Below are positions 1 through 64,000 of a DNA stretch of 64,000 nucleotides, piece after piece. Position numbers and translations under genes: made by a program. Positions within the stretch are counted from its first letter, which is position 1. Each line of letters starts with the position of its first letter. The DNA comes from Ectocarpus siliculosus (lineage: Eukaryota; Sar; Phaeophyceae; Ectocarpales; Ectocarpaceae): assembly GCA_000310025.1 (NCBI GenBank), contig FN649727.1, forward strand, positions 2,212,762 through 2,276,761, written 5' to 3'. Under the pieces are notes generated by a model that was not told where the DNA came from, did not search any database, and worked only from the letters and a program-made list of their open reading frames with translations.

Positions 1-2724
1 CAAAATTTAATTTGTAACCGGGGGGGGGGTTCCATTTTTCCCGGGGGGCCCTTTTTTTTAAAGAAAATTTAAACCCCCCCCCCCCCCCCCCCCCCACTCG
101 GTGTTTGCCATCGGGATTGGGTTTTCGTCGCTTGGCAACGTTGTAAAACAAGCCAATTCACTTCGTGAACTCGGCAACCAGGTTACCGGTTTTTTTTTTA
201 CCTCGGTTTTTTTTTTGGCGGTAACCATAATGGTGGTCGAGTAGATCATGTTGTGCGGGGTCGAGAAACCTCACTCCGCGCAACGGGGGATGATCGCACC
301 ACGTTGTGTTAAAATGGTCAAGCTTCCTCGAGGCAGGTACACAGTGCTTACAACTGTCTCTGGAAGTGAAAGCACCAGAAAATAAATTAAGTCATACGTA
401 GCTGTCATCCGTACGCAAGGAAGTAAGCAGAAGATGCCGAACACCCTTAGCAGGATGCGGCTCACCCTTCATGCGACTCGCCAAATACCTCACGGCGCTT
501 CGCGCTTGGTGATGTGAGAGCCTGGTCCGGTGAGAACCCGGCGTGCTCCGTCCCGGCTTTGTAGGGATGCGAGGTCAACGGTCAAACGATTACGGCATGC
601 ACGACTATGAGTACACCCCCCCCCCCCTAGCAACAATTCGGGTGTTACGGCAAACAGCATCCAGATCCACCGAGCGTCCAATGGATTTTTTATACGTAGC
701 AAGCGGCGAAAGTTGTTTTTTATTCTGCCAACCCAACCCAACAGCAGTCAGGAACAATCCTCATTGTATTATGAGGCCGGGAGGAAGTGTTTTGCACCCA
801 AAACACGCAAACCCTCCTGTTCGCTGTAGCAGCGGTGCCCAGTCGCACCTGTGATCCACCCTCAGACCGTTATCCCGGCTTGACACGCTGTCCTCTTGAG
901 ACACGAGTTCAGTTTCCCGTCTAGTCGTGTATGGGAACCAGCGAGCGAGCTCTGCTGCCGCTGCTACCTCCTGGTACACTCATAGCATATTTCCGCCCCC
1001 TCGCTTGTAAGCGCACGATTCAGTCCCACTACATAACCATGACAAAGTCCTACCGGCGTCTATCTTCCATTTCCTCGTCGCGCCCTGTGCTTAATCTGGA
1101 CTTCTGCGTCAAGTCTCGTGGTCCACCACGACTGAAGTATACCACCCACTATGCCCCGGCTCTGGAACCGCAGCTACCCACAGTATTCGAGCGCACAGGA
1201 TTTCAAACTGTAGTAGTGGGCGCGGAACAACGCCGGTGTGTGCCCGGCGAATTGACAGGCGCTGTTCAAAGTTCATAATGACTCGGTTCTTCGGTCTGTG
1301 CCCAGCATTTTATCCGGCACTGTACAGGACCGCCGGCGTTATTGAACGGGCTTTGTGAAGACCACTACTGTACCGGCATCCCCATATCGACAACCTGACT
1401 TGCTGTCCGTATCCCCTGTGTGCGTATCTTCTGATCATCCCCTTTGCCTTCACTCCGACTAGCGCTTCCGCCTATTGTCATCGCAATATCGAATGGTAAA
1501 AAGCGTATTTTTAAAGGCAGTCACCTATGATTCGCGATAGCGTCCGTCGGAGGAATTTTCAATTCCCCTTCCCTGACCCCCACATTTCAAATCATCAGCT
1601 GCGCATGGAAACATGTTGTAGGTACAGCGCATCTCATCGTGTCGTGGGGGTGTGCGTTTCTTTGTCCCATCTATTATTTCGCCAGTCTACACCTTTCGTT
1701 GTATATTTGACGTGTCAGCGGGGGTCGCACACGGGAAAGGAACGCTAGTTTTTTTTTTTGTCCCACGTCCCCGCTGCGGTGCTTGCTATTGATGTGGCCT
1801 CCCTCTATTTTGATGTACCTCACGAATTGTTCATTCTCCACGGCAGAATTGCAAATGTTCGTTCCAAAAACAAATAAATAATTCGAACCCACAACCTGTT
1901 AATAAATCGTAGGTTTTCGAGGATATCCACTAGACAGACCACCGAGTGTGACCCTTTGAAAATCAGAGTGATATTTTTGGCAAAATTATGATTCAGAACG
2001 CCATGTGACGACGACCAATTTGTTCTGCATTCTACAGTAGTAACGAGCGCAAACAAGCTATCTCAACTAATACCACTACTCCGTATGGCGCAAAATGGCG
2101 TTTCAAAACGTTATTTAACATAGTAGTATTTTTTTACAGAGAAAGAGACTGTGGATCCGGGTCCCCTTCGCCCGAATCCAGCTAGTTACTTCAAGAACAG
2201 GTAACTAGTGGGCTGTCCCGGAATATACATTTTCTCCATGAACCATTGCCGAAGCAAATACTGGGTTGGATTTCCGCAGCCCCCACCCTGGAAAGTATCT
2301 AAGTCGCTACCGAACAAACGGACACACGCACCCTCGGGGCTTACCTACGAGAATCTCTGAAAGTCTCCGCGGGATCGCGATTATCTCGAGAACAATAAAC
2401 TCTGAAACAACACCTGTTCCGTAAGAGATGTTCCTCTGAAACAGCTTTCAACAATTAGTTTTGCATGGCACCCGGGGATACCTCAGCCACTCGGAATACA
2501 TTCAAGAGCCTGTGTGGCGTACGGTGGAAAACTTCGATCGGATGGATTCATGGTCAAAACATACATCGGCAGGAAACGCCCGATACAGTACTTTCGGTGA
2601 CTTCCCGAGGTTAGGTGAAGTTGCAGGAAGTTGAGGCCAATAAGCTGCTTCACGCCATGCTGGGATCAAAGGAATCGCTTGACTCCGCACTGTCAAACCT
2701 CCGACGTCGTAAGTTGATGCACGC
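1..2724. other. Repeat-rich intergenic DNA, no gene seen
   Basis: The first 100 bases are low-complexity, with a C run around 74-95 that may mark a poor assembly end. Positions about 105-515 are a copy of a dispersed repeat described separately. The rest shows only short open frames with no recognisable domain, signal sequence or convincing exon with splice sites. It lies downstream of the CFAP57 stop codon, so some of it may be 3' untranslated region. I see no gene here. Confidence 0.6.
105..515 (+). repeat. Dispersed ~400-bp repeat, copy 1
   Basis: This stretch starts near gtttgccatcggg and ends near gatgtgagagcctg. It is closely similar, in the same orientation, to 4710-5123, with a few indels mainly in the T-rich part. 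No terminal inverted repeat is visible and the open frames in the two copies are not conserved, so it looks like a non-coding dispersed element. The flanks differ immediately outside the shared part. Confidence 0.85.
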
Positions 2725-5700
2725 CTAGAAAACGGTGTTGACCCCGTCCATTGGGGGGAGAATCTCTCTGCTGTAGGGTCGATTTGACACAATCCTTCCT
2801 TCGAGATCAGCAACCAACGCCCTGAGACTCGCAATCGTTGCCTGGAAGATATAGTCATTCAGGATGCGTTGTGGTGCCAACGTGAGTAAACGATGCAGAA
2901 CCTCATCATAGGCGGTGAGAAACGAACTGAATGCAAATCGGCGAGGGACGAAAAGGGGTTGTACAATTTTATCTCTAACTCTGCACAGCATATTTTTTTG
3001 GTACTTTCGTACATTGGGCGGACGCTGCAAACCGCAAGAACATGCATTTATAGTCAGTCCGACCGCCGGTGGCCATTGGTATGCACAAGAATGTTTTGAA
3101 AAGCAAGATCACGGAACAAAGGAAACTAACATATAGCGTGCCGCTGAATGCGCACTAGCTCATCTGACCTCAACGTTGTATTGCTTGCAAGAGCTCGGAC
3201 ATAAAATGTTCACCTTGTTGTTCTCAATTATAGATGCTGGTTCCTCGTGGCTGGTTTCGGGCCGGTCGCCCACCACGCCAGTGGACGAGTGCACAACGCC
3301 AGCTGCTTTCCGGTGTTTTGAAGAGGTCCCAAATCGTTTGAGCATATTCACCTTTTTTGGTTACGGTATCATTTTCGGAGTAGCGCACTGCAACGTATCG
3401 TTTACAAGATAAGAAACCTTCGTGTAGCCACCATTGAGGGCAAGTAGCTTTTATTGTAGCGCTGGTCGTTGAGCCCGGTTACTTGCGGCAGTTTTTTTTT
3501 TTCTAACCGAGCCTCAAAATATAGCTAATACTACTTGTATTCATTCATCGAAATGTCACGCCAAAAAACTACTATTACCATGCAGGACGTCGTTTCGGTA
3601 GCTGAAACAAAGTTTCAGCTGCAACAGCAGGACTCCCGTCCATTATTTCTGCGAAATCAAGTGCGTGTACCCGTTGTCTACGCCCTCCGTCATTGTTGGG
3701 CGCGGTGACGCGCGTTGGATCCCCAAAATATCTCGCACACCCACTCATACATTGCCACGTATATAATCTTGAACGGCAGTACACCCGGACGGATACATAG
3801 GTGGACCCCTACAACGAACGGTGCGAACACCAATGTTGTTGTCACCTGGGCTTCGAAGACTCGTTTGGCGGTCTTATTGTGAGCTCGCTGCATGTTGATT
3901 TCCTTGATCAGGAGCATGTTGTCCTGCATCACCTAACGAGCAGAGGGTTGAATTGCAATGGGGTACCATGGCGTGTGAAGAGCTAGATTTTCGTAATACA
4001 GTCGACTATTATAGTGCAGCAGTAAAAGAGGGGTTTTCTATTGAATGTAGCATTTGGAAGTCGACTATTAAAAGAGCCGGCGAAGAACTGTTCGCGCCGC
4101 TGTGGTACTTAGATTCGAAGCGGAGTAGGTATTTCTTGTATGCGAAAGGTACCGGAACTTCGGGTTCCGCCACAACCAACCGTGTCCATGGCTCGTGTGT
4201 AGCTCTCTCTGTTGTCACGTTACTCACCTTGATATTTTCTGTGCGGTGCCCGCCAACGTCCGCCACAAACTTGCGGTGCAAGTAGCGCAGGCTTGATTCC
4301 AAGTATTCCTGGGTGAACAAAGAGGTTGCCCTTACATCGGTTAGCAGGGCACGTGATAGGGACGCTGGCTTCACCGGTCAAGGTTTGTGGGACTGCATAA
4401 TGATCCATGTTGGCAGCAGCACGATCAGGGTATCCAACGTGCTCCCGCGTGGCCGCTGCCCGTGCCATGCACACCGTGCGGCTTCCCAGAACACGCACCC
4501 AAAATCACGCGACTCATGTGGAGCGTCCATTGCGAATTTTCGATTATCATTCGAGAGGCCCATCCATGGCTGAGTGATGTACAGTAGTTGAATAACAATA
4601 TTTCTTTGACCTCGAGCTGCAAGGCAGCGAAAGCAAATGTTTGTCTTTTGTTATGAACACCAACAGCTTCAAGAATAGTATTCCCCCAAACGAATACTCC
4701 TCCCCTCCCCGGCGTTTGCCATCGGGGTTGGATTTTCTTCGCTTGGCAACGACGTTGTAAAACAAGCCGATCACTTCGTGAGCTCGGCAACCAGGTAACC
4801 GCTTCTTTTTTTACCTCTTTTTTTTTTTTGCGCTAACCATAATGGTGGTTGAGTAGATCATGTTGTGCGGGGCCGAGAACCCTCACTCCGCGCAAAGGGG
4901 ATGATCGCACCACGTTGTGTTAAGTTGGTGAAGCACCCTCGAGGCAGTTACACAGTGCTTATTACTGTCTCTGGAAGTGAAAGCACCAGAAAGTCATGCG
5001 CAGCTGTCATCCGTACGCAAGGAAGTAAGCAGAAGATGCCGAACACCCTTAGCAGGATGCTGCGCACCCTTCATGCGACTCGCCGAATACCTCACGATGC
5101 TTCGCTCTTGGTGATGTGAGAGCCTGACACAGGGTGTGCCGAGATGCCCTATGATGCTACTTGCGGTGTGACATGCGGGTTTGAGAATGGAACTTGTCGC
5201 GAAACCTCTAATGACATTTTACTGGGGCCAAGACAAGGACGAAGTGGGCACAGACAACGTCCCAGCCCCACGTCGGTCCTCACGCAGATTGCTTAGCAAG
5301 AGAATGAATGCATCAGCATATTTCTGCTGAGTGCAAGAGATGCACATCGGTTCTGGTGCACCCTCGTGGTGGGTTCTACTGACGATGTTCGATACCGAGT
5401 ACTACAGCAGTAGTGTCTTTCACTTGGGATGTACGTCGGTCTTTATTTTTTGTTTTGCACTCCATTGCAATAGTTTTACATATGAGTCTGAGCTGATTCG
5501 GAAAGGAGGTAGACATGACCCCTCGCAGCCGCAGCCTTTCACCCCTTTCCCGACAAAGTTTGGCACAGACATGTTGTCATGAGAAAATACGTACATAACA
5601 ACATGCGACTGCGAATTGAGTATGAAATTTTCAGCGCGTGGAGATGCTGAGGTTGCACCAAATCTTGGGCTGATCCATCGTTCAGTGTGTCATGGACCGC

Positions 5701-8700
5701 AGCTTGAGCGAGGAGAACAACTAGGGAGAGCAACGTTGTGTATTTGTATGGATAGAGGAATTCAACATAACCCCGGGAAAGTTGAGACACCATCGTACAT
5801 GTATCAATTCGTTGTCGGACACACACATCCGGACGGACGCTCCTGGTGTGTAGGTTCGTTGATTACACCGTAGAACTCACCCGAGGAGAGGGGATGGCGT
5901 GGTCGAATACATCGAGAAAGGGCCATTTTCTACATGCTAGGCAGTGATAGAGCTGGCCCACCTTGTGTCGATGATACTCGTGTATCACATTAGCGTCCAT
6001 CTCATTCCTGGGCAGGTCCACGTTGACATTTGATTTGTACATCGCGGTGACATGTGCGCGCAACGCTGGCGGATCTTGGATGTGCTGGACACACTCGTAC
6101 AGCTCTTTCTGCGTTCGAAACCGACGTACACGCCCAACGACGGGGGGTGAAGGTCGCGGGAACGTGTTAAGTTAGGTAGAACGACACCATCTCACCTGCA
6201 ACAAACAGCACATGAGCAACCTTCTGTCCAGTCCGCACCTACGAGTGAACTTATTTTCAAGGTGTCGATTGATAGCACTACAACTACTTGTTTCGTTAAA
6301 GCGCAAGTTTACTTACCTGGAGGCGCCCGCGCGAGGCCTCTTGGTCGGCAATCCGTTTTCGTTGGTCCAAATTCTGGGCCTGCATCCCGTCGAGCTTTTC
6401 ACGAAGCTCCCCAATAAGCAAGTCTAGTTGAGCATTACTGTTGTGAAACTGGAGGCAAGCGGAGAGGGCGACGGACGTTCCCGTATGTGTATGGTGGTCT
6501 TGCTCACTACTTGAGAACCTAATTTATTCCCGCTTCCGTCGTGTTAAAATATGCCCAATATCAATATCCCCATGCACCATACAATCCTCAATTTCCTCTA
6601 CATAGTGAAGTGTCAATTTATCCTTTCTCTACGCGGAATAGATGCATACTGTATACATTGTATACCCTCGGCTACGTAACAAATGGCTCGCGCTCAAGTC
6701 TAGGTTACGGGAACCTCTTGTTACACGAGATGCCCGCAGACTACACTAGGGCACCGGGCGTCTTCAAAACTTTCACAGACGATCAACCTGGTAGCATAGG
6801 TCACCTGTTCAAGCTCCCTGTCCATCTCCTTGATCTGTTCCTTCATGCTACCGATCTCTGTCTCGCGAGGCTCAATCTGGCGCTTCAGCTCTTTGATTTT
6901 GAAGTCGAGCACAAATTTGAATTTTTCCAGCTGGGGGGAGAGGCGAACAGGATGAATGTTTGTCAGACGCATGAAGCATTCATATGACATCCAGTCAGCA
7001 AAAAAAGAAAGGGAAAATGGAGTACCAGCCTAATCACTGCTTGTACTGAAACTTGCCTCCTGGTTTTTTTTCTTGAGCTCATATATCTTTTTCTCCTTTT
7101 CTCCAATGGTGTCGTCTCTATACTTTATCTCTCGTTTGTGGGCTGCGATTTCTCGCTCCAGTCCTTTGATCTTCTGTTGGAGATCTTTTTCTTTCTCGTG
7201 CAATGTCCTTATCTCCTCCTGTGGTCATAAGCAGTGCCAGTAGATGAAGGGCTGTAGGTGTGGTGGGATCATGTTTATGCACGTCTGGGCGAACTCATGC
7301 TTCTTTGCATTCAACAGGGCTTTTGCCTTAGAGCCAACTGATATCCTCATGTCTTATTAGGGTAAGATGGTTGATGAAGCCAGTGCAGAAAGCGTCAAAT
7401 AATACAGAAGCACGTGGTTATGGACCAGTATCTGCTCGCGGGCTTGCTGAAAGCTACCATCACGAGTTGGCATCACCCCAATCAGTATTCTATTTTCGAA
7501 CGCCCCACTTTCACCTTTTGATCTTCGATGTCCTTGGTCAAAACCGTGAATTTTTTCTTCATGATACCGTTCTCCCCTTTGTAGCGTAGAGTGGCCTCGC
7601 GTTCGGCAGTGAGCTGATTCTCAAACCGATTCCTACAATAAAAGCCACAGGTTGTAAATAAGACATCAGTCAAGTAAATCGAATATCCACTGCCCGTAGA
7701 GAAGGAGCATGTACGGAGATGGAAACCAACGCGTGAGATCAACTGACGACGCCGACATCTCTTTAAAATCACAAGCATATAACCAAAGTGGCTTACCGCA
7801 AGTTGTCGATTTCCGTGTCAATATCGTCCTCCACCTGGTGCTTTGTTTCAGTAAACTCTCTGTCGAGTTCCGTTTTCTCCTCATGCAACTGAAGGCGCAG
7901 TTGTCGGTCTTCGCCAAGTTTTTGCTCGAACTCCTCGGTCAGTTCAGCAACATATCTGTCTCGAAGCATACGGTAATTCGTCTGTACTTCACACTAGCAA
8001 GCAAGCTTCCGTGTGACCATAGCGGTATGTCCAAGCGGTATCAACTGTAAGGCATGCCTCCGGAAGGAAATTGAGTTGTCGCATGCTCTAGTCTACGCAA
8101 ACAACATTCGAATTCCTATATATAGTAGTCACCTTTCGTGTGTCGTGACGAGCAGTTGCTGTTGTTCGTTCCACCGGTCTTGCTGCATGTTTCTCTCCTG
8201 GACAAGCGCCTGCGACCATAACAGCCATGCATTCGGTAAGGTGATGCGGCTAGATGTGCGACACGTGGTAGAGAACGCGGCCTACAATCGGAAGAACGTT
8301 CCTGGGGCGGTGGTTGCGTTCTATGCGCACCCAAATCATGAGAAGCATCAATCACCTGGTACCGCTCGACCTCGCCCATAATCTTTTGCTGGTATGCGTT
8401 TTCCAGCTCTTGCAGTTCGTGCTGATGTTTCTCGTCCATTTCCCTGAGGCGTGCCTCATACTCCATCTCCAAGTCACTTTTTTCCTCCCTGTTTTTTTCC
8501 GGAGGTGGTTTCGTTTCAGCAGTATGGATTAGTCGGGCTTTGATGCCGTCGATGACATTCCATGAGTTGGACAGCAGTCTAGTTTGAAGCTAGAAGATCG
8601 CTCCTCCCCCCTTCGAAAGATCCGACGCCGGTCATCGAGACATACCTGAGGAGATCAAACTTGTTCTTGCTCTGTTCCAGATCTTGCGTGAATTTCTCGG

Positions 8701-11700
8701 TGATCTCCTGAAGTCATTGATACGAGGGATACATGAATCGTGAAACATCGTTCGTTGGTGCTAGGTTGAGCGCTGCACGGGGGGGTACGGCACGACGCAG
8801 CGTATGGTGCCTAAAACCAAGCCGTGCTGCGACGCACCTTGATCTTCTCAGAGTAGTTCATATCCTTCAGTCGGAGTTGATACTCATTGTGCAGAGCAAG
8901 CTCGTCGACCTTGTTCTTGAGCTCTACCATCAAAGCATTCTTGTCCTCCAGATTGCTCCTTGTCACCAAAATCTCCTGGGCAATGCGTACAACGCACATT
9001 GTGCGAGGAAGTCGTCGATGGGAGAAGGAGAAAAATGGAGCATCTACATCATGTCACGACTTGTAACAAGGTTGTCCCACCGAACCCCCCAAAGTTCAGA
9101 AACTAAATACCTGTTTGAACCGTAACCTGTTTCGGCCTTCACAAAAGTTTGAACCACCCTGTCTGCTGCCAATACTCCCCGATTTTGCCAGACTCCCCGA
9201 GCAGAAGATCACGGTGCAGTACACATTGAACCAACAGGGCCGATGCATTTTCCGGTAGGCATTGGTCAACAAATATCACCACAGGGAGCAAAGAGTTGTA
9301 GCAAGTGCACGCAACTCAACACACCTCAGACGCCGCAAGTGGCTGCAGCTCCCCGCCCCCCAGCTTCGAACCCGCCTGTCCTCGATCTTGGCGATCTCGG
9401 ACATCGAACACAAAAAGGCAGCTCGCTTCATCCGCCGCTAACAGAAACTGGTCATCGTGTGTGATGCACAGACGTGTAACTGGTGTGCCAACGCAAGCAT
9501 ACTGGCAAGAACGCGCGAACGCGCGAAATAAGAGGCGGGTGGGACGTGGACGAATTTAAACGACAAGAACGAACACCTGTAGGAGAGCTCTGTTCGAATT
9601 TATACTTTAGCAGACAACCATGATTTCCGTTGAGCTACATTGGTACATGTGCTGTGGGTCTCATGAAGACATTTAGAGCGGTACAGCGCTACAAAATACC
9701 TCAAGGTAGTCTCCCGTAAGTGGGAAGCTGTACGCTCGCACACAACCTGGCCTCCCGTTCTCCGAAGTTCCGGCAAACATCATGTGCTCCGAGTTGGAGA
9801 GTGCAATTTGCCCGAGCGTAACGCCAGCGTTGAGCTCCTTGATAACTTGTAGATCAGGGACCTCAAGCTCTTTCAGCACTCGGTCATTGCCCACGGTAAA
9901 CACTGATTCTTTCGTGCTGGGCGGTGGCACGGGGTAGAGTTGGCGTAGGTCAACCGATACGATTAGCATGCTTGCTCAGCTTCGGGTTCAACGGTTGTTC
10001 GTGGCATAAAACTGAAACTGAGGGGACAACCCCGGACTGACCTGAGGGCACAGCTGTAGGTTGTCCCTTTTTGTACGAATTCCCCCAATCGCTTGGCTTC
10101 ATCGACATCCCACTGGTAAACTGCTCCATCCTGTCCACAACTCACTAGAGTTTGATCTTGCCCCCCCCAGTAGAGATGCCGAACCTGAATCAACAGGATT
10201 GGAGGTCTCGATCGGCTTTTTTCGTGATACAGTTGGGAAGATGGATAGATTCAAACGGGATGCGGCGTCCAGAGCTGCAGGATCCGTCAGGCCTCAAGAG
10301 CGCGCAAGAGCATAAACTCACCTTGCTGTTGTGTCCACGAAGGTCCGCGAGCTTGTCGTACGTGTTGAAGTCAAAAATAGTTACAACGTTTCCGTTGACC
10401 GCTGCGAACATGCTTCCACCGTTGCTGAACTTGACCTCCCGGCATTGTTTGATAGAAATCTCATGATAAGTCCGAATGTCATCCATCAAAAGATTCATAA
10501 GGCGGAGTTTGTCCGTGAACCCCACTACAAGATGCAGCCCTGACGGATGCATCGCAAGACTGTACGGCTCCTCCTGGAACACCTTCCAAAGATCCAGCCG
10601 TTGTTCCACGACATTCCACACGCGTATAGTGCGGTCCATTCCGCAGGTAGCCACCAGAGGCTTACGAACACAGGTGTCCATACCCGTGATCCCGCCAGTG
10701 TTGAGACCAGGCCCGTGGAACAGGGATATGACCGGCTTCATGTCGCTGTCTTTAATCTGTTGAGTGATTATCTTCACCTCGAACAACTGGTTGTCAGAGG
10801 TCACCGCACACAGTCGGTCCTCATTCGGGCACAAGGCGAGGCTTACCTGAATCATGTCGTGCGTGGATGGCAGAGGCATGGATCAACGCGCGGCAAGATA
10901 ACGAGTGACTGGCTGGTGCAGTGGCGTTTCGCTTATGGACAGTGTCTCTGAGCGTTCTATTTGGAGCACGTCTGAGCCCATGCGAAGAAATAGAATGGTT
11001 GCCCGTGTCGAGAAACTGACTACTCCGTACACACATTGTACCTCGATTGGACCCAAAAGTATGCATGCGATATTTTGTAGTGCTCACCACGTCAGCCGTT
11101 GTGTCCACCCGCCATATCTGCTTGCAGTCAAACATTTTGGCGGGACTAGGATTCTCCGCGTGATCCATCACGTATAAGCGCAGCCCTCCGTCGGAGCATC
11201 CCGCAATGAAGCCCTTTTATACCCACGAGGAAAACGTGATGGGGAGGTGTCTGTCATATATCATCGTGTAGATTGGTGCCCGCAGACGTTAGCGAAGACA
11301 CCCAAACGTACACAATGACACGATGTGGTGCGGTTTAGTACTACTCTTTGAAGACTGCACGGCGCACATACCTGTGAGTACGAGAGGAGTGTCGCGATCT
11401 TCGTTTGGCCGCCGGGTGCACCAACCAAGTAGCACACAAAATCGCCAGATCTGAATAGCAACAATTGGCCGGTTTCTGTCCCCAGAATAAGGTGATCCTC
11501 GGGTTGCTTTAGCCACGTGTGGGACAAGAAATTGTGCTCCTTGACCCGTGGTGCTGTCATTGGCCGCAGATCACCTTCGGCTACACGGTAAAACTGGAAA
11601 GTTGAGTTTCCACAAACGCAAGCCAGTGAAGTATCCACAGGGCTGAAGCTGACCTGCTTGGCAACGCATCATTCATGTTTGAATTTTCAGGATGTACAAG

Positions 11701-12602
11701 AGACGTACAAAAGACGCATGTACCACATGCGCACGTAGAGGGCAAGTATCAACAACTGTAATACGGTGCACCCATAGCTTCATACACGGGCAGTGAGCTA
11801 CAATAGAACACGGGACATACCGACGTTCGTGCACGAACGGGAACGTCACGACCTTAAGATTTGAAATACCTGGTAGACAGGGAGGGTCTCAGATGTCCGA
11901 ATTTTGGCAAGTTGGCGCGCCTTCGCCCAGTTCCATAGGACAAGGTTCCACTCAGGAGCCCCACCTTGAGCAAGCAGCAGATTACTATCGTGACTAAAAG
12001 CCAGGCTTACGCATTGACTTCCGTCCTCCTCAACTTGTAGTGTCTTCCGTATCCGGAGCGTCCGGAGGTCGTAAAGTGAGACCTTTGTGCGTTCGTTGAT
12101 AGCATGCGGCGAGAATGCGCGTTTTGGTCAACGGGTCGGTGTTTGTGTTCAATCAATCGCCGAAGTCACTTCTTAGATTACATGCGCATGGCCATAATAA
12201 GTAGGACGAAAACACACACATGGGCAGGCGGTTAGCGCGGCCGATACTAATAATAAAAACACACATGGGCATACAGATCTACTGTAGTGCAATTTTGTGT
12301 CGTCTATGCGCCACTCGCATGTAATGAGATACACTCACCGTCGGCTTGTCGCCGTCTTCAGCCAACGCGACGAATCGCGCAGAAGGACACAGCGTCATGG
12401 CTGATATGGATTTTGATACGTCTGATCCATGGATGAAGCGCTGCTTTCCCTCTAGGATGTTGTAGATAACAATGTTATGTCCGGCCACGTACACGATCGT
12501 GACTTGGTCAGAAAACGCAACATCGTTGGCGCGGCTCCCTTTCACGCCGAAGACAAACCTGTGAGATAAACAAGAAGACATCTCTCTCACCAAAAAGGTC
12601 AC
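2725..12602 (-). CDS. CFAP57: Cilia- and flagella-associated protein 57 (WDR65 family)
   Basis: This axonemal protein links to inner-arm dynein regulation in motile flagella. Exons (minus strand, 5' to 3'): 12339-12581 or -12602, 11870-12082, 11372-11653, 11088-11213, 10322-10846, 10042-10184, 9700-9916, 9325-9501, 8838-8975, 8646-8707, 8356-8488, 8133-8209, 7797-7955, 7515-7632, 7057-7218, 6805-6930, 6317-6448, 5962-about 6108, 4228-4308, 3846-3932, 2725-2841. Phases agree across the joins. The total is about 1,156 residues, close to animal CFAP57 (about 1,250). Residues 1 to about 640 are WD40 repeats (for example [13 protein letters not shown]); the rest is coiled coil with family blocks such as [17 protein letters not shown] and [13 protein letters not shown]. 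The tail has [10 protein letters not shown]. The start is uncertain: ATG at 12581 or 12602 reads straight into the first exon, but TTTATCTCACAG there could be an acceptor for an upstream exon. Two splice oddities are listed under findings. Confidence 0.93.
4710..5123 (+). repeat. Dispersed ~400-bp repeat, copy 2
   Basis: This is the second copy of the element at 105-515, in direct orientation about 4.6 kb away. It sits inside the CFAP57 intron between 4309 and 5961. The two copies therefore bracket the last three CFAP57 exons (4228-4308, 3846-3932, 2725-2841), which rules out reading them as LTRs of one intact retroelement. Confidence 0.85.
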
Positions 12603-12973
12603 TCCGAGTATTTACCGCCCGCTTTGCGGAAAGGGGATACTTGGAGCCGAAGGAGTTTTCCGAGCGTTTTATTAATACCGTACATGACCCTTTCTCTCTC
12701 CCTCTCCTCGCACGCGGGCTTGCACCTTCTTTACGCTTGTGGGTGCTGTTCTCCCGAAAATACACGACCGTTTCGATATCAGAAAACTATAAATTGTAAC
12801 GCCACCCACAGAAGACATTATGAACACCGTTATCCCCTTTTTTGGTACCCCCCCTCCTCGCAACCAAAAAAGCCCCCGTGGGCAAACACGTTGGTGAGCC
12901 GGAAGACGGCCTCAGCTTCTCTGTTCTGCCACGTGTGTGTGTCGACTACCCAGCACAATCGTGGCGTGTGAAG
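12603..12973. promoter_or_regulatory. Shared 5' region between CFAP57 and COG1
   Basis: About 370 bases separate the proposed start codons of CFAP57 (minus) and COG1 (plus). The interval must hold both 5' untranslated regions and both promoters. No TATA box or other element can be assigned with confidence. An extra CFAP57 leader exon could also lie here. Confidence 0.4.
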
Positions 12974-15900
12974 ATGTATGGACCTCCACCTGCCACTGTT
13001 GGTGCCATGGTCTCCCCTGAGCGTGCATTGGAGCACATGTCTGTGGAGAAAGCATGGAGTTTGCTCGACACGCTTTCTTCGCAGGTTGTGGGCAAGCAAA
13101 CGGAGCTGCAGGTGTGCGCACAGAACATTGCACAAGTACTGCTCTTCGCCCGATCCCCCCACGCACCGAGTACTCGCAAGTTCGCAAGCCGCCAACTCGC
13201 ATTGATTGGTACTCGTTACTGAGCTTTCTTCCGTGTTCAATCGTTCCAGCTCATGGTGGGTTCCCGGTACCACGAGCTGATCGAGTCTGCGGACAGCATC
13301 GTATCCATGAAGGAGACAGGGGCGGAGGTGCTCGGCCTCCTGCGGAAATTCCCCCAAGCATGTTCCAACGTGCTTCAGCAGGTGTGCAGGACCGGACCCT
13401 ACATGTAGCTACCTCACAGAATATCAAGGCGAACAAGTTCTTTTACGTACGCGCCCTCGACAGGAGGGCGTATAAGCTGGACCGCAGCAAGTCGATGTAC
13501 GTGCAAAGTGCACATTCGTGTACGTAAGCTGCATTCCAGGTCCTCGACTATTGTACGCCCCCATTGGCCGGTGTTTGTTCCGTGTCTGGTATGTATGATA
13601 TGCATATGATATGATCGTACGCAGGCATCAGACACAGGCCTGGAATTTTAACTTTTACTGCTGTTTCTACTTTCGTCTTGCACAGCAACAGCTGTTGCAC
13701 TCCGGGACATGCTTGTTACTCCGTACATTGGACGACTCGGCCCGTACGAGCAATTTGACTGATTTTGAACACAACCGCCAGAGCACCAGACAATGCACAC
13801 GAGACACACAAGAGCAGTCGGAAGACATCGGGAAAAACAGAAATCGTTGATTCTCGCACAGGGAGGTATAATACAAGTAGTAGAGTCTGCTCAAAGCGTG
13901 CATATCATGAGTCTGCCTCCACACGCCTCCCTTGAAATCAAGATAAAAATCTAGTCTATATTCAAGTCAAGAGAGCCAGAATGGCACGCGCTTAGTTGAG
14001 GTCAGTTTTGCGTTAGAACTCCCTCACGCGTGTTCTACTGATGATATCACGTGAGGACACCCGACAGCAGCGGGGTGTATGTGTTGGCGCGCTCGAGTCC
14101 GCTTCTTGGGTGGTTATTTCGAGGTTCGCAGTAGCGGCCCACAATCTCCGCACATTGGACCGACACCCAGTGTCCTGTATCCTGTGCTGCTTCTCCTGAA
14201 TTGCGGGAAGTTGTAGCTGATGGCACTACCCACTGCTGACGACCGCGGTTCAGGGGTTTACGGTGCGTGGCGGCGGTGAGCACGGCTGTGACAAAGCTGG
14301 GTTACGGCGAAAATTACGGACTGTTTGAGAGACAGCTGCGACGTTCGGTATTTCAGCCTCCAGTAGCAAACCCGAACGTGCATCACATACGCCGTCTCTT
14401 CATGCTGTCCTCTACTGATAACAGCAGTAGAATTCATCCGATCTAAGCGGCGGGCAGGTCGCTTTGTTTTGTACTGAATTAAGTATGTAAATAGAGCCAG
14501 TGTCAGAAGGAGGTTGTATGCCGTCCGTTACGCTTTTACCACTTTTTCCATACATTGCGCTCCATGTTCAATGCGTTGCAGCAAACTGTAATGATGTCGA
14601 TGGAATTTGAATGCGCGGGCCGTTGAAGTCAAGATGTTAATACAGTTACAGTAGCGCCCCCGATTGAGCACCAATATTTTTAAAAGAAACACGGCTCAAA
14701 TTTCCAAAAAAATAAGAAAATAGGGTTGTGAAACATAGCTTGTCTGGCCCACAGTGTAAGAAACGTCTCAGTACGAAAACAGAGCGACCGTTACCCTACT
14801 ACATAGACGAGGGGTTTCGGGTGAGTGTGTCGAAAAAGAAACACCCCACAGCTCCTCTCTCCCTTTCCCCCTCTCAGTAGTACTGTACGACGAGGGAGGA
14901 GGAGTCGGTTTTTTCAAGCATGGTTGAGTACGGGAGGCTAGGAAAGGCAGCGGAATTCACTTTTATTTGGCACGTTGTGCAAGCAAGCAGAGGAAACAAG
15001 AAATTGCCGATTGTCAGCGGGATTCAGCAGCACGAAAAGATAAGCAGCTTTACATAAGAAGTTGAACAGCGTACGCTGAGTTTTCAGCCCACAATATTAG
15101 AATTTGAGGCTGGACCGGAAAATGGCGTCTCAAACGTGGGCGCTAACTGTATTACATTTCCGATCAAGCGTTTCCGCCGCCGCTCGCTCGCACCCGCCGT
15201 TTCAGGTCCCTTCGTCGTTATCTCCAGGGACCAGTGATCTCAGCGGCACCGACGTTCGTGAAGACGCGGCCGCGAGACATGTAATGGAGGTGAGTTGAGC
15301 TCGGAGCCCTACCTTGAGAGGCGCATGCCACCTCTCGTGTCAGAAACAACAGAGTGGCGCCTTAGGACGCCAGAGCCGACAGCTGTACAGTTGTAGTGAC
15401 AAGCACATAGTGCATCTCATATCTCAGGAATATTTAGTGTCCAGCTCTGTTTTGACATGGGCGGAACACCGCTCGGTGTTTTCCACTCTCTCGAATAATA
15501 TTACTTAACCGTAGCCCTTGATGTCGATACCCAGGTGGTTCAGCTCATGCTCCATGCGCCAGCGGCCATGTGGGCTGCTTTGGACTCGAACAAGGTCCTT
15601 GAGGCAGCCAATCTTGTGCTCAGATGCCGAAGTAGCTGGACCGATTTGTCCAGCACTTTCTCCACGGGAGTGGACTCCGGTGTCGCTGCCTTCTTACGTG
15701 GCCATGTGACTTACGTCGAGCAGTTTCCTCGTCGCATCCTGTCGGCTGGGACTCGCCTGTTGACGCGTTCTTGCAACACACAAGAGACCGCTGGAGCTCT
15801 CACGGCAATACTTCAGCTGCAGGCGCTCGAGGATGCCAACCCCCTGCGGTGAGCACTAGCGGAGTCCCTAACGTACTCGTTGTTTGCGATGTGCCGATTG

Positions 15901-18513
15901 ACCGCGGTTGGAGTTAACTGCTGTTTTTTATTTTCATCATGTCCACTTTCGCGTTGTGTTTCAATTTTTAGGTGCTTGTTGGAGCTCCTTCTTCTGCGCA
16001 GAGGTGGAGCTGTGGTAGCGATGCTTACGCGGGCTACGAAGGAAGAAAATTCTTCTGACATAGAACAAGTATTGCACGCCGCTGTCACCACCGTGCAAAG
16101 GACGATTGTGGATGTGCACGCCATCTTTGCGCCTGGGCGAAACGGAAGCTGCATGCTCGAGGACCTTGCCCACCCCTCATGCCGCAGTCAAGCAAGCCTG
16201 CGGTTGTCAGCGCATGACGCGAAGGACATGTGCACGACCTGGTTGTCTGTGCTGACTCCGAAAATTCGTGTTTTTGGCGAGCGTCTGCTCAGAGCGACCG
16301 GTGATACCAACTCTCTGGCGCGCATCCGCGGCTCTCTGTGGAAGGTAACCCATGGAGACGGAGCGTGGGCCACACCAGCAGCAGGAACACGTGCAGGGGG
16401 TAGCATTAGAGCAGTGCAGGGGCTGATGTGGATGGAAGCCACCTCATTCGCAGTGGATGTATCTGCTTGGGATGGTGGTACGAACGGCAGTACGCGCGCT
16501 TGGGGACAGGACGTATCTTCCCCTCAGCTAGATTTGTGGTCCCTGCTCTTCAGCCAGATTTTTGCAGACCTGGCAGAGGCCCTGCTGAAGGACTCGCTAG
16601 CTAGCATCCGGAGAGATGTGGAGTGTCGCCTTGACTCGATACTGCTTGCCATCACACGGAACGAGACGGGGCAGGGGGTGCAAGAAGCAAGAAGTTTCTC
16701 CGGAAGTCACCGGCAGGAGCAACCCCATGCGCTCATGGCACACGATATTCTCGCAGCCGCCGACGCAGTAGTGTCACTACTGACATCGGAGATCCGCAAT
16801 CTTGCGGGAGATGCGACGTGTTTAACAGAGCGCGGTGATCAAACTGCGGCAGATGCGCTGAAAACTTCTTTTTATCTCCTAAGCGTGGACATGGCGGCGG
16901 GCCTCGCCAATCACCTTCGCATTGCGCTGCAGGAGATTCATGCCTGCATCAAGTCCGCTGCGGAGCAGGAACGACGATGTGTGCCATACGGAGGCCGAAT
17001 TGGGGACCTTGAGAATGCTGTTAGCAGCTTTGCTGATGCAGGGCTCTTGATCGGCCGAGTAGCATGGATGTTGAATGGCCGAAGCGGGGGACCTTTGCAG
17101 TATGCCCTCACACCCCCGGCATGCTTTGCCCAACGGCGACGTGGGCGCATCGAGGAGCAGCAGCTAGAAGCAGCGTTTGTGATAGCGGACACGAATGGCG
17201 ACGGTGTTGTTGATACCGAGGAGGCGGCTGAGGCGCTTCAAGCTGTATCCTTCGGGGCATCAGCGGCACTTGCTGTCGACCCTAGCCGGTACGCATCGTT
17301 CACCCTGAACGAGTTCTTCCTGTTTGCCACCCGGCTCCTCGAAGAACAACGGCCGCGTCAGCACTTGACCAGTTGTCTTGATACTCTTTTGTCGGAGTCC
17401 CTGGCAGTGTGGTCGGAATGGGCTTTGGAAAAATCTGCTGCTCTCCTTACTGAGGGATGCAATGCGATGGTGATTTTGTGTGCCAACCCTGGGATGACCA
17501 ATGACTTGTGGCGGCAGGCCCATGGCATATGGGAGGACAAGACGATTGAGCTTGATCGTGACGACGGAGATGGCATCCAAGAAACCGTGCACTTTCCCAT
17601 CATGGTTTCTCCGGCTATTCTGTGCTACATCGAGGGCGTAGCCGCTGAACTGAGCCGGATATTGAGTACAGCCGACCTCACAGAACGTGCCGTGACTGAG
17701 AGTTGCAGCGGATGGAAGACACAGGATGCGCAGCCGTCTGGAGACGAGGAACGGGCCTTGGGTTGGTCGGCACCGGGTAAGGCCACTGGCCAGGGGGCGG
17801 CACGCTATGCGAGATCTCTAGCTGCTGTCCGAGCGTCAAGCGATTTGAGCCACGCACTGGTTGGACTTTGCGAGGGTGCACATTCGGCAGCGGCACAAGC
17901 GTGCGAGGCGGCACAGCTTCAGCTACTGTTGGATGCGCTCTTCTTACAAAAGTGGGTTTCAGATTCTCCAAAATCATCTCCGTCGATGGAGTCGGTTGTT
18001 ACAACTCTGTGTGATCTGGTAGATCCGATCAACTTGCAGATTTACATGCCGCACCTTCAGACGGCGGCATCAGCGTGCTGGGCGGCGTGTCACACGCCTC
18101 TCTCTTTGATTTTCGAACAAGCAATCCCTTCTAGCAGTGCGCCATCCAGCGCTTCAGTATCACCGGACGGGGCACTGGGTTCGTCGTCTAGCTTTATTCC
18201 CTTGGCTCCGAAAGTGCGTCGGTTTGAAATTCTCCCTCTCTCTCTAGAAGTGGTGCGACTACAGCATCCGAACGGCTCATCCCGAAGTAGAAACTCGGTA
18301 GGGATAAAGTCTGGCGCACCAGCAAGCGGGGACGGGCCAGGCGCCTCCGCTCAGGCTCGTGGTTTAGAAGCTGGAAGGCAAGCTCTGGCCGGGCTAGGTA
18401 GCGTGTTGAGTGCACAAAATGCGCATGTTCAGAGCGTTTTCGGGGCGGCATCGCTGTTTCTAGGTGGGAGGAATCGTAGGGGTGAAGACGGAGATGGGCA
18501 TAGTGAACGTTAA
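12974..18513 (+). CDS. COG1: Conserved oligomeric Golgi complex subunit 1, with an EF-hand insert
   Basis: COG1 belongs to the eight-subunit COG tether that guides retrograde vesicles to the Golgi. Exons: 12974-13111, 13250-13381, about 15206-15289, 15535-15848 and 15972-18513. Phases agree and the product is about 1,069 residues (human COG1 about 980). The family N-terminus is clear: after a short leader comes MVGSRYHELIESADSIVSMK, the COG1 signature, then HAPAAMWAALDSN and the following helices in exon 4. The last exon is unusually long (846 codons). Residues about 629-640 form a canonical EF-hand loop (DTNGDGVVDTEE), followed by a second, degenerate EF-like helix (SFTLNEFFLFATRLLEE). I know of no calcium-binding loop in COG1 elsewhere. 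Exon 3 has alternative acceptors upstream. Intron 2 (13382-15205) holds dispersed repeats. Confidence 0.92.
13710..13955 (+). repeat. Dispersed repeat A, copy in COG1 intron 2
   Basis: The segment matches the reverse complement of about 40835-41080. Shared landmarks include a stretch reading gagcaccaga, then gagacacacaaga, then aaaaacagaaatcgttga, then a pyrimidine/purine block with tttgaaatcaaga. Divergence is visible throughout, so this is an old pair of a dispersed, probably non-autonomous element. Confidence 0.75.
14269..14431 (+). repeat. Degenerate copy of the 40.5-kb inverted-repeat element
   Basis: The sequence from cgtggcggcggtgagcacgg to ctactgataacagcagtag matches about 40587-40755, the inner part and right arm of the inverted-repeat element at 40492-40772. 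The left arm is only weakly recognisable around 14034. It lies in COG1 intron 2. Confidence 0.7.
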
Positions 18514-18861
18514 GGCTTAACACTGACATTTGTAGTGTGAATTTTCTTTCCTGCACTTGCTCAGGGGGTCCCTTCATCCCGAAGTAGAAATTCGGTAGGG
18601 ATAAAGTCTGGCGCACCAGCAAGCGGAGACGGGCCAGGCGCCTCCGCTCAGGCTCGTGGTTTAGAAGCTGGAAGGCAAGCTCTGGCCGGGCTAGGTAGCG
18701 TGTTGAGTGCACAAAATGCGCGTGTTCAGAGCGTTTTCGGGGCGGCATCGCTGTTTCTAGGTGGGAGGAATCGTAGGGGTGAAGACGGAGATGGGCATGC
18801 ATGGTGAACGCACTGACATTTGTAGTGTGAATTTTCTTTCCTGCACTTGCTCAGGGGGTTC
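18277..18861 (+). repeat. Tandem duplication of the COG1 3' end
   Basis: Positions 18277-18573 and 18574-18861 are two adjacent copies of about 290 bases that differ at few positions. The first copy carries the last about 79 COG1 codons, the stop codon and the start of the 3' untranslated region. The second lies wholly downstream of the stop. The main difference is at the stop: copy 1 has gaacgttaagg, whereas copy 2 has gtgaacgcactgac and lacks that TAA. The high identity suggests a recent event. Confidence 0.92.
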
Positions 18862-20048
18862 CGGGCTTCCATCACGTTTTCTGCTTCTACTTTCAACCAC
18901 GATGTGAATACGCATCTCGTGTGAAGAGCCATGTGTTTTGGTTACAAGTCACACGAGGTTTGTGCTTCTTGGCTGTGAAGGTTGTTACCACACCGCGTCG
19001 TACTCCGGAGTTTACACCACACGATGGCGCACAGAAAGCAGCAGAAGGTGGCACAATGTAGCAAGAGGACAGATCACATCGTGTGGCAACTGTGGGTAGG
19101 CACAACGAAAATGTCCGAGTATTTTTATCATGCGTTTGTTCGATCGTTTGGTGCATATTCTTCTGCGCGTGAAGATATTATAACTTCCGCTCATGTCCTG
19201 TAGTTTATTCTGGCTGAGCCTTGAGTTCGGATGCTCTGTTCTGGTGGATGGCACATGGCCGCTCTAAGGTGCTACTTGATTGTAGGGGTCCGTATCCATC
19301 GGCGTTCACAAACCTTGCGGAAGGTCTTTATTTACTCCACTGTTGAGCATAAAATTCTCAAGTGCGGGCGATGTCCTGGTGTGTATCGCATTCATGTGTT
19401 GATCGTGGTAATGGCTTGCTTAATTACGCCCACTATGAAAGTCCATGCCTTCATTGCCATTCCACGGCCAGGATGTTCAGCCCATCTACGGGGAAAGGTA
19501 AATCATCAGCTCGTCATCCCCATGTGGCGGCCAGCCAAAAGCCGCCCTATGCGAACGGGAATATGCAGCCGCAGCGAGCACCCGGCATTTACAAAATAAT
19601 TTGTAAACTTTGAGCGCTTGGGGAACACACTGCATCATGTTATCGGTGTGACCGGTTTCACTTCCGTACGACGGTGTGCTGCAACAGCTAAATTAAATCC
19701 ATCGATTGCATCCCAGAAAGGCTTGCTCGTAGAGGGTAACAACGCTTCGATTTCCCGCGAAGGCATAAAATCCAGTAAATCACACGAGAGTGTCAGACCA
19801 ACTCATGAAATACGTGCTCAAAAGAACTCGACCCTACCGGAATATTCTTTTCGCCTCGTCAAAGAGAAGCACATCACGCCCAAAATATCAACACAACCAA
19901 ACGATGCCTCACGAACAACTGTCCGCTCGCACCAACACGACAAAGTAGACACAGACGAACTCGAACCGCTTCAAAGGTCAGCCGCAAGTTGGGTGGAACG
20001 CAAGGTATGAAAACGAACAGCAACCTTCAATCTACTTCACTGATCACA
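18862..20048. other. Intergenic DNA between COG1 and eEF3 (3' to 3')
   Basis: Two convergent genes end on either side. Short open frames occur on both strands, but none has splice-bounded exons, a signal peptide or a recognisable motif. Part will be 3' untranslated sequence. I see nothing else here. Confidence 0.6.
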
Positions 20049-23000
20049 TCAGTAAAGATCGTTCTCCGTTGCAAACTCGTCCTCGTCACTCTCGAGCTCG
20101 GCGCCTTCGTTGATCTTCGCCTTAATTCGCTTCGCCAGTGCCTTGTGGTCGCGCTTGGAGAGCTTCTTCTTGGGGCCCTTCACCTTGGATACGTTCCCTG
20201 CGGCATCCGTTACTTCCTTGATCACAGCCTGGTCGCTGATCTTCTCATCCTGGCGTTCCATCCACCCTGCGTCACCCTTCGTCTCCAGCCGGCCCGAGTC
20301 CATCACCCACTCCTCCGGGCAGACCGTGCTCACGAATTCGTTGTTGTGTGAGATGATCACTACACCTCCCTGGAAATCGTCGATGGCGCACGCAAGTGCC
20401 CCAAGAGACTCACGGTCCAGGTAGTTGGTGGGCTCGTCGAGGATAAGGATGTGAGGCTGGTTCCACATGGCAGCAGCCAGCACAACCTTCACCTTTTGCC
20501 CGCCCGACAACGCCTGCATTCGGGTGTGAGTGGCGAACTCTGCCGCCAGGCCGCAATCCGCGAGGTGCTTCTCCACGTTGGAGGAGGACAGCGGTCGCAC
20601 GTACAGGCCGCTTGTCTGGGCGATACGCGCATCGATGGCCTTGATGGCCTTCCCCCATCCCTGCTTCTCGAGCTTTTTCCTGGGAAGGTAGTTGGGAGCG
20701 TCGCTGGCCACGGTGTACCGAACCTCGTACAAGTACTCCTTGGTCTTGTCCTGGCGACGGCCGCCGAGGAGCTCGGCAACAACCTAATGCGTGGTGGCGA
20801 ACGAGGGATGTGACGAGGAATAAAAAATTAAGCACATGTTGGTCGAGAATTCCAGTATGTAGAGAAAGTGTACCGTGTACTCGACTCCGAACATTGCAAA
20901 ACCTTTACATACCCGCTAGGGAGGCTCCAGATTGACGAATGAACTCGCGAGTGTTAAACCAAATTAACCACAAGATACACAAATGCCCTGTGGATATCAT
21001 GGTTCTTCAGGCCCGTCAAGAACTCATGATTTGCATATAGCTGTCTCGTGCGACATCGTCTCACAGCAGTGCAAGAGAGAAAAACAACCGCGCCACTAGA
21101 ATACGCTCGACCTGGGTTAGTTGTCCCAAAAAAAGACGGCCGAATTACGGCCACTACAACAAATTGGTTTGATCGTTGTCGCCTTCATAGGGAACCATAC
21201 CTTTAACGGTAGCGTGTGGAACCTGTAATTCAGCGCCGTGCGTACCTTCTTAGCCTTCTTCGCCACGCCGGATTCTTCATCGGTCCACGTGACTTCAAAC
21301 TGTGTCTTCTGGAGCTTTTCTTCCTCCTCGGTCACCACCATGGAAACCTTCACCAACGATTCCTTGTCCTGCGATTACGTAAGACAAGCATTGGCGTTTC
21401 ATTTTCAGAGAACAGACTCCATTGGCGTTCCCAGTTCAGATATCAAGCTCGGCAACGCCAAGAAACTCTGGGCACGAGCAAACGAAAACTACAGGCGGAT
21501 AGAAACAGCACACGCGAAGAAACCTGTTCGGCAAACATACCTCGCCGTTGTTGGCGAACCGCCACCGGATGTACTCGTTCGGGGTCTTGTTCATGTGGTC
21601 CTCGATGTGGTGGAAGGCATGCTGCGCCAAGTAAGCTACTCGCGCATTGGGATGCCGCCACACGTCGCCGGTCTGCGGTACAACCTCGCCAGTCAGCACC
21701 TTGATCATGGTCGACTTCCCCGCGCCGTTCTCGCCCACACACGCAACACGCGACGACAGAGAGACTTGGACAGAGATGTCGAAGAGGGTGGGCACGGTGT
21801 TGCCGGGGTACGTGAAGTCGCAGTGTGCCATCTTCATCAGCGCCTTACCCTTGGACTTGACGCCCTCGATCGGCCCGGGCTGCGGGAAGTTGAACTTCAG
21901 CTTGGACGCCTTGAGCTCGAAGAACGACTTGGCCGTCGGGTTTACCGCCACAAACTCGTTCAGGTTTCCCTTGAAGTTGACAAGCTTCAGGTTCTCGATC
22001 GAAAGGATGTGGCTGCAGCAGTCGTTGAGGAGACCAGAGTCGTGCGACACCATGATCGCCGTGACGTTGGTGAGGCTGTTGAGGTAGTTCTTCACCCACG
22101 CCACGTTGATGACATCCAAGTGGTTGGTCGGCTCGTCCAGCAAAAGGATGTCCGCCTTCTGGAGCATCGCACGTGCCATGGCCAGCTTCATGCGCCATCC
22201 TCCCGACAGCGTGGACACCGCGTGGTTAGGCTTGGCCTTCCCGTCTTCGGTGAAACCGACCGTGGCCAGCACCTCCGTCACCTGCGCACGGTCGATACCA
22301 ATGCGCTGGATCTTCTCGTCCGCCATCACGTAGTCGACGCACGAAAGATGAGACTGCTCGCCTTGGATGTCCGCCTCGACGAACACCGTGCGCACCTCGG
22401 ATGGGTCGGGGAATCCCTCGACAGAACCGTTCGCGATTGCCCGCATCAGGGTGCTCTTGCCAGAGTCGTTCCCACCAAGGAGACCGTAGTTCTTACCGCG
22501 CTTCAGCCTCATCTTGGTGTTGTGCAGGAGAATTTTGGTGCCTGCAACAGAACGGAAAACGCACAATATCCAAACCAGTTGTTAGGCGCTTGACGCTATT
22601 TGCCCAGTGTTTGTTCTCATTTCCCGACTTGCATAAGCGGGCTCGAATTATCGTTTTTACCTATATCCATGTGATAAATCCCCAACTCGGTCGGACCAGC
22701 GTTCACAAAGCGAGACGACTGATACAGAAAGTTGGAATGATGGGACACAACGTTGGACTCGTTCGTCGAAACTAGCATGCAAAATACTTGCAACACACAT
22801 TTCGCGGTTCCCCAACTCGTACTCGTTCAAACAGCGAGACGTTTGACCCACCCAGCTTATTGACAGTGGAAACTAGGCTGGACTGTTTGGACGCAGAATG
22901 ATTTACGTGGCACAACTCTTAACCACGGAGCTTCTTACCGTACGCCAGGGTGAACTGGCAGTTGCAAAGCTCCTCCGCATCCTCGTCATCGTCCACAGCC

Positions 23001-26000
23001 TCCTCGGCAACCATCATCTCTGCGCACTTCGACTTGAGAGTCGCGGTGGCGTCGCTAGGAAGATTCTTCACAAGAAGGGCCAACAGCTCGCCAACACCAG
23101 CCCATTCCTCGTCAGTGGTCTGCTTGAGGTCCATCAGCGTGCAGCACATGGAGGCGACGTAGGACACGGCGATGTCCGTGAAGTCATCCTTGGCGAGGGA
23201 GGGAGCCACAGTCCTGATGGCAGCGGAAACCTGGTAATAGTATGGGAGAATAAAAAACAGGAGCGTTTACATCGGTATTTTCGCGTTGCTTGGGTGCACT
23301 TTGTACCAAAAGGCTGTGGCATCAGAGGAGAAGACATGTGAACGGGTGGCAAGTGGAAAAGTGGAAAAGGACGATGATGGATAACGCTCTTTACAGAATA
23401 ACGAATCACAAACTCGCGCTGCTGCATGGGTACATGGATATACTGATAGCCGTTGCTAATCAGACGACAGAATTGCAACAACTTGAGATGCTCGTTCAAT
23501 TGCTCGACAGACACATGGGAACACATACGGGTGGCCAGGGGGGCAGGTTGGGCAGCAGGTACAACCTGGGGGTGGGGGGTGGGAGGCCGAGTTTGACCCC
23601 ATTCATATTTGCATTTAGGGTTTTGCAGACCGCTGTGTTTGGAATAACGCCACTATCCGATATGTGGGATCACTTGCACACTTCGGCTGGAAACTCCGTG
23701 CAACCTTCCCCCCCAGGTGGTAGTCGGTGCCCCACCTACCCACAACCTGCCTCTGGCCACCAGTCGAACAATAAAATATACCCCAAAGGAACAACCAAAA
23801 CATTAGTCCTTCGCTTAAAAAATTACCGCGTGTTTCACTTGTAGCTCTTGGCTTTCATCACCAAGTCACCGTATGAAACTAAAAAAAAATTGCATGAAAA
23901 AACAAGGAGAGATGTGGTAACGAATCATGCTACTCCATTTTGCCGGGTAGCTGACCTAGCATCTCGCGCCAACCTCCCCCGCAAACAACACCAGGCTGCC
24001 GTCTAGAATACAATATGCATATTAGGAGTTGACATCAATCAAAGACATGGCACAATATCACCGCGCGTGATCTTGTTGCCCCCCTACACAACGTGATACT
24101 TCGAAGTACAAGGGAAAACTACTGATGTAAAAACGTACACGTTCTATATTTTATCTCTGTAAGAAAGAACTCACCAACGCCATGTCGGACTTCTTCGACT
24201 TGCTGATCTTGCACAAGCCGTCAAGACGCATCAACTGCGCGTAGGCGCGGTCCGCAATACCGCGCGCCTCCGGGTTTGCGATGGTGCCGGCAGCCTTCTC
24301 GAGGGCGGGCATCAGAAGAGGCAAGAAAGGAGCCGCGTCCGTCGGTTCATCCACCAGCTTGCTCATGTTCTCGATGATGACAGATGACTGGCGCTTGGTG
24401 GCAGTTTCCTTCACGCGCAGCCCACGGAGAAGGAGGGGCACCACCATAGCCAGCGCGGGACTCTCCACCGACTGCACGAAGGCGACACTCGCCAGGTTGT
24501 GCATGATCTCCGGCACAGTGCCCGGGTTGATCACGGCCTTAACGATGTCGGTGGTCATGTGCTCCATGTCTCGGTTGCCGATGACGTCGCATGCCGCGGT
24601 CATGGCCGCGACCGCAGCGGTCTTGACCTGCTTCTTGGTGTCGCCAATGCACGGCGTCAGCGCGGGTACTACTTCCGGCAGGTTGTATCCCAGCTGGTGT
24701 GAGGCGTGGTCGCTGAAGGAGGTGATGATGTTGAGAGCCAGCACACGCGTTTGCCAGTTTTGCCCGACGTCCAGGCAAGCGAACAGGTCAGGAAGCACGG
24801 CCGCCACGGCGTTCGGCGACATCTTCGCCGCGAACGTCTCGCCGGTGATGGTTGCGGCCTTCTGGACGTTCTTCGCCTTGTGCGACGCCGCCTTGAGTAC
24901 GATCGGCAGCAGCGACGCCATGTACGGCTCAGCCACGGGGCACTCCTTGATGAAGTGCGTCATGGCGTTGAGCGCACCTTCCGCCTGCTCCACGTTGGAG
25001 CCCCCCACGGCTTTCTTGAATCCCTCGAGAAGGGGCTCAAGCGACCGTACCCCGGAGTTGTTAACCTCGGCAGCAGCCACGGAAAGCTCCGCGACCTTTT
25101 GAGGGAAAGAGTCGCCGCCAGAGGGAAACGGGTGACAGGGAACGTCGTCATTGTACAGCAGTACCCCTGTACATCACGTCACCACAGCAGTCAACGCATG
25201 CCAACACTAATATGGTATCTACTGGTGGTGATCAAAGTAGATACGAAACGTATGAAGGCCGACCCCACAGGGTGCCTAAGCATTGGCGAAGGAGAAGGAG
25301 CGAGAAGGAGCGCTCGTATGTATGCATCTCGTATGTATGCATAGACCAGTTGCGTATATGTACCTACCTCCTACAAAAAAGTGGTGCTCTGCTGCTGTGA
25401 ATCTTCATCAGGAAATTGTTCAAGAAGGTTTTGGAGGTCACACGGAACATTTTCAAAAAATAAAAATATTCGAATGGTGTTGCGACGTCAGGGAGTAGAC
25501 GTCATCGACAGCACACGACTGAACTCTAATTGCCGCATTCGCTCGAGAGCATGCCATGTAGATCTCAGAGGCGATGGAGTTCTTAAGTTGTGAAATTAAA
25601 AAGGTATGCTGAACACACCAACGCAGTGGATATTTGGCGGGACTCCCGCACACTCACGTAGACGTAAAAAAAAAAGACAAGAACACGCGATGACGTTGCC
25701 GACGAAAAACGTGGGTGGTGGAGAGGGCTCTCAAGTGTTGCTGGTCGCAATGCAATAGACTTGTCGGGGGGAACGCGCGATGTTGACCAAAGCGGCTCTA
25801 CTCATGAAGTTGCCCAGCCATTAGATAGGTTCGAGTACGTAGAGCGTTTGCACTCATGAACCCTACCCTACACTACCCTACCCCGAACTCGCGCGCTTGT
25901 GGCCTTTCACACGTCACAGCAGCTGCTGCGGAAAATTTCACGAATGTGCACTCGACGAGCTTTTGCAACGTACCCCGATCTGCCCACTACCCACACAGAA

Positions 26001-26128
26001 AAAAAACATTTCGGATAGCCTGGGTCGAAGGGTCATAGACTTCTGTAAGGGCGTCGGAAACCGCATCCACTCACGTTTCCCTCGGAGTCCGTGACGTAGA
26101 AGGTGTCGGTGACCTTGAGGCCATCCAT
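20049..26128 (-). CDS. EF3: Translation elongation factor 3 (eEF3, ABC-F type ATPase)
   Basis: eEF3 is a cytosolic ribosome-bound ATPase that promotes late translocation and release of E-site tRNA. Exons (minus, 5' to 3'): 26075-26128, 24175-25095, 22939-23230, 21541-22541, 21246-21368, 20049-20783. They sum to 3,126 bases and 1,041 residues, against 1,044 for yeast EF3, and all phases agree. The start was chosen because the 18-codon first exon (MDGLKVTDTFYVTDSEGN) has a good context and splices in phase to the HEAT exon. Order: HEAT repeats (residues about 20-320), helical linker, ABC1 (Walker A GGNDSGKST, signature LSGGW, Walker B LLLDEPTNHLD), ABC2 (GENGAGKST, LSGGQ, LILDEPTNYLD) with the chromodomain-like insert, then a Lys-rich then acidic tail (KKKLSKRDHK, ESDEDEF). 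Once regarded as fungus-specific, eEF3 is now known in oomycetes and several algae. Confidence 0.96.
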
Positions 26129-26803
26129 CTTTTGCGCCTGGTACGTTTGCGTCGGCGGAACGTACAGACAAGGAGTCAGCGCGGTCAGCTCGGAAATAAA
26201 AAATCGCTGGTGACGATTACAACCTCCACACCAGCAACTCGTCGGCAAATTTAGCTGGTGTTGTCACTATCCGGAAACCAGCGCGTCGGGTCAGTACGAT
26301 CTGAACGGACAAGGGGGTCGAGCTCCTTACGCCATGCCAGACAAGAGACATTCCGGGCAGATGCCAAAATTCGAACTGGTTCACCGGAAAGCCGTTTTAT
26401 CCGCGACAGCGGTGCTGCACTGCCAAGCAACGTTAAACCTGACGGGAGATCATTCCCTGGACACTCACCAGTGAAGCCATCTGGTCTAGAAGACAGGTGT
26501 AGGGTTGCCGGCTTCACTGGCTTGGGGGGCGGTGGAGAGGGTGGGGGTGGGGAAGGTGTGTGCGTGCGTGTGGTGGTGGCCACCAAAAAATATTCGAGTT
26601 TTTTTTTTTCGAGAAAAAAACGGAGAACCCGCATACGCGCATCTGTCTGTCTCACCGGCGGACCCCCCGCTGCAGAGCCCTTGGCAGTTGGGGAGCCAAG
26701 CCAGCCAAGCAAGCCAGCCACGCAAGCGCTGGCGACTGCCTGCCCCACATCCACATCCACAGGTTCCACTGCAGGACATTGGACCAAGAAACCGGCCGGC
26801 CGT
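26129..26803. promoter_or_regulatory. Divergent promoter region of EF3 and DPH1
   Basis: About 675 bases lie between the EF3 start (minus) and the proposed DPH1 start (plus). The interval contains a G-rich stretch with GGTGG and GTGT repeats and T- and A-runs at about 26598-26620. The DPH1 reading frame stays open upstream to about 26258, so part of this could be DPH1 coding or leader sequence. No specific promoter element can be named. Confidence 0.45.
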
Positions 26804-29800
26804 ATGAGGAAGCATCGTGCTGTGCGTAACCGCATACCAGCTGATATCTTGGAGGATGCTGCACTGAATCGGGCCATCGAGCGGTTGCCTGCGAACTACA
26901 ACTTTGAAATCCACAAGACTGTGTGGCGAATTCGCGAGGTGAAGTGCTTACAGCAGTAGGCAGGGCCAATACGTGATCGGCAAAGCCCAAACTGCACCTG
27001 TCCTTAAAAACACGGCTACAGCCACCAAGGGCACGTGGAATGCAGGCAAACTTGTGCCCCAAACTGTCGAAGGGAGGTAGCGGCGGGGGTCTCTGGTCTA
27101 TGGTGAACTCTGGACTGCATGAAGCAGTAGAGGTTCCTGTCTAGTGCCCGTTGAACAGTGTTGTTTGAATGGCGCAGGTGCCCAATATAGTACTCGGTGT
27201 TTTCGGCGGGCACACCCTGAATTTCGCAGGCATTCTCAATGCTTTGAATAGTGCCGGTCGGGTATAGTGCTGGTGAATTGTCTGGGCACATGCCGATACT
27301 AATGCAGGGACCTACAGCAGTACCTCTACTGAACTGCAGTAACGTATCCAACGAGAGCCGCGTGCCGGCGCGCTCCCCAGAACACCTACGTCTACTTCGG
27401 AGTATGTTGGGCGAAGGACACCTTAACTTATTGCCGCAGCGATGTGACCTGTATTCTTGTGTCCCAATTTCTTATGTGTATAGTGAATATTGCACATCTT
27501 TCACATTTGGCCCTTCTCGAGTACCACATGAAGTGTGTGACTCCACGCCTCGACCCTTTAGCATACACAGATCGATACCAGGGGGAACACGTTCCGTCGC
27601 GACTGGCTTGAAACACTGACGTTATGGAGCATGGACAGGCCGCTGGAGCCTGATCCATTGCAGCGGGGCTGCTTCACGGTGTTGTCGGCCTCCATGACTG
27701 TGGCGCGCAAGGTTGCTTCGCTTGTGTGCTTGTGATCGCGTGTAAACACATCGTGTGATTAGCGGAGGCTCCGTGAATAATATACGGCTCAACTTATTAT
27801 GTAAGTGTGATGTGCAACCTAGATTAGTACCTCCGCCAGCAGGCTACGCAGTACGCGGCATTTCAGTTTTTGAGGACGGTATTACGTAGCCGCGTTGATC
27901 CAGCGCTCCAAAAAACACTCTGCCGTCCCGCGCTCTTTAAGGCTGATGTGTGGAGGACATGCCAAGTAGAGAGCTTCCTAAAGACGTTGTGAAGCAGGCT
28001 CAAACAAGACGAAGCTATTCTCGCACCCTTTTTGCACCCTTTGAAGCCCTGGAGTGTTTGTCTCCAGGTTTCATTTCCGCAGACCAGACCAATCCCGCTG
28101 TACATGTCACTTTGGAAAAGATGGTACACAAGTCAAATGAGAAGGCCAGCCTGTACCAATTTTGTGGACCATCGGACAATGTATGCCATGCTTGCAAAAC
28201 ACACAGTGGCAATCTCTATTTTTTTCGCCTTCTGCGCTGACGAGGTGGTCTGAGTAACGGCTCAAAAACATCCAACGGTGTTCAACTCCGATTCCTATGA
28301 GCTTCCTGCGTCGATCGCGCTATCGTCCTTTGGATCACCCCTTTTTTTATCGTGGTTATGCTAGAAATCATTCATGTCTGAATACAACACCACACTTCCG
28401 ACGATCGGTGGGCATCTGTGTCGGCTTCAACGTTGCCTTTATCCAGGACAAGGCAAACAATGTGGCTCTACAGTTTCCTGAAGGGCTCCTGATGTACGCC
28501 TGCGTCATTTCAGACATCCTTGAGCAATTCGCCGGGTGCCAGTCCGTGATTCTTGGTGACGTTACGTACGGCGCCTGCTGCATCGACGACCTCACGGCAA
28601 AGGCACTGAACTGTGATATGCTAGTCCACTACGGGCACAGCTGCTTGGTGCCGATCGCAGTAACAGCGGTGAAAGTCCTGTACGTATTCGTGGAGATATC
28701 CATCGACACCGACCACTTGGCAGAGTGCATCCGACGTACTTTCTCGCGGGTGAGGCTGCACTTGTATTTTTGACCGATGGCACGTAGGAACACATCACTA
28801 TAATTCCGTATGAAACGTTCGACAGGTGGTCTAAGGTTGTAACTTTGACGTGTGTTTGAGGTGACGAATTGCATTGCTGCCTCGTTCAGAGTGTCAAACC
28901 ATGAGTGAAGTCTTGTATTTTTCTTTTTTCTTGATGCATCCCATCTAGTGTGGACGCCTGTGAGACTGCACCTTTCAGTGTTATGCGAGCGTCCAAAGCG
29001 GAACAAAAGAATGAACAATCTCTTGACAGGAAAACAGGAAAACACCATGCCGAGGGGATCGTTTCTGTTCTTCTTGAGCACCGTGTGCCATACTTATGGC
29101 ATGACACTGCTGTTCCGGCCACCGTACTACTGTGCAGACGACCCGTCTGGCCGTCATGGGAACTATTCAATTCGCGGGCGCAGTTCACGAAAGTTGTTCA
29201 CAGCTGGCGGACCATTTCGACGCGGTGGCAGTTCCCCAAGCCAAGCCTCTGTCGCCTGGCGAGGTTCTAGGTTGTACGTCACCCGTGATCGAAGGGAAGG
29301 ACGCATTGGTGTTTGTGGCTGACGGGCGATTTCATCTTGAGGTGGGTTTTTCTTGGCGTGTTCCGAGTTTGAGCAGTACATAGGCCGCCGAAGATATTAT
29401 TTTTGGTTTGAACTATCTCGACAAGTCGTATTTATTAGCCAAACCGCGGTGCTTTGATTTGACTACTCATTGGCGGGCTTGAAACACGAAACCGTGTCGA
29501 CCCTTTGGCATAGCACCTGCGGTTCCCTACGACTGCCCGGTTACGCTGCCAGATAGCTAGGCTGCACGATGACTTGCGCCACTATGTTGCTGTGCTATTC
29601 CAGAAACCTGTTGGTGCTTGGTGAGCACTCCATTTTGTACGCTCTCGGGAAGGCCAATAGTTGAAATTCCACGAAACCTTCGATGGTGTGTCAAGCAAAA
29701 TCCAGGTCTCAGGGACGAAGATTTCCCAACAACGAACGGGCACCCTGGAGTTTGTGTTATAGGAAGACTCGCGGCACCCCCCGGCTTCAAACCTTGGTCA

Positions 29801-31709
29801 TTCCCTTGTAACGTTTACCCAGATATTGTAGCTTGGGGGAAACCCCAAATCGATCCTGAAAGGATTACAGACAAATTCCGATCGTCTCATCTGGCGGCAA
29901 GGTGGATCAACAGCCCTGGGTTTCTTCGAGTTGCAGTTTTCCCCCGGACTCGTTTCACACCCCACGCCCTCGATACCTTGGATGCGACAGATGCAACACA
30001 GCACCAACCCCCTTTATGTGAGGCCTCCTCATTGCACTAGTTCTTCCGAAGAACTGACCGTCGCATCATACAGCAATGAGAGTCGACAATCCCTCAACGC
30101 ACTATGCGTTCGAATGACGGTGAAATGCACTGCGGAGAGGTGGTCAGCGAACGTAAATGTGTCTCCATGTATGCGCCCATCTCTGATTGTACGCAATGAC
30201 TGGCCGCTCTGCATTTCGTCCTTGCTCCCCTACCCCAGTCTGCCATGATCCATAACCCAGGCATGCAGCATTTTCGGTACAACCCATACACGAAGGTGTT
30301 GACACGAGAACAGTACGACACGCCCAAGATGCACGACATCCGAAAGTAAGGGTGTCTTAAAAAACAATAGAGGAGGACAGCACGTGACGTTCTTTGTGGC
30401 TGACTTGGTTGCCTGTTCACGCCGCCGTTATTGCGCAAGCACAAGCTGTTCAAACCATTCTCCCAGCATGTCAGGAGCGGTATAGAGAAGCTACAACATT
30501 CTGAACTTCTCGAACTAGCGCTGAAGTCGGGTGTGGCGTTTCCAGGTGGCTACGGCAAGGAGCTTCCCAAACCGCGTCGACAATGCTTTCCCCTTTTAAG
30601 TACAATACGCACTTGTGCTCGTCAATTCTAACACATGGACCTCCCGCAGGCAAGCCATTGAAGTAGCGAGGGGGGCGAAGTCGTTCGGTGTCATCTTGGG
30701 AACGCTAGGCCGACAAGGAAACCCCCACATTCTCGAACACCTGATGACCGTACTACGGGCAAGGGGCAAACAGTTCTTCGTCTTGCTTCTTTCGGAAGTA
30801 TTCCCGGCAAAGGTGCGACGCTAGATCCGGAGGTGCAGATCTGATGATGCTCGCGGGGGCGGTATTTTGGCTTGTGCCATCGAGAGTTTCTCGCGACAAG
30901 GAGCATATATGCATTTGTGTGACAGCCACGGCGCCATCTACCCACGTGAACATAACTTCGTATTTGGGTCGAAATACTTGTAACTTCGTATTTGGGTCGA
31001 AATACTTGTTGCCACGGAGAACGACAAGAGTTGAGTTTTGATGACTGATGGTTTGACTTTCTGCCACGCATTCGCAACCCCCCGCCGCCCCCTTGCCCAT
31101 CGCCAGCTGGCAGCTTTTGCAGATGTTGAGGCGTGGATCCAGGTGGCCTGCCCCCGACTCTCTGTGGACTGGGGGCATTTCTTCGACAAAGTGCGTGATA
31201 AGTGAAAGAAGATACCAAGATAATGTGTTGCACCGAAGAGAGCATTACACGTGGTTTTGAGCATAGTTCCAAGTGTGCTCAGAATTCTGCTCTGTTCAGC
31301 AAATATTGGATTTTCTATTTCCAACGTTGAATGCCTTGTTCGTGTTCCATCTTGTTAGCGGAAAGGTGGTCCACTTATGTTTATGCGTACGGTGCGCGTG
31401 TGTGCTGCCGTGTGCATCAATTCACAAGCATCATTGGTCGCTCCGGCGCTCCGGCGATGAAGGTACCGGATGACCGGATACTCGTAAATCTTTCCTAACA
31501 CCCCGAACCCACTGACGGCGTCTGTTTTTTGGCGTCATTGTCCGTTGCCGCCACCACCGCCGCATCGCACGGTATGACAGCCTCTGCTCAGCCCCTACGA
31601 AGCTGACGTCGCCCTGGAAGAAACTGCATGGCGAGATGTCTACCCGATGGACTTTTACGCCAAGGGAAGCGGGGCATGGACCAACATGCACGAAAAGCGG
31701 GTGTCGTGA
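26804..31709 (+). CDS. DPH1: Diphthamide synthesis protein 1 (radical [4Fe-4S] subunit)
   Basis: DPH1 forms, with DPH2, the iron-sulfur enzyme that transfers the 3-amino-3-carboxypropyl group of S-adenosylmethionine to a histidine of eEF2, the first step of diphthamide. Exons: about 26804-26938, 28447-28749, 29138-29341, 30239-30345, 30650-30812, 31107-31190, 31581-31709; all joins keep phase. The product is about 374 residues (human 443). Family blocks: [105 protein letters not shown]. The Cys residues in GACC, LGCTSP and VACPRLS match the three cluster-binding positions of the family. The ATG at 26804 is a minimal start; the frame is open upstream and a longer N-terminus or a leader exon is possible. 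Confidence 0.95.
30953..31008 (+). repeat. 28-bp unit repeated twice in tandem
   Basis: The unit taacttcgtatttgggtcga plus the following aatacttg occurs at 30953-30980 and again at 30981-31008 without a change. It lies in the DPH1 intron between 30813 and 31106. Confidence 0.9.
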
Positions 31710-31780
31710 CAGAACCGTCCAAACACCCGCCGGTGCAGGGAGAAGTTATCCTTCGCGTCAGCTGCTCCACCGCTTGTTCT

Positions 31781-33839
31781 CTACATCTTGTCCAAAGGGC
31801 GGTTGAATCCACCTGCGTCGAGATCAGTTTGTTTCGTGACGGGTTGGCGTTCAGGTCTGCAGGGAAGTGGAAGTGCGCTCTCCAGTTGCAACGAGTTAAA
31901 ACTGCATTGTGCGTTGTCGACTTTGACGTACACACGAGAACATGCAGCGGGATGGTATCAAATCCGTGTACACCAAGCAAATATGAATAAAAATAACTAC
32001 AGTTTGAATCTAAAATACGACTCATTGGCACGTACCTCGTCGATTCATATACTGCCGATACTCTCTTTCCTTGTGCTTCGAGATCGCGCCTTTTGCAGGT
32101 CCTCGCTGGTTGTCTTCGACTCCCTTCCCCTTGGTGGTGTCAAACCCCGCAAAACCCATCAACTTCATCATTTGTTGCTCCTGTTTGAGATCGAGAGCGA
32201 AGCGCCGTATTGTTCACTCACCACTGGTTGAAGCTTACCTACGTATTGGGGGCTAGCCTTGGCAGTGGGAGATGAACTGCATCATCGTAGCGCACCCCAA
32301 CCGAACCAACAAGCCAAGGTGTGTACGTGTCCTGTGGCTCAAATCTCTTGTAGGTGCCACCGTAGTGATCGAAAGCTAAAAATGCTCGCCGTTCGTGCTC
32401 GCCCAGTGAAACCGCACGGACCCGTGGTAGAGATTCTTCTTCCGGGCAATATATATATGCATCTTACCTCTGTCAAATCCTCATCATCGTCGTCGCCATC
32501 GCTTCCACTACCAAGGGCATCCTCCTCGCCTGAGGCATCGCCTGGAAAACACAAGGACTCAACTCAGTTCGTGGGCAAGTATTGCTGCATAACACTTGGT
32601 GAAGGTTGCTCTGTCCTTCAATTTCAAGGAACATGACCAAAATTGTCATGCCGTCGACGACGGGATGTGCGTAGCTCACAAATTCCATTGAATCCACGTG
32701 GTAAGGGAGTCATGATCAGTGTGCAAGCCGCTAAATACAGCAGTGGCGAAACGGGGGGACCCACATACCTTTCATTTGACGGATCAAATGAAGCCTATCC
32801 TTCACTTTGTCCTTCTCTCGCTGCTGCTCCTCCAGCATTTTTTGCCTCTTGATAGCTGCCTCCGCCCTTCGTGCCTCTTGCTTGGAAGGCTTTGATGTCT
32901 CGCTCGTCGTTCTACAGCGCGAGCGGGCCGTGTGCACGACGTGTAAGCGGCGACTACGAACATAGAAGCAGGGAGTGGCGGGTTTCTAAAACAAGCACGA
33001 GTTCTGCCATGCGCTCCTTCCAAGGTAGAGAGTACAGCATCCCATCTTTACGTCGCAAACGACCGATTGACGTTCAGCTAGACAGTAGTCCGACGGTCCT
33101 TCGAGAAGCCCCAGCATGCAGAGATTAACAGAGATTAAAATCTTCCGCTCGTTTTACCAAAGCACGGAACCAGTTGGGGTGCTCCATACCTCATGGAAAC
33201 ACCAAGCCGAAAACGGAAGTCAAGCTGCTAACTTTCACCGCTGGAGGACATGGCACACAGAATTGAGCTGCTGCCGACATACTGGCACACAGGCAAGGCT
33301 AGAGCGATGGGGCTCGGTCCCCGAGCAAGCGCCGCACATCAGCGCCTCTCCACTCTCCGCCCCGGTGTGCTCGTTACCAGAGGTAAACTCACGCTTTTGA
33401 CTTGTCCACCTTGCCGGACGTGTCCCTGCCAGCGGCATCCTTGCCAGCAGCGTCCTTGCCTCCATCCTCCCGGAAGTGTCTTCGAGGTGGGCTAAGGATC
33501 GCAAGTCAACGGAGATAGGGCACGCAAGGGTGTAATCTACAAGTTACAGCCGTCGTGTCTTGTGCTTCTTGCTGTAGAGCCTAGAGGTTCACAGGGTGCA
33601 GGGTGTTCCGCTGATGTGTGGATGCAAACCGGCAGCCGCACACCAACAAGGTCAATACCAACACAGCACGACGGCCAAGTACCTCTACTTCCCCTCAGAT
33701 CACACCTTCGCTTCCGGCTGCTTCTGTCCTGGTCGCGGTCGCGGCGTCTTCCGCCTCGGTCACGATCTCGATCTCCGCGGCCCCTCTCTTCTCGCCCTCC
33801 CCTTTCGCGGCTGCGGCTGCGACTTCGGCTACGTCCCAT
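31781..33839 (-). CDS. SNRNP27: U4/U6.U5 tri-snRNP 27-kDa protein homologue
   Basis: SNRNP27 is an SR-type component of the spliceosomal U4/U6.U5 tri-snRNP that acts in the nucleus before catalytic activation. Exons (minus, 5' to 3'): 33706-33839, 33393-33491, 32769-32911, 32468-32541, 32036-32180, 31781-31812. They give 208 residues with all phases consistent; the human protein is 155. The N-terminus (MGRSRSRSRSRERGG and on to about residue 45) is an RS/RD-rich domain. A charged helix follows (KQEARRAEAAIKRQKMLEE), then an acidic patch (DGDDDDEDLTE). The C-terminus is the family signature: MMKLMGFAGFDTTKGKGV, YRQYMNRRGGFNRPLDKM and stop. The charged helix and acidic patch make it longer than the animal protein. 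The gene is convergent with DPH1. Confidence 0.93.
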
Positions 33840-34810
33840 GACAAACTTTGTGCGGTCTGTCAGGGGTCGGTATACCCTCTGCCCGTGTGGAAAAACGAAC
33901 AACAGCTGTCAGTTGGTATGTACAGCAGTAGCAGCAGCCGGCGGCGGGGAAGAGGGGAACGCTTCGAGGAGTTGAGTAAATAAGAAGGCGTCAGCTATCA
34001 ATGATCGTTTCGCGGGGATGATAATCCTGCGATATCGTTGTGTACTAGAGAACACGCCATCAAGCAAGTAAATAATACTGATTGCGATTGGTCTGTTGCC
34101 TTGTGTTGTGTGATCGTCACCAAATATAGACACCTGGCAACAAGCTTAGTGCATGATGTACACCCTGCTGCCCGCATATAAACGTCGGTGGTGGCAGATG
34201 ACACTCCAAATTTTGGAGTGAGTACATCAGCCCCGTTGTTCTCGAGACAACAAAGCCTACGCCTTCCAGACAAGGAGCATCGGAATGAACCTTTTCGCTC
34301 TATGTATATGCTCTCGCCGCATCCTGGAGTGCCCTGTCTCCGACGGACACACACAGGGGCCGTTTGCACGCATGTAGATAAACTAATCGTTCTACCAGAG
34401 GGAGGGACAAACAGGTGCACCGAACCAGCTCTCATTTGATGATAGACACGAAGAGGCTTCAAACGAAGCTTTGAAAGTAGACAGCAGTAGTTAAAAAAAT
34501 GTATATTTAAATTGCCCTTGTACCAACAACGTTCTCAGTTTGAAGCTACGCCCGTCATGCGGCAGCGTGTTCCATTAAATGTCCACACACAAACAGTTGC
34601 CGTCGCCTCACACCATTGAACATTCAGAGGTGGAAAGACCCATAACGCCATTCATTGAATGAACCACCTATGCGCGAGACGGCGATGCCTTTCACAAGCG
34701 CAGCTTTCCCTTCGACGGTGCGGCAGCCCAAAAAACTCATCAATATGTGGGTGCCAGTAACAACGCCGTGTTCTTCTCGCTCCATACCGTTCCGAATACA
34801 GTGGGATTTA
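33840..34810. other. Intergenic DNA between BUB1 3' end and SNRNP27 5' end
   Basis: Both neighbours are on the minus strand, so this interval carries the SNRNP27 promoter and the BUB1 3' untranslated region. One exact copy of the dispersed 10-mer (33921-33930) and a near copy at about 34480 lie here. No exon with splice sites or recognisable protein was found. Confidence 0.6.
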
Positions 34811-37800
34811 CTATCGGTTGGAAAACATGTTGTCCTGCCTCCTGAGACAGTCCTTCAGGTCGCGTGACCGATGATCGACGTTCAGGTACGAGGTGAGCGA
34901 CTCTTCAAGGCGAAGGAGAGCCTCGTTGTTGCCGGCCGTATCCGCTGCCCGGTAGTCAGAGTTCAGGAGCTCGCTGAAAATTTTATCCCAGAGATCCACC
35001 TCCCAATATCTGCATCATTCAGAACGGGACGTGCGTAGTTTGTGGCAGTATTCTCAGTTTCACGGACCCAAGGAAATTGGCGTGCCTCCTATTTTGCTTA
35101 TATCGATCGAGCTGCGAAGAAATTTGTTGAACCAGATGAATGAACCACACCATCGGTGGCTTTACATGAACTGATCTGTACGCCTGTGGACACTTTTGTT
35201 GGTGCCTTTCTGGATTGGGCCGCCAGCAAATCTCGCACGACGTTCATCACACATCACGAACGCCCCCTAGAAACTGCCGGCGGTTTTCTCGCGATACCCG
35301 GTAAACTCTGTAACACTCATCCAAAAAGACCAAACACGCGGACCAACGAGAACAAGTTGATGCCTTACAGGTGTTTTACTGAGCTCGCACCCTCGCTTTA
35401 CCCAACATGATGTGCTTAAAGCTTCCCCGTTGTGCGTCCCCCCCATTCTAGCGACGTTAGATGCTAGGGTAAACGAGAGACGTGAGCCTCGAGAAAAAGA
35501 AAGAACAGATTGGATACCGTAGCATCTTTTTGTCCTACCCCCGCGGGGAGCACGAAAAGTGCATGCAATATTGTAATGTTTTGTTACGGAGCAAGGCCCT
35601 TACAGGCAACGTTCAGTTTGAGAAAAAAATCGCAATAGGTTTATGCTCGGGATTGAGACAAACGGTATCACCGTAGCATACTCACATAGAAATCGACTAT
35701 TGACAACGAAGACTTGGAGCAGTTCGGTGAACAATCCGACACACAACACACAACACAACTAGCCTGGTCAATCGTATGTGGTCTGGCCCAGTCTAACAGC
35801 TCGTTGGAGACAACAGCTCACCGTTTGCAGTTCTTGACTGGTCGCCATCGCCCCGATCTGTTTAGGGTGGAGTCGTCTTCTCGTTCGCGAGACACTTCGA
35901 GATACACACCGTGCAGCATGAAGTACATGCAGCTGCCTAGAGCGTAGAGATCGGCATCATGCTTCCAAGCCAGGCCCTACGTTCGCCAAGAAAAATGTTG
36001 TCGTTAGCGTACACTACTCCAGAGATCGAGCGATGGATGGAAAAGGGCAGACGGCTGAGCTGAAAGGGTTTTGAAGAGCGCGACGTGACGGAGAACACAT
36101 ACCTCCCTCATCGCCGGGCATGAAAAGCTCGGAGCGCAGCACTGCCCCATGAATGCCATATCCGATCCATTCTGGGGAAAAACCGAGAGATCGATCGCTC
36201 TTCCAAAATCGATCAAAGACACGGAATGGTCTATGCCCCCAGCATGTTCCATCTCCTCCGTGCGGTCCACTTCACTGCGGGGGCGACGTACCAGCAGCCA
36301 GTTGTCCGGTTTGATGTCCATGTGCAGGATTGATGCCGAGTGCATTGCTCGACAAAAGCGCAGCATCTGCGCCACCACACCAAAAAAGAAAGGTTGACCA
36401 TTCACGTATACAAGGTTACCAGTGGTGTTGGGTCATGCGTTGCAAAGCCGAGACAATTGGCTCCGTTCGCAAGTACAGGCGTGGGCGACCGAGGACAGTG
36501 ACAATCCACAACTTGATCCGAAATTGGCCCATCCAACAGCACGGGCCATAAATGAAGAATGGTGCGCGAGTTGCTGTCACCAAGGTCGACCGACCAAGTC
36601 AAGGTTCTTACCTCTACTGCATAGTGCATTGCAACGAGCTGCGGCACGGCCTGTGCTCTTTTCGAGTATTGTGCGACAAGATCGTGAAGCGTGCCAGCCA
36701 GACCCACAGGCATGGCCATCGCGCATCCATCGCGGTACAAGAAAAGAGCTTCGGGTTTAACCACCTGGAAAGTAAAGTCAAAAGCAAGTGAACAAGAATG
36801 ATCAGCTCGAGTCCACAAGCATCTAGGAATGCCAAATGTTGATAGACCTGCACCCGTTTTGCAAAAGCCTTACCGTTATTGGCGCCTCGGTAACGCTGTG
36901 GACCTTCCTCTGGCGACGATGCAACAGTCGCTCGCTCAGTTGGAGTGTGATGAAGCACTCCCACGGAAGTGATGGTGCATCTTCCTTGGGGATTCAGAGA
37001 GAACCAGAAGCAGTAGTATTGTCAGGAAAAGGGCGGGCATGCCATATATTCTGCTTCGTGTGGGACCTCTTGAAGCCCAAGAACGCGAATAGGAGGACAC
37101 ATGAGGGCTCGTACTCACTTTATACTCCACTTTTACTGCCACGTCGCGTTGGTCCTTGTTGAACTTGCAAGAAAATACCACGGCGAAAGCTCCCTCTCCA
37201 AGTACTCCCAGCACATTGATCCTTTGGTTTCCGAGCGACCTTGCCAATGCGACCGGTCGACGTGAGCCAACATTCACCTTGGCCATCCGGCGTGGACATA
37301 CTCTTGCCAAGCTGTCGAGCCTGTCGCCGCCCATACAACAGCATCAATATGACTTCGATTAAATCGTAAATGCGGCCATCATGCACTTTTCTACGCTGAC
37401 ATGTACACTGAAATGTTCAACAGCCACCAGTCAGTTCGCTCACTGCTGGCGCTGTTGTCGCTGCTGCTGCACAGGTCTATTGCATCGAACGGGGGTCTCT
37501 GGCAGTAGCCGGACAACGCGTACCTAGCCTTCTCCTGGCGTTCTACACGGAACACTACAGGCCAAGGCATATATGCGCATTCAGAGAAACCTCAAGCTTA
37601 AGAGTCTTGCCTAGTATCATACACTATGCTGGAAGAGCTGGCCCAGCAAAGGTACTGCGCGGTGTTGGTTGTGAGGCGTCTTCGCATGTCCGGAGAGAAC
37701 GGATTACAAATTAGTGTGGCAATCGCAGTTGCGATGGTGGCCTTCTTGTCGGTTTCCACGCGAGGCCGTGGCAGCCTGTCTGGCCTGTTCCTCGTAGAGC

Positions 37801-39076
37801 ACTCCTGACGCCTCAGCGCGGCTCCATCGTGGGAATTGACATCTCTAGCTCCGAGGGGGGCATCTACAGGCCTGCATCTTGAGCCACAAGCACCTCCACC
37901 ACCAGTGCAAAAATTTTCGATCCCTTCGATTGGCTCGCGCTCGCTGATGTTTGGCTGGTCTGGTGCGTGCTCGCGTTGCGCATGAGCCGCGGTTTGGGAC
38001 TGCTTCGCGCGCAGCATGGCTTGTTCACTGCTGCGAGTAGAGGCGAGGTCGATCTCCTCCTTGACTTCACTTATCCGCGAATCTAGACCCACCATTCGCA
38101 TCCTCTCCAGCATCCTTTCGTGAAAGGAGCGTAGAAATTCTTCAAAAAGAGACACAGGTTGGGCACCCCTGCACAATCCACGAAAGGTGCGAGGACAGCA
38201 GTTGGTCAGTGATGTTGGTGTTGCGTAATATGTCTCCATCACGTGGGCCAACTTGGAACAGGTGTACGCTGGATGTGGATGCGCACATGCACTTCCCTTG
38301 GCCCCACTTGGTTTAGGTGTCGGAAAGGATAAGCGCGATAGTAAATTCAGAGTACGACTCACCAAGCACGGCCCTCTGCTATTATCAGGGCCACCCTCTC
38401 GTATGCTTCAGCCATCTCGAGAACGTACGCCCAAGCTGCCCAAAACAAGGATAATTGCGTGCCGATACCCTCCGACTTCAGCAGTAGAAACACTTTATCG
38501 GCATCGTCGGATAGGTCGGCCTGCGTATCGCAATGTGTGGTATGGCGCATGTCGAGTTAAGCGCACCCGGCAGGTGTCAAGGGGCGGAGAAGAAGCAAGT
38601 CTATCAAACGCATACTTGTATGCATATCATGTCTATTTAGTCGTGGAATACATGTTCTACCCATAACGGTCCACGCAGCAATTGATCGTCCACACGTCCA
38701 CATACATGAACCAGACACGAATACGAACGCATACCGTAGGTTGCATAAGATATCACACCCCTGGCCCGATTTTCAAAGCTCGATTGCTCGGCAGGAAAAG
38801 CAGTGACGGCGCCGAAAATGGCGGGAGGCGTTGGAACGGTCTCGTCGAGAGCTTTCTGACAACGTCTCCTTTGATATCAGCATCCTCTTACGCGTGGAGT
38901 ATTGAAGCTTTGAAAATCGCATCAAAATTCTACACAGAACCGCGCATCAAAACTTACGTAGCGCATCCAGAGCTTAAGGTATCGCTCGTCGTTGCGGTAG
39001 CGCTGGTCGGTCTGGAAGCGTTCCAGGATCTCCGACAACGCCTCCTTTAGGTCGCTGCTCGTGGTGCTTGTGGAAT
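34811..39076 (-). CDS. BUB1: Mitotic checkpoint kinase BUB1/Mad3 type
   Basis: BUB1 scaffolds the spindle assembly checkpoint at kinetochores and phosphorylates histone H2A. Exons placed with confidence (minus, 5' to 3'): 38958-39076, 38363-38520, 38168 downward (3' end unresolved), about 37313 to 37119, 36874-36984, 36612-36764, 36103-36366, 35822-35976, 34811-35009. The N-terminus is the Mad3/BUB1 TPR region (YRNDERYLKLWMRY, then EGIGTQLSLFWAAWAYVLE). The C-terminus is a BUB1-class kinase: glycine loop LGEGAFAVVF, VAVK lysine, PWECFITLQLSERL, catalytic HMDIKPDNWLL, SLIDFGRAIDL, then DLYALGSCMYFMLHGVYLEV and DLWDKIFSELLN. All catalytic residues are present, so it should be active, unlike vertebrate BUBR1. 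The first exon and the middle (37314-37900, where KEN or ABBA motifs would lie) are unresolved. A possible earlier exon is 39496-39545. Confidence 0.92.
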
Positions 39077-39843
39077 CTAAATGCAGGAAAGTGCTGAAGG
39101 GGGCGCAGGCAGTGTGGATCGCAAGAATTTGATCTAACATACTATTAATAGGAAACATAAATACAAACACAGAAAGACTACACATTCGAGATAAGACCAC
39201 AGCAGTCAACGGGATGTGTTGAAGTCTTTACAGTAGTGACTGGAGGGACGCCAAATACTGCTGTAGTTACGGACACAGCTTGCATGGAGATGCTTGGTTA
39301 TAATGCGCACACATGGCAAAAAAGCGTTGTACATACCTACCTACATACCAAGAGCTTGAGATAAGAAGCAATGAAGCTGCGGGTCATCAGCAAGATACGG
39401 TTGGTTGTGCCTTGTTTTCAGTTTTTCATGGACTCCTGCTGTGTACAGCAGGAGTGAAATTTGATTTGAACCAAAAAGGCCCAACGTGCACATACCTCAT
39501 CGATTTCGCCAGGGGGTCGTGGCCTCCGTGGTTGGCATCACAATCATGCATGGTCATCGGTTGAATCGCTGTCCTTCTTCTGTTAGTCTCACCGTTCCCG
39601 TATCTTCATTGCACTCACGAGGTAGGGTAAAAAGCGTGACTACTGCTACCTGCTACATAGTCGTCAAGCTTGACAAGGGCTCGAGGTAGAGGGGATGCGC
39701 AGACAGCGGATTTTAAGATTACGCGTACACAACATCTACAATCGCATCGCTGATCGTGGCAGCTAAAATAGGGCATCAGGCAACTAAATACCACTGCCGT
39801 TGCGTAGTTAGTAGTTACCTGCTGAGCACATTGTGTACAGGGG
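39077..39843. promoter_or_regulatory. 5' region between BUB1 and the FKBP gene
   Basis: The two genes point away from each other. The true BUB1 start is probably inside this interval: 39496-39545 (minus strand) has a good donor and could encode part of the N-terminus (DANHGGHDPLAKSM). It also contains an exact 10-mer copy at 39256-39265 and a perfect 22-base palindrome, ctcctgctgtgtacagcaggag, near 39431. Confidence 0.4.
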
Positions 39844-42800
39844 ATGGTCGCGGTATCAGACCAATGGGAAGAGCTGCTTGGATCAGCTGTGCAGAAGAAG
39901 GTCGTCGTTGATGGATACGGCGAGTCGCCTGATCTCGGGAGTCTTGTGCTGTTTACATGGACAGGGTCCCCCTTGCTCGACAACGGGACGACGACGGGGG
40001 TAGCCTTTGCTCACAGAGAGAGGGCAAGTGCTAGGATAGGAGATGCAGACGAAATTCCAGGTGCCAGTTTTTTGTTGAGAGGAGCTAAAAAAATTCAATC
40101 ACAACACGTGTTTGGTTGAAGTTGTAGGACCGCCCTTGTCAATGCTTGTGGTATGCATAAAATCGGCGGATGTACTGCTGTAGTGTAGTGCTGTACACTC
40201 ATGTTGTCGGCGGAACACTGATGTTTGTAAAGGTTGCGTCGAACCGCGAAAGCTTTAAGCTCGTGTTCAATTACACCAACACATGGCATCTGGAGGTAGC
40301 GTCGATGTCAGCACGTGGAATCTCTGTATTGAAGTACAACTTCTCCTCGGGGAAATCTCGCCGAGACAGCGCAATGTGGACATACATGTAAATACTGCTG
40401 TACCCCTAAACCCCCAGAACAGGGGTTTTGATGCTGGCTCTTTTCTCATACTTTAATCCAACATAAGAAAGAAAACAACCTTCCCGCAAGGAGGTACCTG
40501 GTAATTATTACTGTTATCAGTAGAGGACACCATGAAGAGGCGCACGAGCTACTGCTGTAAGCGCACAGTTCAGGAGATTGGGGTCCGTGGCGGTGAGCAC
40601 GGCTGTGACAAATGTTGGATGCCGCTTGGTTCCGGCGCAGATTTCGGACTGTTTTCTGAGACTGCTGCAACCTTCGATATTTCAGCTCCAGTAGCAAACC
40701 TGAACGTGCCAGCACGCACGAAGCCTCTTCATGGTGTCCTCTACTGATAACAGCACTAATTACCAGGTACCTGTCAACACAGACCTTATTTGAACGCCTG
40801 CCGTTTTGGCTCTTTTGACTTCAAATTAGAATGGGGCGAATTTTTTCTTGATTTCAAAGGGGGCGTGCGGAGGTAGACGCGTGAAATGTATGTTTTTAGC
40901 AGCCTCTACTGTCGCCCTGTGCGGGATTCAACGATTTCTGTTTTTTGCGATGCCTCCCGACCGGTCTTGTGTGTCTGTTGTACAGTTTCTGGTGCTCTTG
41001 CGTGTGTTTTCAAAATTAGTCAACATCGAACTTGCTGTTCTGGGGGCCCTTAATAGCAAGGGTCCCTCCATGTGGAAACCGTGGAACACCCCCCCCCCGG
41101 GGGCCAAGATTGACAAGCAGGATAGCCACTTTAGGCGGCTCACTTGCAGCAGTCTGTTGTATAGGATTTAGTGTGTCCATAGTAAAACCAATATACTCAT
41201 TGAATAGACTAGGATTAAAACCATAAAATCCTCTTAATTTGTAGGCTTTCGTGTCGTCATACTATTTCCTACACCATACACTAGACCCCTCCTCGCGACC
41301 AAGATTGACGCGTATTCTTGGGGTGTTTCCATAATTTCCACTAGCTCTGTGTGGAATCCCGCGCGCGCGCGCTGAGAAAATGCCCGAAAAATGTCGAAAC
41401 CCCGGGGATTATGTCAAAATGCCCCCCCCGGGGACATTCAAGGCCTATCCCCCCCCCTCCCGCGACCAAGCATGACACTTACCCTGGGGTGTTCCAATGT
41501 TTCCACATGGAGGTACCCTTGCTAAGGATTGTTGTATGATATGCATACAATACAAGGTCTCCAGGCTCGGGCGCCAGGCGCCCTGGCCTTCAGGGTTAGG
41601 CTGAAGGATAAGTAAGTGTGGTGCGTGCGAAGACTGTGCACAGCATACCAAGGGCACGAAGCTGGCAAAGAAAGACGTTCCGACTACAAAATAAAAAATG
41701 GTTGCGACATGACGGAAAATTCTCAAAAGGTTCAGAAAAAAAATGTTGGAACTATCTTTCTTTGTGCTATCTACTGCAGGCAGAGGGTATTTAGCCTTCA
41801 TTTTTTCCTTGCGCTTGCATAATAAATACTCCAGAAGTAGTGTTACATTCGGGGTATATCATTCAAAAGGTCCCCACTAAATGTTGGAACTTTGCTGTGG
41901 GCCGCAATTTTTCTGCGTTTGGAATGAATACAATTGCAGCAACTATTTGCGACATAAAGAAAGACGGAAAATATTTGAACGTCTTGTACTTACCTTCAAC
42001 CCTCGCAGTGACCGTATCCATCCATAATTGACTGCCCCATCATCACCCTCCAGGTTGCATGTAGTATACTCGCTCGCTCGCTCGCTAGTACAAAATACTT
42101 GTACGGATCAGGTCCGCATTATGTACAGCAGTATCATCAGTATTCTGTTTTGAATTTTTCGTACATAAAAAAAGTTACAGATTAATAATATAAGTATCGT
42201 GACTGAATTTGGTTTGGAGTTTAGGTCCGCAAACTCGAGTACCACTGATGTGTCGCAGATATACTCAGGTGAGTCCGCACCGTGACCCTATCGGGAAGGT
42301 TTGGGTGGCCCTACTCTACTGCTGTTAGTGTTGTTGTGTGTGTGAGTTAGTTGTGCTGGAAATAAAGAAATGTTGCACTTACTTACGGATGGATTCAGTC
42401 AGGTGGGTCCGCTCTCCACCGGTACCCTACTAACTGCTATTGTTGTTACCTGTTGCTGTGTTGCAAGAAGACTACCAGCAGTAAAAATCTATGGATGAGC
42501 TCCGGCATTAACTCGTTGGAACGGAACACACACACACACACACACACCTTTTTGGTCAGGTTGGTGAAGATTTAGAAGTAAGGGTCGTTCTTAACGAAGA
42601 AATCAGATCTCGAAATCACATTTCGATATAAGAATAAAAGAGTCGGATCTACCCAAATCCAGACAGAAATGGCCTGTGTCTTAACGGGAGATCTGCCAAA
42701 TGGAAACGAATCTCTGCAGTCCACCACGAACAACCCGAGAGGTCCGCCGCTTGCCAACTGCCAGATTGCTGTTGTGACGTACTGTTAGGACGTGGCCGCA

Positions 42801-45800
42801 CCACATGGGGAGCTATCGCTCCCGAGAAGCACACACCAAACGCGTACATGGCCTCTGTGCGGTACTGACACGATGTCCATGCATGTGACACTTTGAATCG
42901 ACCCTCGTCCGACGGAAAGCCGCCAATTCGTCTGTGCATTTTTGAAGTTCGACAACCCACGGGAGACTGCCCCACAGACCAACACATCCCACACACGTTT
43001 TTTTTCGGGACCAGTCACGTGCAACAGCGATACGCAGTCACCCTCCCTTTGGGTTGGCTTTTTGCGCTCTTTCTTTCCTCTGTGCTTGGCGGTGGATGGA
43101 GTTCGTGTGGATGGGGGTAGGTGGGCACGCGCCGTGTATACGAGTAGACCGTGGTCCCGCAACTATGGACGCTGTTCACCCAAATCGGGATCCGATTAAA
43201 TGATTACACCTGATTTCAAATCCCGATTTGGTTTTGAGTCGTCCTGTTGTAAGTCCTGAAGATTCGACGGGTTCCATAACATTTCAGCCAATCAACGAAA
43301 GAGTTATGTGGATCTTCCGGTCTTATAACCAAATCTGAATATGATTTCGAGATCTGATTTCTTCGTTAAGACCGACCCTAAGTAGTGTGATCTTTGGAAA
43401 ATTCTTTGGAGCAGGACAAAGCAGGGACTCTGTGGTCGGCAGCTGGTGGTCGGTCATGGTTGAATGAGTTGACGTTCTCCAACAAAGTCTTGACCAACCA
43501 GCTGAGGGTTTCTTGAGAAGTGACAGTCTCCGGTTGCAGGAGATTGACGCGTTATTCACGGTGCTGTAACTCGGCCCGCACTTGGAGTCTCGAGCTCGCG
43601 ACAGGGGCGCTGTGATCGTGAGATTGGCACACCCACGTCGGCGAAGACGGCCGAAAAAAATGTTTAAACCCCATCTAAAAACAATTAAAACCGGTTTATA
43701 GCACGGCAACGTCTAGCTCAATGACTGAAACAGTGGTTGCGTGCATTCACCGTGCTGTAACTCTACTCGCCTTTGGAGTTTCGAGCTCGCGACAGGGGCG
43801 CTGTGATCCAGAGACTGGCCCGCTGCAGCGGGCAACAGCCAGCGAAAAAGAAAGTCTCAAGGCGCCCGCGGACTGATGCACCGAAAAAAACTTCTTGATT
43901 TTAGAGTGCTACAATAGTTGAACTCTTGCGTCTCAGACTTCCGACAGATGTTAGTTAGTCTATGCATACTTCGGACCAGTGTAAGGGACACATCCCCTGG
44001 GACGATAGAAGTACATTATGACACCCTATCCGTCTAGCAATAGGTATCGATTGAACGTGGAGCGTCCTATCGTCACGTACCGTAGGTATCGATCGCACTA
44101 CGGCATCCTTTCGATCAAGCAATAGGTTTGGATCGACAAAACTATGAGCCTATATTGATGTAATACGTAGCTATGATATTGTAGAATTACAATATGCGAA
44201 CATGCTGGCATTCCCAAACCTATCGCGTAACGCAATACGTATCGATCTCACGACGATACCTATCGATAGGCGACACGCCTCGCCTATCGACATTCCAAAG
44301 ACCATTAAATAGGCTATGGTCCGTGGTGTGGGGACATGCTCGTCAAAGCCCCGGTGCCTTCCTCCGCCGGCTCAGTATTGACTTTCAGAGGGCACCTAGC
44401 AGGTACACGCATCTGTGGTAACATCCACGCCTGACATGGCTCGCACCCCCATGGCGCGGGGCTACTGCAGTAGATTGGTTCCATTGGGAATTCTTCTCTC
44501 AGCTGTCCACATGTACATGCCGTAGGTTGCATAAGATAACCACACCCAACCCTAGACCGAATTTCAAACCTCTCATGTTCCATGACGAAGAGGAAGCCGA
44601 GATCAAATGATGCATTTTCGGAAAACTCTCGACGAGACAGTTCCAATGACGTCATTTCCGGGACCGCCACTGTTTTTCCTACAAGCAGTAAAGCAACGAA
44701 AATTGGTCCAGGGGGTGTGATAGCAACCTACGATATATTGTAGCTGCACGTCGATGTGCTGCACTTCGCAGCCTACGGTTGTACAACAGGCAGAATCGTA
44801 TGCATTCCTCTTCGGAGTGCATATGACGAGCACATTCGCAGTTTTTGTTCTTGACGGCCGCCTCGGGCTTCATTTCCTTCTGTTCGACTGAAAAATGCAT
44901 CCATACCCGCACTCTTTGAGCTCGAACGAAAACAAGGGAAGATCGGATGGCTTGTGTGGTACCCGGTATGCATTTTGTACAGCTGGTGCAAAGGTGTTCG
45001 ATGGCGACACTTGTTTTCTGCTGCGGCCAGAAGAAGCAGTAGCAAACCGCCGTTTTGTCATCTTGGTTTTAATGAGAAATCCGATCGGCAGTTTATCAAC
45101 CGAAAGGTACTCCACTTCGTATGCATACGTTGTTCCTAAGAAGCAGTCCACGCTCTCAAGGTCGTTGGAGGTTGATACTCGTTTCACGTTTCCACGGATT
45201 GGAGATTACGTCTCCCCAAGTAATCAAGTGAAAACAGTGTTACACCCAGCCGGCCTGACCAGGTGTACTCACCTTTCGTGTGGCAATCACTTGAGGAAGC
45301 TGGTATTAGGAATTCAGTGTACGAGGGGCATCAATATGAGGAACACCTGCTGCTGCCGCACGCGTACAGCATTTTTTTCAGCACTCCTGTTCTCTTTCCG
45401 GCGACGGTAAAACCCTTTTCCAACTACAGAAAACGTGGTAGGCTTAATCCAGATGAATTGAACTAAGCGTTGCCCTCCGTGGTCGAAGCGCACAAAATAC
45501 TGTTACAAGGTTTTGCTGTGTTATTTTCGCAATGCACGAACGTACCCTCCAGCCACACACAAAACCCTGTCAGTTAGCCTCGTGCCTGCCTCAACTCACT
45601 CTAGAATGCTTGCCTTCGAGTGGCTCTTGTTTTTTTTATTAACCATTGGCAGTGATCGTTCGCTACTTTGCGCCATTTTCGTTGGTGCTACATCTCGGTC
45701 CTCCGTTTTTATCAGGCGTGGAGCTTGGTCTTCGACATATGCGAGTAGGGCAGCAATGCCTGGTTCGATGTGAGGCGAGATTCGCTTACGGAGGATTGGG

Positions 45801-46689
45801 TTGCCCAGCGACAAAAGCAGGGGATACAGATCTTCCTCCGGACACAGATATCGAGGTCCGGCTCGAACTTCTATCAATTCTCCCCTCCACGCCTGTGCCA
45901 GATATGTCTCCTGAAGAGATCTGCGCGGAAGGGGAGCGCAAGAAGTTGGTAGGGAATGGGCACTTCGAGCGCACAGCGTACAAGAAAGCCCTTCGTGCGT
46001 ACACAGCAGCGGCCAACGCTGTTGCAGAACTGGAGTTCCCCACCGGAGATTCGGATACGTTTCGTGAGGCTCGCCGACTCAGAATCGACTGCGGCAATAA
46101 CATTGCGATGACGTGCTATCGATTGGGCGAGCTGGAAAAGGCGAAAGAGGCTGCTGTGGGTGTGTTGGAAGAAGATCCAACTAACGTCAAGGCCCTTTTT
46201 CGCGCTGGTCAGGTATCTTCTCTCCAGTCCAACTTCATTGAAGCAAGAATAGCCCTTGAGAAGGCTCGCGAGCTAAACCCGCGTTCTAAGGCGATTCAGG
46301 CGGAGCTAGGCCGCTTGGCGGCCCGCATCAAGTCATACAAAGCAAAACGACAGGCTATGCAAGAAACGATGGGCCGTAGTTTGTTTGAGGGGTCCAAAGC
46401 CCCACCGGGGCCGAAGAGGGTGTGTGAAATCGAGGGCGATGAGGCTCCTGCTCCCACTCTGGCGAATTCGATTTGGGCGGAAGCCGTTAGTTGTGATGCG
46501 GCAGGCCAGGTAGCGGGAAAAGGGGCTGGTGTCGCTATCGAAACCGATGCAGGAGAGAAGATGCGATCAGCGGTGCCCTTCGATGTACAACGATGCCGAG
46601 GACTTCGGGTATACGTTCTTATTGCCCTGGCTGCATGGGGTGGCATGCATGTTGCAGCACGCGTGGGTCTCACCTCGATTTATGCTTGA
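39844..46689 (+). CDS. FKBP38-like membrane-anchored immunophilin with TPR repeats
   Basis: The protein has an FKBP-type domain, TPR repeats and a C-terminal membrane anchor, the layout of FKBP38 (FKBP8), which binds Hsp90 and membrane-associated partners. There are two exons, 39844-40060 and 45716-46689, joining in phase 1 inside the FKBP domain (DEIPG / VELGLRHMRVG), for 396 residues. The FKBP fold spans about residues 15-130; three TPR motifs follow to about residue 270 (for example NNIAMTCYRLGELEKAKEA and ALFRAGQVSSLQSNFIEA); the last 29 residues contain a hydrophobic anchor (YVLIALAAWGGMHV). The loop that in active FKBPs carries FDSS and the conserved Trp is altered here (TTTG, IPGVELGL), so prolyl isomerase activity is probably weak or lost, as in FKBP38. 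The start is the first ATG of the exon and is not otherwise proven. The 5,655-base intron is full of repeats. Confidence 0.88.
40492..40772. mobile_element. 281-bp MITE with 50-bp terminal inverted repeats
   Basis: The left arm 40492-40541 (aggtacctggtaattattac and on) and the right arm 40723-40772 are reverse complements over 50 bases with two mismatches. The interior has no coding potential. A degenerate relative lies at 14269-14431. Because the terminal aggtacct is itself a palindrome, the target duplication cannot be told from the termini. It lies in the FKBP intron. Confidence 0.9.
40835..41080 (-). repeat. Dispersed repeat A, copy in FKBP intron
   Basis: This is the inverted partner of the repeat at 13710-13955. 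Read on the minus strand it carries the same landmarks in the same order, ending in tttgaaatcaagaaaaaatt. Its left part overlaps the start of the inverted-repeat element at 41055. Confidence 0.75.
41055..41523. mobile_element. 469-bp element with ~38-bp inverted ends
   Basis: The ends agcaagggtccctccatgtg (41055 onward) and the reverse complement of the sequence ending at 41523 match over about 38 bases with three mismatches. C-rich runs follow each arm. A third, partial copy of the end sequence (cgcgaccaagattgacg to tggggtgtttccat) lies inside at about 41298-41335. No transposase is present. The target duplication is not clear. It lies in the FKBP intron. Confidence 0.7.
42070..42086 (+). 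repeat. CGCT microsatellite
   Basis: The tract is about four units of cgct, in the FKBP intron. Confidence 0.85.
42526..42547 (+). repeat. AC dinucleotide microsatellite
   Basis: Eleven AC units lie about 30 bases upstream of the 799-bp inverted-repeat element in the FKBP intron. Confidence 0.95.
42581..43379. mobile_element. 799-bp inverted-repeat element with 5-bp target duplication
   Basis: The left end (agggtcgttcttaacgaaga and on) and the reverse complement of the right end match over the first 38 bases with one mismatch, then diverge gradually. The element is flanked on both sides by AAGTA (42576-42580 and 43380-43384), a five-base duplication. The interior carries no recognisable transposase, so it is non-autonomous. 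A five-base duplication is not typical of hAT, mariner or Harbinger elements; it is seen in Transib-type elements. It lies in the FKBP intron. Confidence 0.85.
43554..43819 (+). repeat. Two copies of a ~75-bp repeat
   Basis: Positions 43554-43628 and 43745-43819 share a sequence beginning ttcac(g/c)gtgctgtaact and including the invariant stretch cgagctcgcgacaggggcgc. The copies differ at a number of positions and are separated by about 115 bases. They lie in the FKBP intron. Confidence 0.85.
44041..44271. repeat. Cluster of TAGGTATCGAT motifs
   Basis: The 11-mer taggtatcgat occurs at 44041-44051 and 44083-44093. Related words (cctatcg, tatcgat, aataggt) recur, and a self-complementary cgatacctatcgatagg lies at about 44254-44270. 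The cluster is within the FKBP intron. It could be the remnant of a repeat array or hairpin element; no coding role is visible. Confidence 0.55.
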
Positions 46690-47032
46690 GGTTAGCCTGG
46701 GGTTGCTAGTTGGTGGCCAGAATTGTCACGAAGGACTCGTCGTGCTGATTGTCATTGTTGAAAGCACGCCTACGAATATCGTCGGCGTTGCTAGTCCCAA
46801 GTTGGCTTATTTTTTTTGCTGATTGTTTCGGGCTTGAAAACGGAAGCGGGGACGGATTCCAAGGCTTGTAAGCGTTATAACAGTTGCAACCACAAAAGAC
46901 CTTCGTTTGTCTCTTCTGTCGGGTCCTTCGTTCAAGAACAACCAGGTGAGCAGGCTCAGGCCGCAGTTATGTACCGACACTATGTGTTTTACTGTGACAA
47001 GGATTCCTATGAAAATATAATATACCAGTATA
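46690..47032. other. 3' flank of the FKBP gene
   Basis: This interval follows the FKBP stop codon and runs to the MITE at 47033. It probably contains the 3' untranslated region. No exon or RNA gene is evident. Confidence 0.5.
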
Positions 47033-47586
47033 CAGTACGGGCCCGCAATTTAGAAAAATTCCGTCAAGAAAGAAAGGCTCAACTTGTTACGAAAATAAGA
47101 AAAAAGGAGTAAGAAACACACCTCAATCTCGGCCACAACATAAGAAACGTCCCAATAAGAACAGGATCGTGCGATACCCCCAATACATGAGAAACAAGGG
47201 TTGCTGGGGGAGTGTTTCCAATAAGAAACGTTCCACTGCTCTTTCCGCCGTGCTCCCACCCCCCTAGCGGGACAACGTTTTTTTCGTAGGGGGGGAGAGT
47301 GATTGTTGGCGCTGCCCCCCCCGCCTCCGCGCTATTAAGCTGCTCGGCGCCTCCGCGGGTTGCTTTACCCACTGCTGCATGAATGTTTGGTGTTTGTTGT
47401 TGCATGCATATTCTAAGCCAGAAATTAAAGAAAACGAGAAATAACAGAATCAGGAGGATGCGACAGCCCAAAGGATATAAGGAATGCCTTTGAAGAAAAT
47501 GGACGCCTTCGGCTGGTCTTTCGACGCAACATAAGGGATTGAGCCTCGACCCGATTTTGACGTTTCTTATTTCCGGGCCCGTACTG
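47033..47586. mobile_element. 554-bp mariner-type MITE (TA-flanked)
   Basis: Both ends carry the 13-base inverted repeat CAGTACGGGCCCG (47033-47045 and its complement at 47574-47586) and are flanked by TA dinucleotides (47031-47032 and 47587-47588). The CAGT start and TA target duplication are the hallmarks of Tc1/mariner elements. The interior contains several copies of an ataagaaacgt-like word, one of them near the right end in inverse orientation. There is no transposase frame, so it is non-autonomous. Confidence 0.87.
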
Positions 47587-47588
47587 TA

Positions 47589-48207
47589 TTTGGTCAAGAC
47601 ATAACCGCTTGCGTGAATGCAATCAACGCCAAAATCCTGTTACGCCATATCGTCACGACACCTTTGTCTCTCGATGTTACTGTGCTTTGCTGGACCAGAC
47701 AAGATGTTTTCCGAAGCCACTTAGCGGTCCGAGTTCAAAAAAGGCTCTATGATTTTGCGAGCGTTGTTCGCCGTTCCGTATGGCACCCTCTCTCTCGCGG
47801 CGGGGCACAAGAGAAAAGGGAGCAGGCTTCAAAAGAGGCCGGACCTACCACTGGGCTATTAGCGAAAGATACCCCCAAGTGTCTACATGGCCACAAACCA
47901 GTTTTGAATCGCACAATCAACACACCTCAACTGGATGCGCCAGCTGTACCTGGTCACATCGGGGATCTAGGAACGAAGAGGCATTCATGGTGCACAAGCT
48001 AGGGAACGAGCGTTCCATATCAACTACACTTTCGACCTTTTTTTTGCAAAGACTACACTTCGCCAGATTGTCGATCTACACGCTGACCAATCCTATGCGG
48101 CACTGGCCAAAGCATTTCAACATCGCACTTTGCCCCAAAGTAAGACATTCATCAACCAGAGAACAACCACCGGATTATCCTAGGTACTATTTACAGCTTT
48201 TGTCATC
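47589..48207. other. Intergenic DNA
   Basis: This interval lies between the mariner-type MITE and the stop codon of the next minus-strand gene. Open frames exist on the plus strand (47613-48652) but run antisense through the better-supported coding exon and have no recognisable domain. It probably contains the 3' untranslated region of the minus-strand gene. Confidence 0.5.
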
Positions 48208-49600
48208 CTACCTAGCCGAATCTTTCTTTAGCCTATCGAGAAGCTTCCAACCTTTGCGTCCTTTAGCTCCGTTCACGGCGTTATCTACTCGCTGCCAGAC
48301 CAGAGATCCGCCAGACACAAGCGTTGGAAGACCCACAAATAGAACTTTCTCTATGAGCAAGGCGAAGACGTCCAAGAACTTCAAACCAACTCTAGCAGGG
48401 TCCGACACATCGTCTTCCATTTCAGCCTCGACATCCACAAACGAGCTTGATTCATCCACCACAAGCTCAATGCTGGATTCCTCGGAAGCCATGGTCGTGC
48501 GTTCTGCCGACAAGGATCCTTTTCGGGACAATCCCCCGTCTCTAGAACGCCGTGAGCTATTTTCATCCCGTGATGTTGCAGCGGAGCCCCCTCTGACCGG
48601 AGCTTCGTCTACTACTACGGCATCGACGACCTCGGCGCTCTTGACAGATTGATCGAGGTCAACTACCATATCAGCTTCTGTGGTCTGCACTGTCGTCGAT
48701 TCGCCAGCGACCGGGGTGATGTCCGGTGAGGCGGTCATCGGGGGCGTGAGCTTGATATCATGGTCCGCTTGCGATCGGCCAGGAAAACTCGGTGTTGGCG
48801 CTGCTGTCACGCCGCGCTCCACCGGTGCCACACTTGCCTGCTGGTCGCCGCCTTCCATATCGCGGGCTGCCTCATCTTCCACTGCTCTCAATCGCTCTCT
48901 ATCGCCCTCCCCTGCCCGAACCTCTGCTCCAGTCGCTCTTGCAAACTCTTTCCGCCCAACCTTGCTAGGCACCCCCATGGTAGACGTAGTAGAATCCTGA
49001 ATCTCCTGTATTCTCGTCAACTCCAGACGAACGCTGTCTGATGTGCTCGCTCGTTTCCCGGTGCCCTCTACAGCAGCAGCTTTCCATAACCGACAGGCGG
49101 CCACTAGAGCATACTCATGTGCATGCCCCGCCTCATCTCGGGCTCGCTCGGCTGATTCTCGCCAGACGACGTCCAGTCGTCCCCCCACTGCCTTAGCCTC
49201 TTCATGGCCAGCAACCACTTCGCCGTCGAATGACTGCAGCAAACCTATCGTTCTTGAGGACAGCTCCACCTGTGCTGCCCTCGAGCTGTCCTGAATACCG
49301 CCCAAGCCTCTGGTCTCTAGCACCCTTGATTTTATGGTCTCCAGCCGCGCAATCCTGTCACAAAAGAAACGATGGCAAGGAAGCGTACATGTTCAGTTAC
49401 CGAGAGTTTGACATGGCATGAGGCATGTTCGGGTTGTACTCCCTCAGGTGGTAGCCCACGGCGTTATCCTCGCAGTTCTACGGGCTACTTCGAAAAAAAT
49501 CCTTGCAGGTCTACCTTGATAGCATCAAATCTAGGAAACAGCGCCCAACACGAGTCTCGGAATAGGTCCATGAGCATATCGTGAGAAACGTCTACGAGCT
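48208..49600 (-). CDS. Uncharacterised protein, coiled-coil with C-terminal hydrophobic segment
   Basis: I do not recognise this gene. The main exon is 48208-49354, entered through an acceptor at TTTTGTGACAG. It encodes about 380 residues: an Ala/Glu/Arg-rich helical region (for example SRAAQVELSSRTIGLLQSFD), a Ser/Thr/acidic low-complexity stretch, then a hydrophobic segment near the C-terminus (FALLIEKVLFVGLPTLVSGG) and a basic tail (KGWKLLDRLKKDSAR). A likely upstream exon is 49511 to about 49600 (MLMDLFRDSCWALFPRFDAIK, then a GTAGAC donor), but the obvious donor and acceptor do not keep phase, so the join is unresolved. It may be a separate gene or the 3' part of the gene at 49637-51524 if that stop codon is bypassed. 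The single hydrophobic segment suggests membrane association; no function can be assigned. Confidence 0.45.
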
Positions 49601-49636
49601 TCTTACGCTACTACGCGAATTCAATTTTTTAAGCCT

Positions 49637-51524
49637 CTAAGAGTAATCGCCGTGCCTGACAGTTTCCCCTCCGATGTAAGCCTCCAAGCAGACCGCCAGC
49701 TCGACGACATTGGCTGACAAAACCTCCAGTCGCCTGAGGTACGTCTCTGCCGCTTCAACCGCTTCACTCATCTCAGCGAGGACATACATTTGCTGGACAT
49801 TGCGTGTCACGTTCTTGAGTTCCTCGAGAAGGACCGCTTCCCTTTCCAGAGCCTCCTCAAGTCCGGCGATAACCGGTTCAGTAGCGCACAGTACCGCGTT
49901 TGCTGCCCGCACGCCTCGCTCTTGCAATTGCACCTCGTTACCGATGGAATCTACGCACTTCGACAGCTGCTTGGTAAATACATCGGGCTGCGAGGCCAGC
50001 ATCTCAGCCAGGGCACGCTCTGTTGATGAAATCCCCCCCCCCTGGGCGTCGACTCCTTTCCGTTCAAACCGATCAAACACGCCGACAGGGTCCGGCGCAG
50101 GCGTCATCGCCTCCCGTCGCGCAGAAACCTCTTGCACCAGCGGTTCAACAACGGCGGGCGTTGTTTCTAGGCGTCTTGACCCAAGGATCCTCGAAGGCGA
50201 TGAATTTGCAGCCAAAGACGCGTCAGATGCTTCCAAACGTTTTCCCGCCGAACCGCTAGGTGTACGTCCGAGTAGGAGACCATTGCGCTTAGCTTCTGGA
50301 AGTGAAAGGCCGATCGGCTTGAGGAGCTTGTTTGCACGGCTCCCGGCACGCTCGTACTTCACCTGCGACGCCGCAAAGAGGCGAGCATATTGTTGTTCGT
50401 GCCATTACGGACGAGTCGGGGGCTCGAGCCCGCTTTCAAATTTGGCCTTCGTTCTCGCTGAGAAGCGCCTAGATAAAGAACGAAGCGGCCTCACCTCTTG
50501 TTCCACCTCGTACGCCAGATCTGAGGCTTTGTTGATGGTGGATGGAAGCGATCCCAGGAGCCTCGCCGGTAGTGGCTTCGACCTGCGACGGCGCTGCAAG
50601 AAAATGGAGGCCCACGTAAAGACGGTTTCGACAACACAAACAAATAGTCCACACACAAAGAACTGCTAGATACTGGCACAGGAGCGAGGGTGTGTTGGCA
50701 TTGGTTTCAAGGAGTTTGACTCGTCGGCAATTCGTGGGTTTCCAGTGTCCAACCATTGCTTATTCTGAATTTATCCTGCGGACATTGGGGCAGGAAAAAC
50801 AACGACCAGCTCACCCGCAACTGTAGGCGGAATGAACCTGAATATCCTGGGCGCCGGTGTCCTGTCAAAGAGTTGATCCGCTATTCACCTCCACGTAAAA
50901 AACTCTCTGGCAACAGCATGTGCGACAATCTGAGAACCAAACCGACCACATTGAGAAGTGACCGCCACCTCTCCTACGTCATTGAGCCATAAAGACATGA
51001 CTGACTTCACCCTAACCAAGGCGTGACCAACCTGTCGTTGATAAGCGGCATCAAGCCGTTTGTCGTCGTCATCGAAGTCCTTGAGAGATGTCAAGAGCTT
51101 GGGCGAAAGACTGATCGAGTCAGGCACTATCCCCATCGATAGCAACTGAACCGAGTTGTTCAAGGCCGCCTGGGTCTCCGTCGTGTTCACTCCCATCAGC
51201 AGCAAAGCCGGACTGTTTGAGGAGTATTGGGTCGAGCAAAGTAACGACGCGGCATCCGGTGAACAACCATAGCAAAAATAGTGAAGTTGGTAGACACGGA
51301 TAAGCGGTACGCTACTAAAAAAAATGAACCCCGCACCCATCTACTCATTGACGGACAGCGAAGAGCAACAGCAGTGCTTGGTCTTGTTGACAAGTATCAC
51401 CTCGCTGCTCCGCTTGCTGCCAGAAGCAATTTGCCCGTTCCTGCCGCTGCCTGCTTGGACGCGTAGTCGACGACTGCCTTGACAGCTTTGCTGTCTATCC
51501 GCGCGCGGTTTGCAACGTAGATAC
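49637..51524 (-). CDS. Uncharacterised coiled-coil protein, 5' end incomplete
   Basis: I do not recognise this gene. Four exons join in phase on the minus strand: 51401-51524, 51032-51212, 50495-50593 and 49637-50362, giving at least 376 residues. Each internal border has a GT donor and AG acceptor. The 5' end is missing: exon 51401-51524 starts at an acceptor with a split codon and no upstream exon was identified. The N-terminal part is Ala-rich and helical (AVKAVVDYASKQAAAGTGK), followed by LLTSLKDFDDDDKRLDAAY, LPSTINKASDLAYEVEQE, and a long C-terminal helical region with probable coiled coil (EALEREAVLLEELKNVTRNV). No catalytic motif, zinc site or clear membrane segment is visible in this part. 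The consistent phasing and splice sites support a real gene; the role is unknown. Confidence 0.6.
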
Positions 51525-52718
51525 CTGTAGCGCACATGTGCCACAGCACCGAAGCCCGACGGAACGGATTGCATGCGTGCTGTTTGTATTCGGATTCACT
51601 GTGCTTCGCGCGATCTCTGCGCAAGGGAAGGATAGCACATCACAGTTCACGTTTCCAGGTACGCATTTTCAGTACGAGTTACATTGTGTCTACGCATGCT
51701 GGGCAAGTGCATAGCATCCTCCGTTCCACACGAAATAGTAAAACAATACTAACATCGAAAAACTTGTGCCTCGCAAGAGCCACCAAGAAAGCCCAAGGCA
51801 GACAAGTAGATATTTATGCTGCGGGTCCGTCATCGATAAAGCACGTTCTCATAGAACCCTTCAGATGGTTTGGGTAGATGGGCGACATCCAGAGGAGGGA
51901 GGCACCTGGGGGTGGGATACACTAGACTTCCCACATCGTCAACACTGCGCATGCTAAAATACTAAAATATCATGCGTACCTTACACGTGAGGCAGTGCGT
52001 ATCCTAACTCGCCCTCCGAAAAGTACAGCGAAAGGTGGACTACCTCTGTTTCTTCGAGTACGATACGCTGCATCCTTCAAATGGAGCACATCAAAAGAAC
52101 AAGACTGACTCTTACCTGTGATTAGATATGAATGACGGGGGGCGTTAATTCATTTTGTCATTGTATATACTGTACAACTATTGGTTTAGGAAGGGCTTAT
52201 GGTGATCGGCCCCCCATACGAATTCGCGCGAGCCTCGAAGCCTCAGGTTTGTGCATGAAATGCATTCATGAGCGAAGTACCCGGCCGATAGTCACACACG
52301 ATGGGAAATGTTTCTTTTCATTCAAGCACTCATGCTTAAATGAATCGTGCTGTGCAAACAGTGACCCGCCTGCATGAAAAAAAAGCGCGGATCCGTCCTG
52401 TCTTTACCCCCCAGGCACACGAGCGTTTTTTCACCACATTCCCGTGCCGTCCATGGGACTTTGATACACAAGCAAGCCGAAACAACTAAAGGAAAATCCT
52501 GCAGTGCCATTGCGACGTAACTAGGTCGTAAGCGGGGGAAGTTTATCTGCATCAACACAAAATGCGTAGATTCTGTGACCTTGAGTGAAGATTCCCTGTA
52601 ACTGCTGAACCCGTACATCGTTGAGTTAATGTGATTCTGTTTTTCCTTCTCAAAAACTGGCCCCTCGTAGACAACAACAGCTGAAAAGTGCAAACATCCG
52701 TGCACACAAGCGCGAAAG

Positions 52719-52735
52719 CACACACACACACACAC
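52719..52735 (+). repeat. CA dinucleotide microsatellite
   Basis: About eight CA units in intergenic DNA. Confidence 0.9.
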
Positions 52736-54036
52736 TTCGGACGGCAAGGAATATGAAGTGAGGGAAAATCCTTCCTTGTGTAGGGCTCACACAGTACGAG
52801 ACGTGAGTTCATGTAAGGGTGACGGCCAAGGGTATGAGAGACAAATACACAACAGCAGCATGCGGTAGAGCACAGAGGACGCATCTAAGCCAGCAGTACC
52901 AGTACCAGTTGGGACAAGGCTCTTCTGCCTTATCCTTGGGTCGAGGATACAGCAAGCCCATAGTGTCTGCGCCAGAAGCGAACGTTCAAGGAAAAGTGCG
53001 TCACACACGTGCCAGAGCGATGCTAACAAACGGCTCAGCTAATACACTCCATTATCGCACAAACAACGTGAACCCCATGCACTGCTGTTTTACACGAAAA
53101 GAGTATATAGCCCTTCTCGGAACTGGCATTGGAACTTACAGTCGTGTTACGCTTCTACAGTGTTAAGACGGGCCCTCTCTCACCCCTGCTTCTGTTTACC
53201 ACGCAGGGCGAATCACAGCAACATAGTCCAGCACCAGCGCACCAACGTCAGCTTCGTTCTGTGTTGTCTCTCCGCAGGGCCACGTTCGGTCATCATGTGT
53301 TAGGGGGTGCGTACCCGCTGTTGGTCTATTTTCGTTTCGGGCTTCGGTAGTAGATCGGTGCTGGGGAGCACGCCCGCCCCAACACCAGAGAGGTCGAGGG
53401 TATAGTAACGTACTGGGTGTAACGCTGGGCACATTGCTGATCATGCATACGTGCGTGTGAACAGGTCTTTCTGTTGTCTCTCTCATGGCCTCTCCACATG
53501 TGTTTCTCAGGCGAATTACGCCCCCGATCTATTCGCACACGTAACAAGGGACTGCACACGTTACTAACCCCTGCTGTGGTCACGCAAGGGTTAACCGCTG
53601 TTGTCGTTGCACAAGGGTGAGGCTGTGTGTGCTGACGCACATATTCTGACACAGGGAGGTGGGGATATTTCGTTGATCTGCATCGGCTCCTGCCGGCTTC
53701 ATGAACAACAAAGCGTGTTTCCGGATGACACAGCAGTAGCAGTGGTTGGTGTGGGGGAGAGCCGAGCCTTACAGGGTTACAGCAACGGATTTGTTTAGCC
53801 TGTTTCCGAAATCATCCATTCCTTCCCTTCGCTTCGAGGGGGGGGGGGGGGGGTACCCATTTGTTGCTTGCCTTAATCATTTGACCATTGACCCCCCGTC
53901 ACTTTCCAAACGGAACACCGTTCCTACCCCTACTAAAAACACCCCCAACATTTGGGAGCTCTTTACTTTTCTGCCCCAAACTACATAAAAATTTCTTGCA
54001 CATGGGGGGGGGGGGGACCCAAAATCCTGGCTGCCC

Positions 54037-54312
54037 NNNNNNNNNNNNNNNNNNNNNNNNNNNNNNNNNNNNNNNNNNNNNNNNNNNNNNNNNNNNNNNN
54101 NNNNNNNNNNNNNNNNNNNNNNNNNNNNNNNNNNNNNNNNNNNNNNNNNNNNNNNNNNNNNNNNNNNNNNNNNNNNNNNNNNNNNNNNNNNNNNNNNNNN
54201 NNNNNNNNNNNNNNNNNNNNNNNNNNNNNNNNNNNNNNNNNNNNNNNNNNNNNNNNNNNNNNNNNNNNNNNNNNNNNNNNNNNNNNNNNNNNNNNNNNNN
54301 NNNNNNNNNNNN
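54037..54312. other. Assembly gap (276 N) with G-run flanks
   Basis: The run of N is bracketed by G homopolymers (54004-54016 on the left, about 54320-54339 on the right) and by the word aatcctgg on both sides. This is what a failed read-through of a G-rich or repeat tract looks like. The true length is unknown. Proteins predicted across the N are meaningless. Confidence 0.98.
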
Positions 54313-54561
54313 AATCCTGGGGGGGTGGGGGGGGGGGGGCGCATGAAATGATTCATCGCTATATTTAGCATTCGCGTTTGCAAGGCACCAAGCACAACAG
54401 AGAAATAGGGTACATCGTGCACCAACCAGCTTTAGTTTGCAAAATGTAGTGCAGATCATCGTTGAATAGCTGAAGCTTCGGTAGGTACACGCAGCACCCT
54501 TGGTTGCCGAAAAAGCTGAAGCTTCGAAATAGGTACTACAGGCGTAGCAATTCCGCTCGTC

Positions 54562-55484
54562 CTATTCACCTGCCGACTCGAACGCCGCCGAAACCTTAGC
54601 GAGAATTCCTTTGACCGAAAGCTGAAGTTCTTCCACGACTTGCATCGTTACACTGTCGTAATCGCTCGAGTACCAACTTGGGATTTCGCCAGCATTGGCA
54701 AGTGCTGTCGAACTGCTGTTTCCAACGGTGACCGTGCTGTTTGCCGCCATCCCGCCCCCACCCTCGCCTGCTCTCTCTCCTCCTAGCCGCACTTCTTGCT
54801 CTAAGATAGAATCCAAGAAGGTAGGGTCACGAAGAAGCTCATCGATGACTCGGGCATCCAAATCTGATAACTGAGGGTATCAAGCAACGAGCAGAGGTGC
54901 GTGTTACTGATGTATACCGTAGTCTAGACTTGTGAGAACGACGCCGCGTGTCTCACTCGCCGTGCTTGCAAGAGACAGCCGTCGATGAGACATCTCAACG
55001 TTGACCAGCTCACGGTTCATCAGTGAGAAGGTGGTGACGGTCCAAGTGGCAGAAAATATGCCATATCTACTGTCGCCAAACTCTCTTTGGAAGGCCAGCC
55101 TTGGCTCTGTCGCTACAGAACACAACAGCTGCAAGAGTCTGGTGTGTGCTGCTGCTTACGACCTACATTTCAAATAGACACAAACATCGGCAACATCGGC
55201 AAAATAGCGAGGGACATCCTAAAGCTATCAATGTGAGGTAAATTTGAAGGACAAGTAGGACACGAATCACCAACCTGTCTAGTCGCATCTGCTTCCTCGG
55301 TCGCGGCAAACAGGGGCGTGCTCTGCCTCCTTCCTGCTGCACGACATGCATCAACACATCGTGCAGGAACGCCGACTCTTGCCGAGTTACCTCTCGATGA
55401 TGGTACTTGAACTACATGTAAGAACCCACCAGCCCAGTGAAGGGACGCCAATCCAACCAAGACGATCACTTTTCCTTTCTGCAT
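54562..55484 (-). CDS. Probable plastid-targeted protein of unknown function (240 aa)
   Basis: Three exons join in phase on the minus strand: 55275-55484, 54918-55128 and 54562-54863, giving 240 residues. The N-terminus MQKGKVIVLVGLASLHWAGG is a good ER signal peptide, and the next residue is Phe (GGFLHVV), as expected at the cleavage site of heterokont plastid precursors. A Ser/Arg-rich transit-like stretch follows, ending at STPLFAATEE, a typical start of a mature plastid protein. The mature part includes a beta-rich block (YGIFSATWTVTTFSLMNREL) and a C-terminal helical block (DARVIDELLRDPTFLDSILE). The last intron uses the acceptor TTATCAG, chosen because it keeps the frame. I do not recognise the family. 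It starts head-to-head with the next gene. Confidence 0.6.
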
Positions 55485-55812
55485 GGTCCCTCTACATACG
55501 CAGAGCAGATCCTGCTCTCGATGCACTCGACATCCAACCGGGGGGTGTATTTGTTGTGTCCTCAATTGTGTAGGATGTGTGTTGTAAGTGTAGGTGTGTA
55601 AAGCGGTCCCTTGCGGTGATTGGGCAAGATTGGCGGTCCCGCGCGCACCCAGAGGTCCGTAACCCGTAGCCATCTTCCTGATTCATTCATGTTGAACTTT
55701 GTGTTACCCACTCTGTGCCGCTCCCACCACTCTCGTTACTCTCGCCCCCCCTCCCCCCCCCTCTCTCTGTGGTGTGTGCGTGCGGGTGGCCTGGTCGTCG
55801 CTGACGAAAGAA
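55485..55812. promoter_or_regulatory. Divergent promoter region of two probable plastid-protein genes
   Basis: The 328 bases separate the start codons of the minus-strand gene at 54562-55484 and the plus-strand gene at 55813-58109. A CT-rich tract (about 55741-55767) lies upstream of the plus-strand start, as is common near transcription starts in compact genomes. No specific element can be named. Confidence 0.4.
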
Positions 55813-58109
55813 ATGAAGCTAACCGTCGGCGTGGCCTCCTTCTCGCTGACCGTTGTATACGCGTTTCAGGCACGTCCTTTGGGAATACCGCAAGGAGGTG
55901 GGCGACGTTCAACGGCTGCGTGAGTCTAAACATTTGAGAGCCAGCTGAATGTATGCATAGCTCATCACACGCCTGCATTTGATCTGTTCGTCTCCTCTCG
56001 GAACCATTTGTGGTTAGAAGAACGCGGATTTCAGGATCGCGACGGGAACCGATGCCACATCCACGGGTACTGCTGCAGCAGCTGCTGTAGTTTTAGCTGC
56101 AGCTGCTGTAGTTTTGCTACTCCATGGTTGTAGAATTATCGGCTATTGGTCTACTATGTAGACTGCAGTACGCTGCGCTGTGCCGCTGTGTCCCCGTGAT
56201 TCAGTAGCAAGTACCATGGGCGGCAACAGGGGGCTTTGCCGCCTCGGCAACATTTCACAGGAAGGGTGGACACGCCTAAAGGTTTCAAATACCAAATCCG
56301 ATGACCTCACAATCATCGCTCCCGAACGTATTTGGTGTGCGCGTCATGAATGTAATCACTGCCGTGTCATCTGTACAACGTACAGTAACAGTAGATATCG
56401 GACCCGTCAGCCCCCTTCGCGGAGAGCTGAACTTTGTCCACGAACACAATCGCATCATGTAACCTCTTCGTGCCGCCGATCGAGACGCGATGTGATGCAC
56501 ACAACACCACGTTGATTGTGCTTGTTGCCGTGGAATTGCATTGGGTTGGACTTCGATCTCTTCTGTGCTGTTTGCAAGCAAATCTGATCTTCACAACTAC
56601 GCATACCATATAGAATAGTATGCATATGAAGCAATGGCCCCAACACGTTTCTGGGTGTGGTTCGTTTGCAGGTTAGCATCGACCGATGGCTGGGTCGCCC
56701 TGCCGGTGAATCCCTCCGCAGGTGGCCGGTCCAGAACAGTTTCGTTTAGCCCTTCCAACCTGGAAGACTTGCAGGTCGTTGAAAAAATTCTCCAACAAGA
56801 TCAAGGTAAATGAACAGACTACCTGTAGATGGGCCGTTCGTTCTCTAGCGAGACTTAATAAATACATTATCACCGCTCTCTCGTCAAACTCCAGCCTGTT
56901 TGTTCGTTTAGCATTTAGTCGTTGATTTGGAGTACTGCACCTCTAGATACAAAGTTCCACACATGCGCCCCCTTTCCGTCAAAGCCGAAGGCCACATTAC
57001 ACGGTTGTGTTTACCAGGTACTGTATGCTCAGCTTGCAAGGTGTGATCTCGTCAACTTGCGGCGCGTCCCTACTCCGGTATGCTCTGTGTTCCACTGGCC
57101 TTAGTCCTTACACCCCATCCTGTTTTGTGTTTCGTCTTATTTTGTAGTCGGTGAGGCTTGCGTCTTGATCATTCCGAGCTGGCGGCATCATCCTGTCCAG
57201 TATGACTGCCTGTCAGCCTGTTTAGAGGCCCTCAAGATCCCCACTGCGGTGCAGCCCCTTCCCGATGGATTGTGGGCACTTCTCCTTCAACGCCTTCAGG
57301 TGAACCCTTGGAATATGTTGTGGTGGCCTTACGTGCACAGCATTATTTCTTTGTTTCAGGACATGCCCGTTGGCGGGCTTCTGTCCGGAAAATGTCCTGC
57401 TCTAGGCAGTGCACGAGGGTTACTTGCACCAGGTTGTGTCGAGCAAGCACCATCGTTCAGCGAAGATTGCAGCCAATAGTGATGTGTTTGTTCGCTGGGT
57501 AAAACGCAGGTGCACTCTGCAGTTGTTGCCGTTCGTAGTTGTGATCTCGTCGAGTCCTGTGGAAACCACCAGGTACATTCATTGCGCAAAGCTGCGAGGA
57601 AAGGAGTCCTGGAACAACTGATCGTGCACGCTCTGCATAGGCCATTTAATCATTTGGATCTAGCGCTCAGATTGCACTCGGATCGGAACACCGGGCGTCG
57701 TATAACCGTCATCGCATCGGACGACTCGGCGTGGCTTGTGAGGGCATTCGTGAACAGCCGCTCCCAACAGTGGCGTAAAGAGGTGCCTTTGGACACGGCG
57801 GTACTCGTCGGTGGGTATCATAAGAGCATTGTTGGAGATCTAGCCTTGGATGTCTTTCCCAACCCACCACCATCACCACCTCCGGATGGACGCGTTGTTA
57901 AGTTTTTCAGCTTGAACGGTCGCGAAGGTGGTCGCGTGGATGGGAATGGCGACATTGACCTAGAGGCTTCGATATCGTGCATGTCGTTTGAAGAAGACTC
58001 CGAGAGCTGTATCCTCCAGGAGTACGAGGTTGAACACAGCGGTTGGCTCTCTCTGCTAGGATCAACCTCTCTGCTGAGCTTATGGGTCCCTCGTGTTTTA
58101 CGTGCTTAA
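55813..58109 (+). CDS. Probable plastid-targeted protein of unknown function (~327 aa)
   Basis: Exons 55813-55919, 56672-56805, 57148-57299, 57360-57418, 57510-57572 and 57641-58109 keep phase and give about 327 residues. The donor at 57418 is weak and the fourth exon is tentative. The N-terminus MKLTVGVASFSLTVVYAFQA is a signal peptide with a heterokont-style Ala-Phe cleavage site (YAFQA), followed by a Ser/Arg-containing stretch, which predicts plastid import. The mature part has CVLIIPSWRHHPVQYDCLSA, a hydrophobic strand LQLLPFVVVISSSP, RRITVIASDDSAWLVRAFVN, a proline-rich linker and a C-terminal hydrophobic stretch (WLSLLGSTSLLSLW). The first block recalls the start of an alpha/beta-hydrolase fold, but I see no nucleophile elbow, so this is only a weak idea. 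The function is unknown. Confidence 0.55.
56064..56114 (+). repeat. Short tandem CTGCTGTAGTTTT repeat
   Basis: Within the first intron of the plus-strand plastid-protein gene, agctgctgtagttttagctgc is followed by a second agctgctgtagtttt unit. The unit contains the core of the dispersed TACTGCTGTA motif, so it may be a local expansion of that sequence. Confidence 0.75.
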
Positions 58110-60861
58110 AGGCCGTTCTTTCTGTAGTTAGGTATCCTGGTTGCTATCTATGTCGTGTGTGGGAATCGTGTGGGCATCCGGCTAGCTGTTATGGTATTAG
58201 TAGTGTCCATTGCCGGTGGTGTACGCAGCGTCTTCCGCGTGAAACTTAACCTTGTACAACTTGTCCAGAGATTTTGTTGAAATTGTGTTGTTTTTGACAT
58301 AACCGATCACGTCCACGGCTGTTATTTGTGACCTCTTCCGTACGGTCGGTTTTGGTATGGTTTTTGGTCACCATAGCAGCAGTTAATCGCCTGCTCTCCG
58401 TCGTGTGCACTGAAGCCACGGTATTGGAAAGGACCCGCACCCTGAAACATCAGATAATACATCATGCTGGTGATGGGCAAAGCAAAAAAAGGTCAAATAG
58501 AGCTCCAGGGTAGTATGCGAATGTCGAAAGGTTCGAGGCCATTGCCAACAAAAATAACAAAGGGGTGACAACGAATAAATCGCCCGTCCACAACCAAATC
58601 ACACAATAAAATAACAAAATAAAACACCCACACACAATTCTACTTCAAAAAGCTTGGGTCAACGAACGTCTGCGATTTGAAGCTTGTACGTTCTCCGTAA
58701 TTTCACAATGACATCCACGATATTTGTGCGAAACCTGTGTTGATTTTCTTAGTGGTGGTATAGCTCGGTTCAAACAACCCTCTGTAGGCTCTGTCCTACG
58801 GGAGGGGGTAATCGCCATTGATGGCAACATTCTGCAAACGTGTACGAACTTCAGCTGTAGTTATCCAATAAGTCTGCCAAAGATAAATACCTCCTTTCTT
58901 TTCAATTATGTCTATGTTTTCGCAAAATACTTTCAAGTATTTGATAGTTGTAGAAGGTTGAGAAGTGATATTTCTCTCTAGAGAGTGAAAAAAACTCTAC
59001 AATTTCGGGTGGAAAGCAAATAATAAGTGAGTATTTACACGCTTCTATTCGCGGTCGATGAGGGAAAGGGGCGGCTGAACCCTTCTTCTCGCAACTAAAC
59101 AAGGCTAAAACCGCAGGAGAAAAAGGTAGCAAAACATCAAAAGTAAAAACTCCTGTGTGACCCCTGCTAATACGTCAAACATATGACTACTTCTTCCACA
59201 GTGTAGATGATAAAAAAAATGTCGTTTCTCTTCATGGTTGATTGGGGTTCGCTGGGCTCTTCGAGTCAAGATACGTGTTCAGTTGTTTGAGCTGTTAAGC
59301 TTGGGAAACGTCACAACTTGCAACTGGTGGCCAGCTGGGGGCCGGTCCTGCTGCCTGCTTGCATCATCATCCGTTGATGACACTGTTGTGTTCTCCTAAG
59401 CCGCACTCTGGAGGGATCCCTTGCATACATCGAGAAACCGGTGCCAACAGAAGGGAAGAACACACACAGATCCCACCACAGCCAATTGGTTTGGATTTCA
59501 GTAGTGCGAGCGAAAAGGAGGATGGGTGGCATGAAGGGAAACACATTAAACGAAGAGGAGGAATTGTTTAGGGAAGAGAATAGAAGGATGGAAACGATGT
59601 TGGAGGAGGAACATATGGCGTGGAAGAACAGAGCAAGAGTTTCGAGCCCGGTGACCTTGTGCTCACAACAATCATACATGGCGAGAATAGAGAGGAGCCG
59701 CCAAAGAATATCACTCTGACTGGTAATTTGAAATTTTGGCGACGAGAGTGTGGTCGTGAATGCAAGGAGAATGGATGATGAAATTCACCTCCGAAATGAA
59801 CACGCGTGCGAAGTACCTTCTTGGCAAAACACACGTACGTGCAGTTTTCTTCTGTTGCCACCGCTTCTGTCTTCTCAATCCGGGGAGCCTCCCCGATGAC
59901 GCTCTCTCACGGGATCCCAGTTCATGACCATTATTACAGTAGAATCAATATGTTCTGTTTTCAACCGCACTGAAACTGACGTCTTTTCATTGGTCACCTG
60001 TTAGCGCGGTCGATGCCAACAATAAAAACACAGAGGAGACCGGTTGCCACGGACGGGTGTTCAGTCGGCTATTTATTTAGTGTATTAGTCTACTCTCTTG
60101 TGTTCTATTTGATTGAGCAGCTGTAGTTTGCGGGTTTGCGTTTGCCTACTGCAAATATGTAATGTGTGTAGCTACTATTTCTTCAGGTAGGTACTCGCGA
60201 TCAAGCTATTTAGAAACAGACACGGAAACACCGCGAACCCCACGTTGAAGGCAAGCACCAGAGAAAGGTAGGCGGACAAAGAATCGAACGTAAGCATGCA
60301 AACACACATAATATTTGCCTATTACCTTCTATTCTCGGTGGCCTCGGCTGGTCTGGTACTTATCTACTGACATGTCCTGATGATGGAGACTGGTGCCCAG
60401 GATAGGATACTACTGTAGTTTTATTAATAATACTGCTGCAGAAGAAGTAAGTAGGTAGGACGAACACTGAAAAAAAAATGCGCACCATCGATCCATCTAG
60501 ACTATCTGGAGCGTAGTGCTGTAGTGCGGCTGCTGTAAAATCTGGTGTTGTTGTTACAGCAGCGTGTATTCGTTGATGGCACGTAGAGTACGGAGCAGGC
60601 GGAGTACCGCCGTACGACGGTACGGAGGCTGCGTCGTGTAGCGGAGTAGGTAGCAGCGCGTCAAAGCGGCGAGAATTTGATTGGTCCATGTATCCAGTCC
60701 AAGCGGCGGGATTCTATTGGTCATTTCGCCAATTCGCCCATTCCAATATCCCGTTCTCCTGTAACTCCAGTGCACCGCCGCACGACCCCCCGCCCCCCTC
60801 ACAACAGGCACACCAGACACGCGCGTGAGAGAAAAAGACAGAGGCAGCACGCACTTCCCGA
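58110..60861. other. Intergenic DNA, 2.75 kb
   Basis: The interval lies between the second plastid-protein gene and the SIL1-like gene, both on the plus strand. A 34-base segment at about 60000-60033 (ttagcgcggtcgatgccaac and on) resembles 12231-12264 near CFAP57. Near copies of the 10-mer motif occur at about 60405-60435. No exon with splice sites, tRNA or recognisable protein was found. Confidence 0.55.
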
Positions 60862-63626
60862 ATGACACGTTCAGCCCACCGAAGATATGGAGTTGGCATC
60901 GCTCTGTGGTTGATGGTGCTGATGATTGCCATGAGCTTAGTCTCGATGGAAAGCACTGACGATGCGATCATGGTGAGAAGGCGGAGGAAAGAAAAAGTGG
61001 AGACTAAGATCAACACAGGGGCGGGGTATGCAACAACCATCGCTCAGCCAACTGCGCTAAGCCAACTGCATCGTTTCGGCCACCTTCTATTTTGTCAGCA
61101 ACGTACCGCAGTGCCGATTGGCATCCAATACACTGCTGCAGCAGCCGTTTGTAGAACAATCTCCGTAAGTACGTGCCTCGTGTGTCCTTGTCTGTCGCTT
61201 CTTAGGGCGCCAAGTGTCTGCCGACAAACCAACTCGTCGTCCTTTGCTTGTCCGTCAAGTCTTACGATGCACAGGGGAACCCTTTCGACCTCAGCACGGA
61301 GGCCTTGGCGTCTATCGCCGATCTAGATGACTATCCCATCGAAGACAACGATGCTGCTCGAGCTGACCGCATGCTCGCGGCCCTGGAGTCCATCCCTGAG
61401 GGCGAGCGCCAAGGCATGGACCTAGACGTGGAAGCTTTGCGCTCGAAGCCCCTTGCGGAGCGGTTGGCCAAGTTACAGGGGCTATGGGAAGTACGGCAGC
61501 AGGAACTCCGCGAGGCTTACGACGCGATGCCTAAGGTGAACGAATTACTGATGGAACGGATCGACATCCTGAACAACGCCGACGCAACGGATGGCGCCCT
61601 GACTGGCGCTCTCACCGACCTGGAGGACCTGCTGTCGGATATCGACATGGCTAGAGATTTCCATACTATCGGAGGATTCCCCACGCTGGCTTCCATGCTC
61701 CGCTGTTCGCGACCAGAAGGTGTTCGTGAACTAGCAGCCTGGGCAGTCGGCACTGCGGTGAAAAATGAGCCTGAACATCAACTGTGGGCGTTAGAGGTGA
61801 GCACAAACACCAAGAACAGCCATGGGAGTATGAGGTTGGCAAGCAGCGGCACGAAGGCGTCGCCCCTCGTGTTGGAATGAAACAGTCCTCCACTTTGGAG
61901 CGGAAGAGGGGCGATACCGTTGGTAGAAGCGCAGTTCGGAGCATTTTATGTATTCAGGAGATCAGTACGATGACACATTCCGTACTGAGTCTTGGCAGCG
62001 TCCACTATCGCGGCAGATCTCGCACCAGTGGCAATTCCTCTCCGACGATTCCGACATTGTACAAGGTTGTACGCACACGGTTTCCACGGCGGTTCTGTCT
62101 TTATTCGTGAGGATCCTGACACGATGGCTGCCCTCTTCTGTCGTTTAGTACCATAGTTGGGGCTGGCTGGTGAGAAGAATCTCAGTCACTGCGGCTCATT
62201 CATCTTCGAATGTCCTCCACAAAATGAGAAATTTTCAAATTCGTCAAGAAAGTACAATCAAGGTAGACAACACACACACTTTTCACGCATACATACAGCA
62301 GCAGACTTGTATCTCCTTATCACCTGCCGCCCTTTTGGTTGGTTGTATGCATATATACATGGTGTGCCCAGGTCTGAAAGTACTGCACATTGCGGAACAT
62401 GATTGATTGCGAGAGGGGACAGTTCTTTGCGGTGCCAATGACTTGCAATAGTGAAGCTCTACCTTTTATGTCCATCGACGGTCGATCTTCTGAATGAACG
62501 CGTTCAACACCAAACCAATATTTATTGACACATTGCAGCGAGAGGCAACGGACGAAATTCAACGTATCAAGTTCCTAGTGATTCCGCGCGTTTCGGTTGA
62601 CGTGGAAGCAAGTCACAACATGACGTGCACAGATGCTATGATGTGTCATCTGGAGAAACAGACGAACGGATCCATCCAAGATAGCAGCCCGATTTCGTTT
62701 TGGAGCAGATTCGAATGGGCGCAGTGTGGCCGGGAGTTATCCTTACGCGCGCTGCGCAAATACGTTAAATACCCTTCCCTCGAATCTCTAACAGGACACA
62801 TCGCTTTGCTATCGTTGTCCTTGTCTTCCAAGTGACAAGCCGTCTCGACCTCTTGTATTACCGCCGTGTGGTCACACGGTACCCCACAATAGCACAGAAA
62901 CAAATGTGAAGACCCAGATACAATCCTAACCACTCCCGAATCTGACAAAAAACATGCTAAATACAGTATCGATGTGTGTGTGACGTGTGAGAGAGCCAAC
63001 ACATATTCCTCGGGCTGCCATCTTGTCTGCGTACGCTGCTGCATAACAAACAGGACGGTCCTGATTCCCAACCCTCGGTGCTGGCTCTTCTGCTGGAAAA
63101 CGCCATGGCCGCCACGACCCCGACTCTGAGAAGCAAAGTTGTCTATGCACTTTCAGCGTGCTTGACAAATAGTGGTGATGTACAGCTTCAGTTCGGCTCG
63201 CGAATGGGAGAGGCCGTGCTTTCAGCGATGTACGGTGCAGATGGATCAGATCGCCGTGTTAGAATGAAGACCCTCACCCTCATGTCAGATTTGCTTCAAG
63301 AGGCTGCGAGAGGCTCGCCGGCAGCTGTTCTAGCCACGATGCCTGTTGGCTCCACGGCTTCGTCGGGCGGGGCCTGGTGTCGCCGAGTAGATGAAGCGCT
63401 GCAGCATGCACATTCTCCAGCTGCGCTGGAAAAGGCGATCGAAGCTGTTCAGTCTTTTACACCCTCGTGCAGGGATCAATTTGCACAGCTCGACACAAAA
63501 CGACGATTAGAAGGCCTAGCCCAGCAATGCCGTTCATCGCCTCCGGAGGGGTTCGAGGTAGCAGAGGAAGAATTTCACAAGGAATTGACCCAGAAATTGG
63601 AAGAATGTGCTGTCGCTCTTCGATGA
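60862..63626 (+). CDS. SIL1: SIL1-like ER nucleotide exchange factor (HspBP1/Fes1 family)
   Basis: SIL1 releases ADP from the ER Hsp70 BiP. Exons: 60862-60972, about 61260-61796 and 63054-63626, all in phase 0, giving about 406 residues. Exon 1 encodes a signal peptide (YGVGIALWLMVLMIAMSLVS), which fits SIL1 rather than cytosolic Fes1/HspBP1. The middle has the family's first armadillo repeats (LEDLLSDIDMARDFHTIGGF, then VRELAAWAVGTAVKNEPEHQ). The last exon continues with armadillo helices (LRSKVVYALSACLTN) and a helical C-terminus. The protein ends in VALR, not a classical HDEL/KDEL; animal SIL1 ends in KELR, so retrieval may rest on a similar weak signal (inference). The exact acceptor of exon 2 (61260 or 61275) is uncertain. 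The second intron is 1,257 bases. Confidence 0.85.
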
Positions 63627-64000
63627 CCCGAGCAGAGTAGTGTGGCATGTAGTGGTACTTTCGACGAGCTTGTAGGCTATATGAGCGACTCCCACTTTCG
63701 TAGGAGTTTGAGGTGTTTGCTTGGACGAAATCACTGTTGTTGGTTTAGTCTACACGCTGCAGCCGCCAGGACAGATAGCGCGCATTTCTCGGGCCTTCGC
63801 CATGAACCGTGTATGACGCTTGCGTGTTGACGTGATGCCCTAAGCATATACCCGGACCCAATACCCCCGCGCGCGGGGCGGGGGCGGGGGGCACACAGGC
63901 AAAGAGATGTTGGTATGGTTTGACATAGGAGTACACAGCAGTTAGACGTGGCGTCGTGGATAATAGATTACGTTCTATCGATGGCCGCAATACGAGGCTT
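63627..64000. other. 3' flank of the SIL1-like gene
   Basis: This sequence follows the SIL1 stop codon. A G/C-rich run (about 63868-63891) and a near copy of the 10-mer motif (tacacagcagttag, about 63931) are present. No further gene is visible before the window ends. Confidence 0.5.

Follow-up and report, generated by a model that had tools for sequence, protein, structure and literature searches.

We found that the genome of the brown alga Ectocarpus siliculosus encodes a COG1-like protein that contains, as far as its sequence goes, a real EF-hand-like stretch. The feature lies in a window of 64,000 nucleotides (contig FN649727.1, positions 2,212,762 to 2,276,761 of the forward strand), and all coordinates below are those of this window. 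As a tentative explanation, we favour a COG1 (lobe A) subunit that has an EF-hand-like helix-loop-helix between the helices of its rod; the unit has all of the calcium ligands of an EF-hand, and any partner hand would be degenerate. Metal may tune the bridge between the lobes or stabilise the rod.

The joined gene model has five exons on the plus strand, keeps a single frame throughout and encodes 1069 amino acid residues, to which a small exon in the 1.8-kb gap at 13382-15205 might add. The exons and the C-terminal part of the gene are as follows.

12974..13111, plus strand: exon 1 of the COG1-like gene, in which the VPS51/EXO84/COG1 N-terminal domain begins (joined model; Pfam)
13250..13381, plus strand: exon 2 of the COG1-like gene, with the remainder of the N-terminal domain (joined model; Pfam)
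15206..15289, plus strand: exon 3 of the COG1-like gene (GT/AG, frame continuity)
15535..15848, plus strand: exon 4 of the COG1-like gene (GT/AG, frame continuity; an in-frame stop lies directly 3', in 15849-15971)
15972..18513, plus strand: exon 5, the long last exon with the EF-hand-like stretch, 846 full codons and the stop (open frame 15853-18513)
17917..18243, plus strand: C-terminal COG1-like stretch, residues 872-980 (BLASTP to a provisional human COG1 segment)

The open reading frame at 15853-18513 runs without a stop and contains the calcium-type loop. Because 15849-15971 has an in-frame stop and GT/AG at its borders, 15535-18513 consists of two exons. A sequence-only reading of this DNA had assigned the loop to a single long last exon; this was right for the open last exon at 15972-18513, but not for 15535-18513.

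The Pfam model VPS51_Exo84_N passed its cut-off at residues 29-87 of the joined protein (28.4 bits versus a cut-off of 24.2, E 1.7e-6). Near the other end, residues 872-980 were aligned by BLASTP to a provisional segment of human COG1, the only subunit compared; the alignment spans 117 columns, of which 27% are identical (E 7e-6). The same provisional segment gave no matches among the solved structures (PDB) at E 0.1. The N-terminal domain and the C-terminal match bear out the earlier description of the gene as COG1-like, and COG1 is the best name for it, short of proof, given that the C-terminal comparison was made with the provisional human COG1 segment alone. A search of the genome for the VPS51/EXO84/COG1 N-terminal domain recovered two other loci and missed the present locus, probably because the domain is split across two exons here. 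Exon 5 gave one full match in the genome, plus a partial downstream match to query residues 768-844; no second copy of COG1 was found in the genome, in which only the stretch matching these residues recurs, just downstream.

A tandem repeat lies directly downstream (repeat units 18277-18572 and 18574-18862). In this repeat, the 225 nucleotides at 18277-18501, close to where the COG1 frame ends, have a copy that is 99% identical at a spacing of 297, and 52 nucleotides past the COG1 stop (18521-18572) have a copy that is 98% identical at a spacing of 290. The frame of the downstream copy ends differently from the COG1 frame; the copy may therefore have arisen by recent duplication, or it may provide another 3' end.

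As for the neighbouring loci, two open frames adjoining the COG1 gene (11846-12611, minus strand) match WD40/beta-propeller families, all under the cut-offs; they probably belong to a WD40 protein gene whose transcription runs away from COG1. A partial ABC-type ATPase is encoded at 20049-20783 (minus strand), and its closest solved structures are yeast New1 (E 1.6e-57) and elongation factor 3 (E 2.5e-50); eEF3-type factors were for a long time regarded as fungal. The genome has 87 matches to chlorophyll-binding proteins at E <= 0.001, which fits a photosynthetic organism and is compatible with a brown alga. Outside the window, such matches form clusters on contigs C92, C488, and C16 of this genome (G000), and 10 of those on C92 share one score.

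The EF-hand-like stretch and its parts are located in exon 5 as follows.

17140..17352, plus strand: EF-hand-like stretch, residues 613-683 (a 69-aa part of it scores 24.1 bits with EF-hand_1; AF2 pLDDT 71.9 on 71 aa)
17146..17187, plus strand: predicted helix leading into the loop (entering helix), residues 615-628 (model helix 3-16)
17188..17223, plus strand: calcium-type 12-residue loop DTNGDGVVDTEE, residues 629-640 (joined model; pattern match)
17215..17277, plus strand: predicted exiting helix of the EF-hand-like unit, residues 638-658 (model helix 26-46)
17278..17313, plus strand: possible degenerate second loop DPSRYASFTLNE, residues 659-670 (position by pattern; no profile matches)

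The loop DTNGDGVVDTEE has Asp at position 1, Asn at 3, Asp at 5, Gly at 6, Val at 8, Asp at 9, and Glu at 12. Oxygen ligands are thus present at positions 1, 3, 5, 9, and 12 together with Gly6, and the protein has a single match to the strict pattern, which starts at residue 629. The sequence-only reading had given the same residues and the same place for the loop, residues 629-640, and the numbering is identical in the joined model. It had also called the EF-hand canonical, a word that suits the loop as far as its ligands go. It does not suit the motif as a whole, in which the Pfam gathering scores are not reached and Ala stands on both sides of the loop (directly before it and at position 13). 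In EF-hands, the residues adjoining the loop on either side are usually large and hydrophobic. When PROSITE PS00018 was applied, positions 1-12 matched, and the full pattern failed owing to Ala at position 13, where it asks for a hydrophobic residue.

The strongest alternative to our explanation is a chance calcium-like loop, namely an acidic turn between two helices in a fast-evolving part of COG1, with neither metal binding nor retention, and we consider this quite possible. We composed the strict loop pattern with the loop already in view. When the COG1-like protein was shuffled 20,000 times, a fraction of 0.0001 of the shuffles matched it; a looser pattern, consisting of positions 1-12 of PS00018, matched in 0.0103 of the shuffles. 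Across all six reading frames of the window, DTNGDGVVDTEE was the only match to the strict pattern in 123,845 residues, and the chance expectation by proportion is about 0.01 per window. For a whole proteome, we estimate from a typical gene number that somewhat less than one strict loop is expected by chance, and therefore the bare loop is suggestive but no proof. The number of windows screened, which was large, and the Ala on both sides of the loop also favour chance; that the five ligands, Gly6, and Val8 all fit together speaks against it.

The profile searches bear on the same alternative. EF-hand_1 (Pfam) scored 24.1 bits with the native 69-aa segment and 18.6 bits with the whole protein, under its gathering score of 25.4, and the remaining Pfam EF-hand models that matched were all under their own gathering scores, as a chance loop would allow. 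When the loop was kept and the flanks were shuffled, three of four controls still matched EF-hand_1 (12.5, 14.0, and 18.3 bits; none was listed for the second control). Compared with the shuffled flanks that scored, the native flanks thus raise the score by about 6 to 12 bits, which argues against chance, although the score of the whole protein barely exceeds that of the best control. In the case of EF-hand_5, the native segment gave 21.9 bits and the whole protein 17.2 bits, and all four flank-shuffled controls matched (15.5, 13.8, 15.9, and 21.6 bits); the flanks count for little with this model. None of five full shuffles matched the EF-hand models. The earlier proposal of an EF-hand in COG1 is supported to the extent that the stretch scores as a single hand, above the flank-shuffled controls with EF-hand_1, but hardly above them with EF-hand_5 (21.9 versus 21.6 bits).

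Using phmmer, the 69-aa segment found EF-hand proteins, with whole-sequence E-values of 1.3e-6 for SCaMC-1 and 1.1e-5 for troponin C that sum several hands of these multi-hand targets; for a single stretch, the best E was 0.087 among the three alignments shown. When the whole protein was compared with solved structures, the best E was 0.22; the 27 sequences with E-values up to 10 were all EF-hand-named, and no COG subunit was among them. The EF-hand_5 control that came close to the native segment and the weak single-hand phmmer E-value count against our explanation and in favour of a chance loop. The SCaMC-1 regulatory domain, troponin C, and hippocalcin share the D/N/D/D/E ligands and Gly6 with the stretch (whole-sequence E 1.3e-6 to 3.3e-5 with the 69-aa segment). 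They are multi-hand proteins (several stretches of each were aligned), whereas the present protein has one good loop, scoring under the cut-offs, in a tether subunit.

No close source EF-hand gene was found elsewhere in the genome by an exon-by-exon search, which weak matches can escape. The best other matches had E-values of 0.04 and 0.71, and recent capture from another EF-hand gene of the same genome was set aside within the reach of that search.

Structure prediction of the 71-aa stretch by AF2 without an alignment gave a model of moderate confidence (pLDDT 71.9, pTM 0.46) with helices at residues 615-628 and 638-658, which flank the loop, a short helix at 660-663, and a last helix at 668-682. 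Helices on both sides of the loop were predicted in two AF2 runs (158 aa and 71 aa). The 158-aa model, made without relatives, was helical with a mean pLDDT of 40, and bears on the CATCHR helical-rod fold only at that confidence. The three best Foldseek matches were EF-hand structures, over 28-39 columns, or about one hand, but every Foldseek E-value was above 1 (best E 1.2). When the rows were re-aligned with VIA-align 2, a non-EF helical protein, pilotin InvH, came out on top (Z 5.4). Next came the penta-EF domain of calpain-3, aligned over 68 residues at an rmsd of 3.9, and a RuvB row, both at Z 3.9. Modelling of the region had been suggested together with the loop. From these models, a single EF-hand-like unit is plausible.

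The predictions also bear on a degenerate EF-hand pair that would serve as a structural or docking module. The first hand would be constitutively metal-bound (or bound to Mg2+) or unbound, and the pair would act as a spacer or a partner site without calcium signalling. We regard this as unlikely. The segment DPSRYASFTLNE retains D1, F8, and E12, though without Gly6 and most ligands, and the two loops start 30 residues apart, compared with 36 in calmodulin; the alignment to calpain-3 over 68 residues is also in keeping with a pair. Nevertheless, the second half alone matched no Pfam families, no bridge between the two loops was seen in the 71-aa model, and calpain-3 is outranked by an unrelated helical protein and equalled by RuvB. 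The degenerate second segment of the earlier reading is present as letters at 17278-17313, but a second hand has no profile support.

We also examined whether the stretch has the character of coding sequence. A codon model was trained on the remainder of exon 5 (15973-17050 and 17401-18300). In five held-out 150-nt windows (starts 17050-17248), the codon log-odds were 0.10-0.24 per codon in frame; in the upstream intron, the best value among 27 frame-windows (nine windows) was 0.02, where low values are favoured by the background base composition having been drawn partly from the same intron. Two other frames also scored: an off-frame window at 17050 reached 0.10, and a reverse frame at 16900 reached 0.12. 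The coding signal across the loop is good, short of perfect. Splice donors were scored with a consensus matrix. The gene's four real donors have values of 3.6-7.5, whereas no GT from 16900 to the loop exceeds -0.2; over 16900-17420 the highest value is 1.5, at 17289, which is 3' of the loop. Thus, although a frame-preserving intron is compatible with the DNA alone, it is very improbable that the stretch is a retained intron or part of another gene, since the loop lies inside one open 2.5-kb exon with the codon usage of the gene, the coding signal is unbroken over 17050-17400, the weak upstream donors are far below the real ones, and COG1-like sequence flanks the stretch on both sides, the open frame of the stretch continuing into the COG1-like part downstream.

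To place the stretch, we aligned the protein with provisional human COG1 sequence by using three modes of MAFFT. The EF-like stretch was always upstream of the helix starting LLSESLAVWSEW, which was aligned to LLQQSVMGYQVW. Opposite the stretch, the modes differed; the global mode placed a human helix and linker there, and the other two opened gaps inside the stretch. BLASTP left the EF-like part unaligned. Human COG1 shares the VPS51/EXO84/COG1 N-terminal domain, and its provisional segment is 27% identical to the C-terminal stretch. The provisional segment shows no EF-type loop, in an alignment that is uncertain at the EF-like part. In a search for relatives, a sequence pattern had no matches in IMG/VR (viruses) and 16 matching stretches, none confirmed, in the GTDB genomes (prokaryotes); both collections are uninformative on other algae.

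COG is usually regarded as a constitutive tether. Among relatives of tethers, Munc13 has a MUN domain with C2 calcium modules and acts at the plasma membrane. The likeness would be a helical-rod tether with a calcium-sensing addition; the difference is that the addition consists of C2 domains at the plasma membrane in Munc13, and would be EF-hand-like and at the Golgi here.

According to one report, the last 227 residues of human COG1 are required for binding to COG8, and lobe A is bridged to lobe B by COG1-COG8. Linking the two subunits covalently was termed inhibitory, though the hybrid still replaced single subunits in one rescue assay, and in the proposed model the contact between lobes A and B has to be transient (PMC4935880). 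Under our explanation of an EF-hand-like unit in the rod, residues 613-683 would fold as an EF-hand and the unit would bind Ca2+ or Mg2+. Metal binding would alter how the COG1 rod is angled, or how stiff it is, ahead of its C-terminal part. The metal might thereby tune the transient lobe A-lobe B bridge, a step that we draw from the human requirement for the last 227 residues in COG8 binding and lobe bridging, or might merely stabilise the rod. A calcium-modulated tether is possible. A stronger form, in which COG1 in the algal lineage gained a working EF-hand upstream of the COG8-binding part, and in which lobe A joins lobe B under the direct control of cytosolic calcium, which would thereby gate intra-Golgi vesicle tethering, seems improbable to us.

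In the titles and abstract openings of the literature searched, no calcium site is described for any COG subunit. The passages covered of PMC8290106, PMC10746232, and PMC4860414 mention neither EF-hands nor calcium, and those of PMC4935880 do not mention calcium. The literature searched yielded no work on the COG complex and the Golgi in a brown alga and, on EF-hands and calcium in Golgi vesicle trafficking of brown algae, a single paper, which concerns a red alga.

If relatives share the loop and it really binds calcium, Golgi traffic could be tied to calcium. A calcium-responsive COG1 would let the model of a transient lobe A-lobe B contact (PMC4935880) be tested. It would also be a direct link from calcium signals to Golgi glycosylation or the secretion of wall polymers.
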